Assembly: GCA_003315335.1 (NCBI GenBank)
Contig: QNRL01000006.1
Location: forward strand, 62,001 to 126,000
Reading direction: 5' to 3'
Length of the DNA: 64,000 nt
From: Pseudocitrobacter faecalis
Lineage (GTDB): Bacteria > Pseudomonadota > Gammaproteobacteria > Enterobacterales > Enterobacteriaceae
The position numbers were made by a program, and so were the translations under genes. Shown here in pieces: positions 1 to 64,000 of this stretch (within the stretch, counting starts at the first letter, position 1; every line of letters starts with the position of its first letter). Below the pieces are notes generated by a model. The model ran no database searches, was not told where the DNA came from, and worked only from the letters and a program-made list of their open reading frames with translations.

Positions 1-571
1 CAATAACGGCGATCAACAGGCCAATCAGCAGCGGTGCCAGCGGCCCGCGTGGAATGCCGTTGCCATCATCGCCCAGCGCCATGATGACGCCCATCAGGAT
101 AGCGGTTATCACCATTTCTACCGCGAAGGCCTGCACAAAATTGATATGTGGGTTCGGGTAAGTGGAGAATATTCCAGCAAGATCAAGACTTTCTACGCTG
201 CCGCGCACCATATGATGGGTTAATTCGTAATCGTAGAACAGGTTGTAATAAAGCCCGTAAACCAACGCAGCTGCGCAAAACGCGCCGGCAAACTGAGAAA
301 GGATGAAAGGGACCACTTTACGGCGTTCGAAACAGGCGAACAGCCACAGCGCAACGGTGACCGCCGGGTTAAGATGTGCGCCGGAAACCCCTGCGGTCAG
401 GTAGATGGCCATCGCCACACCCAGACCCCAGATAATACTGATTTCCCACTGACCAAAGCTGGCTCCTGCGACTTTTAATGCCGCAACACATCCTACGCCG
501 AAAAAGATCAACAGCCCGGTACCAAGAAACTCTGCAATGCACTGGCCTTTTAGGGTTGAAGTTTGGCTCAT
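1..571 (-). CDS. glpF: glycerol facilitator GlpF (5' part, cut by window edge)
   Basis: Aquaporin-family inner-membrane channel that lets glycerol diffuse into the cell for phosphorylation by GlpK. The reverse strand reads ATG at 571 and stays open to base 1, giving the first 190 residues of a protein that is 281 residues in E. coli. The first pore motif, GAHLNPAVT, puts N-P-A at residues 68-70, the E. coli position; the second NPA lies beyond the window. Several hydrophobic membrane spans are visible. glpK is expected just outside the left edge. The upstream gap to the divergent zapB carries a GlpR-like operator. The family assignment is certain; the 3' part is not seen. Confidence 0.97.
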   Translation of the reverse strand, partial: MSQTSTLKGQCIAEFLGTGLLIFFGVGCVAALKVAGASFGQWEISIIWGLGVAMAIYLTAGVSGAHLNPAVTVALWLFACFERRKVVPFILSQFAGAFCAAALVYGLYYNLFYDYELTHHMVRGSVESLDLAGIFSTYPNPHINFVQAFAVEMVITAILMGVIMALGDDGNGIPRGPLAPLLIGLLIAVI

Positions 572-1235
<664 letters not shown>

Positions 1236-1415
1236 TCTTCCACTGAGTTTGCTGCCTTCATCGGGCGTTATGCCAGGAAGGCAGCGACTTCTCTTCGCGT
1301 TATTTCCCCGCCGTATATTTCAAAATCACATAATCAATCTTTTTTTATTCTTTAATGTTCAATTTGCTTTCTGGCACGCTAGCCTTATCAACGACACAAC
1401 ATAAGAGAGCGGGCG

Positions 1416-2405
1416 ATGAACAAGTGGGGCGTGGGTTTAACTCTTTTGCTGGCTTCCACCAGCGTACTGGCTAAAGATATTCAATTACTTAACGTTTCTT
1501 ACGATCCGACGCGCGAACTGTACGATCAGTACAATAAAGCCTTCAGCGCGCACTGGAAAAAAGAAACGGGTGATAACGTGGTGATTCGTCAGTCCCATGG
1601 CGGTTCCGGTAAACAGGCGACATCGGTTATCAACGGTATCGAAGCTGACGTGGTGACGCTGGCGCTGGCCTATGACGTTGACGCGATCGCAGAGCGTGGC
1701 CGCATCGATAAAAACTGGATTAAACGCCTGCCGGATAACTCCGCGCCGTACACCTCCACCATCGTTTTCCTGGTACGTAAAGGCAATCCAAAACAAATTC
1801 ATGACTGGAACGACCTGGTGAAACCGGGTGTGTCTGTCATCACCCCGAACCCGAAAAGCTCTGGCGGCGCACGCTGGAACTACCTTGCTGCATGGGGTTA
1901 TGCGTTGCACCACAATAATGGAGACCAGGCCAAAGCCCAGGAATTCGTCAAATCACTGTTCAAAAACGTTGAAGTGCTCGATTCCGGCGCGCGTGGCGCA
2001 ACGAATACCTTCGTTGAGCGCGGCATTGGCGATGTGCTGATTGCGTGGGAGAACGAAGCGCTGCTGGCGGCAAATGAGCTGGGTAAAGATAAATTCGAAA
2101 TCGTCACGCCGAGTGAGTCGATTCTGGCAGAGCCAACCGTTTCTGTGGTCGACAAAGTGGTTGAGAAAAAAGGCACTAAAGAAGTGGCGGAAGCCTATCT
2201 GAAGTACCTCTACTCGCCAGAGGGTCAGGAGATCGCGGCGAAAAACTTCTATCGTCCACGCGATCCGGAAGTGGCGAAAAAGTATGAAAGCGCGTTCCCG
2301 AAACTGAAGTTGTTCACTATCGACGAAGAGTTTGGCGGTTGGACGAAAGCACAGCAGACACACTTCTCTAACGGCGGTACCTTTGACCAGATTAGCAAAC
2401 GTTAA
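1416..2405 (+). CDS. sbp: periplasmic sulfate-binding protein Sbp
   Basis: Substrate-binding protein for the CysTWA sulfate/thiosulfate ABC transporter. It has 329 residues, as in E. coli. A signal peptide ([19 protein letters not shown]) precedes the mature start [17 protein letters not shown], which is the conserved family N-terminus; the [10 protein letters not shown] and [12 protein letters not shown] stretches are ligand-site segments typical of sulfate binders. It is preceded by an AGAGAG ribosome binding site. The neighbour on the right, cdh, is the usual one; the left neighbour zapB is unusual. Control by CysB/Cbl is expected from the family, but I did not identify a site. Confidence 0.96.
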
Positions 2406-2424
2406 TTGCGGTTGGATTGAGATG

Positions 2425-2451
2425 GCCCGGTAATCATACCGGGCTTTTTTA
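2425..2451 (+). terminator. Rho-independent terminator of sbp
   Basis: An 8-bp perfect stem GCCCGGTA/TACCGGGC (2425-2432 with 2437-2444) with a four-base loop is followed by a run of six T, just after the sbp stop codon. Confidence 0.88.
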
Positions 2452-2505
2452 TTTGTCACGATTATGCGGTACCCTTGCCAGTCATCGAAATACAGGGAAC
2501 GCACA

Positions 2506-3255
2506 ATGAAAAAAGCTGGCTATCTTATTCTGGCGATAATCGTCATTGCTCTCGCCGCAGGCGCGGCCTGGTGGAAATGGGCCGGAAACCCGAATGCGCT
2601 GCGTAACATCGTTCTCGAACAATGTCTTCCAAATCAGTTACAACACCAGCAGCCCGCGCCGTGTGCCGATGTGAAACCGGATGCCGGATACGTGGTGTTC
2701 AAGGATCGCAACGGCCCGCTGCAATATCTTCTCATGCCCACTTACCGTATCAACGGCACGGAAAGCCCGATGCTGCTGGAGCCTTATACGCCAAACTTTT
2801 TCTGGCTGGCCTGGCAGGCGCGCAGCTTTATGAGCCAGAAATATGGCAAAGAGATCCCGGATAGCGCCGTATCACTGGCGATTAACTCACGAAGCGGACG
2901 GACGCAAAATCACTTCCACATTCACATCTCCTGCCTGCGCACGGATGTTCGTCATCAGCTGGATACCAATATGGCGAAAATCAGTACTCGCTGGCTGCCG
3001 TTGCCGGGAGGCCTGCGTGGCAATGAATATCTGGCGCGTCGGGTCACTGAAAGTGAAATGGTGAAAACCAGCCCGTTTATGATGCTGGCGGAAGAGGTTC
3101 CAGAAGCGCGCGACCATATGGGAAGCTATGCGCTGGCGATGGTACGTTTGAGCGACGAAAGCTTTGTTCTTCTGGCGACGCAGCGTAATTTATTGGCGCT
3201 GAACCGCGCGTCTGCCGAGGAAATTCAGGATCATCAATGTGATATTCTGAAGTAA
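2506..3255 (+). CDS. cdh: CDP-diacylglycerol pyrophosphatase Cdh
   Basis: Membrane-anchored hydrolase that splits CDP-diacylglycerol into CMP and phosphatidic acid. It has 249 residues. An N-terminal membrane segment (residues 4-24, rich in I, L, A and V) precedes the catalytic domain; the histidine cluster HFHIHISC is the HIT-like active-site signature of the Cdh family. The start at 2506 is preferred to an in-frame codon at 2464 because it follows AGGGAAC and gives the family N-terminus MKKAGYLIL. It lies between sbp and an SLC13 permease; in E. coli the next gene is tpiA. Confidence 0.95.
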
Positions 3256-3328
3256 CCCTACCGGTTCTGGCGTTTACCTGATTCTTCTGCCGTCGTATTC
3301 TTGCTGAAAAAAACGACAGGAGTCAGGT

Positions 3329-4633
3329 ATGGCGCTCTGGTTTTCACACCCTCTGTTCCTTCCATCGCTGATTGTGGGCATCACCATCATCCTCTGGGCG
3401 ACTTCTCTGCTGCCTGAATTTATCACCGCGCTTTTATTCTTCACCGTTGCGATGGCGGCAAAAATCGCCCCGCCGGAGGTGATTTTCGGCGGCTTTGCGT
3501 CATCGGCTTTCTGGCTGGTCTTCAGTGGTTTTGTACTTGGTGTGGCGATCCGCAAAACGGGGCTTGCCGACCGGGCCGCGAGGGCGCTCTCGGCAAGGCT
3601 CACTGATTCGTGGCTGCGCATGGTGGCGAGCGTGGTGCTGCTGAGCTATGCGCTGGCATTTGTGATGCCATCCAATATGGGGCGAATCGCGCTACTGATG
3701 CCGATTGTCGCGGCGATGGCCTCTCGTGCGGGTATTAAAGAGGGCACGCGTCCCTGGTACGGACTGGCGCTGGCGGTTGGTTTCGGCACATTCCAGCTTT
3801 CTGCGACCATTCTGCCCGCCAACGTACCCAACCTGGTGATGAGCGGCGCGGCGGAAGGCGCGTGGGGCATTCATCTGAACTATCTACCCTATCTGTTGCT
3901 GCATACGCCGGTGCTCGGCTGGTTGAAAGGCGCACTGCTTATCGGGCTGATTTGCTGGCTATTCCCCGGAAAACCGCAGCCGCCTAAATCGGTACAGGCG
4001 GCGCCGCCTATGAGCGTGGCAGAGAAGCGCCTGGCCTGGCTGCTGGCGATAGTGTTAACTCTGTGGGTAACGGAGAGCTGGCATGGCATCGGCCCGGCGT
4101 GGACGGGGCTGGCGGCGGCGTGCATAACGTTGCTGCCGCGCGTCGGGTTTATCAACGGCGAAGAGTTTTCAGCAGGGGTGAATATTCGCACCTGTATCTA
4201 TGTGGCAGGTATTCTGGGGCTGGCTATCACCGTCACCCAGACAGGGATTGGCGATGCGGTAGGCGAAGCGCTGCTACGCGTGATGCCGCTTGACCCTGAA
4301 CGCCCGTTCACCAGCTTTGTCGCGCTGACAGGGATCACGACTGCGCTCAACTTCATCATGACCGCCAACGGTGTGCCGGCACTCTACACTACCTTTGCGC
4401 AAAGTTTTGCCGAGGCGACAAACTTCCCGCTGTTGAGCGTTATCATGATTCAGGTGCTGGGGTATTCAACGCCGCTGCTGCCGTATCAGGCGTCGCCGAT
4501 TGTGGTGGCGATGGCGTTAGGAAAAGTGCCTGCAAGGGCGGGGATGATGCTGTGTCTGGCGCTGGCGGCGGCGAGTTATCTGCTGCTGTTGCCGCTGGAT
4601 TATCTTTGGTATCAGGTGTTGGGGAAGTTGTGA
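3329..4633 (+). CDS. SLC13/DASS-family anion permease
   Basis: Predicted polytopic inner-membrane transporter of 434 residues with about ten to twelve hydrophobic spans. It looks like the divalent anion:Na+ symporter (DASS, SLC13) group: two hairpin-type motifs, VMPSNMGRIALLMPI (about residue 111) and MTANGVPALYT (about residue 345), correspond to the paired SNT signatures that bind substrate and sodium. The substrate may be a dicarboxylate, tricarboxylate or sulfate-type anion and cannot be settled from sequence. A strong ribosome binding site (AGGAGTCAGGT) abuts the ATG. The gene is absent between cdh and tpiA in E. coli K-12, so it is an accessory insertion in that interval. Proximity to sbp makes an inorganic anion conceivable, but that is a guess. 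Confidence 0.8.
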   Translation: MALWFSHPLFLPSLIVGITIILWATSLLPEFITALLFFTVAMAAKIAPPEVIFGGFASSAFWLVFSGFVLGVAIRKTGLADRAARALSARLTDSWLRMVASVVLLSYALAFVMPSNMGRIALLMPIVAAMASRAGIKEGTRPWYGLALAVGFGTFQLSATILPANVPNLVMSGAAEGAWGIHLNYLPYLLLHTPVLGWLKGALLIGLICWLFPGKPQPPKSVQAAPPMSVAEKRLAWLLAIVLTLWVTESWHGIGPAWTGLAAACITLLPRVGFINGEEFSAGVNIRTCIYVAGILGLAITVTQTGIGDAVGEALLRVMPLDPERPFTSFVALTGITTALNFIMTANGVPALYTTFAQSFAEATNFPLLSVIMIQVLGYSTPLLPYQASPIVVAMALGKVPARAGMMLCLALAAASYLLLLPLDYLWYQVLGKL

Positions 4634-4640
4634 GTTGTTG

Positions 4641-4701
4641 CCCTCACCGAAAACCGCGCCGGGCGGTTCCCTCTCCCTGCGGGAGAGGGTTAGGGTGAGG
4701 G
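4641..4701. repeat. REP-like palindrome between the permease gene and tpiA
   Basis: A perfect 9-bp inverted repeat CCCTCTCCC/GGGAGAGGG (4669-4677 with 4681-4689), extended by CCCTCACC on the left and GGGTGAGGG on the right, lies between two convergent genes. The same core with the CCCTAACCCTCTCCC arm recurs near 52.75 kb and 59.53 kb in this window, so it is a dispersed repeat. It probably also acts as a bidirectional terminator. Confidence 0.8.
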
Positions 4702-4711
4702 GATTACAACA

Positions 4712-5479
4712 TTAAGCCTGTTTAGCCGCTTCTGCTGCTTTAACGATTACCGCGAAAGCGTCTGCTTTCAGGGATGCACCGCCAACCAGCGCGCCGTCGA
4801 TGTCCGGCTGGGTGAACAGTTCTGCTGCGTTGCCAGCGTTAACGGAACCGCCGTACTGGATGATGACCTGTTCAGCGATTTTCGCGTCAGCTTTAGCAAT
4901 GTGGTCACGAATGAATTTGTGAACAGCCTGAGCCTGAGCCGGAGTAGCGGATTTGCCAGTACCGATTGCCCATACGGGTTCGTAAGCGATAACGACGCCT
5001 TCGAATGCCGCAGCGCCCTGAGTTTTCAGGACTGCATCGATCTGACGTGCGCACACTTCTTCCGTTTTGCCCGCTTCGTTTTCTGCTTCGGTTTCACCGA
5101 TGCACAGAACCGGAGTCAGACCTTGCTCTTTCAGCACAGCGAATTTTTTCGCGATCAGTTCGTCAGACTCTTTGTGGTAGGTACGACGCTCAGAGTGACC
5201 GATAATGATGTACTGTGCGCCAATGTCTTTCAGCATGGCAGCAGACGTTTCACCGGTGAACGCGCCAGACAGGTTCAGGTCAACGTTCTGCGCGCCCAGC
5301 ATGATGTGGCTGCCTTCAGCTTCACGTTTCGCCATATCGATGTACAGTTCCGGCGGCGCGATCGCTACGTCGCAGCCTGCAACGCCTGCCAGTTCTTTAC
5401 GCAGGTTAGAAAGCAGTTCGTGAACCATGTGGCGGCTGCCGTTCAGTTTCCAGTTACCCATCACTAATGGATGTCGCAT
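4712..5479 (-). CDS. tpiA: triosephosphate isomerase TpiA
   Basis: Glycolytic enzyme that interconverts dihydroxyacetone phosphate and glyceraldehyde 3-phosphate in the cytoplasm. It has 255 residues, as in E. coli. The catalytic residues are in place: Lys11 in GNWKLNGS, His95 in IIGHSERR and Glu167 in [11 protein letters not shown]; the phosphate-gripping segment [10 protein letters not shown] is also present. The gene is convergent with the upstream permease and co-oriented with yiiQ. Confidence 0.99.
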
Positions 5480-5591
5480 TTTAATTCTCCACGCTTGTTA
5501 GCGAATTAAGGAATATGGCCGCCCGAGTGGGCGGCATGGTCTGTGAATCAGTATAGAGAGTGTTCATCCTGAAGGCTTTGCTTTTTATCAT

Positions 5592-6185
5592 TTATTCGCC
5601 TACTTCAAGATTTTCAGATAGCGCCAGCTTAATCGGTTCAACAGCGAAGGTCAGCCCTTTTTCGCCATTATCTGCGACAACATAACGAATTGCGCCCTCG
5701 CTGGTGGTGAAGTAATGCTTTCCTTTGCCCTGTGTAAGCAGCTTTTGCAGTTTCTGCTGGCTTTGCGCTTTGGTGAGCGTGGGGGTGAACAGACGCAGCA
5801 GCGCCGTCATGTACTCCAGCGCTTTCGCTTTCGCCGCTTTTTGTTCAGGGCCCGGAATGGGCAGCCAGGTTATCTGCATCGACTTGATTTTCAGCGTTCC
5901 GCGTTCGAGCGCGGTGGACGCATACAGATTCTCGTTAATTTTGCTCGCTGCGCGCGTCAGGTTCATCTTGTCGCGACTGGAAGAAATCGAGCGGAACTCA
6001 CTGAGGGGCAGCGACGGGTTATCGATATTAAACCTTTCGCGAAACTGGCTGATGGAGAGATCGAACGTCGGCGCGCCGGAGAGTAAATAGGGCGCGGTGG
6101 TATCCGGCGACTCAACGGCAAACGCGAAGCGGCCAGCGCTCAGGGCGATGACGCCTGCAAGACACACAGAGATCCACTTCTTCAT
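5592..6185 (-). CDS. yiiQ: DUF1454 family secreted protein YiiQ
   Basis: Protein of 197 residues with a clear signal peptide (MKKWISVCLAGVIALSAGRF, cleavage near residue 23), so it is probably periplasmic. It matches YiiQ of E. coli in position (between tpiA and yiiR), length and orientation. No catalytic motif is recognised. The mature part is basic and helical-looking, with the segment LTKAQSQQKLQKLLTQGKGK. The function is unknown in the family. Confidence 0.88.
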   Translation of the reverse strand: MKKWISVCLAGVIALSAGRFAFAVESPDTTAPYLLSGAPTFDLSISQFRERFNIDNPSLPLSEFRSISSSRDKMNLTRAASKINENLYASTALERGTLKIKSMQITWLPIPGPEQKAAKAKALEYMTALLRLFTPTLTKAQSQQKLQKLLTQGKGKHYFTTSEGAIRYVVADNGEKGLTFAVEPIKLALSENLEVGE

Positions 6186-6298
6186 GTTTGTCGCTCTCCT
6201 ATTCTCCAGCAGACGATTAAAACGGGAACGGCCTCGCTTGTCAAAAAGAGCGCGTTTCAGGGTACACTACGCCGCATGATGAGAATAAGGAATCAGAC

Positions 6299-6718
6299 AT
6301 GACCCTACAGCAATGGTTGTTTTCAATTAAGGGCCGCATTGGTCGCCGCGATTTCTGGATCTGGATGGGGATCTGGCTGCTGGCGATGGTGATTCTGTTT
6401 ACGCTTGCCGGCGGTGAAATGCTCAGTATTCAGACTGCGGCGTTTATCCTGGTTTGCCTGCTGTGGCCAACGGCGGCGGTCACGGTAAAACGTCTGCACG
6501 ATCGCGGTAAATCAGGCATCTGGGCTTTGCTGATGGTGCTGGCGTGGATGCTCCTGGCGGGTAACTGGGCGATGCTGCCGGGCGTCTGGCAGTGGGGCGT
6601 GGGGCGATTTATTCCGACGCTGATTATCGTGATGATGCTCATTGACCTGGGCGCGTTTGTCGGCACCCAGGGGGAAAACAAGTACGGTAAAGACACGCAG
6701 GACGTGAAATACCGCTGA
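6299..6718 (+). CDS. yiiR: DUF805 inner-membrane protein YiiR
   Basis: Small membrane protein of 139 residues with three or four hydrophobic spans. The N-terminal GRIGRRDFWIW and central VKRLHDRGKSG motifs are the signatures of the DUF805 family (YhaH/YhaI/YiiR). It sits divergent from yiiQ and convergent with fpr, whose stop codon directly abuts its own. The function is unknown. Confidence 0.88.
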   Translation: MTLQQWLFSIKGRIGRRDFWIWMGIWLLAMVILFTLAGGEMLSIQTAAFILVCLLWPTAAVTVKRLHDRGKSGIWALLMVLAWMLLAGNWAMLPGVWQWGVGRFIPTLIIVMMLIDLGAFVGTQGENKYGKDTQDVKYR

Positions 6719-7465
6719 TTACCAGTAATGTTCCGCCGTCATATGGCCTGGGCGGCGGCGCAGATGTTTGGTCATCTGGCGGGTATCTTTCAGCAACTGC
6801 TGGGTATCGCGCACCATCTGCGGATTTCCGCACAGCATCACGTGGCTGGTTTCGGCGTTCATTGGCAGGCCAACCGCCTCTTCCAGCGCACCACTTTCGA
6901 TCAGTGCGGGCACGCGTCCGGTCAGGGAATCCGCCACCGTTTCGCGGCTGACAACGGTTTTAATGCGCAACTTCCCTTCGTAGCGTTTCTCCAGTTCCTG
7001 CATCAACGGCAAATAACTTAAGTCTGCGGCAAAGCGCGCGGCGTGAACCAGTACGATATTCTTAAAACGCTCTAAATCTTTCCCTTCCTGCAAAATCGAC
7101 AGATACGGGCCAATCGCCGTGCCGGTCGCCAGCATCCACAGGGTTTCGCAGTCTGGCACTTCGTTCAGCACAAAGAACCCAGCCGCTTCGCTGACAATCT
7201 GCACATCATCACCCGGCTTCAGTGCGGCGAGGCGCGGGCTCAGTTTTCCCTCCGGTACAGTGACCAGATAGAACTCAAGATCGGGATTGCTGGGGGCGTT
7301 AACGTAGGAGTACGCGCGCTGCACGCGCTCGCCGTCAACATCCAGACCCAGCTTGGCGAACTGCCCGGCGGTGAAGGGATTAACGGGGGCGTGAACGGTG
7401 AGGCTAAACAGTGCATCGGTCCAGAAATGCACCTTTGTGACTTTACCTGTTACCCAATCGGCCAT
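6719..7465 (-). CDS. fpr: ferredoxin/flavodoxin-NADP+ reductase Fpr
   Basis: FAD enzyme that moves electrons between NADPH and flavodoxin or ferredoxin; in E. coli it belongs to the SoxRS oxidative-stress regulon. It has 248 residues, the family length. The FAD-binding motif RAYSYVN is at residues 50-56, the NADP-site segment LATGTAIGPYLS lies near residue 112, and the chain ends in the aromatic VEHYW-type tail (here AEHYW) that stacks on the flavin. It is followed leftward by yiiR and preceded by glpX, as in E. coli. Confidence 0.97.
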   Translation of the reverse strand: MADWVTGKVTKVHFWTDALFSLTVHAPVNPFTAGQFAKLGLDVDGERVQRAYSYVNAPSNPDLEFYLVTVPEGKLSPRLAALKPGDDVQIVSEAAGFFVLNEVPDCETLWMLATGTAIGPYLSILQEGKDLERFKNIVLVHAARFAADLSYLPLMQELEKRYEGKLRIKTVVSRETVADSLTGRVPALIESGALEEAVGLPMNAETSHVMLCGNPQMVRDTQQLLKDTRQMTKHLRRRPGHMTAEHYW

Positions 7466-7559
7466 GATCGTCTCCTCTGCGCGTTGTTACCCTATCTTCG
7501 CTGTGTCAGGAGAAGATTTCCAGCCCCGCGGGGCCGGAAAGCTCAATTGAACAAATGAT

Positions 7560-8570
7560 TTACAGGATATGATTCTGGATCTCAGGGTCTTTGCGATCGA
7601 GATAATGAATCGACTGAATGCGGCGAATGGTGCGTGATTTTCCGCGAATCAGCAGCGTTTCGGTGGTGGCGATATTGCCTTTGCGGCTGATGCCGTCCAG
7701 CAGGTCGCCTTTGGTGATCCCGGTGGCGGAGAAGATAACGTTATCGCTGCGCGCCATATCATCCAGCGTCAGCACTTTCCCGGCTTCGATACCCATCTCA
7801 TGACAACGGCGCAGTTCGTCCTCACCAATACGGCGATTCTCTTCGCTATCGCCTTTGACGTGATGACGCGCCAGCAGGCGGCCATGCATATCGCCATCCA
7901 GCGCGCGGATCACTGCCGCAGAGACCACGCCTTCCGGTGCGCCGCCGATACCGTAAAGAACATCAACTTCGCTGTCCGGCATACAGGTCAGAATGGACGC
8001 CGCGACATCACCATCAGGAATGGCGAACACGCGCACGCCCAGTTTTTGCAACTCGGCAATCACCGCATCGTGGCGTGGTTTCGCCAGAATGGTGACCGTC
8101 AGCGCTTCAAAAGGCTTATTCAATGCGCTTGCGATATTGCGCAAGTTTTCTTCCAGCGACTTGTTAAGGTCGATAACACCTTTTGCGCCCGGCCCGACAA
8201 TCAGCTTTTCCATGTACATATCCGGCGCGTTCAGGAAGCAGCCTTTATCGCCTACCGCCAGCACTGCCAGCGCGTTTGCCTGGCCCATCGCGGTCATACG
8301 GGTGCCTTCAATCGGATCGACGGCGATATCTACCGCGTCGCCTTTGCCTGTGCCGACGTTTTCGCCGATGTAGAGCATCGGCGCTTCATCAATTTCGCCC
8401 TCGCCGATCACGATGGTGCCATCAATGTTGACCTTGTTGAGCATGATGCGCATCGCATTTACTGCCGCGCCATCCGCGACATTTTTATCGCCCCGGCCCA
8501 GCCATTTGTAACCTGCCAGCGCCGCCGCTTCCGTGACGCGCGAAAATTCGATAGCCAGTTCTCGTCTCAT
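7560..8570 (-). CDS. glpX: class II fructose-1,6-bisphosphatase GlpX
   Basis: Gluconeogenic phosphatase that converts fructose 1,6-bisphosphate to fructose 6-phosphate. It has 336 residues, as in E. coli. The metal-site motifs GEGEIDEAPM and VDPIEGTRM are intact, as is GIGGAPEGV. In E. coli glpX is the third gene of glpFKX; here it is next to fpr as usual, but its upstream neighbour is recG, so glpK is not adjacent. It may therefore lack the glpF promoter, and with only 57 bp upstream its own promoter would have to lie in the recG 3' end, or it is read from the recG operon. Confidence 0.97.
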   Translation of the reverse strand: MRRELAIEFSRVTEAAALAGYKWLGRGDKNVADGAAVNAMRIMLNKVNIDGTIVIGEGEIDEAPMLYIGENVGTGKGDAVDIAVDPIEGTRMTAMGQANALAVLAVGDKGCFLNAPDMYMEKLIVGPGAKGVIDLNKSLEENLRNIASALNKPFEALTVTILAKPRHDAVIAELQKLGVRVFAIPDGDVAASILTCMPDSEVDVLYGIGGAPEGVVSAAVIRALDGDMHGRLLARHHVKGDSEENRRIGEDELRRCHEMGIEAGKVLTLDDMARSDNVIFSATGITKGDLLDGISRKGNIATTETLLIRGKSRTIRRIQSIHYLDRKDPEIQNHIL

Positions 8571-8627
8571 AGCAAACTCGTTAGTAAATGAAGGGCACGC
8601 AGCGAAAGCGCTTGAGTCGTGTGTTCG

Positions 8628-10709
8628 CTACGCGTTGGAATAACGTTCGGTCTCTGGCATCCAGCGTTCAATCAGCGCGGTGGCCTGTTGTGGATAACGT
8701 TCATGAACGTGGCGGGCGATGCGCTGAACTTCGGGGATCATCGCCTGATCGCGCAATAAATCTGCCACTTTGAATTCAGCATTACCCGTCTGGCGCGTAC
8801 CGAGCAGTTCGCCGGGGCCACGAATTTCGAGGTCTTTTTGTGCAATTACAAAGCCGTCGTTGCTGTCGCGCAGCACCTGTAGACGCATCTGCGCCGTTTT
8901 GGAAAGCGGCGATTTGTAGAGCAGTACACAGTGAGAAGCCACTGCGCCACGGCCCACGCGGCCACGAAGCTGGTGCAGTTGCGCAAGACCCAGGCGCTCC
9001 GGGTTTTCAATAATCATCAGGCTGGCGTTGGGCACATCGACGCCCACTTCAATTACCGTGGTGGCAATCAGCAGATGCAGTTCGCCTTGCTTGAAGGATT
9101 GCATTACCGCCTGTTTTTCTGCAGGTTTCATACGCCCGTGAACGAGGCCGACGTTCAGTTCCGGCAGCGCCAGCTTTAATTCTTCCCACGTGGCTTCTGC
9201 CGCCTGCGCTTCCAGCAGCTCCGACTCTTCAATCAGCGTACAGACCCAATAAGCCTGACGTCCCTCTTCGGTGTAGGCGTGACGTACACGATTAATGATA
9301 TCGCTGCGGCGCGTGTCCGGAATCGCGACGGTTGTGACCGGCGTGCGGCCTGGCGGCAGTTCGTCGATCACCGAGGTATCGAGATCGGCATAGGCAGTCA
9401 TCGCCAGCGTTCGTGGAATTGGCGTCGCGGTCATAATTAGCTGATGCGGATGGAAGCCCTGCTGCTGGCCTTTCTCCCACAGCGCAAGACGCTGGTGGAC
9501 GCCAAAGCGGTGCTGTTCATCGATAATCACCAGGGCGAGACCGTTAAACTGCACCTGCTCCTGGAAAATGGCATGGGTGCCGACAATCATCTGTACCTGG
9601 CCGCTGGCAATGGCTTCCTGCTGCGCCTGACGCGCTTTGCCTTTCTGTTTCCCGGCGAGCCAGCCCACTTCGATACCGAGCGGTTCAAACCAGTTGCGGA
9701 AGTTATTGGCGTGCTGCTCGGCAAGCAGTTCGGTTGGTGCCATCAGCGCCACCTGCTTGCCGTGGGCAATCGCCCTCAATGCTGCCAGTGCGGCAACCAG
9801 CGTTTTGCCTGAGCCCACATCGCCCTGCACCAGACGCATCATCGGCACGTCGAGGGCCATATCGCGTTCAATTTCAGCCACCACGCGGGTTTGCGCCCCG
9901 GTGGGTTTGAACGGCAGCGAATCGAGAAACTGATTTTTTAGCTCACCCTGTGCACTCAGCGGCAGGGCATGGTAGCGTTGCGCCCCGGCGCGGAGCGCCA
10001 GCATGCTCAGGTTATGGGCGAGTAACTCTTCCAGAATTAAGCGTCGCTGGGCCGGATGCTTGCCGGTTTCCAGGTCGCTGAGTTGTAGCGATGGCGGTGG
10101 GCGATGCAAGGTGCGCAGCGCTTCCGGCAGGCTCATCATGCCGGAGGCCAGTTCTGGCGGCAGTAGCTCGGCAATGGCGCAGGTATCGAGGAGATCCAAC
10201 GCCTGGTCGGTTAGCTTGCGCAGCGTCGCCTGCTTAATGCCTTCGGTGGTCGGATAAACCGGCGTGAGCGTCTCCTGCAATTCCGGTGCGCTCAAATCGC
10301 CCTGCACGCGATATTCCGGGTGGATCATCTCCGCGCCAAATTTACCGCGCTTCGCTTCACCGTAGGCCAGCACGCGACGCCCGGTTGCAAGGCTGTTTTT
10401 CATTGCCGCGTTGAAGTTGAAAAAGCGCATGGTGAGGATGCCCGTGCCGTCGCTAATCTGGCAGGTCATCATTCGGCGGCCGCCGAACGTAATGTTTGAG
10501 TTGAGAACTTCGCCTTCTACCGTGGCATAGATACCGGGCAGTAGTTCGCCAATAGGATAGAGTTGAGTGCGGTCTTCGTAGCGCAACGGCAGGTGAAGCA
10601 GTAAATCCTGCACCGTATGCAGGCCAATTTTGGCGAGCTTCTGACTTTGCGCTGCGCCAACACCCGTTAGCGAACTGAGTGGAACAGCATCTAACAGGCG
10701 ACCTTGCAT
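8628..10709 (-). CDS. recG: ATP-dependent DNA helicase RecG
   Basis: Branch-migration helicase that reverses stalled forks and processes Holliday junctions and R-loops. It has 693 residues, as in E. coli. An N-terminal OB-fold wedge domain is followed by helicase motifs: Walker A GDVGSGKT, motif II DEQH (IIDEQHRFGV), motif III TATPIPRT, and the QLRGRVGRG motif VI with the TRG-type C-terminus. It is the last gene of rpoZ-spoT-trmH-recG, starting 3 bp after trmH ends. Its 3' neighbour is glpX instead of the convergent gltS of E. coli. Confidence 0.98.
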   Translation of the reverse strand: MQGRLLDAVPLSSLTGVGAAQSQKLAKIGLHTVQDLLLHLPLRYEDRTQLYPIGELLPGIYATVEGEVLNSNITFGGRRMMTCQISDGTGILTMRFFNFNAAMKNSLATGRRVLAYGEAKRGKFGAEMIHPEYRVQGDLSAPELQETLTPVYPTTEGIKQATLRKLTDQALDLLDTCAIAELLPPELASGMMSLPEALRTLHRPPPSLQLSDLETGKHPAQRRLILEELLAHNLSMLALRAGAQRYHALPLSAQGELKNQFLDSLPFKPTGAQTRVVAEIERDMALDVPMMRLVQGDVGSGKTLVAALAALRAIAHGKQVALMAPTELLAEQHANNFRNWFEPLGIEVGWLAGKQKGKARQAQQEAIASGQVQMIVGTHAIFQEQVQFNGLALVIIDEQHRFGVHQRLALWEKGQQQGFHPHQLIMTATPIPRTLAMTAYADLDTSVIDELPPGRTPVTTVAIPDTRRSDIINRVRHAYTEEGRQAYWVCTLIEESELLEAQAAEATWEELKLALPELNVGLVHGRMKPAEKQAVMQSFKQGELHLLIATTVIEVGVDVPNASLMIIENPERLGLAQLHQLRGRVGRGAVASHCVLLYKSPLSKTAQMRLQVLRDSNDGFVIAQKDLEIRGPGELLGTRQTGNAEFKVADLLRDQAMIPEVQRIARHVHERYPQQATALIERWMPETERYSNA

Positions 10710-10712
10710 GGA

Positions 10713-11402
10713 TTACCTCGTGGCCTGCATGGTAGCCCACCAGGTCTCGTCGGCTTCGATCTCACCGCGATCGTTGACGTGCGGGTAGGGGAGGCCTTTG
10801 CGCTTCGCGACATTTGCCAGCACCGGATAACCGCCTTCAAAAAGCAGGCGCTGTTGTTCGTCGTCCGGCAGCATACTGTTTTCACGTTGATACATACCTG
10901 CGTTCTGCCGCTGGCGTTGTGCTTCATACAGAATGAGCGCCGAGGCCACGGAGACGTTGAGCGACTGCACCATCCCGATCATCGGAATAATAATATCCTG
11001 GTCTGCGAGTGCTAACGCTTCCTGAGTGATGCCGGTTTTCTCCTGACCCATTAAAATACAGGTCGGGCGGGTATAATCGATTTCGCGAAAATCAACGGCT
11101 TTATCAGAAAGATGGGTCGCCAGAACCTGCATGCCGCGCCCTTTAAGATGCGAAACGGCTTCGCCAATCGTCGGGTGCGTTTTTACCTGCACCCAACTGT
11201 TGCTGCCCGCCGCTGCAGAGGCCATGGTGCGCATGCGGCTACCCGGCCAGACGGCGTGCACTTCATGTACGCCAACAGCATCTGCGGTACGAATGATCGC
11301 AGAAACGTTATGGGGTTTGTGGACCTGCTCCATACAGACGGTCAGATCAGGCTGCCGTCTGGCAAGCATCTCGCAAATTCGCGCATAACGCTGTGCATTC
11401 AT
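10713..11402 (-). CDS. trmH: tRNA (guanosine(18)-2'-O)-methyltransferase TrmH
   Basis: SPOUT-class enzyme that methylates the 2'-OH of G18 in tRNA D-loops. It has 229 residues, as in E. coli. The three SpoU motifs are visible: NVSAIIRTADAVGVHEVHAV, ILMGQEKTGIT and SLNVSVASALILYEA, which together form the trefoil-knot AdoMet site. It starts 4 bp downstream of the spoT stop and is followed at 3 bp by recG, so it is co-transcribed. Confidence 0.98.
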   Translation of the reverse strand: MNAQRYARICEMLARRQPDLTVCMEQVHKPHNVSAIIRTADAVGVHEVHAVWPGSRMRTMASAAAGSNSWVQVKTHPTIGEAVSHLKGRGMQVLATHLSDKAVDFREIDYTRPTCILMGQEKTGITQEALALADQDIIIPMIGMVQSLNVSVASALILYEAQRQRQNAGMYQRENSMLPDDEQQRLLFEGGYPVLANVAKRKGLPYPHVNDRGEIEADETWWATMQATR

Positions 11403-11406
11403 AAAA

Positions 11407-13518
11407 CTAGTTTCGGTTACGGGTGACTTTAATGACGTCCGGCATCACGCGGATTTTGCGCATGATATTCGCCAGATGTACGCGGTCGCGCGCCGTCAGG
11501 CGGATGAAGGCGCTGTAAACGCGGCCATCTTTCTCTTCAGTATTCAGGCTCTGAATATTGGACGTCGCCGTATTGATTGCCGCCGTCAGGTTGGCCAGTG
11601 CCCCCTGATGATTGAACATATCAACCTTAATTTCGGTGATAAATTCCTGCTCAGTCTCTTTGTCCCACTCAACCGCCATAAACTTCTCGGGCTCTTTCTG
11701 ATAGCCACGGATGTTACGACAGGATTCATGGTGGATAACCAGACCTTTGCCTGGGCTGACGTGAGCGATAATCGGGTCGCCCGGAATGGGACGGCAGCAT
11801 TTTGCGAAGGTGATCAGCACGCCATCCGCGCCTTTAATAGGCAGATGCGCATGGCCAGAAGCACCCGGCGCGGAAGGTGTCGCTTCGCCCTGTTGCAGGT
11901 TTTTCGCCACCACCACGCTCATGGCGTTGCCGAGGCCAATTTCAGCGAGTAGATCGTCAAGCGAGGTGAGTTTCATGCGATCCAGTTCGCGCTGGATATG
12001 CTCTGTCGGAATCTCCGCGAGCTTACGGCTGCCACCCAACGCGTGGTTGAGCAGACGACGACCCAGGCTTACGGAATCATCGCGCTTGAGGTTTTTCAGC
12101 AACTGGCGAATTTTGGCGCGCGCTTTCGAGCTGACGACAAAGTTGAGCCACGCGGCATTTGGGCGAGCGCCCGGCGCGGTAATGATTTCAACGGTTTGGC
12201 CGCTGGAGAGCGGCTGCGACAGCGGGTAAGGCTGACGGTCGACGCGTGCGCCCACACAGGCATGACCGATATCGGTATGCACCGCGTACGCAAAGTCGAC
12301 AGGCGTTGCACCGGCAGGCAGTTCGACAATACGCCCTTCCGGTGTGAAAACGTAAATCTCATCCGGGAAGAGATCGGATTTAACGCTCTCGATAAATTCA
12401 AACGAGCTACCGGCACTCTGTTGCAGCTCCAGCAGGCTCTGCATCCAGCGCTGGGCGCGGATTTGCGCGGTAGTACTGGTTTCGCCATGCTCTTTATAAG
12501 CCCAGTGCGCGGCAACACCCATCTCTGCCATTTGATCCATATCTTCGGTACGGATCTGAACCTCAACCGGCACACCGTGTGGGCCAATCATTGAGGTGTG
12601 CAAAGATTGATAGCCATTCGCTTTTGGAATGGCGATGTAGTCTTTCACGCGACCTGGACGCGGCTTATACAGGCTGTGCATCTGGCCGAGCACGCGATAA
12701 CAGGTATCGGAATCATTGACGATCACGCGGAAAGCGTAGATATCCATGATCGAGTGAAAACGCTGCTCTTTGAGCACCATTTTGCAGTAAATCGAATAAA
12801 GATGTTTCTCGCGACCACTGACGCGGCACGGTATTCCCGCTTCCTGCAAACGCCCTTCGATTTCTGAGAGGATTTTTTGGATCATCTCTTTACGGTTGCC
12901 GCGCGCGGCTTTCACCACTTCTTTGATCACGCGGTAACGGTTGGGATACAGCGCCTCAAAACCCAGCTCTTCGAGTTCGGTTTTGATGTGATGGATACCT
13001 AAACGGTGTGCCAGCGGGCTGTAGATTTCGAGGGTTTCACGGGCGATGCGGCGACGTTTGTCCGGGCGAAGTGAGCCCAGCGTACGCATGTTGTGGGTAC
13101 GGTCAGCGAGTTTGATGAGAATGACGCGGATATCCTGCACCATCGCCATAATCATCTTGCGAAAGTTTTCGGCCTGCGCCTCTTTCTTATCGCGGAACTT
13201 GAGTTTATCAAGTTTCGACACCCCCTCTACCAGTTCGGCGACGCTTTTACCAAAAAGCTGTTCCATATCCTGGTAGGTGGCAGGGGTATCTTCAATCACG
13301 TCATGCAGCAGCGCCGCCATTAGCGTTTCATAGTCGAGTTTCATCTCGGCCAGAATGCAGGCAACCGCCACCGGGTGCGTGATGTAGGGTTCACCGCTTG
13401 AACGTGTCTGGCCCTCGTGAGCGTCACGTGCAACGAGGTACGCCTGCCGCAGACGTTTGATTTGATCTTCCGGCAGGTAGTTTTGAATCAGCTGATTCAG
13501 GCTTTCAAACAGATACAA
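11407..13518 (-). CDS. spoT: bifunctional (p)ppGpp synthetase/hydrolase SpoT
   Basis: Controls the stringent-response alarmone pool. It has 703 residues with the full domain series: an HD hydrolase domain (THPVAVACIL and LLHDVIEDT, residues about 45-80), a weak synthetase domain ending in EVQIRTEDMDQMAEMGVAAH, a TGS domain (YVFTPEGRIVELPAGATPVD, about residue 390), a zinc-finger-like AKCCRPIPGD segment and a C-terminal ACT domain. The hydrolase residues look intact. It lies between rpoZ and trmH as in E. coli. Confidence 0.98.
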   Translation of the reverse strand: MYLFESLNQLIQNYLPEDQIKRLRQAYLVARDAHEGQTRSSGEPYITHPVAVACILAEMKLDYETLMAALLHDVIEDTPATYQDMEQLFGKSVAELVEGVSKLDKLKFRDKKEAQAENFRKMIMAMVQDIRVILIKLADRTHNMRTLGSLRPDKRRRIARETLEIYSPLAHRLGIHHIKTELEELGFEALYPNRYRVIKEVVKAARGNRKEMIQKILSEIEGRLQEAGIPCRVSGREKHLYSIYCKMVLKEQRFHSIMDIYAFRVIVNDSDTCYRVLGQMHSLYKPRPGRVKDYIAIPKANGYQSLHTSMIGPHGVPVEVQIRTEDMDQMAEMGVAAHWAYKEHGETSTTAQIRAQRWMQSLLELQQSAGSSFEFIESVKSDLFPDEIYVFTPEGRIVELPAGATPVDFAYAVHTDIGHACVGARVDRQPYPLSQPLSSGQTVEIITAPGARPNAAWLNFVVSSKARAKIRQLLKNLKRDDSVSLGRRLLNHALGGSRKLAEIPTEHIQRELDRMKLTSLDDLLAEIGLGNAMSVVVAKNLQQGEATPSAPGASGHAHLPIKGADGVLITFAKCCRPIPGDPIIAHVSPGKGLVIHHESCRNIRGYQKEPEKFMAVEWDKETEQEFITEIKVDMFNHQGALANLTAAINTATSNIQSLNTEEKDGRVYSAFIRLTARDRVHLANIMRKIRVMPDVIKVTRNRN

Positions 13519-13536
13519 GGGCGACCCGCTCTGTAA

Positions 13537-13812
13537 TTAACGACGACCTTCAGCAATAGCGGTAACGGCCTGTAATTCAGCGGCTTCCTGCTCTTGCTGT
13601 TCCTGGCGCTCGCGCACGTCGAGGATCTGGTTGTTGATCAGACCTTCTTCGATTTCGCGCAGTGCGATTACTGTGGTTTTATCGTTTTCTTCCGGTACCA
13701 GCGGATCCTTTCCGCCTACCTGCATCTGACGAGCGCGACGCGCGGCGACCAGTACCAGGTCAAAACGGTTACCAATTTTCTCTACAGCGTCCTGAACAGT
13801 TACGCGTGCCAT
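13537..13812 (-). CDS. rpoZ: RNA polymerase omega subunit RpoZ
   Basis: Smallest core RNA polymerase subunit; it assists assembly of beta-prime and forms part of ppGpp site 1. It has 91 residues and is nearly invariant against E. coli ([20 protein letters not shown] at the N-terminus). It is the first gene of the rpoZ-spoT-trmH-recG operon, 53 bp after gmk on the same strand. The adjacency to spoT links the ppGpp target and the ppGpp enzyme. Confidence 0.98.
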
Positions 13813-13865
13813 ACTTTAATGCTCCACAGGTGAAGAAATGACTGGGCATGATACTGAAAGTGGGT

Positions 13866-14570
<705 letters not shown>

Positions 14571-14681
14571 TCACACTTTTTGCGCTGGTTTCTTTCATTT
14601 TGCGTGCCACTTTCCTGATTTCCTTACCTGTTGCTGCAACAAATCAATTTCCCTGGAAGCCTCCTCGGGGAATTCGCATGA

Positions 14682-16415
<1,734 letters not shown>

Positions 16416-16417
16416 AC

Positions 16418-17035
16418 TCAGTGCGCGTTGTGCTTGTAATAAAACACCGGCAGGCCCAGCTTCAAACGCAGCGCCAGCAGGCGGGCTGTGAAGCCAAACA
16501 GCAGGGTGGCGATCACCACGACGTCCTGGTTGCTAACATAGTGCTGCAGGGCAACATAGAGCACGGCGGCGGAAAACGACACGCCCGCGTAAAGTTCTTT
16601 CTGAAACACCAGGGGAATGCGCTTACAGAACATATCGCGCAGCACACCGCCAAAGACGCCGGTGACGACGGCAGCAATGGTCGCGATGACCGGGCCTTCG
16701 CCCATGTCCAGCGCGATTTGCGCGCCGATGATGGAAAATACCACCAGGCCCAGCGCATCCAGCACCAGAAACACCTTACGCAAATAGGGCATGACCGGGG
16801 CCACAATAGTCGTCAACACTGCCGCTGTTGCCACGATAATCACGTATTCCGGGTGCTTCACCCAGCCCAGCGGATAGTGGCCTAGCAGGATATCACGCAC
16901 CGAACCGCCGCCAAGCGCTGTGGCGGTCGCGATGATAATGACCCCAAAGGTATCCATGCGTCGACGCCCGGCAGCCAGCGCGCCGGTCATGGCTTCGGCG
17001 GTAATGCCGATAAGGTAAAGAACATGCAATAACAT
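16418..17035 (-). CDS. yicG: TRIC-type membrane protein YicG (UPF0126)
   Basis: Inner-membrane protein of 205 residues with six to seven hydrophobic spans arranged as two repeats, each with a glycine-rich kinked helix ([15 protein letters not shown] and [15 protein letters not shown]). These GGGxxRD/GGxxRD motifs mark the UPF0126/TRIC channel family, for which cation or glycine transport roles have been proposed. It is convergent with ligB (2 bp between stop codons). The precise substrate is not known from sequence. Confidence 0.9.
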
Positions 17036-17204
17036 ATGAGCCCCCGAAATCGATGGCGGAAGGGTAACGATTTGTGCGCGGCGTCACGATTGAGATTTTC
17101 TAAGGTGAAGGGATTTGGCTTAGAAAAAGTAATGGCGGAATTTTGTTTGGCTGAGGCTTAACGGGGTTGAAGCATTTTCAACAACGAATTTTAACTTAGA
17201 AAAA

Positions 17205-17231
17205 CTAAAGTGGCCCACATGAGGTGGGCCA
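17205..17231 (-). terminator. terminator downstream of yicC
   Basis: A perfect 8-bp stem TGGCCCAC/GTGGGCCA (17211-17218 with 17224-17231) reads on the minus strand into a T-rich tail (CTTTAGTTTTT), directly after the yicC stop codon. Confidence 0.85.
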
Positions 17232-17243
17232 ACGAAGAACCGA

Positions 17244-18107
17244 TTACTCGATGTTCTGGATCTGTTCGCGCATCTGCTCAATCAAAACTTTAAGTTCGAT
17301 AGCAGAATTTGTCACATCGGCATTGATGGATTTCGACGCCAGGGTATTCGACTCGCGGTTAAATTCCTGCATCATAAAGTCGAGACGACGACCAACGGCC
17401 TCTTTCTTCTTCAGGATGTTATAGGTTTCTTTAACGTGCGCTTCCAGACGGTCAAGCTCTTCGGCGACATCAATACGCTGCGCCATCAGCACCAGTTCTT
17501 GCTCAAGGCGGTTATTTTCCAGCTGAACTTCGGCATCTTCCAGTTTGGCGACCAGGCGTTCACGCTGCCATTGCAGAATTTCCGGCATATGTGCACGCAC
17601 TTTGGTGACTTCATTGCTGACGCCTTCCAGGCGTTGTTCGATCAATGCTTTCAGCGCCTGACCTTCTGTTTCGCGGGCGATGATGAAGGCATCCAGGGCT
17701 TTATCCAGCGCCGAAAGAATTTCAGTGGTAATGGCGTCCAGATCCTGTTCCTGTGCTGCCATCACGCCCGGCCAGCGCAGAATATCGACCGGATTAATCT
17801 CGCCTTCGTCGCTCTGCATTTTGACCCAGTTTGCCGCGTTAACCAGCTGTTTAGCCAGTTTCTCGTTGAGGATCAGCTCGCCCTGTGCGCTGGCGTCAGG
17901 CTCAAAACGCAGGGTGCATTCGACTTTACCGCGCGTCAGACGCGTGCGCAGACGCTCGCGGACTACCGGCTCCAGGCTGCGGAACTGCTCAGGCAGACGG
18001 AAATAGGTTTCGAGATAACGCTGGTTCACTGAGCGCAGTTCCCAGGAGGCACTGCCCCATTGGCCCTTGATTTCATGGCGGGCGTAGGCGGTCATACTGC
18101 GGATCAT
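17244..18107 (-). CDS. yicC: YicC family endoribonuclease
   Basis: Conserved 287-residue protein of the YicC/YloC family; E. coli YicC has been reported as an endoribonuclease that affects small-RNA decay. The start at 18107 (MIRSMTAYARHEIKG) is the family N-terminus and replaces a longer in-frame reading from 18206 that would overlap the promoter of rph. The central and C-terminal parts are helical and charged (NNRLEQELVLMAQRIDVAEE). It diverges from rph, the usual arrangement. Confidence 0.94.
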   Translation of the reverse strand: MIRSMTAYARHEIKGQWGSASWELRSVNQRYLETYFRLPEQFRSLEPVVRERLRTRLTRGKVECTLRFEPDASAQGELILNEKLAKQLVNAANWVKMQSDEGEINPVDILRWPGVMAAQEQDLDAITTEILSALDKALDAFIIARETEGQALKALIEQRLEGVSNEVTKVRAHMPEILQWQRERLVAKLEDAEVQLENNRLEQELVLMAQRIDVAEELDRLEAHVKETYNILKKKEAVGRRLDFMMQEFNRESNTLASKSINADVTNSAIELKVLIEQMREQIQNIE

Positions 18108-18190
18108 AGACGTTCCTGTTTTTAAAGGAGTGATGGAGGGATTATAGCTATCCCTCACCTGCCAGGATAGGAATAACCGCCGGAAGTCCG

Positions 18191-18196
18191 TATAAT
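18191..18196 (+). promoter_or_regulatory. -10 element of the rph-pyrE promoter
   Basis: A consensus TATAAT lies 37 bp before the rph ATG in the yicC-rph divergent gap. No good -35 hexamer is seen at 16-18 bp upstream, so the promoter assignment is moderate. Confidence 0.5.
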
Positions 18197-18232
18197 GCGC
18201 AGCCACATTCGTTTCAAGCCGGAGATTTTATC

Positions 18233-18949
18233 ATGCGTCCAGCAGGCCGTAGCGCTAACCAGGTGCGTCCCGTCACCCTGACCCGTAATTATACAAAACA
18301 CGCTGAAGGCTCCGTGCTCGTCGAATTCGGTGAAACCAAAGTCCTGTGCACTGCCTCTGTAGAAGAGAGCGTGCCACGTTTTCTGAAAGGTCAGGGCCAG
18401 GGTTGGATCACCGCAGAATATGGCATGTTACCCCGCGCCACCCACACCCGTAACGCACGCGAAGCGGCGAAGGGCAAGCAGGGCGGTCGTACCATGGAAA
18501 TTCAGCGCCTGATTGCACGTGCGCTGCGCGCGGCGGTTGATCTGAAAGCGCTGGGCGAGTTCACCATCACCCTCGACTGTGACGTGATTCAGGCCGATGG
18601 CGGCACCCGTACTGCATCTATCACCGGTGCCTGCGTGGCATTGGCCGATGCGCTGAACAAACTGGTTGCTGCCGGCAAACTGAAAACCAACCCAATGAAA
18701 GGTATGGTGGCCGCGGTTTCCGTTGGCATTGTCGATGGTGAAGCGCGTTGTGACCTCGAGTACGTTGAAGATTCGGCGGCAGAAACCGACATGAACGTGG
18801 TGATGATGGAAGATGGCCGCATGATTGAGGTGCAGGGCACCGCAGAAGGCGAGCCGTTCAGCCACGAAGAGCTACTCACCTTGCTGGCGTTGGCCCGAGG
18901 GGGTATCGAATCCATTGTAGCGACGCAGAAGGCGGCGTTGGAAAACTGA
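18233..18949 (+). CDS. rph: ribonuclease PH
   Basis: Phosphorolytic 3'-5' exoribonuclease that trims tRNA 3' ends. It has 238 residues and reads through intact to the C-terminus ([16 protein letters not shown]), unlike E. coli K-12 MG1655, where a frameshift (rph-1) removes the end and lowers pyrE expression. The core motifs [19 protein letters not shown] and [19 protein letters not shown] are conserved. It is followed by the pyrE attenuator and pyrE. Confidence 0.98.
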
Positions 18950-18952
18950 TTT

Positions 18953-18983
18953 TTAAGGCGACTGATGAGTCGCCTTTTTTTTG
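18953..18983 (+). terminator. pyrE attenuator (rph-pyrE intercistronic terminator)
   Basis: A 9-bp stem AAGGCGACT/AGTCGCCTT (18955-18963 with 18968-18976), a GATG loop and a run of eight T follow the rph stop. In E. coli the equivalent hairpin attenuates pyrE according to UTP supply through coupling of rph translation to transcription. An intact rph ending just before it fits that mechanism. Confidence 0.88.
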
Positions 18984-19013
18984 TCCGTAGAAAAGTAAGT
19001 AAGGAGCGAATCC

Positions 19014-19655
19014 ATGAAACCGTATCAGCGCCAGTTTATTGAATTTGCGCTTAGCAAGCAGGTACTGAAGTTTGGCGAATTTACGCTGAAATCCGGGCGC
19101 AAGAGCCCCTATTTCTTCAACGCCGGGCTGTTTAATACCGGGCGCGATCTGGCGTTGTTAGGCCGCTTCTACGCCGAAGCGCTGGTCGATTCCGCGATCG
19201 ATTTCGACCTGCTGTTTGGCCCGGCCTACAAGGGTATTCCGATTGCCACCACCACCGCGGTTGCGCTGGCGGAGCATCATGACCGCGATCTACCGTACTG
19301 CTTCAATCGTAAAGAAGCGAAAGACCACGGTGAGGGCGGTAGCCTGGTGGGTAGCCCACTACAGGGTCGCGTGATGCTGGTGGATGATGTGATCACCGCA
19401 GGCACGGCGATCCGCGAATCAATGGAAATCATCCAGGCTAACGGCGCGACACTGGCTGGCGTACTGCTCTCTCTCGATCGTCAGGAGCGTGGCCGTGGCG
19501 AGATTTCTGCGATTCAGGAAGTGGAGCGCGACTACGGTTGCAAAGTTATCTCCATCATCACCCTGAAAGACCTGATTGCCTATCTGGAAGAAAAACCAGA
19601 AATGGCGGAGCATCTTGCCGCCGTTCGCGCCTATCGCGAAGCTTACGGCGTCTGA
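19014..19655 (+). CDS. pyrE: orotate phosphoribosyltransferase PyrE
   Basis: Pyrimidine biosynthesis enzyme that joins orotate and PRPP to give OMP. It has 213 residues, as in E. coli. The PRPP-binding loop [16 protein letters not shown] (about residues 122-137) and the flexible loop [13 protein letters not shown] are conserved. It follows rph after the attenuator. Downstream, a palindrome and then a retron lie where E. coli K-12 has a short gap to slmA. Confidence 0.99.
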
Positions 19656-19661
19656 TTCATT

Positions 19662-19686
19662 ACGCTGCGGGTTCCGCCCGCAGCGT
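19662..19686. terminator. palindrome after pyrE (hairpin without T-run)
   Basis: A perfect 10-bp inverted repeat ACGCTGCGGG/CCCGCAGCGT (19662-19671 with 19677-19686) with a five-base loop starts 6 bp after the pyrE stop. It is not followed by a T-run in the sense direction, so termination may be weak. It marks the left junction of the retron; the published Ec107 retron of E. coli is described as replacing a palindrome in this same gap, so this hairpin may be a retained or related target sequence. Confidence 0.7.
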
Positions 19687-19731
19687 GATATGCCGAATAG
19701 TTTTCCCCGTCATGCCCATGTTATGCTTTCT

Positions 19732-19923
19732 GTGTCAGCAGTGGCGATAGCGTTTCTGGAGTTATCCAGAAGGGTCGGCGAGTCGCCGACTTCACGCCCG
19801 CAGTTCACTCATATACCCAAAGTCGTTCCATTGTACCTCGGCACGTTTCACGTGCGCGCGCTGTCGCGCGAAGTACATTTCCACGCCTTCGGGATGGTTT
19901 TCGAGTATCGCCGCTGTTGGCAC
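19732..19923 (+). ncRNA. retron msr-msd RNA (Ec107-like), predicted
   Basis: The 5' arm a1 (19732-19749) pairs with the 3' arm a2 (19906-19923) over 18 consecutive positions, with three G-T pairs; the cores are CAGCAGTGGCGATA and TATCGCCGCTGTTG. Immediately after a1 comes AGC, whose G (19750) is the expected 2'-branch guanosine. The msr part then shows two hairpins: TTCTGGA/TCCAGAA (19754-19771) and GTCGGCG/CGCCGAC (19774-19790). The msd part has TGTAC/GTACA (19832-19836 with 19873-19877) enclosing GCACGT/ACGTGC and GCGCG/CGCGC hairpins. A -10-like TATGCT at 19722-19727 would start transcription near 19733. If cDNA began just before a2, about 107 nt would run back to about 19799, matching the name Ec107. 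The ends are predictions. Confidence 0.8.
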
Positions 19924-19952
19924 CCACTTTTCTCAGCGATGTGGAGCGTTGA

Positions 19953-20912
19953 ATGGATGCGACCCGGGTTTGCCTTCTGGCGCTGGACTTATTTAGCTCT
20001 CCGGGCTGGAGCGCGAACGAAGAGATACGCCGGCTGTATGCACTCAGCAACAGCACATCGAAGCATTACCGGACTATCGTGTTGTCAAAGCGCGACGGCG
20101 GTGAGCGACAGATCCTGGCGCCTGATTATTTGTTGAAAACGGTGCAGCGCAATATCCTCAGGAACGTCCTCTCTCATTTCCCTGTTTCACCCTTTGCAAC
20201 GGCCTATCGCCCAGGTAGTACCGTGGTTCACAACGCGCGGCCTCACCTTTCTCAATCGCAGATTCTGAAGCTCGACATTGAAGGCTTTTTTGACAATATC
20301 AGTGGGTTACTGGTGTGGCGGGTTTTCCGCCAGACCACACTACCCAACGCTGTGGTGACGATGCTGACCCAACTTTGTTGTTATCGCGATGCGTTACCGC
20401 AGGGGGCGGCCACCTCGCCGGCGATTTCTAACCTGGTCATGCGGCGTTTTGATGAACGGATGGGCCGCTGGTGTCAGGAGCGGCATATTGTTTATACCCG
20501 CTACTGCGACGATATGACTTTTTCCGGCGAATTTTCCGCCCGGCAGGTGCGTAATAAAGCGGCGGCGCTGCTGGCTGAACTGGGGCTGCGGCTGAATAAA
20601 CGCAAAACTGCATTGATACCAGCATATAAACAACAGACGGTAACGGGGATCGTGGTGAACGAAAAGCTGCACATTTCCCGGGAACAACGCCGATTGTTGC
20701 GCCAGGAAGTGCACTACTGTCTGAAATTTGGCGTTGCGGCTCATCTGAGTCACAGCGGAAAATCGACAGAATCGGCGCTGTGTTACCTTCAGCGTTTGCA
20801 GGGGAAAATCGCCTGGCTGCTACAGGTTAACCCGGATGACCGGGCATTCAGGAGGGCGCTGCGTGACGTGCAGCAAATGATAAGGCAGATTGCTCTGCCT
20901 GAAACACGTTAG
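19953..20912 (+). CDS. retron reverse transcriptase (Ec107-like)
   Basis: RNA-directed DNA polymerase of 319 residues that would copy the msd part of the adjacent RNA from a 2'-branched guanosine to make msDNA. RT motifs in order: KRDGGERQI (fingers), the retron NAxxH motif at residues 94-98, LDIEGFF with Asp108, LPQGAATSP at 148-156, the catalytic box YCDD at 184-187 (YADD in many retrons), LNKRKT, and the retron-specific VTG at 230-232 followed by a basic thumb. A GGAG ribosome binding site lies 6 bp before the ATG, itself 30 bp after a2. Its stop codon overlaps the slmA stop by 4 bp, so no extra gene follows. Position between pyrE and slmA (ttk) matches E. coli retron Ec107. Retrons act in anti-phage defence; the effector is not evident here. 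Confidence 0.95.
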
Positions 20913-21505
20913 CGAAGCTGCGTGGCCATGAGCGGCCAGCGGGCGTCAAAATCGTCGGTAGGGCGATATTTGAATTCGCTGCGGACAAAACGAGAGAGCA
21001 TTCCTTCACAGAAGGCGAGCAGCTGACTTGCCAGCAGGGTTTCATCCGTCTCGTAGCCTTCACCTTCACGCATTTTCCGCTCGCGCAGTACCTGGCGCAA
21101 CTGGGCTTCAATGCGTTCGAAAAGCTGGTTGATACGCCCCTGCAGGCGATCCTGTTCGAACATTAGCGCGTGACCGGTAAGAATACGCGTCAGGCCAGGA
21201 TTACGTTCACCAAACCCGAGAATAAGCAGAACAATCAGGCGCAGACGCGCGGTAGTGTCCTTTTCATCTTTTAAAATCAGGTTGATGCGGGTAATCAGGC
21301 TATCTTCGATAAACTCGATAAGGCTATCGAACATGCGTGTTTTGCTGGGAAAGTGTCGATAGAGCGCGGCTTCGGAAACGCCCACAGAAGCCGCCAGCTT
21401 TGCCGTAGTAATGCGTTGGCTACCATCACTGGATTCAAGCATCAGCGCCAGAGATTGAAGTATTTCTTCGCGACGATTCCGTTTCGCAGTTTGCTTTTCT
21501 GCCAT
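20909..21505 (-). CDS. slmA: nucleoid occlusion factor SlmA
   Basis: TetR-family DNA-binding protein that blocks FtsZ ring assembly over the chromosome. It has 198 residues, as in E. coli. The helix-turn-helix is in residues about 30-60 ([20 protein letters not shown]), followed by the all-helical dimerisation/FtsZ-binding domain. It lies downstream of dut on the same strand, as in E. coli (older name ttk). It is convergent with the retron RT, with a 4-bp overlap of stop codons. Confidence 0.98.
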
Positions 21506-21658
21506 GTTCTAAAATACCCCTGAAAATAAATGCTCGTCAGGCAGACATCCACACAGTGACCGCAAATCCAAATTTGCAGTGATGTTATTGCATTATGACG
21601 CTGTGGGATGCGTTCAAATGTCTCCGCCCCGCATCAAGCCGGGCAGAGACAGAACCGG

Positions 21659-22117
21659 TTACTGACGCCCGGAGTGGCCGAAGCCGCCTTCGCCACGTTC
21701 GGTGGCATCGAAATCTTCAACCAGATTAAACTCGGCCTGTACGACCGGCACAATAATCATTTGTGCGACACGTTCACCCGGTTCGATGGTGAAGGTGGTT
21801 TGCCCACGGTTCCAGATAGAAACCATCAGTTGCCCCTGATAATCAGAATCAATAAGGCCGACCAGGTTGCCCAGAACGATACCGTGTTTGTGGCCCAGAC
21901 CCGAGCGCGGCAGCATCATCGCCGCCAGAGAGGGATCAGCGATGTGAATCGCCAGCCCGGTTGGCAGCAGTGTCGTTTGGCCCGGTTCCAGCACAATGGC
22001 GCTATCAAGGCAGGCACGCAGATCCAGCCCGGCAGAGCCAGGTGTGGCATAAGTTGGCAGCGGGAATTCCTGACCAATACGCGGGTCCAGAATCTTAACG
22101 TCGATTTTTTTCATCAT
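21659..22117 (-). CDS. dut: deoxyuridine 5'-triphosphate nucleotidohydrolase Dut
   Basis: Trimeric dUTPase that hydrolyses dUTP to dUMP, keeping uracil out of DNA and feeding dTMP synthesis. It has 152 residues; a second Met at position 2 is the alternative start. The five dUTPase motifs are visible, including [19 protein letters not shown] and the C-terminal [11 protein letters not shown] arm. Its 5' end overlaps the coaBC 3' end by 23 bp, as in E. coli, so the two are translationally coupled. Confidence 0.98.
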
Positions 22118-23318
22118 AACGGGTAACGATCTCGTTCAGTAAAAGTTGGCCCAGCAGCGCTTTGCTGCTTAACGGTAAGCGTTTATCGCCGTCCTGCCAG
22201 AAAAGGTGTAATGCATTGTTATCGCTATTAAAGCCTTGATTTGCCTGTGATACATCGTTAGCGCAGATCAGATCGAGGTTTTTGCGGGCGCGTTTTTGCC
22301 GCGCATATTCTTCCACATTATTTGTTTCGGCGGCAAATCCGACGACGTAAGGGCGGTGCGTTTTTAGCGCGGCAACGCCTGCTACGATGTCCGGGTTTTT
22401 CACCATTTTGATAGTGAATTCATCGCCCTGTGTGTCCTGTTTTTTAATTTTTTCCTCGGCAATCACGGCGGCACGATAATCCGCGACGGCGGCACAGCCA
22501 ATGAAAATATGCTGCTTTTGCGCGCCAGCCTGAACGGCGGCATTCATCTCCTGCGCGGTTGTCACGTCAATGCGCTGTACGAAGGCAGGCGTCGCGAGCG
22601 AAACCGGGCCGCTCACCAGAGTGACATTCGCGCCGCGCTGTGCGGCAGCCTCAGCAATCGCAAAGCCCATCTTGCCGGAGCTGTGATTGCTGATATAGCG
22701 AACGGGATCTAACGGCTCGCGGGTGGGGCCAGCCGTAATCATGATGTTCAGATGTTGCAGATCTTTGACAGGCGAGAAATGCGCCGCAGCCATATCAACG
22801 ATGGTTAATGGGTCGAGCATGCGGCCCGGCCCGATATCGCCGCAGGCCTGGCTTCCGCTATCCGGGCCCCAGATAAGCAGGTCGCGAGAGGCCAGCACTG
22901 ACAGATTATGCTGCGTGGCCGCCGCACGATACATCTGCTGATTCATCGCAGGCACCACGGCAACCGGCGATGGCGTCGCCAGGCAAATGGTGGATACCAA
23001 ATCGTTAGCCATACCGGCCGCTACGCGAGCGATGAGGTCTGCCGTGGCAGGGGCGAGAATCACGAGATCCGCCCACTTACCCAGCTCAATGTGGCCCATT
23101 GCTGCTTCTGCTGCCGGGTCGAGGAGACTGTCGGAAACCGGATATCCGGAGACGGCTTGCAGGCTCAGCGGGGTGATGAAAGCTTTCGCCGCCTCGGTCA
23201 TGGCAACGCGCACCTCGGCACCACGGTCGCGCAGACGGCGCACCAGTTCGGGGGCTTTATAGGCCGCGATACCGCCGCTCACGCCGAGAACAATTTTTTT
23301 TCCGGCCAGGCTCATCAT
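22095..23318 (-). CDS. coaBC: CoaBC, phosphopantothenoylcysteine synthetase/decarboxylase
   Basis: Bifunctional coenzyme A enzyme (formerly Dfp). It has 407 residues. The N-terminal CoaC flavoprotein half carries the FMN motif [18 protein letters not shown], the PAMNQQMY substrate loop and the reactive cysteine in [11 protein letters not shown]. The C-terminal CoaB half has [20 protein letters not shown] and the nucleotide-binding VGFAAETNN. It diverges from radC and overlaps dut. Confidence 0.98.
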
Positions 23319-23488
23319 GATTCTTTCCTGTCGAGTTCATCTGAAAGTGGGATTTTATCACAATATTTTCGGGGTCGTGCGGTTAGGGAGTATCCACTTT
23401 GCGAGGGGCTACGCAAGAGTAAAAAGTGACCCGCGCAGGTCGTGCATTGCTGTGGCAGGATGGCGAATATTGTCAGGGAGGAGCCGTT

Positions 23489-24154
23489 ATGGATAGCTCA
23501 GATGCGCTGATGCCGCGCGAAAAAATGCAGAAAATGGGCATCGAATCGCTGTCAGATGTGGAATTGTTAGCGCTGTTTTTGCGCACCGGCACGCGGGACA
23601 AAGACGTCATGACCTGGTCGCGTGATTTACTGCATCACTTCGGCTCGCTGTATGGGCTGCTTTCGGCTTCAGAGCAAGACATCACCGAGCAATATGGTAT
23701 GGGGCTGGCGAAGTGCGCACAGCTAAAAGGTATTGCCGAGCTGGCGCGGCGCTATTTCAGCCTGCGGGTGCTGGCGAAGAATGCGTTACTCAGCCCGGAG
23801 ATGACCCGTGAATTTTTGCAAAGTCAGCTCAGTGATGAAATGCGCGAGATCTTTATCGTGATCTTTCTCGATAACCAGAACAGGGTGCTCAAACACAGCC
23901 GGCTTTTTGCCGGCACACTCAGTCACGTGGAGGTGCATCCGCGCGAAATTGTACGAGAAGCCATCAAAGTGAACGCGGCCGCGGTGATCCTGGCGCATAA
24001 TCATCCTTCAGGCAGTGCTGAACCCAGTAAATCAGACAGACTTATCACTGAAAGGGTGGTAAAATCATGCCAATTCATGGATATACGCGTCCTTGACCAC
24101 CTTGTTATTGGGCGAGGTGAGTATGTCTCTTTTGCCGAACGCGGCTGGATTTAG
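23489..24154 (+). CDS. radC: RadC family JAMM-domain protein
   Basis: Conserved protein of 221 residues (E. coli RadC/YicR); its long-assumed role in recombination is not supported and its function is unsettled. It has an N-terminal UPF0758/HhH-like region ([20 protein letters not shown]) and a C-terminal JAMM metalloprotease-type motif with Glu in [10 protein letters not shown] and the [14 protein letters not shown] metal-binding box. The start at 23489 is chosen for its AGGGAGGAG ribosome binding site; an upstream in-frame start at 23426 would add 21 residues overlapping the coaBC promoter. Confidence 0.95.
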
Positions 24155-24197
24155 CCGATAATTACGCGATCCACCGGGATCTTTGTCTGTTCGGGAC

Positions 24198-24226
24198 TTG
24201 AGCATAACGCCGGGTCAGCGTATACT
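24198..24226 (+). promoter_or_regulatory. sigma-70 promoter of rpmB-rpmG
   Basis: TTGAGC (24198-24203) and TATACT (24221-24226) are spaced by 17 bp, which predicts a start near 24233 and a leader of about 140 nt before rpmB. This fits the ribosomal-protein operon that follows. Confidence 0.75.
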
Positions 24227-24352
24227 ACGCCACCTTTGAGAATCTCGGGTTTGGCATTTGGGCCTGGCAATCGAGAGTTCACTTAGAACTATGCGATGAC
24301 CGGGCTGTAAAGCCTGACGAGGCGCCGATACCCCATACGAAGCTCGAGCTAA

Positions 24353-24610
<258 letters not shown>

Positions 24611-24627
24611 GTACTTAGAGGAAATAA

Positions 24628-24798
<171 letters not shown>

Positions 24799-24818
24799 TT
24801 TTAGATTCGATGTCACGA

Positions 24819-24846
24819 AAAACCTCGCTCCGGCGGGGTTTTTTGT
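24819..24846 (+). terminator. Rho-independent terminator of rpmBG
   Basis: Stem AACCTCGC/GCGGGGTT (24821-24828 with 24833-24840), with one G-T pair, is followed by six T. It ends the ribosomal operon ahead of mutM. Confidence 0.9.
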
Positions 24847-24896
24847 TTTCTGGCCGTCCCCATATTGAAGACATCAGTTAAACAGTCGGAGACGTT

Positions 24897-25706
24897 ATGC
24901 CTGAATTACCCGAAGTTGAAACCAGCCGCCGCGGCATTGAACCGCATCTGGTTGGCGCCACCATCCAGTATGCGATCATCCGCAACGGACGCCTGCGCTG
25001 GCCCGTCTCCGATGAAATTCACCGCCTGAGCGACAAACCCGTCCTCAGCGTTCAACGTCGCGCCAAATATCTGCTGCTGGAGCTGCCGGATGGCTGGATT
25101 ATCATCCACCTTGGCATGTCGGGAAGTCTGCGCATATTGACGGAAGAACTTCCGGCAGAAAAGCACGACCACGTCGATCTGGTGATGAGTAACGGCAAAG
25201 TGCTGCGATATACGGACCCGCGTCGTTTTGGTGCCTGGCTGTGGGCCAAAGAGCTGGAAGGTCACAATGTGCTGGCGCATCTCGGCCCTGAGCCGCTGAG
25301 TGACGAATTCAGCGCAGAGTATCTGCAACAGAAGTGCGCGAAAAAGAAAACAGCGATTAAGCCCTGGCTGATGGATAACAAGCTGGTCGTTGGGGTTGGG
25401 AATATTTATGCCAGTGAATCGCTGTTTGCGGCGGGGATTCATCCTGATCGACTCGCGTCCTCGCTGTCGCCGCAGGAGTGTGCGCTGCTGGTAAGCACTA
25501 TTAAGGCGGTCTTGCTGCGCTCTATTGAGCAGGGTGGAACGACGCTGAAAGACTTCCTGCAAAGCGACGGTAAGCCGGGCTACTTTGCCCAGGAGCTACA
25601 GGTGTACGGTCGCAAGGGCGAGCCTTGCCGGGTGTGTGGTACGCCGATTATTGCCACCAAACACGCGCAGCGCGCGACGTTCTATTGTCGTCAGTGTCAG
25701 AAATGA
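24897..25706 (+). CDS. mutM: formamidopyrimidine-DNA glycosylase MutM (Fpg)
   Basis: Base-excision enzyme that removes 8-oxoguanine and formamidopyrimidines and nicks the strand. It has 269 residues, as in E. coli. The catalytic Pro2 and Glu3 (after Met: PELPEVET), Lys in [10 protein letters not shown], the helix-two-turn-helix segment and the C-terminal zinc finger (CRVCG ... CRQC) are all present. It is convergent with coaD across a REP-like palindrome. Confidence 0.99.
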
Positions 25707-25717
25707 GCGGGCTGCGA

Positions 25718-25737
25718 GCCGGATGACGCCATCCGGC
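25718..25737. repeat. REP-type palindrome between mutM and coaD
   Basis: Inverted repeat GCCGGATG/CATCCGGC with an ACGC loop lies between two convergent genes. It has the GCCGGATGxCGC core of enterobacterial REP elements and may end transcription from both sides. Confidence 0.75.
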
Positions 25738-25743
25738 AAACAC

Positions 25744-27508
<1,765 letters not shown>

Positions 27509-27825
27509 AGTACGCAGCTGGCTTAGGAATGTGCTGAGGATTCTAAGTATTTAGCCCAACCTTTACCATCATTTTTGCCGATTTGAGCTGATTTAGCGGG
27601 AAAAAGGGCTTTGCACCATTAAACGTTAAACTATATTTGCTTTTTTATATGATTAATTGAGGTTGTTGAGGCGTGGCTCAACGGTCTTACTCTTAAAGTA
27701 AACCCGTTGCGTAAGCATATTACTCATTGTTTTAAAAAAGAATATACTTAATTGAGGTTAAAAAATATTCAATTCGGTTTGCTTAGGAATAAGTGATACA
27801 CTAAGCCGCAATTAGAGCACGACGT

Positions 27826-27865
27826 CAGTATTCAGGTAACTGTGAGCCTGGGGCGGTAGCGTGCC
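27826..27865 (+). promoter_or_regulatory. JUMPstart leader with ops element upstream of waaQ
   Basis: This segment matches the JUMPstart consensus, and bases 27852-27863 are the ops core GGCGGTAGCGTG, where RfaH is recruited to paused RNA polymerase to suppress termination and aid translation of long polysaccharide operons. It lies 46 bp before waaQ. The rest of the 402-bp waaA-waaQ gap (27509-27910) is AT-rich and presumably holds the promoters of both; I see no other gene in it. Confidence 0.9.
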
Positions 27866-27910
27866 TTTTTTTCAATTTCGACTGGTTATTATCATCATAA
27901 AGAGCCGCTT

Positions 27911-28960
27911 GTGGAAAAAACGTTCACCCGAATTCTGGTTATTAAAATGCGTTTTCATGGGGATATGTTGCTGACTACGCCAGTTATCAGCACGCTGAAA
28001 CGTAATTACCCTGATGCGAAAATCGATATGCTGCTGTATCAGGATACGATCCCCATTATTTCGGAAAATCCGCAAATCAATGCGTTATATGGCATCAGTA
28101 ATAAAGGCACAGCGGCAACCGCGAAAATAGCGAATTTTTACGGATTGGTGAAAACCCTGCGGGCGAATCAGTATGACCTGATTGTCAATCTGACCGATCA
28201 ATGGATGATTGCGGTGCTGGTGCGTTTGTTGAACGCTAAAGTCAAAATCTCACAGGATTTTGCCCATCGCCAGTCGGCATTCTGGAAAAAAAGTTTTACC
28301 CACCTTGCGCCGTTTCAGGGCGAACACTGCGTGCTACGCAATCTCTCTGCGCTGGCGCCGCTGGGGTTAACTCAAATCTGTCAGGAAACATCCATGCCCT
28401 ACGCCCCAGAACATTGGGAGCGTATGCGGCAGCAACTGGATGCTTTCGGCGTGGGTGACCACTATGTCGTTATTCAACCGACCGCACGCCAACCGTTCAA
28501 GTGCTGGGATAACGATAAATTCGCGCAGGTCATCGATTCGCTCCAGCAGCGTGGTTATCAGGTCGTGCTGACCTCCGGGCCCAGCGCGGAGGATCTCGCT
28601 TGTGTGGAAGATATCGCCGCGCAGTGTAAATCTCGCCCGGTAACGGGGCTTGCGGGAAAAACGCGCTTTCCTGAACTGGGCGCGTTAATCGACCACGCCG
28701 TACTGTTTATTGGCGTCGATTCGGCACCCGGTCACATTGCCGCTGCGGTAAAAACGCCGGTGATTTGTCTGTTTGGCGCAACCGATCATGTTTTCTGGCG
28801 CCCCTGGACGGAAAATATTATTCAGTTCTGGGCCGGGAATTATCAGGCGATGCCGCCGCGCTCGCAGCTCGATCGCAATAAAAAATACATGTCCGTTATT
28901 CCTGCCGCCGATGTGATTGCGGCAACGGAGAAAATGTTGCCGCCGGGAGAGGCGCTATGA
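27911..28960 (+). CDS. waaQ: LPS core heptosyltransferase III WaaQ
   Basis: GT9 enzyme that adds the branching HepIII to HepII of the inner core. It has 349 residues. The family N-terminus ILVIKMRFHGDMLLTTPVIS and the ADP-heptose site VLFIGVDSAPGHIAAAVKTP are conserved. The start is GTG at 27911 with only a weak ribosome binding site, as is common for waaQ. It is the first gene of the core operon and overlaps waaG by 4 bp. Confidence 0.96.
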   Translation: MEKTFTRILVIKMRFHGDMLLTTPVISTLKRNYPDAKIDMLLYQDTIPIISENPQINALYGISNKGTAATAKIANFYGLVKTLRANQYDLIVNLTDQWMIAVLVRLLNAKVKISQDFAHRQSAFWKKSFTHLAPFQGEHCVLRNLSALAPLGLTQICQETSMPYAPEHWERMRQQLDAFGVGDHYVVIQPTARQPFKCWDNDKFAQVIDSLQQRGYQVVLTSGPSAEDLACVEDIAAQCKSRPVTGLAGKTRFPELGALIDHAVLFIGVDSAPGHIAAAVKTPVICLFGATDHVFWRPWTENIIQFWAGNYQAMPPRSQLDRNKKYMSVIPAADVIAATEKMLPPGEAL

Positions 28961-30081
28961 TTGTCGCCTTCTGTCTCTATAAATATTTTCCGTTCGGTGG
29001 CCTGCAGCGCGATTTTTTGCGCATCGCCCAAACCGTTGCGGCGCGCGGCCACCACGTTCGCGTTTATACGCAATCCTGGCAGGGAGACTGCCCGGCTGAG
29101 TTTGAATTGATTACCGTTCCGGTGAAATCGCGAACCAATCACGGGCGTAACGCCGAGTATTACGCGTGGGTGCAGGCGCATCTGAAAGCGCATCCTGCGG
29201 ATCGTATTATTGGTTTCAATAAAATGCCGGGTCTGGATGTTTATTACGCCGCCGACGTTTGTTATGCCGAGAAAGTGGCGCAGGAGAAAGGTTTTTTCTA
29301 TCGACTGACCGCTCGTTATCGTCACTACGCGGCGTTTGAACGCGCTACGTTTGAGAAAGGCAAATCCACACAGTTACTGATGCTGACGAATAAGCAGATC
29401 GCCGATTTCCAGAAGCATTATCAAACCGAGCCTGAGCGCTTCCATATTTTGCCGCCGGGGATTTACCCGGATCGCAAATATAGTCAGCAAATTCCTGATG
29501 CTCGCACAGTGTATCGCGCGAAAAACGGCATTGGTGAACACGATTTCTTGTTGCTTCAGGTCGGTTCCGATTTCAGCCGAAAAGGTGTGGACCGCTCGAT
29601 TGAAGCACTGGCGGCGCTACCGGATGCCCTTCGCTGCAAAACCACGCTTTATGTGGTCGGGCAGGATAAACCCGGTCGATTTGAAGCGCTGGCCACGAAG
29701 CGTGGCGTGCGTGAGAACGTCCACTTTTTCTCGGGGCGTAATGACGTCTCTGAACTGATGGCCGCCGCCGATGTGTTACTGCATCCAGCTTATCAGGAAG
29801 CAGCCGGGATTGTGCTGCTCGAAGCGATTACCGGCGGCCTGCCGGTGTTGGTAAGTGAAGTTTGCGGCTATGCGCACTACATCGCGGCGGCAAACTGCGG
29901 CGAGGTGCTGGGCGAGCCCTGGAAGCAGTCAGCGCTTAATGATGCGCTACGCAATGCATTGACGAATCCGCAACTCCGTCAGGCGTGGGCCGAAAATGCC
30001 CGCCATTATGCGGATACGCAGGATCTCTACAGCCTGCCTGAGAAGGCGGCTGATATCATAATTGGTGATGTCCATGGTTGA
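28957..30081 (+). CDS. waaG: LPS core glucosyltransferase I WaaG
   Basis: GT4 enzyme that transfers the first glucose of the outer core to HepII. It has 374 residues, as in E. coli. It has the GT-B layout with acceptor N-terminus ([17 protein letters not shown]) and the donor-site motif [16 protein letters not shown] (E-x7-E, about residues 281-289). The 4-bp overlap with waaQ and 8-bp overlap with waaP show tight translational coupling. Confidence 0.97.
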
Positions 30082-30871
30082 GTTGAAAGAACCTCTTGCG
30101 ACCCTCTGGCGCGGAAAAGATCCGTTTGAAGAGGTGAAAAAGCTGCAGGGGGAAGTTTTCAGAGAGCTGGAAACGCGTCGTACGCTGCGTTTTGAACTGG
30201 CCGGGAAAAGCTACTTCCTGAAGTGGCACCGCGGCACCGCGATGAAAGAAGTGGTGAAAAATCTGCTTTCGCTGCGTATGCCGGTGCTCGGTGCAGACAG
30301 AGAGTGGAACGCGATCCATAAATTGCGCGATGTCGGCGTAGATACTATGTGCGGCGTGGGTTACGGCGAAAAAGGTCTGAACCCTGTGCGCAAAGTGTCG
30401 TTTATCATCACCGAAGATCTGACCCCGACGATCAGTCTGGAAGATTACTGTGCAGATTGGGTCAACAATCCGCCGCAGCCGCGCGTAAAACGGATGATCA
30501 TCAACCGTGTCGCGACAATGGTAAGAAAGATGCACCTCGCGGGGATTAACCATCGCGACTGTTATATCTGTCACTTTCTGCTACATCTGCCGTTTGATGG
30601 CAATGAAGAGAATCTGAAGATTTCGGTTATCGACCTGCATCGCGCGCAAATGCGCAGTCAGGTACCGTTGCGCTGGCGTGATAAAGACCTGATTGGGCTC
30701 TATTTTTCATCGATGAACATTGGATTGACCCAGCGAGATATCTTCCGCTTTTTGAAGGTTTATTTTGCGAAGCCGCTGCGGGATATTCTGCATGACGAGA
30801 AAAATCTGATGGTTCAGGCAGCAGCAAAAGCCGAACGTATCAGAGAGCGGACTTTAAGAAAGCATCTGTAG
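30074..30871 (+). CDS. waaP: LPS core heptose I kinase WaaP
   Basis: Phosphorylates HepI of the inner core, which is needed for outer-membrane stability. It has 265 residues from the ATG at 30074 ([20 protein letters not shown]); an in-frame ATG at 30062 would add four residues. The kinase-like motifs include Lys in [13 protein letters not shown], the catalytic loop [14 protein letters not shown] and the metal-binding VIDLHRAQ. Confidence 0.96.
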
Positions 30872-31004
30872 CCCTGAGTTATTTATTTGTTTCGCAAGAC
30901 GAAAAACTAGCCTACGATTTTTCTGCATGCCTGACGGTTAGTGAAAAGCCAGATAACACTATTGCGAAACGTTGATTCATCGTATTGATGAGAAAGAGTG
31001 ATTA

Positions 31005-32021
31005 ATGAACCAGACTTACTTTGATGAGAGAGACGTCATTCTCTCAGTCAATGACTACAATTATCTGCCTGATTCAGAGAGTGGCGCGTTCGATATTGCT
31101 TACGGGATTGATAAGAATTTCCTGTACGGCTGCGGTATTTCAATAGCATCGATCCTGTTTGCTAATCGCAATAATCGCCTGGCGTTCCACGTTTTTACTG
31201 ATTTTCTGACCGACAGCGTGCGAGAGAAATTTGCCGCGCTTGCGAAACAGTATCAGGCTCGTATTGTTATCTATCTGGTGAATTGCGATACGCTCAAGTC
31301 CTTACCCAGCACTAAAAACTGGAGTTACGCGACGTACTTCCGTTTCATCATCGCCGATTATTTTGCAGGTAAAAGCGATAAAGTGCTTTATCTGGATGCG
31401 GATATCGGCTGTAAAGGAAGCGTTCAGGAACTCATTGATCTTCGCTTTACCGATAACGAGATTGCGGCAGTGGTGATGGAAGGCAATACCGCATGGTGGA
31501 CAAAACGCGCGGAAACGCTGTCGACACCGGGCCTGGCAGAGGGTTACTTCAATGCCGGTTTCCTGCTCATTAATATCGCCGCATGGAATACCGAAGAGAT
31601 TTCGAAGAAAGCCATTGAAATGCTGCGCGACCCGGAAGTTACCCGCAAGATAACGCACCTTGATCAGGATGTCCTGAACATGCTGTTGGTGGGAAAAGCG
31701 CGCTTTATCGATCCGAAGTTTAATACCCAGTACAGTCTCAACTATGAACTGAAGAAATCCGTTGTCAGGCCGGTGAATGATAAGACTGTGTTTATCCATT
31801 ACATCGGCCCAACGAAACCGTGGCACCTCTGGGGAGATTACCCGGTTTCAGCCTGCTTCCTGAATGCCAAAAAACATTCACCATGGCAGGATGATGCACT
31901 ATTGACGCCTAAAACGGCGGCTCAATACCGATACTGTGCCAAGCATCAGCTGCATCAGAAGCAATTTATTAAAGGTATTTTGAGTTACGTTCTTTATTTT
32001 AAAAAGAAAATCACAAAATAA
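31005..32021 (+). CDS. GT8 LPS outer-core glycosyltransferase (WaaI/WaaO type)
   Basis: Retaining glycosyltransferase of 338 residues that should add the second outer-core hexose to the WaaG glucose. The GT8 signature is clear: [20 protein letters not shown] near the N-terminus, the metal-binding DxD in [11 protein letters not shown] (about residues 131-133), and the C-terminal [15 protein letters not shown]. WaaI uses galactose and WaaO glucose; I cannot tell which applies here. It follows waaP after a 133-bp gap with no gene in it. It is a paralogue of the next gene. Confidence 0.85.
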
Positions 32022-32040
32022 AATATATATAGGTGATGCT

Positions 32041-33063
32041 GTGAACTCACTTCCTGTAATTGAAATATCTGAGTATAAGGTTTTTGATGATAGAACAAAT
32101 ACTCATGATGATAATGATGCGTTAAATATCGCGTATGGCGTAGACAGAAACTACCTCGACTGGGTGGGGATTTCTATTACGTCTGTGGTCATCAATAACA
32201 GTATTGATATCAATTATCATATTGTTGCTGATGAATATAATTCCTCTTTCCTCGCCAATATTGAAGCGTTAGCTAAAAAGTATAAGCTTAAAATAAGCCT
32301 ATACTTGATTAATGCAGAACGACTGGACTGCCTGCCACGTACTAAAGTCTGGTCTCGGGCAATGTACTTTCGACTATTTGCATTCGAACTCTTTAGTAAT
32401 AAACTGGATAAGCTGCTTTATCTGGACGCCGATGTGTTCTGTAAAGGACGTCTGGATGAGTTAGCAACCTGCGATCTTAATGGAAAGATCGCTGCGGTTG
32501 TGAAAGATGTTGATTCAATGCAGAAGAAAGTGATCGATAGATTGAAAGACCCTGAGCTTCAGGGAAACTATTTCAACTCTGGCGTAGTTTATGCCAACCT
32601 GAAGGAGTGGGTGAAAAATGATTTAACCCACCGAATTCTGGCAATGCTGACGCATGAAAATCACAATGATATTGTCTATAAATACCCTGATCAGGATGTA
32701 TTAAATATTTTACTTAAAGGTAAAATAAAGTTCCTCCCGCGAAAATTTAATACTATTTATACAATAAAAAGCGAGTTAAAAGACCGAACACATCAAAAGT
32801 ATAAAGAAACTATATTTGATGAAACGGTACTCATCCATTATACCGGTGTCACCAAACCGTGGCATAAGTGGGCTGTTTATCCCTCTGTTCGTTATTACTT
32901 GCAGGCACTGGCTGTATCGCCCTGGAAAGACCAACCTCCTCGCGATGCGCAGACTATCGTTGAATTGAAAAAGCGCTACAAACATCTGCTCGTTCAACAC
33001 AAATATTACTCCGGGTTTGTTGCTGGTGTGTCCTATTTGCTGAGAAAACATTCCATTCGCTGA
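32041..33063 (+). CDS. GT8 LPS outer-core glycosyltransferase (WaaJ/WaaR type)
   Basis: Second GT8 enzyme, 340 residues, expected to add the third outer-core hexose. It shares the layout of its neighbour: [20 protein letters not shown], the DxD in [29 protein letters not shown] and [14 protein letters not shown]. The start is GTG at 32041, preceded by AGGTGATGCT. From this gene onward the DNA becomes visibly AT-rich (AAT, ATA and TTA codons are frequent), unlike waaQGP. WaaJ and WaaR differ in acceptor and cannot be told apart here. Confidence 0.85.
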
Positions 33064-33088
33064 ATAATTTATTAACTTTTGGTTTATT

Positions 33089-33787
33089 ATGAGTATTAAA
33101 CATCACATTAACGATTATGTCGTTTTCACGAAGTCAGATGGTGAAAAATACATCGATGTGTTTAACGACTTTTTATCCTACAATATCAAAATTATAAAAG
33201 TATTCCGTAATATTGAGGACACTAAAGTTTTATTGATCGATACCCAGTACGGGAAAATGATCTTAAAAATTTTTGCACCAAAAGTTAAGCAGAATGAACG
33301 TTTCCTCAAAGCAATGGTGAAGGGCGACTACTACGAGAAACTGTTCGAGCAAACCGAGCGCGTCAGAAAAGAAGGCCTGGATTCAGTTAACGATTTCTAT
33401 CTGTTAGCGGAGAAGAAAACGTTACGTTTTGCACATTACTACATCATGCTGATTGAGTATATTGAAGGTGTTGAACTGGTTGATATTCCAGAAATAGACG
33501 ATGAACTCAAACAAAAAATTAAGGCGTCAATTTCCGGTTTACATCAGCACGGCATGGTTTCTGGCGATCCGCATAAAGGCAACTTTATCATTGAAAATGG
33601 CGTAGTCAGGATTATCGACTTGTCTGGTAAATCACCGTCTGCGATGCGTATGGCTAAGGACCGCATCGATCTTGAACGTCATTATGGTATCATTAATGAG
33701 GTTAAAGATGCGGGTTATTATCGTCTGATTTTTAAAAGGAATTTTCGGAACTTTATCAGACGACTTAAGGGCAAAAAAGTTCGCTGA
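33089..33787 (+). CDS. waaY: LPS core heptose II kinase WaaY
   Basis: Kinase that phosphorylates HepII of the inner core. It has 232 residues, as in E. coli. The catalytic segment GMVSGDPHKGNFIIENG has the Asp and Asn of the kinase loop, followed by VRIIDLSGK as the metal-binding motif; LIEYIEGVELVDIPE is the hinge region. It stands 25 bp after the GT8 gene. AT-rich codon use matches its neighbours. Confidence 0.94.
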   Translation: MSIKHHINDYVVFTKSDGEKYIDVFNDFLSYNIKIIKVFRNIEDTKVLLIDTQYGKMILKIFAPKVKQNERFLKAMVKGDYYEKLFEQTERVRKEGLDSVNDFYLLAEKKTLRFAHYYIMLIEYIEGVELVDIPEIDDELKQKIKASISGLHQHGMVSGDPHKGNFIIENGVVRIIDLSGKSPSAMRMAKDRIDLERHYGIINEVKDAGYYRLIFKRNFRNFIRRLKGKKVR

Positions 33788-33808
33788 ATCCTGGAGTGAA
33801 TTTAGTTA

Positions 33809-34762
33809 ATGAATATTTACTTTATTAACTGGACAGCCAGCTATGAGATCAAAATGATCGACTATTTGGCTAATGATTATCCAGTTACCAGGGTTACCAC
33901 GCCGGCATCATTAAATTGGCTAAGTCGAAAGTTTAAAAGACTTAAGTTCGTCAAAAAGATTTTAGCAAATTTATTTATTAGCCGATATTTTCCGAAACTG
34001 ACCCCAGAAGATGTCATTATTTATAATGACAGTCATGTGCTTAAAAGGCTTAATCCAGAAATTATAGAAGCCATCAATTGCCAACGAATACTGTTACTCA
34101 GAAATCCAGTCAGTGCCGATTTCATTAAAGAGATGAAGACGCGTTTTGAGAAAATTTATGGATTCGAAGAAATAATTTGTCAACAGAATAATATCTCTTA
34201 TATTCCACAGTTTTTTCCGATTGGTTTTAATGATCGAGACGTGGGGATAAATTCTTGGAATCCTATACGTCATCGCCGTTGTTACTTTATTGGAAAGGAT
34301 AAAGGTCGCTTTGCTGTAGTTAACGCGTTAGCAGAACAATTACGTAAATATGGCTGTAATCTTAATTTCCAGATCGTCCGAGATAATACATCTCAAGTTG
34401 CATCTCAACTATATAGTGATGAAAATATTACGTATGAACAAAACTTGGTAAATGCGCGTGAAACAGATTGCATTGTAGATATTACTCAGGATGCTCAGAC
34501 TGGATGGACTCTCCGTGTAATTGAAGCACTTTATTTTAATAAGAAACTTATAACTAATAATATATCTCTTTTAAAGAGTGATATTTATTCAACTGACCGT
34601 ATTTTTATTATTGGTCATGACTCATGGGATCGTTTTAGCAACTTTTTGGAATCAGAATTGCAACCTCTGCATGAAGATATTCTCTATCAGTATAGCCCCG
34701 ATTATATGATTGAAAAGCTTATTGATGATGCTAATAAAAAAATCAACGATAGGAAAGGGTAA
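33809..34762 (+). CDS. putative LPS core glycosyltransferase (possibly WaaS-like)
   Basis: Protein of 317 residues that I do not recognise with certainty. It has no signal peptide or membrane span. The N-terminus (MNIYFINWTASYEIKMIDYL) and the C-terminal motif QTGWTLRVIEALYFNKKLIT (about residue 230) resemble GT-B transferases of surface polysaccharides in which the Arg-x-x-Glu-Ala stretch forms part of the sugar-nucleotide site. The location between waaY and waaZ suggests a core decoration. WaaS (rhamnosyl transferase, 311 residues in K-12) is a candidate by size, but in K-12 waaS follows waaP. It is among the most AT-rich genes in the window, a sign of exchange. Confidence 0.6.
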   Translation: MNIYFINWTASYEIKMIDYLANDYPVTRVTTPASLNWLSRKFKRLKFVKKILANLFISRYFPKLTPEDVIIYNDSHVLKRLNPEIIEAINCQRILLLRNPVSADFIKEMKTRFEKIYGFEEIICQQNNISYIPQFFPIGFNDRDVGINSWNPIRHRRCYFIGKDKGRFAVVNALAEQLRKYGCNLNFQIVRDNTSQVASQLYSDENITYEQNLVNARETDCIVDITQDAQTGWTLRVIEALYFNKKLITNNISLLKSDIYSTDRIFIIGHDSWDRFSNFLESELQPLHEDILYQYSPDYMIEKLIDDANKKINDRKG

Positions 34763-34861
34763 ATTAAACTGTATATGCTATATACGTTTTTGTGGAGTTC
34801 ATCGTAGTTTAAAGTTTGCTGCATTTGCCGGCGAAAAGTAGCCTATCTCTACAGGTTTTTT

Positions 34862-35713
34862 ATGAAACATATTAAATATATTACACATGCTGATGTTCAG
34901 AGCCTGATTGAGCAGAAAACATCGGATGATGCGATCATTTTTCTGTCAGGCCCAACATCAAAGAAGACGCCACTTTCTGTACTGGAAAGTAAAGATGTCA
35001 TCACGGTGAATGGATCCGCGGATTATTTACTCAGTCACAATATCACGCCATTTATCTATATTTTGACGGATGCGCGTTTTTTGCATCAACGCCGAGACGA
35101 TTTCTATCGTTTCAGCCGCGGTAGCCGCGTTACTATCGTGAATACGGATGTTTATGAAGAGGCCTCAGAAGAAGATAAAAAATATCTCCGCGAAAAATGC
35201 TATATTCTCAAAGCGTTTTATAAGCGTGAGAAAGGCGGATTTGCCAAAAAAGTTAAGCTCGCAGTGCTGAGGCGTTTGTACCGCAATTTACTGATTAAGG
35301 TACCCTTCTCGAAGAGAGGGCGTCTTGTCGGTTTTTGTAAGGACATTGCGATTGGCTACTGCTCGTGCCATACCGTTGCTTATACTGCGATTCAGATTGC
35401 TTACTCGTTGTGCTATTCGCGGATTGTGTGCTCAGGACTCGATCTTACCGGTACCTGTCAGCGTTTTTACGATGAAAGCAATAATCCGATGCCTTCTGAA
35501 CTGAGCAAAGATCTGCATAAGATATTGCCGTTCTTTAAGTTTATGAGCCGCAATGTGCCTGATATGCGGATCTATAATCTGTCTGATGATACGGCAATCA
35601 GTTACGACATTATCCCTTTTATCGAAGCTTCAGAACTGGCTGATGCTACGCCAAAAAAGATCGTGGGTGCTAAAAAAAAATTCACATCTGATGATGCGCG
35701 TGTTCATGCATAA
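34862..35713 (+). CDS. waaZ: LPS core biosynthesis protein WaaZ (KdoIII transferase)
   Basis: Protein of 283 residues, the length of E. coli WaaZ, which is needed to add a third Kdo to a subset of inner cores. It opens with MKHIKYITHADVQSLIEQKT, and a central segment VCSGLDLTGTCQRFYDESN resembles the DUF115-like nucleotide-sugar fold. It sits 99 bp after the preceding transferase and before the WaaU-like gene, as in K-12 (waaY-waaZ-waaU). KdoIII addition often accompanies WaaS rhamnosylation, which makes the unassigned neighbour interesting. Confidence 0.88.
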   Translation: MKHIKYITHADVQSLIEQKTSDDAIIFLSGPTSKKTPLSVLESKDVITVNGSADYLLSHNITPFIYILTDARFLHQRRDDFYRFSRGSRVTIVNTDVYEEASEEDKKYLREKCYILKAFYKREKGGFAKKVKLAVLRRLYRNLLIKVPFSKRGRLVGFCKDIAIGYCSCHTVAYTAIQIAYSLCYSRIVCSGLDLTGTCQRFYDESNNPMPSELSKDLHKILPFFKFMSRNVPDMRIYNLSDDTAISYDIIPFIEASELADATPKKIVGAKKKFTSDDARVHA

Positions 35714-35747
35714 AAGCCGTATCGAATAGTTTCATCAATAACACCAT

Positions 35748-36824
35748 GTGCTGGTAAAAAAGATGCGCCTTGGAACATTTCACAAGAAAAAAAGATTATT
35801 AATTAATAAAATTAAAATCAACTTTCTCTCTTTTCTTTTTAGCCATAAAGGTGTGAAACTTTTACCTGCAAACTCTATCAAAAGCTGTTTGCTGATTCAT
35901 GATAATAGTAAGCTCGGTGATCTGATTGTCTTAAGTGCCTTATATCGGGCACTGGCCGAACGGGGTATAAAGTTGTCTATAATCTCCTGCGGTATTGGGC
36001 ATGCTTTTTTGAAAGCCAATCCAGGTATTTCCCACTTCTTTATCAAGGATTCAAATAGTATTTCAGAGGTTATGAAGCTTCGTAGAGAGCTTGCTAAGCA
36101 TCAATTCGATGTAGTGTTAGATCCTTTTGAAACACAGCCCAGCTTTGGCCATGCGCTGCTTCTGTCCGGGTTAAGACATCACTATATCCTTGGTTTCGAT
36201 AAGTGGTACAAACGCTACTACTCCAGCTATCATCCGCATGATGAGCAGTTAACGGAGCACATGGCCACGCGTACGCGAGTTATCTGTGAGCATCTGTTTG
36301 GCGAAGGCGTTCAATATGATGAGCGCTATGATTTGCCGCTTCCCACTGACGTTGAACAGCAATTACAAGAATTTGTCGGTGATACAAAGGTGGTGATAGT
36401 CAATCCCATCGGGGCGAAGAAAATTTGTCGGATGTCGAATCATCAAATTGAGCTTATCGATAGCTGGTTAAAAGAGAATCATCCGGAGCTGCGAATTATC
36501 TATACGGGGCATCCAAAAGATCTCCCGCTGATTCCGGTTAAGAATATCGAAACACTGCCGTTTAAAGATTTCATCCATGCCGTCGCGCTGACAAAATATT
36601 GCCAGTACGTTATCTCCGTAGATACTGCACTGGTTCATATTGCTTCAGCGTATGACAGGCCAACACTGGCCTTCTACCCGAAAGCGAGGCATGAAGATTA
36701 TCCATCACCGATTATTTGGGCGCCGAATAATCTACGGGCGCAACAGGTAATATCGCCAACTTGTAGCGCATGCGATATTGAAGAGACAGTATTGCTCGAT
36801 GCCTTAAAACGATTATTCCATTAA
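35748..36824 (+). CDS. waaU: WaaU-like LPS core heptosyltransferase IV
   Basis: GT9-family protein of up to 358 residues. The N-terminal SCLLIHDNSKLGDLIVLSAL and C-terminal YVISVDTALVHIASAYDRPT are the acceptor-side and ADP-heptose motifs of this family. Length and position at the end of the core operon match K-12 WaaU, which adds the terminal outer-core heptose. The reading begins at GTG 35748; an ATG at 35763 (MRLGTFHKKK) is an equally likely start because it aligns better with the family N-terminus. A WaaK-type role (GlcNAc) is less likely given the GT9 motifs. Confidence 0.82.
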   Translation: MLVKKMRLGTFHKKKRLLINKIKINFLSFLFSHKGVKLLPANSIKSCLLIHDNSKLGDLIVLSALYRALAERGIKLSIISCGIGHAFLKANPGISHFFIKDSNSISEVMKLRRELAKHQFDVVLDPFETQPSFGHALLLSGLRHHYILGFDKWYKRYYSSYHPHDEQLTEHMATRTRVICEHLFGEGVQYDERYDLPLPTDVEQQLQEFVGDTKVVIVNPIGAKKICRMSNHQIELIDSWLKENHPELRIIYTGHPKDLPLIPVKNIETLPFKDFIHAVALTKYCQYVISVDTALVHIASAYDRPTLAFYPKARHEDYPSPIIWAPNNLRAQQVISPTCSACDIEETVLLDALKRLFH

Positions 36825-36825
36825 A

Positions 36826-36856
36826 AAAGTGAGCCTTAATGGCTCACTTTTTTTAT
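36826..36856. terminator. bidirectional terminator between waaU and waaL
   Basis: A perfect 10-bp stem AAAGTGAGCC/GGCTCACTTT (36826-36835 with 36841-36850) is flanked by A-run on the left and T-run on the right, so it can end both the core operon and the opposing hldD-waaFCL operon. Confidence 0.9.
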
Positions 36857-36860
36857 AGTT

Positions 36861-38135
36861 TTATGATTCCAGCTTTGCGGGGAGTTCTCGCTGGCTCTGG
36901 AAGAAGAGCAGCACCGTGATGCCGCAGATAATAATGATTGGCACACTTCGCGACCAGACCAGTACATCGCTTAATCCCAGGCCTATAATAGCCAGAGTAA
37001 ACGTAAACAGACCGAGCGAACGGTAGTAATAGATGGCGTAGAATAACCCGGCATAGAACAGTAGCGTAGACAACACTCCTGCCAGCCCTTTTAACGACCC
37101 TGCCTCAATGAATTCATTATGTAGATGTACATTGAGGTAGGGCATTATCCCCATCAGTGATTTATCCTTGGCCACTATGGCCTTCGCGCTCTGCGCACGT
37201 TCTTCAGCGCTTCGCCAGGCCAACGGCGCATCTTCAAAAATATCAAACCCGACCTGATACATCGCCAGGCGTGCGCCTAATGAAGACTGGCTGTTGTTTT
37301 TAGTCTGGTATTTCTCAATATCGCGCATCGCACTTTCATAGCGTTGAGAAATCGGCTTGCTGAAGATGAAGCTCAGGACAACTAATAAAGCAAGGAACGT
37401 TATGACCGATAAAAAGAGCTTTTTGGGCGCCTTACTAAAGTAGAGCACCAGCGTAATGGCACATATAACCGGAAACAGCAGCACTGCAGAGCGAGTCTGC
37501 GTGAAGATAAGTGCGGTGAAGACGGCGGCAGTATTAAGCAGGAACAGCAGAGGATGGCTTTTCTCTACGTAGAGAATAGATATTGCGCTGATAATGCCAA
37601 TTAGCATGATGGAGTAGGCCGCGCCTGTTGCCGTGCCGATGCCGAAATCAATTCGCGCCATACCGGCATTAAATTTAAGCCATGCGGCATAGCCAAAAAT
37701 AATGAATGACACCGCGTAAAAGAGATAAAGCAGCGCATTCTTTTTTGCTTTAAATTTTGAGGTCGATGCCAGCAGAACAATAAATGTTCCGAACAGGAAG
37801 ATTTTCGCGGTATTCAGATAGCTGTGATACGTGGCCCGAAAAGGTGAGTTATCCACCTTGAACATGGAATACCAGATAACATCTACGATACCGATCAGCA
37901 GGATTGTGGCCGGAAGGATGCAGGCTTTACCTGTTAGCGAGGCCGTTTTTCCTCTGATGATTAAGGTGAGTATGGCCAGCACACCGGAAATATTAAATAA
38001 CTTCATACTTAAGTTATTATTTATTAGCGCGGTCAGTAATGTCACAGCACAGAGCGCAAAAGTGATAATTTCCAGAATGGAAGCGGTTTTTTGGGTATAA
38101 CCCTTCCAGCCTGGTACGGTTGTAGAGGCTAACAT
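36861..38135 (-). CDS. waaL: O-antigen ligase WaaL
   Basis: Polytopic inner-membrane protein of 424 residues with about twelve hydrophobic spans that transfers O-antigen from undecaprenyl diphosphate to the lipid A-core on the periplasmic face. The Wzy_C-type periplasmic loop lies near residues 275-345 and contains Arg residues (QRYESAMRDIEKY) and the conserved His in NVHLHNEFIEAGSLKG. It is the last gene of hldD-waaF-waaC-waaL, 9 bp after waaC. WaaL is usually the most variable core protein, and its base composition is lower in GC than waaF and waaC. Confidence 0.93.
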   Translation of the reverse strand: MLASTTVPGWKGYTQKTASILEIITFALCAVTLLTALINNNLSMKLFNISGVLAILTLIIRGKTASLTGKACILPATILLIGIVDVIWYSMFKVDNSPFRATYHSYLNTAKIFLFGTFIVLLASTSKFKAKKNALLYLFYAVSFIIFGYAAWLKFNAGMARIDFGIGTATGAAYSIMLIGIISAISILYVEKSHPLLFLLNTAAVFTALIFTQTRSAVLLFPVICAITLVLYFSKAPKKLFLSVITFLALLVVLSFIFSKPISQRYESAMRDIEKYQTKNNSQSSLGARLAMYQVGFDIFEDAPLAWRSAEERAQSAKAIVAKDKSLMGIMPYLNVHLHNEFIEAGSLKGLAGVLSTLLFYAGLFYAIYYYRSLGLFTFTLAIIGLGLSDVLVWSRSVPIIIICGITVLLFFQSQRELPAKLES

Positions 38136-38144
38136 ACAGTTCCT

Positions 38145-39101
38145 TTATTTAAGGGCTGAGATCTCATGCCATACGGCGTTTGCAGTCAGATGCGCTAAAT
38201 CACGATCGGTAGAGCAGCACGCTACCTGGTTCTTCCCATAACCACCAATTAACCCAGGATCCGTTGGGCCATACAACGTAATATTCGGTCGATCCAGCGC
38301 CGCCGTAAGATGGCTAAGCCCCGTGTCCACCGAGACAACATAGTTTGCGCCAGCCAGCACATGTGCGATGGCTTCCAGGCTCAGGCGCGGCAGAACCTCC
38401 ACATAATCAAATCCTTCCGCTAATCGCTTCGCGCGTGCTTCTTCGTGCGGCGCGCCCCACGGCAATTTCACTTTTAGCCCACTCTCTTTCAGCAAGCCAA
38501 TTAACTCTCGCCAGTGCGTTTCCGGCCAGTGTTTGTCATCACGCGTGGTGGCATGAAGGAATACGACGTAAGGCTCCGCAGCGGTTTGCGTCAGGAAGTG
38601 ACGTGCAATCGCATAGTCGCCCTGTGTCTGAGGTTTTGCATAACCCAGACTTTTTGCAAACAGTTCGCGCGTGCGTTCAACGGCGTGTTGCTGTTTGGCG
38701 ATGTGATGGCGACGGTTGTAGAACAGGCTTGCCAGCGGTTCGCGGGCCGTTTGCCAGTCCATGCCGTGCTTAATGCCATGGGCCAGACGCGTGACGAGGG
38801 CGGCACTTTTCACCAGCCCCTGCGCATCTATCACGGCATCGTATTTCACGGCCTGAAGCGTCTCGCGAAAAGCCTTACGCTCGGCTTTAATCGGTGCAGA
38901 AAACCACGCTTTGCGCCAACGACGAATCGCCACCGGGATAACGCGCTCAACGGCTTCGTGCCACGAAGGGATCTGTGCGAACCCCTCTTCAACCACCCAG
39001 TCAAAACGAATGCCCGGAAATGCCTGCATAGCGTCAGTTAACGCAGGTAACGTATGTAATACATCACCCATGGAAGATGTTTTAACGATCAATACCCGCA
39101 T
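38145..39101 (-). CDS. waaC: LPS heptosyltransferase I WaaC
   Basis: GT9 enzyme that adds the first heptose to KdoII. It has 318 residues. It has the family N-terminus MRVLIVKTSSMGDVLHTLPA and the donor motif VSVDTGLSHLTAALDRPNIT with YGPTDPGLIGGYG. It starts 3 bp after the waaF stop. Confidence 0.98.
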   Translation of the reverse strand: MRVLIVKTSSMGDVLHTLPALTDAMQAFPGIRFDWVVEEGFAQIPSWHEAVERVIPVAIRRWRKAWFSAPIKAERKAFRETLQAVKYDAVIDAQGLVKSAALVTRLAHGIKHGMDWQTAREPLASLFYNRRHHIAKQQHAVERTRELFAKSLGYAKPQTQGDYAIARHFLTQTAAEPYVVFLHATTRDDKHWPETHWRELIGLLKESGLKVKLPWGAPHEEARAKRLAEGFDYVEVLPRLSLEAIAHVLAGANYVVSVDTGLSHLTAALDRPNITLYGPTDPGLIGGYGKNQVACCSTDRDLAHLTANAVWHEISALK

Positions 39102-39104
39102 CCG

Positions 39105-40151
39105 TCAGGCTTCCTCGTCCAGCAGCAGGGCGTTTAGCTCTTCCAGCACGCGGGCAGGTGTGATGTCTATCAGGCTTTGATGGTAGCCTTCCGCGGCATC
39201 GCCTTTGCGCACTTTGTGGTAGCCGGTAATCAGGCGGATGACGCGTGCTTTGTTCGACAGCGGCGGGGTGAAGTCCGGGCTGCTGGGGCCGTAAAGGGCG
39301 ACCAGCGGGCGATCCAGGGCCGCGGCGACGTGCATTAGACCGGAGTCGTTAGTGACTACCGCTTTGCAGGCGGCAATCAGGACGACCGCCTGTTCCAGTT
39401 GCGTTTCTCCGGCCAGGTTGCGGCACCATCCCTGCTGTTCGGTACTCAGCGCGGCGAGAATTTCATTGCCAGCTTCATGATCTTTCGCAGAGCCAAACAG
39501 TGTGATTTGATAGCCTTCGTCAATCAGTTGCTTCGCCAGTTCAGCGTAATGGTAGTGCGGCCAGCGCTTTGCAGGGCCGAACTCCGCGCCAGGGCAGAAG
39601 CCAATTATCGGGCGTTCAGAGGAGAGGTTGAACGTGTTGCACATTTGCGATTTCTCGCCTTCGGCAACATACAACTGCGGCCACAGCAGCGGCTGCGGCA
39701 AATCTTTCGCGCAGCGCATCACGCCTTTATCAAAGGCCAGCGCCACATAACGCTCGACCATCAGCGGCCAGGCGTCTTTATCCAGCACGCGGGCGTCATT
39801 GAGCAGGCCGTAACGCATTTCGCCACGCCAGCCTGTCCGCAGTGGAATACCGGCAAAGAAGGGAACCAGTGCCGATTTAAACGAATTAGGCAGCACGTAC
39901 GCACGGTCATAGCGGCGCTCACGCAGGCTGTGACCCAGTCTGCGACGTTCGCCCAGCGCCAACGCCCCGTGGCCGAGCGGCATTGGGATCGCGTCGTTGA
40001 CTTCCGGCATACGTGCTAAAAGCGGACGGCACCACGCGGGTGCCATCACGTCAATGATAGCCTGGGGATAGCGCGCCTTGAGCGTGCGATAGAGACTTTG
40101 CGACATCATCATGTCGCCTACCCAAGACGGGCCAATCACCAAAATATTCAT
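39105..40151 (-). CDS. waaF: LPS heptosyltransferase II WaaF
   Basis: GT9 enzyme that adds the second heptose of the inner core. It has 348 residues, as in E. coli. It shows MNILVIGPSWVGDMMMSQSL at the N-terminus and VVTNDSGLMHVAAALDRPLV with LYGPSSPDFTPP at the donor site. It precedes waaC in the operon and follows hldD across a 109-bp repeat-like gap. Confidence 0.98.
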   Translation of the reverse strand: MNILVIGPSWVGDMMMSQSLYRTLKARYPQAIIDVMAPAWCRPLLARMPEVNDAIPMPLGHGALALGERRRLGHSLRERRYDRAYVLPNSFKSALVPFFAGIPLRTGWRGEMRYGLLNDARVLDKDAWPLMVERYVALAFDKGVMRCAKDLPQPLLWPQLYVAEGEKSQMCNTFNLSSERPIIGFCPGAEFGPAKRWPHYHYAELAKQLIDEGYQITLFGSAKDHEAGNEILAALSTEQQGWCRNLAGETQLEQAVVLIAACKAVVTNDSGLMHVAAALDRPLVALYGPSSPDFTPPLSNKARVIRLITGYHKVRKGDAAEGYHQSLIDITPARVLEELNALLLDEEA

Positions 40152-40260
40152 TCACTTCATCCTTCAAGCTGTCTCTGCGTTGGCTGCCCGCGTTCACTCC
40201 GGTCACTTACTTTTGTAAGCTCCCGGAGATTCACTTGGTTGCCGCCTTGATACCGCTCGA
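40152..40260. repeat. palindromic repeat-like sequence between hldD and waaF
   Basis: The 109-bp intercistronic gap holds an imperfect palindrome centred near 40212: CTCCGG/CCGGAG (40197-40202 with 40223-40228) and CTTAC/GTAAG (40206-40210 with 40215-40219) around a TTTT loop, separated by a 3x3 internal loop. The flanks carry TTGGCTGCC and GGTTGCCGCC. From memory, closely similar sequences recur in enterobacterial intergenic regions; only one copy is in this window. Confidence 0.5.
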
Positions 40261-41211
40261 TTAATTTTGTGAATGGGTATCGCTGTCGCGGTTTAACCAG
40301 GCCATATATTCCGCCACGCCTTCAGCGACGGTTTTGAACGGCTTGTCGTAGCCAGCAGCGCGCAGGTTAGTCAGGTCAGCCTGTGTGAATGCCTGGTAGC
40401 GGCCTTTCAGTTTTTCCGGGAACGGAATGTATTCCAGCGTGCCTTTTTTGTGATATGCCAGCGCAGCATCCGCTACGGCCTGGAAGGATTCCGCGCGACC
40501 GGTACCCAGGTTGTAGATGCCGGATACACCGTTTTCCCAGAACCACAGGTTCACATCTGCCACATCGCCCACATAGACGAAATCGCGTTTGAAGCCATCG
40601 CTGCCTTCGAACAGTTTCGGGCTTTCGCCGTTGTTTAACTGGGTGTTGAGGTGGAAGGCCACGCTCGCCATGCTGCCTTTGTGACCTTCACGCGGGCCGT
40701 AGACGTTGAAGTAACGGAAGCCGACAATCGGTGAGTTCGCTTCTGGCAGGATCTGACGGACATATTCGTCGAACAGGAACTTCGAGTAGCCGTAAACGTT
40801 CAGCGGTTTCTCATATTCGCGGGATTCGATGAAGTCACTGGTGCGACCGCCGTAGGTGGCTGCGGAAGAGGCGTACAGGAACGGAATTTCGCGCTCCAGG
40901 CAGTAGTGCAGCAGCTCTTTGGAGTACTGATAGTTGTTATCCATCATGTACTTGCCGTCCCACTCGGTGGTAGAGGAGCAGGCGCCTTCGTGGAAGATCG
41001 CTTCGATTTCACCGAACTCTTCACCCGCCATAATCTGGATCAGAAAATCTTCTTTATCCATGTAGTCGGCGATATTCAGGTCGACCAGGTTTACGAACTT
41101 GGTGCCGTCTTTCAGGTTATCTACCACCAGAATGTCGGTGATGCCTTTGTCATTGAGCGCTTTAACGATGTTGCTGCCGATAAAGCCAGCGCCGCCGGTA
41201 ACGATGATCAT
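40261..41211 (-). CDS. hldD: ADP-L-glycero-D-manno-heptose 6-epimerase HldD
   Basis: Last step of ADP-heptose synthesis for LPS; older name rfaD. It has 316 residues, about six more than the E. coli protein at the C-terminus ([11 protein letters not shown]). The Rossmann NADP motif [11 protein letters not shown] is at residues 6-16 and the Tyr-x-x-x-Lys catalytic pair is in [11 protein letters not shown]. It heads hldD-waaF-waaC-waaL and diverges from kbl. Confidence 0.98.
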
Positions 41212-41427
41212 AACTGTAACCTTTGAAATGTGAGTACCCTGGACAATCCAGGGCGCTAATGACTCTTATCATAACATCACATCGACCCGCCTTCAGCCTT
41301 TCGCCATCAAAGCCCCGTGTGACGCGTGATTTATGCTGCAAAAAATGTAACTGGTGCTGCGTCATCTCGTACATACGTATAGCTTTAGGTAATATGTGCC
41401 GACATTTGCCGAATCTGGAGAGTTGCA

Positions 41428-42624
41428 ATGCGTGGTGATTTTTACAAACAGTTAGCCGGTGACCTGGATACCGCCCGCGCGGAAGGGTTGTTTAAAGAAG
41501 AACGTATTATCACGTCTGCGCAGCAGGCAGATATCACTGTGGGTGATGGCAGCCACGTGATCAACTTCTGCGCCAATAACTACCTTGGGCTGGCGAACCA
41601 TCCGGCGCTGATTACCGCCGCGAAAGCGGGCCTCGACAGCCACGGTTTTGGTATGGCGTCCGTGCGCTTTATCTGCGGCACCCAGGATAACCACAAAGTG
41701 CTGGAGCAGAAACTGGCGGAATTCCTCGGTATGGAAGACGCGATTCTCTATTCCTCCTGCTTTGATGCCAATGGCGGCCTGTTTGAAACGCTGCTCGGCC
41801 CAGAAGATGCGATTATCTCCGACGCCCTGAACCATGCATCCATTATTGACGGTGTGCGCCTGTGTAAAGCGAAGCGCTTCCGCTACGCCAACAATGACAT
41901 GCAGGAACTGGAAGCACGTCTGAAAGAGGCGCGTGACGCCGGGGCGCGCCACGTGCTGATCGCCACCGACGGCGTGTTCTCAATGGACGGCGTGATTGCT
42001 AACCTGAAAGGCGTCTGCGATCTGGCCGACAAGTACGACGCGCTGGTGATGGTCGATGACTCCCACGCCGTCGGTTTTGTCGGTGAAAACGGTCGTGGTT
42101 CCCACGAATATTGCGACGTAATGGGCCGCGTGGACATCATCACCGGCACGCTCGGCAAAGCGCTCGGCGGCGCATCCGGTGGTTACACCGCGGCGCGTAA
42201 AGAAGTGGTTGAGTGGCTGCGCCAGCGCTCCCGCCCGTATCTGTTCTCCAACTCGCTGGCTCCGGCGATTGTCTCTGCGTCTATCAAAGTGCTGGAAATG
42301 GTCGCCAGCGGCGCTGAACTGCGCGATCGCCTGTGGGCAAACGCCCGCCTGTTCCGCGAAAAAATGAGTGCCGCAGGTTTCACCCTGGCGGGTGCCGATC
42401 ACGCGATTATCCCGGTGATGTTGGGCGATGCGGTGGTGGCGCAGGAGTTTGCGCGCTTGCTGCAAAAAGAGGGGATCTACGTGACCGGTTTCTTCTATCC
42501 GGTGGTGCCAAAGGGTCAGGCGCGTATTCGCACCCAGATGTCGGCGGCACACTCCCCTGAACAAATCGAACGTGCGGTGGAAGCCTTTATCCGCATTGGT
42601 AAACAACTGGGCGTGATTGCCTGA
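41428..42624 (+). CDS. kbl: 2-amino-3-ketobutyrate CoA ligase Kbl
   Basis: PLP enzyme that cleaves 2-amino-3-ketobutyrate with CoA into glycine and acetyl-CoA, the second step of threonine breakdown. It has 398 residues, as in E. coli. The Schiff-base lysine lies in [16 protein letters not shown], and [20 protein letters not shown] supplies the PLP-contacting Asp and His. It stands 9 bp before tdh, with which it forms an operon. Confidence 0.99.
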
Positions 42625-42633
42625 GGAAGCCAG

Positions 42634-43659
42634 ATGAAAGCGTTGTCGAAACTGAAAGCGGAAGAGGGGATCTGGATGACCGACGTGCCGAAACCGGACG
42701 TGGGCCATAACGATCTGCTGATTAAAATCCGTAAAACGGCGATTTGCGGTACGGATGTGCACATCTATAACTGGGATGAATGGTCGCAGAAAACCATTCC
42801 GGTTCCGATGGTGGTCGGTCATGAGTATGTCGGCGAAGTCGTTGGCATCGGCCAGGAAGTGAAAGGCTTTAAAATCGGCGATCGCGTCTCCGGTGAAGGC
42901 CATATCACCTGCGGACACTGTCGTAATTGCCGTGGCGGTCGTACGCACCTGTGCCGCAACACCATTGGCGTGGGCGTGAATCGCCCGGGCTGTTTTGCAG
43001 AATACCTGGTGATCCCGGCGTTTAACGCCTTTAAAATCCCGGATAATATCTCCGATGATTTAGCCTCTATTTTTGACCCGTTCGGCAACGCGGTACACAC
43101 GGCGCTCTCATTCGACCTGGTCGGTGAAGATGTACTGGTGTCCGGCGCAGGCCCGATTGGCGTGATGGCAGCGGCGGTCGCCAAACACGTGGGCGCGCGC
43201 AATGTCGTTATCACTGATGTGAATGAATACCGTCTCGATCTGGCGCGTAAAATGGGCGTCACACGTGCGGTAAACGTCGCGAAAGAGAACCTGACTGACG
43301 TGATGGCTGAACTGGGTATGACCGAAGGGTTTGATGTCGGTCTGGAGATGTCCGGCGCGCCAGCGGCCTTCCGCACCATGCTCGACACCATGAACCACGG
43401 CGGGCGTATTGCGATGCTGGGTATTCCGCCATCTGATATGTCGATCGACTGGACTAAGGTCATCTTCAAAGGGCTGTTTATCAAAGGGATTTATGGCCGC
43501 GAAATGTTTGAAACCTGGTACAAGATGGCGGCGCTGATTCAGTCTGGTCTCGATTTAACGCCGATTATCACCCACCACTTCGGCATTGATGATTTCCAGA
43601 AAGGCTTCGACGCGATGCGTTCGGGCCAGTCTGGTAAAGTCGTTCTGAGCTGGGATTAA
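42634..43659 (+). CDS. tdh: L-threonine 3-dehydrogenase Tdh
   Basis: Zinc-dependent NAD+ dehydrogenase that oxidises threonine to 2-amino-3-ketobutyrate. It has 341 residues, as in E. coli. The catalytic zinc Cys38 is in [11 protein letters not shown], the structural zinc cluster is [15 protein letters not shown], and the NAD-binding motif is [17 protein letters not shown]. It is directly downstream of kbl. Confidence 0.99.
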
Positions 43660-43666
43660 GGCTCAT

Positions 43667-43694
43667 CGCCTCATGTCTCTTCAGGCATGAGGCG
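43667..43694 (+). terminator. hairpin downstream of tdh
   Basis: A 9-bp perfect stem CGCCTCATG/CATGAGGCG (43667-43675 with 43686-43694) follows the tdh stop by 7 bp. The T-run is poor (TATTTCC), so termination may be partial. Confidence 0.6.
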
Positions 43695-43873
43695 TATTTC
43701 CTGAAGCTAATCTTAAAATCGCCTGATATATGTAAAGCTTTGTCATTGTCATAAATGTTTCGTATTCGGGCGTTAGTCTTATTTCATTACAAATCCCTCT
43801 GCTGCACGCTACCTTCTGTTTATAAAAATAAACTTCGCCGGATCGAAGGAATGACGCCGAAATATCTTTCGCC

Positions 43874-43890
43874 CTTAATTCATTCTTAAG
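43874..43890 (+). promoter_or_regulatory. PmrA/BasR box upstream of waaH
   Basis: CTTAAT-N5-CTTAAG is an exact match to the PmrA (BasR) box YTTAAK-N5-YTTAAK. It lies 44 bp before the waaH-like start, with a possible -10 (TAAAAC) about 10 bp further on. BasRS responds to iron, acid and, through PmrD/PhoPQ, low magnesium or cationic peptides. E. coli yibD (waaH) has been reported as BasR-regulated. Confidence 0.8.
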
Positions 43891-43934
43891 GTGTGAAGGA
43901 TAAAACGTAACCTACACGTTAAGGTGATCAGGTA

Positions 43935-44975
43935 ATGAAAAAGATGAATAGCCCAGGGACACTCAGTGTCATTATCCCTCTTTATAACGCAGGCGATGCA
44001 TTTAAAGCCTGTATGGAATCTCTGCTGGCGCAAACCTGGACGGCGCTGGAAATTATCATTGTGAATGACGGCTCTACGGATAATTCTGTCGATATCGCAA
44101 CGTATTATGCCGAGAATTACCCGCAGGTTCGTTTGGAGCACCAGGCCAACGCCGGGGCATCTGTTGCCCGAAATCGCGGTCTGGAGCTGGCACACGGTGA
44201 GTACATCGCGTTTGTGGATGCCGATGATATTACCTATCCGCAAATGTATGAAACGCTGATGACCATGGCGTTGCAGGATAATCTCGACGTCGCCCAGTGT
44301 AATGCTGATTGGTGCGAACGTGAGACGGGCAAAACCTGGCAATCCATTCCGCAGGAGCGTATCCGCTCAACCGGTGTAATGAGCGGCCCGGAGTGGCTGC
44401 GTATGGCGTTAGCCAGCCGCCGCTGGACGCACGTGGTCTGGATGGGCGTTTATCGTCATGAATTAATTAAGCAATGTAACCTGAAATTTGTACCGGGATT
44501 ACATCACCAGGATATTCTCTGGTCGACGGAATTTATGTATAACGCCACGCGTGCGCGATATACCGATGAATCGCTCTATAAATATTTTCTGCATGACGTT
44601 TCGGTGAGCCGTAAAAAACGTACCGGGCGTAAAAACCTTTCTTATCAACGTCATTACATTAAAATCACCCGCCTGCTGGATAAATTAAATCGGGATTATG
44701 CAGATAAAATTAAGATGTATCCTGAGTTTTATCAGCAAATAACCTATGAAGCATTACGTGTTTGTCATGCGGTGCGTAAAGAGCGGGATGTGATTACGCG
44801 TAAAATGATGATTGCCGAGATATTTGCGTCCGGGATGTATAAACGGATGGTGGCGAATGTTCGTAGCCCGAAGATGGCGTATCAGGTGCTGCTGTGGTCG
44901 GTGCGGTTATACAGCTGGCAGGATCGCGGACTGGCGAGCCGCAGGCTGGCTCGTAAGGCGCTTAGCCTGCGTTAA
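43935..44975 (+). CDS. waaH: GT2 glycosyltransferase, WaaH/YibD-like
   Basis: Protein of 346 residues with a GT-A fold: SVIIPLYNAGDAFKACMESL and IIVNDGSTDNSVDIA at the N-terminus, and the VDADD metal-binding motif near residue 95. It matches E. coli YibD (344 residues) in length and in its place between tdh and yibQ. In E. coli the product is WaaH, which adds glucuronic acid to HepIII of the LPS core under phosphate limitation. The PmrA box upstream supports a role in envelope remodelling. The sugar used here is inferred from the homologue only. Confidence 0.85.
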   Translation: MKKMNSPGTLSVIIPLYNAGDAFKACMESLLAQTWTALEIIIVNDGSTDNSVDIATYYAENYPQVRLEHQANAGASVARNRGLELAHGEYIAFVDADDITYPQMYETLMTMALQDNLDVAQCNADWCERETGKTWQSIPQERIRSTGVMSGPEWLRMALASRRWTHVVWMGVYRHELIKQCNLKFVPGLHHQDILWSTEFMYNATRARYTDESLYKYFLHDVSVSRKKRTGRKNLSYQRHYIKITRLLDKLNRDYADKIKMYPEFYQQITYEALRVCHAVRKERDVITRKMMIAEIFASGMYKRMVANVRSPKMAYQVLLWSVRLYSWQDRGLASRRLARKALSLR

Positions 44976-44994
44976 TGTTCGGCCAGATCAGTAG

Positions 44995-45020
44995 GCCCGG
45001 TAAGCGAAGCGCCACCGGGC
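44995..45020. repeat. REP-type palindrome between waaH and yibQ
   Basis: GCCCGGTAAGCGAAGCGCC-ACCGGGC forms a palindrome of the enterobacterial REP type between two convergent genes. A related half occurs at about 56.84 kb. Confidence 0.75.
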
Positions 45021-45047
45021 GATAATGCGAATTTGCCTGCCAATGGG

Positions 45048-45998
45048 TTACGGCTTATCCCAACCCTGCCACTGTAGCCGCAGGTACTGCATCGCGGTGC
45101 TGTTGCTGATGCTGTCCGCCATTACGGTAAAGAACTGGGTGGCGTAAACCGGTTCTGGCGCTTTCTTCGTTTTACACAGCTTCACGCCGCGGAACGGATT
45201 ACGCGGTGCGTCTGGTGTTGTGCCTTTCGGTGGCGTCGCGTTTGGCGTCGAGGTATCCACCTGCGGTTCATTCAGCAGGCTGCTCGGGCGTACCAGGGTG
45301 ATATCGGACGGCAACGTGGGCAGCATCTGCTGTAACACGCGAACTGTGGTCGGGTGTGGATGCCCAATCGCAATCGCCGAACCATTACGGCGTGCCAGCT
45401 CAACCGCCCGGTTAAACTGACGGCGGATATCGGCTTCGTTCTGCGTATCGTCGAGGAACACTTTGCGTTTAATCACCTTCACGCCCGTGCCGCTGGCGGC
45501 GCGCATCGCCTGGCTGTTGCCAATCGTCATGCTATCGAGGAAATAGAGGTTATAGCGGCTCAGCGCCTGCATCACTTTCTGCATACCGAACAGGCTGGAG
45601 GTCATCGCGCTGCCCATGTGGTTGTTCAAGCCCACGGCATACGGCACTTTGCTTACCGCTTCGCGAATAATGCGCTCGATTTCATCACTGCTCATTTCCG
45701 GGCGCAGGGTGTCTCTTTCCAGCGGCTGCTTGCTAAGCGGCGCCATTGGCAGATGGATGAGCACTTCATGCCCGCTATTATGCGCTTTAGTCGCCATTTC
45801 ATGGGCATGCGGCGCATTTGGGAGAACGGCGACGGAAACGGCTGACGGCATTGCCAGCACCTGGTTTTCGTTATGCGGACGATAGCCAAAATCATCAATG
45901 ACAATCGCCAGCTTCCCCGCAAAGACAGGCGCCGCTAAGGTGAGGGCGCCAAGAAGAAGGATCCTGCGAAATTGAAGCAAACTTATCTTCCCAACCAC
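45048..45998 (-). CDS. yibQ: divergent polysaccharide deacetylase YibQ
   Basis: Exported protein of 316 residues with a signal sequence (LLLGALTLAAPVFA) and a polysaccharide-deacetylase-like barrel: LAIVIDDFGYRPHNE supplies the Asp-Asp pair and VLIHLPMAPL the metal-site His region. It belongs to the DUF610/YibQ group, for which the substrate is unproven. It overlaps the 3' end of envC by 16 bp in the gpmI-envC-yibQ operon, so a role in peptidoglycan or septal polysaccharide processing is possible. The proline-rich C-terminal part (NATPPKGTTPDAPRNP) looks disordered. Confidence 0.92.
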   Translation of the reverse strand: MVGKISLLQFRRILLLGALTLAAPVFAGKLAIVIDDFGYRPHNENQVLAMPSAVSVAVLPNAPHAHEMATKAHNSGHEVLIHLPMAPLSKQPLERDTLRPEMSSDEIERIIREAVSKVPYAVGLNNHMGSAMTSSLFGMQKVMQALSRYNLYFLDSMTIGNSQAMRAASGTGVKVIKRKVFLDDTQNEADIRRQFNRAVELARRNGSAIAIGHPHPTTVRVLQQMLPTLPSDITLVRPSSLLNEPQVDTSTPNATPPKGTTPDAPRNPFRGVKLCKTKKAPEPVYATQFFTVMADSISNSTAMQYLRLQWQGWDKP

Positions 45999-47254
45999 GG
46001 TAGTGGATTGACCGCCTGACCCTGGCGGCGAATTTCGAAATAGAGCGACGGTCGACCCTGACCTCCGCTGTTACCAACCAGCGCAATCGGCTGTCCGGCG
46101 CGAACCTGCGTACCTACGCTGACCAGCGCACTCTGATTATAGCCGTAAAGACTCATATCGCCTTTCCCGTGTTCCACCACCACGACCAAACCGTAGCCCT
46201 GCAACCAGTCAGCGAGGATCACACGGCCATCGGCGATGGCTTTCACTTCAGTGCCTTCAGAGGCACTGATAACCATCCCTTTCCAGCGCAGCTCACCCTG
46301 CAACTGTTCGCCGTAACGGTGCAGCGTGGTGCCGCGAACCGGCCAGAATGCCTGGCCACGCGGTGCGCCAAGGCCACCCGTGCGCGACATCAGCGAGCGT
46401 TCGCTTTCAGTTGGTTTGTACGTTTTGCCTTTGCTGGTGGCTTCTTTCTGACGGTTGCGAACCGCATCGGCTTCACGGGCTTCACGTTCGGCGCGCGCTT
46501 TGGCCGCCGCCGCGGCGCGGGCGATGCTGTTACGTAAACGAGACTCGTTAGCACGCAGTTCATTTAACTGCTGCTGACCTTTCTGGATAGAGGATTCCAG
46601 CCCGGCGATGGTTTTCTGACGCTCGCTGCGCGCCTGCTCAAGTTTCGCCTGCTGCGCTTTTTGTTCATACAGCAACGTTTGTTGCTGGCTTTGTTTCTCT
46701 TCCAGCTCGGCTTTCTGCGCAGTAACCTGCTCGCGCGTCTGTTTCAGCTCGGCGATGGTCTCCTGGCGCGCCTGATTGAGGTAGCCAAAGTAAGCCTGTA
46801 AGCGCTGACCGCGCTGGCTTTCTTCGCCGCTGAGAATAAGCTGAATACCGGTATGTTCACCCTGACGGAACGCGGCGTCGAGCTGAGCGGCAAGGTTGCG
46901 CTCCTGCGTGGCGCGCTGCGCTTCCAGTTTGGCAATCGAGGCGTTCATTTCGTCGATTTGCTTATTGAGCTGCGTCAGCGTGGCTTGCGTTTCGCGAAGC
47001 TGACGCGCGGCGGCGGCGATGGCCTGATCCTGCGCTTTCAACTGAGCGAGCAGAGAGGAACGTTGCTGTTGTTGCTGGCGTACTGCGCGCTCTTTAGCGG
47101 CAATATCAGCCTGAATTGATTGCAGCTGCGAGCGATCGTCGGCGTGGGCAGATGACGCGCACAGCAATACGCCAGCGCTGAGTGCGCTGGCGTATAAGGT
47201 GGACCGCAGCGTAACCGCGGCCCCTTTAAGTACAAAAATCGCCTTTCCCCTCAT
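45983..47254 (-). CDS. envC: murein hydrolase activator EnvC
   Basis: Periplasmic septal protein that activates amidases AmiA and AmiB under control of FtsEX. It has 423 residues: an N-terminal signal peptide (TLYASALSAGVLLCASSAHA), a long coiled coil from about residue 40 to 260 (QSIQADIAAKERAVRQQQQQ onward), and a C-terminal LytM domain (WPVRGTTLHRYGEQLQGELR to the end). The LytM metal ligands are degenerate (YFEIRRQG replaces an HxH), as in E. coli, consistent with an activator and not an enzyme. It starts 9 bp after gpmI. Confidence 0.97.
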   Translation of the reverse strand: MRGKAIFVLKGAAVTLRSTLYASALSAGVLLCASSAHADDRSQLQSIQADIAAKERAVRQQQQQRSSLLAQLKAQDQAIAAAARQLRETQATLTQLNKQIDEMNASIAKLEAQRATQERNLAAQLDAAFRQGEHTGIQLILSGEESQRGQRLQAYFGYLNQARQETIAELKQTREQVTAQKAELEEKQSQQQTLLYEQKAQQAKLEQARSERQKTIAGLESSIQKGQQQLNELRANESRLRNSIARAAAAAKARAEREAREADAVRNRQKEATSKGKTYKPTESERSLMSRTGGLGAPRGQAFWPVRGTTLHRYGEQLQGELRWKGMVISASEGTEVKAIADGRVILADWLQGYGLVVVVEHGKGDMSLYGYNQSALVSVGTQVRAGQPIALVGNSGGQGRPSLYFEIRRQGQAVNPLPWLGR

Positions 47255-47263
47255 GGGGAGGGA

Positions 47264-48811
47264 TTATTCCACGATGAACAGCGGCTTACCAGTCATCTCT
47301 TGCGGGATTTCCATGCCCATCAGTGCCAACATAGTTGGTGCGATATCGGAAAGCTTGCCGCCGTCGACTGCTTTCAGATTTTTCTCGCCAACGTAGATCA
47401 GCGGAACCGGCAGGTTGGTATGGGCTGTATGCGCCTGACCAGTCGCCGGGTCGCGCATCTGTTCAGCGTTACCGTGGTCTGCGGTGATCAGCAACTGGCC
47501 GCCAACGGATTCAACCGCTTTCGCAACTTGATCAACACAATTATCCAGCGCTTCAACGGCTTTAATTGCCGCATCCATCACGCCGGTGTGGCCGACCATG
47601 TCGCCGTTCGGGTAGTTACAGATGATGGTGTCGTATTTACCGCTCTTAATTGCCGCGACCAGTTTTTCGGTCAGCTCTTCGGAGCTCATTTCCGGTTGCA
47701 GATCGTAGGTTGCGACTTTCGGGGAGTTGATCAGAATGCGGTCTTCACCTTTGAACGGTTCTTCTACACCGCCGTTAAAGAAGAAGGTGACGTGTGCGTA
47801 TTTCTCGGTTTCGGAGATACGCAACTGAGTTTTGTCGTTTTTCGCCATCCACTCGCCGAAGGTATTTGCCAGAGACGCCGGCGGGTAAGCGCACGGTGCT
47901 TTGATGTCGGCTGCGTATTCGGTCAGCTGGATAAAGTCGCCCAGTTTCACTTCTTTCTGACGTTTGAAACCGTCGAAATCAGCGTTTACGAACGCGCGGG
48001 TGATTTCACGCGCGCGGTCAGCACGGAAGTTCATGAAAATCAGCGCATCGCCGTCTTCCATTGCAGCATCGGCCTGGCCTGCTGCGCGGATAACGGTCGC
48101 TTTCACGAACTCATCGTTTTCGTCACGTGCGTAGGCCGCCTGCAGGCCTTCTACCGCTGTGTCAAACTGGAACTCGCCTTTGGCCAGGGTCATCAGGTTG
48201 TAGGCTTGTTCAACGCGATCCCAACGGTTGTCGCGATCCATAGCGTAGTAACGGCCAATGATAGACGCTACGCGGCCTTTACCCAGGGCGGCAAATTTGT
48301 CTTCAAATTTTTTCAGCGAGCCTTCAGCGCTGCGTGGCGGCGTGTCGCGGCCATCGAGGAATGCGTGCAGATAGATTTTTTCCGCACCGCGTTCGGCAGC
48401 CAGTTCAACCATCGCCATAATGTGATCTTCGTGGCTATGAACACCGCCCGCAGAGAGCAGACCCATAATGTGCACGGCTTTGCCTGCTTTCGCGGCTTTA
48501 TCAACCGCGCCGCACAGCACCGGGTTCGCGAAGAATGCGCGATCTTTAATTTCCACGTCGAGACGGGTCAGATCCTGATACACGATACGGCCCGCGCCCA
48601 GGTTCACGTGACCCACTTCGGAGTTGCCCATCTGACGATCAGGCAGGCCAACTTCCAGACCGGATGCGTCGATCAGAGTGTGTGGACGTTTGGCCCACAG
48701 GGCGTCCATGACAGGGGTTTTTGCGCTGAAGATAGCGTTATCCTGGTGTTCTTCGCGATAACCGTAGCCATCAAGGATTACCAGTACCATAGGTTTTTTA
48801 GAAACCGACAT
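47264..48811 (-). CDS. gpmI: 2,3-bisphosphoglycerate-independent phosphoglycerate mutase GpmI
   Basis: Manganese-dependent glycolytic mutase. It has 515 residues (514 in E. coli). It belongs to the alkaline-phosphatase superfamily: metal-site Asp in [12 protein letters not shown], the catalytic Ser in [16 protein letters not shown] (about residue 64), and metal ligands in [12 protein letters not shown] and [12 protein letters not shown]. It is the first gene of gpmI-envC-yibQ and diverges from yibN. Confidence 0.99.
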
Positions 48812-49061
48812 TGCGACAACCTCATGCTCGAAGGAGATAAAAAATTTTGCGTAATTTTACTACAGCTGAATCGATCAAACAGCCACTGAAGATCAAAAAA
48901 AGGGGAAGGATTAAGCAATGAAAGGGCGCTTTTGTGGCATTTTTTCCGGAGTACGCCGCAGAAAATAGATTACATCGCGCGGCCTGGCTGTATTTGCTCC
49001 ACTGCACAGGTATACTCCTTCCCTGGTTTTTTAATCATTAAGTCGGGAGTCGTTACCCCCC

Positions 49062-49493
49062 ATGCAAGAAATTATGCAATTTGTTAGCCGTCACCCTGTG
49101 CTGAGCATCGCATGGATCGCCTTACTGGTGGCTGTATTGTTCACCACGTTTAAAGGCCTGGCGTCTAAAGTTAAAGTGATTACCCGTGGTGAAGCTACGC
49201 GTCTTATCAACAAAGAAGACGCGGTGGTTGTCGACCTGCGTCAGCGCGATGATTTCCGTAAAGGCCACATCGCAGGCTCCATCAACCTGCTGCCGGCGGA
49301 AGTGAAAGCCAACAACGTGGGTGAGCTAGACAAGCACAAGAATAAGCCGGTGATCGTCACCGACGGTTCTGGCATGCAGGCACAGGAATCCGCAAACGCG
49401 CTGATTAAAGCGGGTTTTGAACAGGTTTATGTGCTGAAAGAAGGTATTGCAGGCTGGAGCGGCGAAAATCTTCCTTTAGTTCGCGGTAAGTAA
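49062..49493 (+). CDS. yibN: rhodanese-like membrane protein YibN
   Basis: Protein of 143 residues with one N-terminal membrane span ([17 protein letters not shown], about residues 15-32) and a C-terminal rhodanese fold ([20 protein letters not shown]). The active-site loop reads [10 protein letters not shown], so the usual catalytic cysteine is absent; the whole protein has no cysteine. It therefore cannot act as a classical sulfurtransferase and more likely serves as a membrane-linked binding module. It is followed at 11 bp by grxC and then secB, which suggests a link to protein export. Confidence 0.94.
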
Positions 49494-49504
49494 GGAGAAT
49501 TGTC

Positions 49505-49753
49505 ATGGCTACTATCGAAATCTATACCAAAGCGACCTGCCCGTTTTGCCATCGCGCGAAAGCATTGCTGAGCAGCAAAGGCGTTACCTTCCATGAGCTG
49601 CCGATCGATGGCGACGCGGAAAAACGCGAAGAGATGATTAAGCGCAGTGGCCGCACGACGGTTCCGCAGATTTTTATTGATGCACAGCACATTGGCGGCT
49701 GTGATGACTTGTATGCGCTTGATGCACGTGGTGGACTTGATCCCCTGCTGTGA
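49505..49753 (+). CDS. grxC: glutaredoxin 3
   Basis: Glutathione-dependent disulfide reductase of 82 residues. The CPFC active site is at residues 11-14 (KATCPFCHRAK), followed by the cis-proline stretch TTVPQIFIDAQHIGGCDD typical of the family. It lies between yibN and secB as in E. coli. Confidence 0.98.
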   Translation: MATIEIYTKATCPFCHRAKALLSSKGVTFHELPIDGDAEKREEMIKRSGRTTVPQIFIDAQHIGGCDDLYALDARGGLDPLL

Positions 49754-49840
49754 TAACGCATTTGCGTGAGCGTCATGCCGACACGTATCGGCTTGAAGAA
49801 TAACGCGTATTTTAAGGACAACACGAAAGGGTTTTTACAC

Positions 49841-50308
49841 ATGTCTGAGCAAAACAACACCGAAATGAATTTCCAGATCCAGCGTATCTACACCAAGGAC
49901 GTATCTTTCGAAGCGCCAAATGCACCGCACGTTTTCCAGAAAGATTGGCAACCAGAGGTTAAACTTGATCTTGATACGGCTTCCAACCAACTGGCGGAAG
50001 GCGTGTTTGAAGTGGTGCTGCGTGTCACCGTAACGGCGACGCTGGGCGAAGAAACGGGCTTCCTGTGTGAAGTTCAGCAGGGTGGTATTTTCTCCATCGA
50101 AGGTATCGAAGGTACTCAGATGGCGCACTGCCTGGGTGCTTACTGCCCGAATATCCTGTTCCCGTATGCGCGTGAATGCATCACCAGTCTGGTTTCCCGT
50201 GGGACTTTCCCGCAGCTGAACCTTGCGCCGGTTAACTTTGATGCGCTGTTCATGAACTACTTGCAGCAGCAGTCCGGTGAAGGTGCAGAACAACATCAGG
50301 ATGCCTGA
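49841..50308 (+). CDS. secB: protein-export chaperone SecB
   Basis: Tetrameric cytosolic chaperone that keeps precursors unfolded and hands them to SecA. It has 155 residues from the ATG at 49841 ([20 protein letters not shown]); an upstream in-frame ATG at 49766 lacks a good ribosome binding site and would add 25 residues not found in the family. Its last base overlaps the gpsA ATG (stop TGA within ATGA), so the two are coupled. Confidence 0.98.
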
Positions 50309-51327
50309 TGAACGCACTTAATGCTTCAATGACTGTGATCGGTGCCGGCTCGTACGGCACCGCTCTTGCCATCACGCTGGCAAGAAACGGCCACCAGGTC
50401 GTACTCTGGGGCCACGACCCCGAACATATCGCGACGTTACAGCGTGACCGCTGCAACGTGGCGTTTCTTCCCGATGTTCCCTTCCCGGATTCTCTGCATC
50501 TCGAAAGCGATCTCGCGACGGCGCTGGCCGCCAGCCGCAATATTCTGGTCGTTGTGCCAAGCCATGTATTCGGGCAGGTACTGCGTCAGATGAAACCGCT
50601 CATGCGCAGTGATGCGCGCGTGGTGTGGGCGACGAAAGGGCTGGAAGCGGAAACGGGGCGTCTGTTGCAGGACGTGGCGCGAGAAGCCCTTGGCGATGAT
50701 ATTCCGCTGGCGGTGATCTCCGGCCCAACGTTTGCGAAAGAACTGGCGGCAGGTTTGCCGACTGCAATTTCTTTGGCATCAACCGACCCGGTATTTGCCG
50801 ACGACCTGCAGCAACTGCTGCACTGTGGCAAAAGTTTCCGCGTTTACAGCAACCCTGATTTTATCGGTGTGCAGCTGGGCGGGGCGGTGAAAAACGTCAT
50901 CGCTATTGGCGCGGGGATCTCGGACGGCATCGGTTTTGGCGCGAATGCCCGTACGGCGCTGATCACCCGTGGCCTGACGGAAATGTCACGTCTGGGCGCG
51001 GCGCTGGGCGCTGATCCGGTCACCTTTATGGGAATGGCCGGGTTAGGCGATCTGGTGCTGACCTGTACCGACAACCAGTCGCGTAACCGTCGTTTCGGCA
51101 TGGCGCTGGGGCAAGGTGCAGACGTTCAGGATGCGCAGGATAAAATCGGCCAGGTGGTCGAAGGTTACCGTAATACTAAGGAAGTTCGCGAATTGGCACA
51201 CCGTGTGGGTGTCGAAATGCCAATAACCGAGGAAATTTATCAGGTATTGTATTGCGGAAAAAGCGCGCGCGAGGCAGCATTGACGTTATTGGGTCGTGCT
51301 CGCAAGGACGAACGCAGCGGCAAGTAA
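50308..51327 (+). CDS. gpsA: glycerol-3-phosphate dehydrogenase [NAD(P)+] GpsA
   Basis: Makes sn-glycerol 3-phosphate for phospholipids from dihydroxyacetone phosphate. It has 339 residues, as in E. coli. The NAD(P) motif is [10 protein letters not shown] at residues 12-21, and the catalytic region [20 protein letters not shown] with Lys is conserved. The start codon overlaps the secB stop; cysE follows 79 bp later. Confidence 0.98.
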
Positions 51328-51406
51328 ATACAGGAAACCTTTGTCACCTCATATGACCCGGCTGGCACAGAACTGGCCGGTCATTCATTATCGTCTGGAG
51401 TAAGCA

Positions 51407-52228
51407 ATGTCGTGTGAAGAACTGGAGATTGTCTGGAACAACATTAAAGCCGAAGCCCGGGCACTGGCCGATTGTGAGCCGATGCTGGCCAGCTTTTATC
51501 ACGCGACGCTACTCAAGCATGAAAATCTCGGCAGCGCTCTTAGCTACATGTTAGCTAACAAGCTGGCATCACCGATTATGCCTGCCATCGCCATTCGCGA
51601 AGTGGTGGAAGAAGCCTACGCGGCTGACCCGGAAATGATCGCGTCTGCAGCCTGTGACATTCAGGCGGTGCGCACGCGTGACCCGGCGGTAGATAAATAC
51701 TCCACGCCGCTGCTTTACCTGAAAGGCTTTCACGCATTGCAGGCTTACCGTATCGGCCACTGGCTGTGGTTGCAGGGGCGACGTGCGCTGGCAATCTTCC
51801 TGCAAAATCAGGTCTCTGTGACGTTCCAGGTTGACATCCACCCGGCCGCGAAAATTGGCCGTGGCATCATGCTCGACCACGCCACCGGCATCGTGGTGGG
51901 TGAAACGGCGGTGATTGAGAACGACGTCTCGATTCTGCAATCGGTCACCCTGGGGGGTACCGGTAAAACCAGCGGCGATCGTCACCCGAAAATCCGCGAA
52001 GGCGTGATGATTGGCGCGGGCGCGAAAATCCTCGGTAATATTGAAGTCGGGCGCGGCGCGAAAATTGGCGCAGGCTCTGTGGTTCTGCAACCCGTGCCGC
52101 CACACACGACCGCTGCTGGCGTACCGGCACGTATTGTCGGCAAGCCAGACAGCGATAAGCCGTCGATGGATATGGACCAGCACTTCAACGGCATTCACCA
52201 TACGTTTGAGTATGGCGACGGGATTTGA
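51407..52228 (+). CDS. cysE: serine acetyltransferase CysE
   Basis: Acetylates serine with acetyl-CoA to O-acetylserine, the committed step of cysteine synthesis; it is feedback inhibited by cysteine and forms a complex with CysK through its C-terminal Ile. It has 273 residues ending in FEYGDGI, keeping that Ile. After an N-terminal helical domain, a left-handed beta-helix (hexapeptide repeats) begins near residue 140, with the catalytic DIHPAAKIGRGIMLDHATG segment. Confidence 0.99.
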   Translation: MSCEELEIVWNNIKAEARALADCEPMLASFYHATLLKHENLGSALSYMLANKLASPIMPAIAIREVVEEAYAADPEMIASAACDIQAVRTRDPAVDKYSTPLLYLKGFHALQAYRIGHWLWLQGRRALAIFLQNQVSVTFQVDIHPAAKIGRGIMLDHATGIVVGETAVIENDVSILQSVTLGGTGKTSGDRHPKIREGVMIGAGAKILGNIEVGRGAKIGAGSVVLQPVPPHTTAAGVPARIVGKPDSDKPSMDMDQHFNGIHHTFEYGDGI

Positions 52229-52229
52229 T

Positions 52230-52703
52230 TTAACTTCGTAAAATGGCGCCCGGATATCCCAGCTGGCGCCACGCTTCATACACCACCACCGACACCGCAT
52301 TTGACAGGTTCATGCTGCGGCTGTCCGGCATCATCGGAATACGAATTTTTTGTTCCGGCGGCAGGGCATCCAGAATAGACGCTGGCAGGCCGCGCGTTTC
52401 CGGGCCAAACATCAGATAGTCGCCATTCTGGTAGCTCACCGCACTGTGCGCGGGCGTGCCTTTGGTGGTCAGAGCAAACAGTCGCTGGGGTTTCTCTGCC
52501 TCAAAAAACGCGTCGTAGTTTTGATAACGCGTGACGGCAGTAAATTCGTGATAATCCAGTCCCGCGCGGCGCAGACGCTTATCGTCCCAGGTAAACCCCA
52601 TCGGTTCGATGATGTGCAGACGAAAGCCCGTGTTGGCGCACAGGCGGATAATATTGCCAGTATTTGGCGGGATTTCTGGTTCGAATAAAACGATGTTAAG
52701 CAT
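52230..52703 (-). CDS. trmL: tRNA (cytidine/uridine-2'-O)-methyltransferase TrmL
   Basis: SPOUT enzyme that methylates the wobble nucleotide 34 of the two tRNA-Leu isoacceptors. It has 157 residues, as in E. coli. The minimal SpoU fold shows [31 protein letters not shown] and [20 protein letters not shown]. It is convergent with cysE with a 1-bp gap. Confidence 0.98.
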
Positions 52704-52746
52704 GCTGCCCCCTTAAATGCGGTGGGCAGGATAGCAGAAAATAACG

Positions 52747-52935
52747 TCACCCTCACCCTAACCCTCTCCCTGAGGGAGAGGGGACAGGTCGTGCATGGTG
52801 AGGGTTTTCTCCCTGAGGGAGAGGGGACAGGTCGTGCATGGTGAGGGTTTTCTCCCTGAGGGAGAGGGGACAAATCGTGCACGGTGTGGGTTTTCTCCCT
52901 CTCCCTGTGGGAGAGGGCCGGGGTGAGGGGTAAAC
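52747..52935. repeat. 43-bp tandem repeat array between trmL and lldD
   Basis: Three near-identical units follow each other with exact 43-bp spacing (TGAGGGAGAG at 52771, 52814 and 52857), each with the palindrome CTCCCTGAGGGAG followed by GGACAGGTCGTGCATGGTG. A fourth, diverged copy with CTCCCTGTGGGAG closes the array and the ends form an inverted pair (CCCTCACCC at 52750, GGGGTGAGGGG near 52929). The left end carries the same CCCTAACCCTCTCCC arm seen at 4.7 kb and 59.5 kb. No coding potential is supported. Confidence 0.85.
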
Positions 52936-52938
52936 CTC

Positions 52939-54129
52939 CTACGCCGCATTCCCCTTCGCCAGCGGGGCCAGCGCCGCAGGCAAGGTTTTACCCAGCTCCT
53001 GCACCAGTGAATCGCGGCTGATTTCACCAATCGTTTTCGCACCGGTCAACGTCATCGCCACCTTCATCTCTTTTTCAATCAGGCTAAGCAGATTCGCCAC
53101 GCCCGCCTGACCCGCCGTTGCCAACGCATAAAGATACGCACGGCCCAGCAGAACGGTATCTGCGCCCAGCGCAATCATGCGCACCACATCCAGCCCGTTG
53201 CGAATACCGCTGTCAGCCAGAATCGCGATATCGCCTTTCACCGCATCGGCAATTGCCGGCAGCGCGCGGGCAGAAGAAAGCACGCCATCCAGCTGTCGAC
53301 CACCGTGGTTGGAGACCACAATGCCGTCCGCGCCAAAGCGCACCGCATCGCGCGCATCTTCCGGATCGAGGATCCCTTTGATCACCATCGGGCCATCCCA
53401 GAATTCACGGATCCACTCCAGGTCTTTCCACGAAATCGACGGATCGAAGTTGTTCGCCAGCCAGCCGATGTAATCTTCCAGTCCGGTTGGTTTGCCGAGG
53501 TAGGCGGAGATATTACCCAGATCGTGCGGACGACCGTTCAGCCCGACATCCCACGCCCATTGCGGATGCGTGACCGCCTGCCAGTAGCGACGCATCGCGG
53601 CGTTCGGGCCGCTCATGCCAGAATGGGCATCACGGTAACGCGCGCCCGGTGTCGGCATATCAACCGTAAAGACCAGCGTGGAGCAACCCGCCGCTTTTGC
53701 GCGTTCCAGCGCATTACGCATAAAACCCCGGTCGCGCAGCACGTACAGCTGGAACCACATCGGGCGCTTGATGGTTGGCGCGACCTCTTCTATGGGGCAG
53801 ACGGAGACGGTCGAGAGCGTAAACGGGATACCGTGAGCATCGGCCGCCGCTGCGGCCTGCACTTCGCCGCGACGGGCGTACATACCGCACAGGCCAACCG
53901 GCGCAAGGGCGACCGGCATGGAGAGCTTTTCCTTAAACAGCGTGGTTTCCAGGCTGAGATCGGCCATGTTCTTCAGCACGCGCTGGCGCAGTGCCACCTG
54001 AGATAAATCTTCCACGTTGCGGCGCAGGGTGTATTCCGCATACGCGCCGCCATCGATGTAGTGGAACAGGAACGGCGGCAGAATGCGCTCGGCGGCGGCA
54101 CGGTAGTCACTCGCGGCTGAAATAATCAT
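52939..54129 (-). CDS. lldD: L-lactate dehydrogenase (quinone) LldD
   Basis: Membrane-associated FMN enzyme that oxidises L-lactate to pyruvate and feeds electrons to quinone. It has 396 residues, as in E. coli. The alpha-hydroxy-acid oxidase signature with the catalytic His is [15 protein letters not shown] (about residue 275); the FMN phosphate site is [20 protein letters not shown]. It is the last gene of lldP-lldR-lldD, overlapping lldR by 4 bp. Confidence 0.98.
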
Positions 54130-54902
54130 GCTTTTTTCTCCCTGGAATTTTCAGCGTGGTCGTCGGGCAGGCGGGTGATGCGTGCCTGGCGAGCCAGATC
54201 TTCATCAAAACGTTTAATGGTGGTGTGGACGAAACCTAAATGGGCCATCATCGCCTGGCGCGCACCTTCGGCGTCACCGGCCACAATGGCATCGAGAATG
54301 GCCTGATGTTGTTCGGTCAGGCGGGCAAAGACCGGTGGCACCAGATACATGCGCTGGCGGCTTTGCTTCACTGAGGATTGCAGCAAATCGAAGAAACCCC
54401 GCATGGTTTGCAGCAGCACGACGTTATGCGAGGCTTCGGCAATGGCCAGATGAAAACGGACATCGGCCTGCGAGGCGAGATCCGGGTCTTCACTGAGTGT
54501 TGCTTCAAAGCAGAGGGTGATTTTCTCTTTGTCGGCCTCCGTTGCGCGCATGGCGGCGTGCCAGGCGGTGCTGCCTTCAATGGCGTGGCGCGCTTCCAGA
54601 ATGTCGAAGCTGTAATCCGGGTCATCGGCCAGCAGCGTTTTCAGCGGCTGAACGATGTTTTGCTCTGACCACGCTTCATGTGGCCAGCGCACAAACGTGC
54701 CGCCGCCGCGACGGCTGAGCAGCACGCCTTCACTGACCAGCGTCGCCAGCGCTTCGCGCAGGGAATTGCGCGACACGCCAAGCTGAGCGGCTAACTGGCG
54801 TTCGGCGGGCAACTTCATGCCCGCTTCCAGCTGTTGTTCTTCAATCAGCGCCCGTATGCGAGAGGCAATCTCGTCGGACAGGCGTCTGGGCATCACTATC
54901 AT
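54126..54902 (-). CDS. lldR: GntR-family regulator LldR
   Basis: Transcription factor for the lactate operon, with dual repressor/activator behaviour in E. coli. It has 258 residues: an N-terminal winged helix ([20 protein letters not shown], about residues 33-55) and a C-terminal FadR/FCD effector domain ([20 protein letters not shown]). It overlaps lldP and lldD by 4 bp on each side. Two matching operators lie upstream of lldP. Confidence 0.97.
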
Positions 54903-56554
54903 GGGATCATCCAGGTTAAGACATAGGCCTGAAGCGTGGTAATTACGCCCACCATACAGGTGAATATCAGGCTGTGTTTCACGGTAAAGCGGAACAGATC
55001 CGACTCTTTGCCGACCAGACCTACCGCCGCACAGGCGATGGCGATGGACTGCGGCGAAATCATCTTGCCGGTCACGCCGCCGGTGGTGTTGGCGGCAACC
55101 AGCAACACGTCAGAGACGCCAATCTGCTGTGCAGCGGTGGCTTGCAATGCGGCAAACAGCGCGTTTGATGAGGTATCTGAACCGGTCAGGAATACGCCCA
55201 GCCAGCCGAGGAACGGTGAGAAGAAGGTAAACGCATGCCCGGTATGCGCTAATGCCAGCGCCAGCGTCGATGACAGGCCGGAGTAGTTCGAGATAAACGC
55301 GAACGCCAGCACCATCCCGATGGAGTAAATCGGCAGCGCCAGTTCTTTCAGCGTGGTACCGAAAGTGCTGATAGCGTCTTTCGGCTTCATGCGCAGCCAG
55401 ACAATAGACAGCAGCGCCGCAAACAGAATCGCTGTACCCGTAGCCGACAGCCAGTCGAATTTATAGACCGCCGCGTAGGCCGTGGCTTCGCTTACCACCG
55501 GTGGCATACGGGCAACCAGCTTGTCGAGGTACGGAACCGGAATATTAATCACGAATTCATACATTGCACCGCCCGGCGCGAAAAGCGCTTTAAATGGCGG
55601 AATACTCCACAGCGTAACGGTGGCGGTCAGGAACAGGAACGGCGACCAGGCGCGAACAATCTGCCCGGCGGTATAGTTGGTGCGCGCCAGCGTCTGGTCA
55701 ACCTGGGACGCGCCCATATCGCCAAAACGGAAAATACGTACCGGCTGCCAGCGTTTCAGGAACAGCGTCAGGCAGACCAGAGAAACCAGCGAAGAGATAA
55801 TGTCCGGCAGTTCCGGGCCAATAAAGTTAGAGCTGAGGTACTGAGCAATCGCAAACGAACCGCCAGCAACCATTACCGCAGGCCAGGTCTCTTTAATCCC
55901 ACGCCAGCCGTCCATAATCGCCATGATCCAGAACAGCACGATAATGGTCAGGAACGGAAGCTGACGGCCTACCATCTGGCCGATTTCAAAACTATCCAGG
56001 CCGGTGACCTGTCCGGCGACCAGAATTGGAATGCCCATCGCGCCAAAGGCTACTGGCGCCGTGTTAACGATCAGGCACAGACCCGCGGCATACAGCGGGT
56101 TAAAGCCTAAGCCAACCAGCAGCGCGGCGGTAATCGCCACCGGTGCGCCAAACCCAGCCGCGCCTTCCAGGAAGGCACCGAAGGAGAAACCGACGATCAG
56201 CATCTGCAAACGTTGGTCGGGTGTAATGGACAGTATTGATGATCGGATGATGTCGAACTGCCCGGTTTTCACCGAAATTTTGTAGACGAAAACGGCGGCG
56301 ATAATAATCCACGCAATCGGCCACAGGCCATAGAAGAAGCCGTAGACCACCGACGCCAGCGCGTTATCCACCGGCATTTTGTAGAACAGCAGGGCGACGG
56401 CGAGCGCGATGGCGACGGTCCAACTGGCGGCGATATAGCCTTTCAGCTTGAGCTTAATCAGCGCGAAGAAGAAAAAGAGGATCGGTAGCGATGCTATCAG
56501 GCTCGACAACCAGATGTTATTGGCCGGGTCATAGTTTTGTTGCCAGAGGCTCAT
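54899..56554 (-). CDS. lldP: L-lactate permease LldP
   Basis: Inner-membrane proton symporter for L-lactate, D-lactate and glycolate. It has 551 residues, as in E. coli, with about twelve to fourteen hydrophobic spans. The LctP-family segments [20 protein letters not shown] and [19 protein letters not shown] are conserved. It is the first gene of the lld operon. Confidence 0.98.
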
Positions 56555-56629
56555 TGTGCAGGTCTCCTGGGGGCCAATACCCTGCTTTGCGGTGAGTCTG
56601 CGCTCATCTCGGCATCACAGTTTATGTAA

Positions 56630-56646
56630 AAGTGGCCCTTCCAATA
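56630..56646. promoter_or_regulatory. LldR-type operator proximal to lldP
   Basis: AAGTGGCCCTTCCAATA matches the LldR palindrome (AATTGG-N5-CCAATT type) at 14 of 17 positions. It lies 76 bp upstream of the lldP start. Confidence 0.65.
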
Positions 56647-56754
56647 TGATGGTGTAGGGATAATGACAATGAATGGTTAACTAATTGTTATGTTCTAGCA
56701 ACGATATTGTATGAATAAATAGCGAGATTGTGAACCACTGGAAGGAAATAACAG

Positions 56755-56771
56755 AATTGGTTGGGCCAATT
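56755..56771. promoter_or_regulatory. LldR-type operator distal to lldP
   Basis: AATTGGTTGGGCCAATT is a near-perfect palindrome of the LldR type. Its centre lies 125 bp from the proximal operator, the same two-site layout reported for E. coli lldPRD, where LldR can bridge the sites. The remainder of the 326-bp lldP-yibL gap (56555-56880) is AT-rich promoter DNA and a REP pair; no gene is seen. Confidence 0.75.
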
Positions 56772-56790
56772 GGGTGAGGAGAAAAGAATT

Positions 56791-56872
56791 GCCGGATGGC
56801 GCTACGCTTATCCGGCCAACGATAATGACCTGTCAGCCTGGCACGGTAAGCGAAGCACCACCGGATATCATC
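56791..56872. repeat. REP pair (BIME-like) between lldP and yibL
   Basis: The first element is the palindrome GCCGGAT-N12-ATCCGGC (56791-56816). A second, inverted half (CACGGTAAGCGAAGCACCACC, written in two parts: CACGGTAAGCG and AAGCACCACCGGAT) follows after about 25 bp, giving the alternating pair typical of bacterial interspersed mosaic elements. Confidence 0.7.
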
Positions 56873-56880
56873 TGTATCGA

Positions 56881-57243
56881 TCAGAACGCAGTTTTGGCGT
56901 AACCGGTCATCACTTCGAGACCCATCTCGCGACCCAACGCGGTCATGGGGTGAACCACGACCAGTCCACGCACGCTTTTCTTCAGCTTGCCCATGTCGGC
57001 CTGCTCTTTTTTGGTGATGGCACGCTGGAAAGGCATCTTCATCAGTTTCTGCGCTTCTTTGCTCAGTTTCTGGCTGTGCACTTCGCGCAGACGCGCGATT
57101 TCAACTTCCAGCTTCTCTTTTTCGGTTTCCAGCTCGGCGTATTTCTCGGCGCCTTCAACCAGCGACAGTTCAGCCTGTTGATGACGGATCGCGTCCAGAC
57201 GGTCGCTCAGGCGTTTGATTTCGTTTTTTTCGATTTCTTTCAT
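56881..57243 (-). CDS. yibL: YibL family ribosome-associated protein
   Basis: Protein of 120 residues, the length of E. coli YibL (DUF2810), which has been found with ribosomes. The first half is a charged coiled coil ([20 protein letters not shown] to about residue 65), and the second half is basic ([20 protein letters not shown]). No enzyme motif is seen. It lies between lldP and yibT as in E. coli. Confidence 0.92.
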
Positions 57244-57514
57244 TTGCGGATATCTGATAAAAAAATGACGTAATAGCGCATAGTATGCGCGACAGCGATC
57301 ATAACCGATAGCGAATTATATAAAATAGTCTCATTACATCTGTACTTATTTACCAGCGTATTATTAGTAATCCCATGAATTTATTGTAATTTAAGCGAAA
57401 TGGTTATGCAGATCTCTTTTTTAGCATGCCGTCACGAGAATCCGCACATTTTCCTCAAACGGATCGCCCTTAATTGTCCATTCTGAAGAGAGGAATCATG
57501 AGGAGGACGACGTT

Positions 57515-57730
57515 ATGGGCAAACTTGGCGAAAACGTACCACTAGTCATCGACAAAGCCGTCGATTTTATGGCGTCCAGTCAGGCATTTATGGAGTATCT
57601 GAAGAAATCACCTCGCCTGAGTCACGTACCGGAAGAGATCCCGGAAGAGAAAGCGGCGATGTTTCTGGAGCGATTAGAACACTACCGCAAACTTTATCAG
57701 CCGGTCGAGAACCAGGCGAAAGAAGTTTGA
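57515..57730 (+). CDS. yibT: small protein YibT
   Basis: Protein of 71 residues ([20 protein letters not shown] at the N-terminus), matching E. coli YibT (about 69 residues) in sequence start, length and position between yibL and mtlR. It is acidic to neutral, helical-looking, without signal or membrane segment. A GAGGACGACGTT spacer holds the ribosome binding site. The function is unknown; it is convergent with mtlR. Confidence 0.88.
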
Positions 57731-57735
57731 CGGTG

Positions 57736-58326
57736 TTATTTCTGAAAGGCTTTTTTCAAGCTGATTCGGGAAATCAGCTCGGTCAGAGAAAGTACCATCG
57801 TTGAGCGAACGACCTGTTGATAGCGCTGTTTTTGCATTGCCAGCAGGTCGGCATCGCTATCGTCAAAGAGCGGCGCGGGCGGTAGGGCAGAGACGCAGTG
57901 CAGCTCACCCAGCGGCCCAAGAATTTCATCATCCGTGAAGGCATATTCGCTGCCGTCATGGTTCAGCTCTTCACGCAGTGCCATCAGCAGCTCCGCATCT
58001 TCATACTCATGACGGCTAATCACGCCCAGCCCATAGATAAGCTTGAGCCGGACCGAAAGATCGCCCAGCGGGCCGCTACCGTCCAGCAGCGGTTCGACGG
58101 CGTATTTCACCGCATAATCGTCTTTGCGGAACACCTGAAGCACCAGAATATTGACCGCCTCGGTCAGTAACTCGACGGCGGCAATCAAGAAGCTTCTGAC
58201 GGTTTTGCCAGCATTCAGACGCTCAAGCACACGGTTTTCAAAAGCCTGTGTTTCTTCCATTATTGCCTGCATATCTGACAATCTAGTATTCAGGCGCAGG
58301 ATAGCCTGCGCCGGGTCTTGCATCAT
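57736..58326 (-). CDS. mtlR: mannitol operon repressor MtlR
   Basis: Repressor of mannitol uptake genes; the family has no classical DNA-binding motif and in E. coli works with HPr. It has 196 residues, almost all helical, with the segment [20 protein letters not shown] typical of MtlR. Its ATG overlaps the mtlD stop by 4 bp, so it is the third gene of mtlADR. Confidence 0.97.
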
Positions 58327-59471
58327 TTGCTGGCGTTATAGAGGGCGACGGCGGCTTTCACCACGTCGCTGTTTGCGTCCAGACCAGAGATCTGCGCCAG
58401 CGCGGCCTGCGGGCCTTTTTCATCAATCAGCGCGGCCAGTTCCTGCGCCTGCGGATCGTCTTCACTGCGGAAATGCATCGCTGCGGCGATACCTTTCACC
58501 AGGTTAACGTGCGGCAAACCGTACTCCAGCGTGCCCAGCAGCGGTTTAATCAGACGGTCGCCCGCGCTCAGTTTACGCAGCGGCTGACGGCCTACACGCT
58601 CAACGTCATCTTTCAGATACGGGTTTTCAAAACGACCGAGGATTTTCTGAATGTATGCGGCATGTTTTTGCGCATCAAAACCGTAGCGTTTGATCAGCAC
58701 CGCGCCGCTCTCTTCCATCGCGCCTTTTACTACCGCGCGGATTTTCTCATCGAGAATCGCGTCGCGGATAGTTTGATGCCCGGTCATTTTGCCGAGGTAG
58801 GCGGTTATAGCATGACCTGTGTTCAGCGTGAAGAGTTTACGTTCGACAAATGCCATCAGGTTATCGGTTAATTCCATGCCCGGAATGTTCGGCAGCGTGC
58901 CTTTGAACTGGGTTTTATCGACGATCCACTCGCTGAAGGTTTCAACGGTCACTTCCAGCGGGTCATTGGTTGCAGAGGCAGACGGCGGCACGATACGATC
59001 AACGGCGGAATCCACGAAACCGACGTTCGCTTCCACCCAGGCTTTTTCGTCTTCGGCAACGGCGGCCATTACGTGGCCTTTCAACTGGCTGGTGCCGCGC
59101 ACCATGTTTTCACAGGCAATAATGTTCAGCGGGGTATTGACGCCCTGTGCTTTGCGTTTCGCGAGACCTTTGGCGATAGCCGGTGCAATCCGTTCAAGTA
59201 CAACCGGGCCCACGGCGGTGGTAATTAGGTCAACCTGGGCAATCAGGTCGATAACGTCGTCACCAATGCTGCTGACCGCGTTAACGCCAGAAACGGTATC
59301 AACCTGCTCATTTTCACCCACAACGTGAACCTGATAGCTATGACGGGCATTCAGGGCATCCAGAACGACCTGGTTTACATCGGCGAACGTCAATGTAATG
59401 CCCGCGTCAGCCAGCAGTTTGCCGATAAAGCCACGTCCAATATTACCTGCGCCAAAATGTAATGCTTTCAT
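58323..59471 (-). CDS. mtlD: mannitol-1-phosphate 5-dehydrogenase MtlD
   Basis: Oxidises mannitol 1-phosphate to fructose 6-phosphate with NAD+. It has 382 residues from the ATG at 59471 ([20 protein letters not shown]), where the NAD-binding motif GAGNIGRG starts at residue 7. A longer in-frame reading from 59531 is rejected since it would cross a palindromic repeat and lacks family support. The catalytic Lys/Asn/His region [18 protein letters not shown] is conserved. Confidence 0.98.
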
Positions 59472-59512
59472 AGTATTAACCTTCATTAATGTTTTTGACC
59501 CGAGAGGGCTGG

Positions 59513-59557
59513 GGTGAGGCTTTTCCCTCACCCTAACCCTCTCCCAATGGGAGAGGG
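59513..59557. repeat. palindromic repeat in the mtlA-mtlD gap
   Basis: A perfect 9-bp inverted repeat CCCTCTCCC/GGGAGAGGG (59537-59545 with 59549-59557) lies between mtlA and mtlD, both on the minus strand, with the CCCTCACCCTAA arm at 59525. It is a third copy of the dispersed family at 4.7 kb and 52.75 kb. In an operon such a hairpin can stabilise the upstream mtlA mRNA or attenuate mtlD. Confidence 0.8.
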
Positions 59558-59566
59558 AATAGAGCC

Positions 59567-61474
59567 TTACTTCTGCAACAGCGCCAGAACTTCTTCTACG
59601 CTGGTGGTGCTGGCCAGACGTTCGATGACGGATTCGTCATCCAGCGCGTTGGTCAGGCCGGTAATCACCTGGATGTGCTCGTTGTTGCGAGCGGCGATAC
59701 CAATCACCAGACGGGCAATGTCATCCTCGTCTTCGCCGAAGCGCACGCCTTCCGGATACTGACAGAACACGATGCCGGTTTTCAGCACACGATCTTTGGC
59801 TTCAATAGTGCCGTGCGGTACCGCGATGGACTCGCCCAGGTAAGTTGGCGTCAGTTTTTCGCGGTCCAGCATCGCCTGCACATACTCTGGCTCAACATAG
59901 CCGCCTTTCACCAGTTGCTCACCAGCGAAGCGAATCGCGTCTTCTTTCGTGGCCGCCTTGCAGCCCAGGAAGATGTTTTCCGCGCCGAGTTTAAACAGGT
60001 TGGCGCTGGTGTCGTCAAAGCTGTCTTTCAGGCTGTCCTTCACCTTCACTTCGTTGTCAGTGTGACGCTGTGCCGCAACCAGACGTTCGGTCAGATTGGT
60101 ATACAGGCCGCTGTCGAGGAAGTTGGTCAGTGAAATATGCTGCGCCTGCGGTACCTGACGCATTGCGCGTTCGGTCAGGTCGCGGTGAGTGATGACCAGG
60201 TCAACATCCGGCGGCAGGTTGTTAATTGCGCAGTTGGTCACAGAGATGTTGCTCAGGCCCGCATCCTGCACTTTCTTACGCAGCACGCCCGCACCCATTG
60301 CGCTGGAACCCATACCGGCATCACAGGCAACGATGATTTTACGCACGTGGCTCAGGTCGTTGGTGACGTCGCCCGCCGCCAGCGGAGTACCGCCTTTGGA
60401 TTCAGCTTTCATGTCATTCATACGACGGGTGGCCGCTTCGATGTCATCTTCTTCTTTCACTTTGCTGGTTTTCAGCAGGATGGCAGAAACGATGAAGGAG
60501 ACCGCCATTGCCGCAACGATAGCCGCGATGTTGGCGAAGTATGCGCCTTTTGGCGTCATCGCCAGTACGGCCAGGATGGAGCCAGGGGAAGCCGGAGAAA
60601 CCAGACCGCCGTTCAGGATGGTCAGGGTGAACACGCCAGTCATACCGCCCAGAATAACGGCAATAATCAGACGTGGGTTCATCAGCACATACGGGAAGTA
60701 GATTTCGTGAATACCGCCCAGGAAGTGGATGATTGCCGCGCCGCCCGCAGACTGTTTAGCACTGCCGCGACCGAAGAACATGTACGCCAGCAGAACACCC
60801 ATCCCCGGGCCCGGGTTGGCTTCAATCAGGAAGAAGATCGATTTGCCGAGATCATGAGACTGCTGAATACCCAGCGGCGAGAAGATACCGTGGTTAATGG
60901 CGTTGTTCAGGAACAGGATTTTAGCCGGTTCTACAAAAACAGATGCCAGCGGCAGCATGTCGTGTACAACCATGAAGTTAACGCCAGCCGCCAGCAGCTT
61001 GGACAGCACTTCAACCGCTGGGCCGATGCCCATAAAGGCCAGAATGGCGAGGATCATACCGATGATGCCAGCGGAGAAGTTATTCACCAGCATCTCAAAA
61101 CCGGATTTGATTTTACCGTCTACCCAGGCGTCGAATTTCTTGATGCAGTAGCCGCCCAACGGGCCTGCAATCATGGAGCCCAGGAACATCGGCATATCTG
61201 CACCGACGATAACACCCATGGTGGTAATCGCACCGACCACGCCGCCACGTTCGCCGCCGATCAGCTTACCACCGGTATAACCGATGAGCAGCGGCAGCAG
61301 ATAGGTGATCATCGGGCCAACCAGCTTCGCCAGCGTTTCGTTCGGCAACCACCCTGTTGGAATAAATAACGCGGTGATAATACCCCACGCGATAAACGCG
61401 CCGATATTTGGCATCACCATGTTGCTGAGGAAGCGACCAAAGCTTTGCACCTTGATCTTGATATCGGATGACAT
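59567..61474 (-). CDS. mtlA: mannitol-specific PTS enzyme IICBA MtlA
   Basis: Imports and phosphorylates mannitol to mannitol 1-phosphate. It has 635 residues from the start at 61474 ([20 protein letters not shown]), two shorter than in E. coli; an in-frame reading from 61582 is rejected because it would extend into the promoter region. Order: the IIC membrane domain (to about residue 340, with [16 protein letters not shown]), the IIB domain with the phospho-Cys in [15 protein letters not shown] (about residue 385), and the IIA domain with the phospho-His in [13 protein letters not shown] (about residue 550). Confidence 0.98.
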
Positions 61475-61616
61475 AAAACACCCCTTGTTTCTGTTTGCCC
61501 GCAGGTTGAACACCTGAAGTTTATTGTTAATTGGCGGCAGAGGTAGTAGCCGAACCCTGGTTGATGATGCGAAATCTGGCACTGAATCGTTAAGCTGTCC
61601 AGATAGCGGGTCTTCA

Positions 61617-61632
61617 TGTGACTTAGATCACA
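61617..61632. promoter_or_regulatory. CRP site 1 of mtlA
   Basis: TGTGA-CTTAGA-TCACA is a perfect TGTGA-N6-TCACA palindrome, 143 bp upstream of the mtlA ATG. Confidence 0.88.
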
Positions 61633-61660
61633 CAAATATAGGATGTACCTGATGATTTTG

Positions 61661-61676
61661 AGTGATCTAAATCACA
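61661..61676. promoter_or_regulatory. CRP site 2 of mtlA
   Basis: AGTGA-TCTAAA-TCACA matches the CRP consensus with one mismatch. Confidence 0.82.
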
Positions 61677-61733
61677 AAATGACTGTGTAAAAAAACAACA
61701 CAGCGGAAAAAAGCATCGCAGAACACATGTAAA

Positions 61734-61749
61734 TGTGATGTTAATCACA
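61734..61749. promoter_or_regulatory. CRP site 3 of mtlA
   Basis: TGTGA-TGTTAA-TCACA is a perfect CRP consensus match. Confidence 0.88.
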
Positions 61750-61777
61750 TTTTGCATTCGGTTGTTTGTTTCTTTTT

Positions 61778-61793
61778 TGTGACTGAGTTCACA
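61778..61793. promoter_or_regulatory. CRP site 4 of mtlA
   Basis: TGTGA-CTGAGT-TCACA is a perfect CRP consensus match. Confidence 0.88.
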
Positions 61794-62009
61794 AGATATT
61801 TTCAGGGCGTCAAAACAAGATGTGATCTGTGGCAGGTTCTGCAGTTTGATGAGAAACATCTGTAACTGAGTAACATCACACAAAAAAGAATAATGAATGA
61901 GGATTATGGCAGAACGATTAATTGCCGATTATGTTCAAAGTAGACACCGTCTACGCTTTAAATTGTATAGCGTGCTCACTATCGACAGCGTGAATTTGAG
62001 GTTACGGCT

Positions 62010-62339
62010 ATGTTCCTGAATTACTTTGCGCTTGGCATTCTGATCTTTGTTTTCCTGGTTATCTTTTACGGCATTATTATTATTCACGATATTCCCTACA
62101 TGATTGCGAAGGCACGCAATCATCCCCACGCCGATGCGATTCATGTCGCGGGCTGGGTGAGTCTTTTTACCTTACACGTTCTCTGGCCGTTTCTGTGGAT
62201 CTGGGCGACGCTTTATCGCCCCGATCGCGGCTGGGGAATGCAACATCCTCCCGCGTATGAAGGTGAAGATGCGCTGCGACAACGCGTTGAAGAGCTTGAA
62301 AAACAACTGAAAAAAATGCAAACGCCTTCAGGGGAATAG
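62010..62339 (+). CDS. yibI: DUF3302 inner-membrane protein YibI
   Basis: Protein of 109 residues with two membrane spans (about residues 5-28 and 48-70) and a charged C-terminal helix ([18 protein letters not shown]). It matches E. coli YibI in position, divergent from mtlA and just upstream of yibH. A YibI-type partner commonly accompanies HlyD-like proteins lacking a dedicated pump. It ends 5 bp before yibH, so the two form an operon. Confidence 0.9.
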
Positions 62340-62344
62340 CCATC

Positions 62345-63481
62345 ATGGATCTGCTAATTATATTGACCTACGTCGCGCTGGCATGGGCGATTTTTAAGAT
62401 ATTCAGGATCCCGGTAAATAAATGGACGGTGCCTACCGCCGTATTAGGCGGGGTATTTATTGTCGGTGCGCTGATATTAGGGATGAACTATAACCACCCC
62501 TATACCTTTCAGGCACAGAAGGCGGTTATCTCTATTCCGATTACCCCTCAGGTGACCGGCGTGGTGAGTGAGGTGACAAATAAACATAACCAGCTAATTA
62601 AAAAAGGCGAGGTGCTGTTTAAAATAGACCCGACACGCTACCAGGCGCGCGTTGACCGACTTCAGGCTGATTTAGTCACGGCGGTGCACAATACGCAGGT
62701 ATTGAAAGGACAACTGGATGAAGCGCTGGCAAATACCACACGCGTTTCGGCAGAACGCGATCGTCTGTATAAAGATTATCAGCGATATTTGCAGGGAAGT
62801 AAGGCGCGGGTAAATCCGTTTTCAGAAAGCGATATCGACAACGCCCGACAAAACTATCTGGCGCAGGATGCATTAGTTAAAGCGTCGATTGCCGATCAGT
62901 CGCAAATTAAAAGCCAACTGGATAGCGTGGTGAACGGCGACCAGTCTCAGGTTGCCAGCCTGCGCGCGCAGCTTACGGAAGCCAAATTTAATCTCGATCA
63001 GACCATTATCCGCGCACCCAGTGACGGTTTCGCTACCCAGGTGCTGATCCGCCCCGGCACTTATGCCGCCGCGCTACCGCTGCGCCCGGTCATGGTGTTC
63101 GTGCCGGAGCAAAAACGCCAGATTGTGGCTCAGTTCAGACAAAACTCCCTGTTGCGATTAAAACCCGGCGATGAAGCGGAAGTGGTATTTAATGCGCTGC
63201 CGGGTCAGGTGTTTAGCGGAAAGTTGACCAGCATTCTGCCCGTTGTGCCCGGCGGTTCTTATCAGGCACAGGGTACGCTGCAGTCGCTCAATATTGTCCC
63301 CGGCACCGATGGCGTAATGGCGCTGATCGAGCTCCAGCCTGATGGGGAGGTGGACGCGCTACCAGATGGCATTTACGCTCAGGTGGCGGTCTATTCCGAT
63401 CACTTTGAGCACCTGTCGATAATGCGCAAAGTGCTGCTCAGAATGACAAGCTGGATGCACTATCTTTACCTCGATCATTGA
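62345..63481 (+). CDS. yibH: HlyD/EmrA-family membrane fusion protein YibH
   Basis: Periplasmic adaptor-type protein of 378 residues (same length as E. coli YibH). It has two N-terminal membrane segments (about 3-20 and 30-48), a biotinyl/lipoyl-like half ([20 protein letters not shown]), a long alpha-hairpin (about 100-215), the second lipoyl half ([20 protein letters not shown]) and a beta-barrel domain. Such proteins link an inner-membrane pump to an outer-membrane channel; here the only neighbour is YibI, so the transported compound is unknown. Confidence 0.93.
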
Positions 63482-63699
63482 GGGTAACTAACGTTGAATA
63501 TGCGACTGAGTATTGTAGAGAACACGCTGATGACATCATTTTCATCGGAAGCATAGGCACATTGAATTTTACAGGACTGATACAGAAAAAACGCTGAGAA
63601 TTGTATCGTGAAAGGGAATTCCATTTTCAATGTCGCCATGAAGCTACATAAAATATAGATGTTTTTCACCAGGATTTTATCTGTCTTCCGAACCTTCTT

Positions 63700-64000
63700 G
63701 TTCTAAATAAGTGTTGTTTTAACGCATGCGAGTTTCTGTTCTTCCATGGCCTACTTCAGTTGTTGAATATCTACCGTATCCAGGTTTATTTAGCTCTTTC
63801 AGCGGAAATTCATTTTCAAGTGCTTTTTGTAACCTTCCATGAATCCTCCTTTACTGCAAATAAATAATCACCATCCAGAGAAATGGTCTTCTCTGCAATA
63901 TCGTTTTGACATCCCATTGCATCTGTTGTGATGATTTTATTTTTTTATATCCAATAAGTTAATTAATTCTGGAATGGCTGTAATTTTCGTTCTCCTGCCC
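63700..64000 (-). pseudogene. remnant of ISAs1-family (H-repeat) transposase
   Basis: Read on the minus strand from the right edge, three frames together give a decayed DDE transposase of the ISAs1/H-rpt type: [16 protein letters not shown], then after a frame change and stop [17 protein letters not shown] and [10 protein letters not shown], then after another frame change [20 protein letters not shown] and TTEVGHGRTETRMR followed by a stop. The DAMGCQ and GHGR segments are family signatures. At least two frameshifts and stop codons make it non-functional. In E. coli, H-repeats accompany rhs loci, and rhsA lies next to yibH. The stretch 63482-63699 between yibH and this remnant shows no gene I can support. 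The pseudogene continues past the window edge. Confidence 0.82.

What the first reader, a model, noticed from the sequence alone, without database searches (positions are those of the whole stretch)
19732..20912. Compact Ec107-like retron between pyrE and slmA
A predicted msr-msd RNA followed by a 319-residue retron RT occupies the pyrE-slmA gap. E. coli retron Ec107 is known from exactly this site (pyrE-ttk). Finding it here, in a chromosome with a different surrounding order, raises the question of vertical retention versus repeated insertion at a fixed target. Retrons are anti-phage systems, and this subtype has little functional description.
Basis: partly seen in the sequence, partly recalled or inferred. 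Interest (0 to 1): 0.85.

Follow-up and report, generated by a model that had tools for sequence, protein, structure and literature searches.

The report
Ec107-like retron in Pseudocitrobacter
Between two housekeeping genes this bacterium carries a small reverse-transcriptase element that should make a hybrid RNA-DNA molecule; it is a member of a known family (retron Ec107), notable mainly because the family shows no linked partner gene and sits at a different spot in each group of bacteria.

Summary
A 319-aa retron RT (19953-20912) preceded by a covarying msr-msd RNA (19733-19922) fills the pyrE-slmA gap of a Pseudocitrobacter genome. It is Ec107-like: PADLOC RT_Ec107-like E 1.6e-131, 70% identical to the E. 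coli protein, same site. The "different surrounding order" is wrong: about 33 kb are in K-12 order. It is in 4 of 4 genus genomes, 3 of 12 Escherichia genomes, and 373 of 5,426 E. coli genomes match. Other Enterobacterales keep relatives at cyaY/cyaA, cdaR/garD and yabI/araC; the eight pyrE-slmA copies form one RT clade and share hairpins at both ends. This favours one insertion, then descent or exchange through the flanks, over repeated targeting. An RNA model trained on 14 enterobacterial copies hits 60 of 74 non-enterobacterial relatives upstream of the RT, and no neighbouring gene is conserved. dN/dS of 0.10-0.14 suggests it is working; its task is unknown, and anti-phage action is not shown. 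New member of a known kind; the apparently effector-less family is the interesting part.

The parts
19014..19655 (+). pyrE, upstream flank (orotate phosphoribosyltransferase)
   Evidence: NCBIfam TIGR00336 E 2.7e-70
19662..19686 (+). hairpin after pyrE, probably its terminator; a similar hairpin stands at the same place in Escherichia carriers
   Evidence: read from the sequence and the gap comparison; terminator role inferred, the terminator scan did not list it
19722..19727 (+). possible -10 box (TATGCT) just upstream of the RNA; weak
   Evidence: seen by eye; the promoter scan found no site
19733..19922 (+). msr-msd non-coding RNA (a1 19733-19749 paired with a2 19906-19922)
   Evidence: z -5.45; covariation in 14 sequences; covariance model hit 198.9 bits (the window is one of the training rows)
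19750..19750 (+). predicted branching G (invariant in the alignment, directly after a1)
   Evidence: alignment A4 column 21; role inferred from retrons in general (recalled)
19778..19786 (+). conserved tip GCGAGTCGC of the second msr hairpin
   Evidence: GCGAGTCG in 62 of 74 non-enterobacterial upstream regions, 0.4 expected; in 0 of 12 loci of other RTs
19800..19905 (+). predicted msd template, about 106 nt of RT-DNA if the ends correspond to those of a 107-nt Ec107 product that ends at a2
   Evidence: alignment arithmetic; ends inferred
19953..20912 (+). retron reverse transcriptase, 319 aa, NARPH (region X), YCDD at 20502-20513, VTG motif
   Evidence: PADLOC RT_Ec107-like 1.6e-131; alignment with E. 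coli
20883..20900 (-). hairpin inside the last codons of the RT that reads as a terminator-like site on the slmA strand; in Escherichia the equivalent hairpin lies after the RT stop
   Evidence: terminator scan, 2 sites found against 1.7 expected by chance in the stretch; 3' ends compared
20909..21505 (-). slmA, convergent downstream flank; its stop codon overlaps the RT stop (20909-20912)
   Evidence: NCBIfam NF007015 E 5.7e-93; sequence

Best explanation
This is an Ec107-like retron. Transcription from just upstream of 19733 would give an RNA whose ends pair (a1/a2); the RT binds the msr hairpins, starts cDNA on the 2'-OH of G19750 and copies about 106 nt of the msd into a branched, hairpin-rich msDNA. 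The element went once into the pyrE-slmA gap of an ancestor of this group, taking the place of the short spacer, and came down, or was exchanged through the flanking genes, into Pseudocitrobacter and Escherichia. It is under purifying selection. No effector is linked to it or conserved beside its relatives, so the RT-msDNA complex most likely acts with a host-encoded partner elsewhere or by itself. Shown: RT class, RNA structure, site, shared boundaries, low dN/dS, no conserved neighbour among the loci examined. Inferred: msDNA production, priming, partner and task.
For: RT class: PADLOC RT_Ec107-like 436 bits against 313 for the next family; 70% aa identity to the E. coli pyrE-slmA RT. RNA: 96.5% of cells paired, 29 of 54 pairs with two-sided changes, slid controls at most 43% paired. 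The model trained on 14 enterobacterial RNAs hits 60 of 74 non-enterobacterial relatives at E <= 0.01, within about 260 nt upstream of the RT or touching it, and 0 of 5 loci of other retron-type RTs. One insertion: clade support 100/99; similar hairpins at both edges in both genera, against gaps of 36-180 nt without a gene in 21 of 28 RT-free loci. Divergence in step with hosts: mean RT dN rises 4.3-fold from within Pseudocitrobacter to between the genera, mean dS of six flanking genes 3.0-4.7-fold (means). Selection: RT dN/dS 0.10-0.14 in six pairs. No conserved neighbour: largest shared gene cluster 10 of 84 loci, AraC-type regulators; next 7.
Against: No msDNA was observed. RT-free genera lie nearer to each carrier than the carriers lie to each other, so pure vertical descent needs several losses. 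RT synonymous sites are saturated between the genera (pS 0.73-0.78 against 0.50-0.63 for flanks) and RT dS is above the flanks within the genus too (0.44-0.53 against 0.17-0.40), so descent in step with the hosts rests on dN. 14 of 74 distant loci did not reach E 0.01 with the RNA model, 8 of them with no hit at all. The shuffle control for the number of pair types was not exceeded (288 of 500). A partner encoded elsewhere in the genome was not looked for.
Confidence: 0.85

Rival explanations
1. Repeated independent insertion: pyrE-slmA is a fixed target that Ec107-like retrons hit separately in Escherichia and Pseudocitrobacter.
For: The gap also receives other genes: a related 1.2-1.3 kb insert in L119, L123, L124 and L125 (the one scanned, L124, is SMP-30/gluconolactonase-like). 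RT-free genera lie between the two carriers.
Against: The eight copies are one clade, share similar hairpins at both ends, and relatives in the sister clades use other sites.
Confidence: 0.07
2. Transfer by homologous recombination through pyrE and slmA, rather than vertical descent from a common ancestor, explains the two genera.
For: Carriers are patchy: 373 of 5,426 E. coli genomes match, 3 of 12 Escherichia genomes, 11 of 392 genomes of the family at any site at E <= 1e-60; RT-free genera lie between.
Against: RT dN between the genera is about what host divergence predicts, and the two groups are reciprocally monophyletic, so any exchange was old. 4 of 4 Pseudocitrobacter carry it.
Confidence: 0.4
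3. The retron is self-sufficient: RT plus msDNA, with no protein effector anywhere, does the job (for example sensing or titrating a DNA-binding protein, or defence without a toxin).
For: No conserved neighbour in 84 loci; in 16 of the 70 non-enterobacterial loci with both neighbours called, both lie on the other strand; the 88 RTs examined are 301-357 aa by my start choice, leaving no room for a large added domain.
Against: An unlinked host partner would look the same. The neighbour test used ORFs of at least 80 aa and would miss small proteins; 24 of 42 same-strand downstream ORFs start within 60 bp of the RT end, so lineage-specific partners are possible.
Confidence: 0.25
4. The flanking genes are the partner: pyrE is a phosphoribosyltransferase and slmA a helix-turn-helix protein, as the PRTase plus winged-helix pair of type III-A retrons.
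For: Type III-A is the next best RT match and its effectors are PRTase/WH (PMC12548924, passages). RT and slmA overlap at their stop codons.
Against: Relatives sit beside cyaY/cyaA, cdaR/garD, a VTT-domain gene and araC, or tyrS instead; 381 of 392 family genomes have no match to this RT at E <= 1e-60, and pyrE-slmA without it is common (21 of 28 loci with a gene-free gap).
Confidence: 0.04
5. A decaying remnant without function.
For: Patchy presence.
Against: Open frame in 4 of 4 genus genomes, dN/dS 0.10-0.14, compensatory changes in the RNA.
Confidence: 0.04

Closest known systems
Retron-Ec107 (Retron-Eco5) of E. coli
   Same: Site between pyrE and slmA, RT class, YCDD catalytic box, homologous RNA, similar edge hairpins (YCDD and the replaced palindrome of Ec107 in the review PMC6868368, passages). 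That the E. coli copies compared here are Ec107 itself follows from site and class; no Ec107 type record was fetched.
   Different: 70% RT identity; predicted RT-DNA about 106 nt instead of 107; the RT frame runs on through the slmA-side hairpin and overlaps the slmA stop.
Ec107-like RTs of Bacillota (e.g. L018, L026)
   Same: Best PADLOC family is RT_Ec107-like (7 of 7 such proteins scanned); RNA with the GCGAGTCG hairpin upstream in most; no conserved neighbour.
   Different: 42-53% identity, other intergenic sites.
Type III-A retrons (RT + PRTase + WH)
   Same: Second-best RT match.
   Different: No retron-encoded PRTase or WH gene here; 313 against 436 bits.
Retron Ec86 RT, solved structure
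   Same: Best PDB sequence match, E 6e-40, residues 33-267.
   Different: Ec86 works with an NDT-type effector (recalled); none is linked here.

Membership tests
Retron | Retron-type RT with region X (NAxxH) and VTG motif | tested here: met
   NARPH, YCDD and VTG in the protein; 84 of 88 Ec107-like RTs have NAxxH and 85 of 88 VTG (NAxxH from PMC6868368, VTG recalled)
Retron | msr-msd RNA with a1/a2 inverted repeat next to the RT and a branching G after a1 | tested here: met
   17-pair a1/a2 helix, 12 pairs with two-sided changes; invariant G at 19750; that this G is the branch point is inferred
Retron | Branched msDNA with a 2'-5' link is produced | not testable with these tools
   needs RNA/DNA work
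Ec107-like retron | RT falls in the Ec107-like class | tested here: met
   87-row clade, SH-aLRT 97, apart from 9 other RTs (quick tree)
Ec107-like retron | Same RNA architecture as the E. coli copy | tested here: met
Ec107 (the E. coli element proper) | Replaces a palindromic spacer between pyrE and slmA | tested here: met
   K-12 gap of 42 nt (both outer stop codons included) with one palindrome against 1,259 nt here; the 34-bp figure is from PMC6868368 (passages)
Effector-bearing defence retron (tripartite) | Linked or fused effector gene | tested here: not met
   RT of 319 aa with one Pfam domain; neighbours are pyrE and slmA; none conserved over 84 loci
Effector-bearing defence retron (tripartite) | Protects against phage | not tested
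   no experiment
Group II intron or DGR RT | RT closest to maturases or DGR RTs | tested here: not met
   group II model 1.3e-17, 64 bits against a cut-off of 300, versus 1.6e-131 for Ec107-like; no DGR family among the six NCBIfam hits
Type III-A retron | PRTase and winged-helix genes in the cassette | tested here: not met
   only pyrE and slmA adjoin, both present without the RT in other genomes; III-A RT models score lower

The most novel reading that the evidence does not exclude
Ec107-like elements are a retron lineage spanning Enterobacterales and Bacillota that has dispensed with any linked effector: RT and RNA alone co-evolve as a two-part module, settle in one intergenic spot per lineage between core genes, and are kept by selection, so that the msDNA-RT complex itself (or with a conserved host protein) has a cellular task other than guarding a toxin.
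Probability: 0.35. Interest if true: 0.65.

Novelty: new member of a known kind. Interest (0 to 1): 0.4.

Why it matters
As far as I know (recalled), what msDNA does in cells whose retron has no effector gene is still open. A family with a well-defined RNA, a clean insertion, closely related strains without it and low dN/dS makes that directly testable, and warns against calling every retron an anti-phage system from annotation alone.

Tried and rejected
Repeated insertion at a fixed target: disfavoured by tree and edges. PyrE/SlmA as PRTase/HTH effector pair: considered because type III-A retrons use PRTase and WH proteins; disfavoured because relatives lie beside other genes. SlmA binding to the msDNA: a SlmA-site-like TGAGTAC (motif recalled, from no call) is in 4 of 14 enterobacterial RNAs, among them the E. 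coli copy L002 but not the window's nor the three other Escherichia and three other Pseudocitrobacter copies; dropped. Preference for convergent gene pairs: the four enterobacterial sites each have a convergent gene downstream, but in non-enterobacterial loci it is 29 of 71 with a downstream neighbour called, against 87 of 295 for plus-strand genes of the same loci, RT pairs included: a weak excess, not claimed. Type III-A neighbours: the seven other loci were RTs of other build; a look at their ORFs showed no PRTase that I recognised (not scanned by Pfam). Rfam: one hit in the window at gathering threshold, JUMPstart, none in the retron; in the retron stretch only one hit, E 3.3, to an unrelated sRNA family. 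Phages and plasmids: matches below 60% identity only; viral contigs: 9 loci, at most 30%. Papers: Ec107 with retron in 6 papers held; 'Ec107-like' in none; retron with pyrE and slmA in none; retron, Lachnospiraceae and msDNA in 3, seen only as a listing; my search for effector-less retrons was swamped by unrelated words. The 2020 classification paper and the 1996 expression paper are not held, so an earlier report that this class lacks an effector cannot be excluded. No structure was predicted.

Full report
What is there. The ORF at 19953-20912 codes a 319-aa reverse transcriptase. Its best PADLOC family is RT_Ec107-like (E 1.6e-131, 436 bits), followed by RT_III-A (313 bits); NCBIfam gives retron St85-type RT just under its cut-off (232 of 235 bits) and group II intron RT far below its own. 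It has NARPH, YCDD and VTG; the 2019 review notes YCDD for Ec107 (PMC6868368, passages). It is 70% identical to the RT of an E. coli strain at the same site and 88-89% to those of the three other genomes held of its genus. The genus is Pseudocitrobacter: two of those three are the named records L012 and L013.

The RNA. Region 19733-19922 folds at -82.2 kcal/mol (z -5.45, 0 of 200 shuffles as good). Fourteen enterobacterial copies from four sites align over their whole length. Of 54 consensus pairs 29 show changes on both sides that keep the pair, 96.5% of cells pair, and none of 500 shuffles reaches these values or the covariation score; the number of pair types is no higher than in shuffles (288 of 500); sliding the structure drops pairing to 30-43%. 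A covariance model built from these 14 was run over the window, 74 non-enterobacterial loci with Ec107-like RTs (L018-L091, nearly all Bacillota; from the best 80 of 170 relatives kept) and five loci of other retron-type RTs. Of the 74, 60 reach E <= 0.01, on the RT strand and within about 260 nt upstream of the RT or touching it; six more lie between 0.015 and 0.42, eight have no hit; none of the five controls reaches 0.01 (best 0.27). GCGAGTCG, the tip of the second msr hairpin, is in 62 of the 74 upstream regions (0.4 expected), in 14 of 14 enterobacterial ones if a G-to-A variant is counted, and in none of 12 loci of other RTs. In the window's genome the RNA model matches once.

The site. 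In K-12 the pyrE-slmA gap is 42 nt counted with both outer stop codons and consists of one palindrome. Of 28 loci from other genera of the family (L117-L144), 21 have a gap of 36-180 nt, four hold a 1.2-1.3 kb insert with one related gene (L119, L123, L124, L125; the L124 gene is SMP-30/gluconolactonase-like, the others by eye), and three gave no pyrE in reach. In Pseudocitrobacter the gap is 1,259-1,260 nt and in Escherichia carriers 1,306-1,309 nt. Both groups show two similar edge hairpins: GCTGCG...CGCAGC after pyrE and AGGCAGA...TCTGCCT before slmA. In Escherichia the second lies after the RT stop. In Pseudocitrobacter the RT frame runs through it and ends in the four-base overlap TTAG with the slmA stop; the hairpin is a terminator-like site on the slmA strand by a scan that finds about as many in shuffled sequence.

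Distribution. The RT is in 4 of 4 genomes of the genus and 3 of 12 genomes of the genus of G385, which is Escherichia since its locus is identical to the named record L014. Of 5,426 complete E. coli genomes 373 match, 369 of them over at least 80% of the query, all on chromosomes (5,374 gave a pyrE match); six of six opened lie between pyrE and slmA. At any site it is in 11 of 392 genomes of the family at E <= 1e-60. Plasmids and phages gave only matches below 60% identity, viral contigs 30% or less.

One insertion rather than a fixed target. Relatives in other Enterobacterales lie between cyaY and cyaA (two genomes), cdaR and galactarate dehydratase (two), and a VTT-domain gene, which I take for yabI, and araC (two). 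In a careful tree of 36 RTs each site is one group: pyrE-slmA 100/99, cdaR-garD 100/99, yabI-araC 100/100, cyaY-cyaA 95/51, the last weak. In a quick tree of 96 RTs the enterobacterial ones lie inside a clade otherwise of Bacillota, two Mycoplasmatota and two unassigned rows. The PADLOC model scores five of seven non-enterobacterial proteins higher than the window's, so the class as such and its breadth were already known. Mean RT dN is 4.3-fold higher between Pseudocitrobacter and Escherichia than within Pseudocitrobacter, mean dS of six flanking genes 3.0-4.7-fold. RT divergence thus keeps pace with the hosts in dN; RT synonymous sites are saturated between the genera and above the flanks within the genus, which fits faster evolution or exchange of alleles. 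The host tree puts RT-free genera nearer to each carrier than the carriers are to each other and needs three changes. I conclude one insertion, followed by descent with losses or by old exchange through pyrE and slmA; the data do not separate these.

No linked partner. Over 84 loci (some from the same genome) the largest family of neighbouring genes was AraC-type regulators in 10, and no other passed 7; loci that share neighbours are mostly close kin. In 16 of the 70 non-enterobacterial loci with both neighbours called, both are on the opposite strand. The 88 RTs are 301-357 aa by my start choice. The class therefore looks effector-less, unlike tripartite defence retrons; small proteins, lineage-specific neighbours and unlinked partners remain possible.

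How it probably works. By analogy with retrons in general (recalled), the RT binds the msr, primes on the branching G after a1 and copies the msd; with ends as in Ec107 the product is about 106 nt (19800-19905). The 2019 review reports Ec107 induction on phosphate starvation and entry to stationary phase (PMC6868368, passages). RT dN/dS of 0.10-0.14 in six pairs says the protein matters. Whether it defends against phage is untested.

Verdict. A sound observation of a known kind of element in another genus, with one wrong side claim. The wider pattern, an RT-RNA pair without a linked effector from Enterobacterales to Clostridia with one site per lineage among the enterobacterial groups, is what deserves follow-up.

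Noticed in passing
L119, L123, L124, L125 (pyrE-slmA gap): In four other genera the same gap holds one related gene, SMP-30/gluconolactonase-like in the one scanned (L124), so this spacer receives different cargo in different lineages.
   Followed up: partly
L118 and L122 (pyrE-slmA gap): RT-free gaps of 89 and 95 nt hold longer palindromes that look like REP/BIME repeats (name recalled), so the replaced spacer may often have been a REP-type repeat.
   Followed up: no
window 27826-27863 +: JUMPstart RNA (Rfam RF01707, 51.4 bits) at the edge of the waa (LPS core) genes.
   Followed up: no
window 27759-36682: The stretch that corresponds to the K-12 waa core genes matches K-12 at 65-72% or not at all, while the blocks on either side match at 78-86%: a diverged LPS core locus.
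   Followed up: no
L045 and L076: The RT reading frames of these two relatives hold one in-frame stop each: broken copies or assembly errors.
   Followed up: no
L023, L026, L027, L028, L033, L039: Six Lacrimispora/Hungatella-type loci share three neighbouring genes that read like aromatic amino-acid genes (by eye), another case of one site in a lineage.
   Followed up: partly
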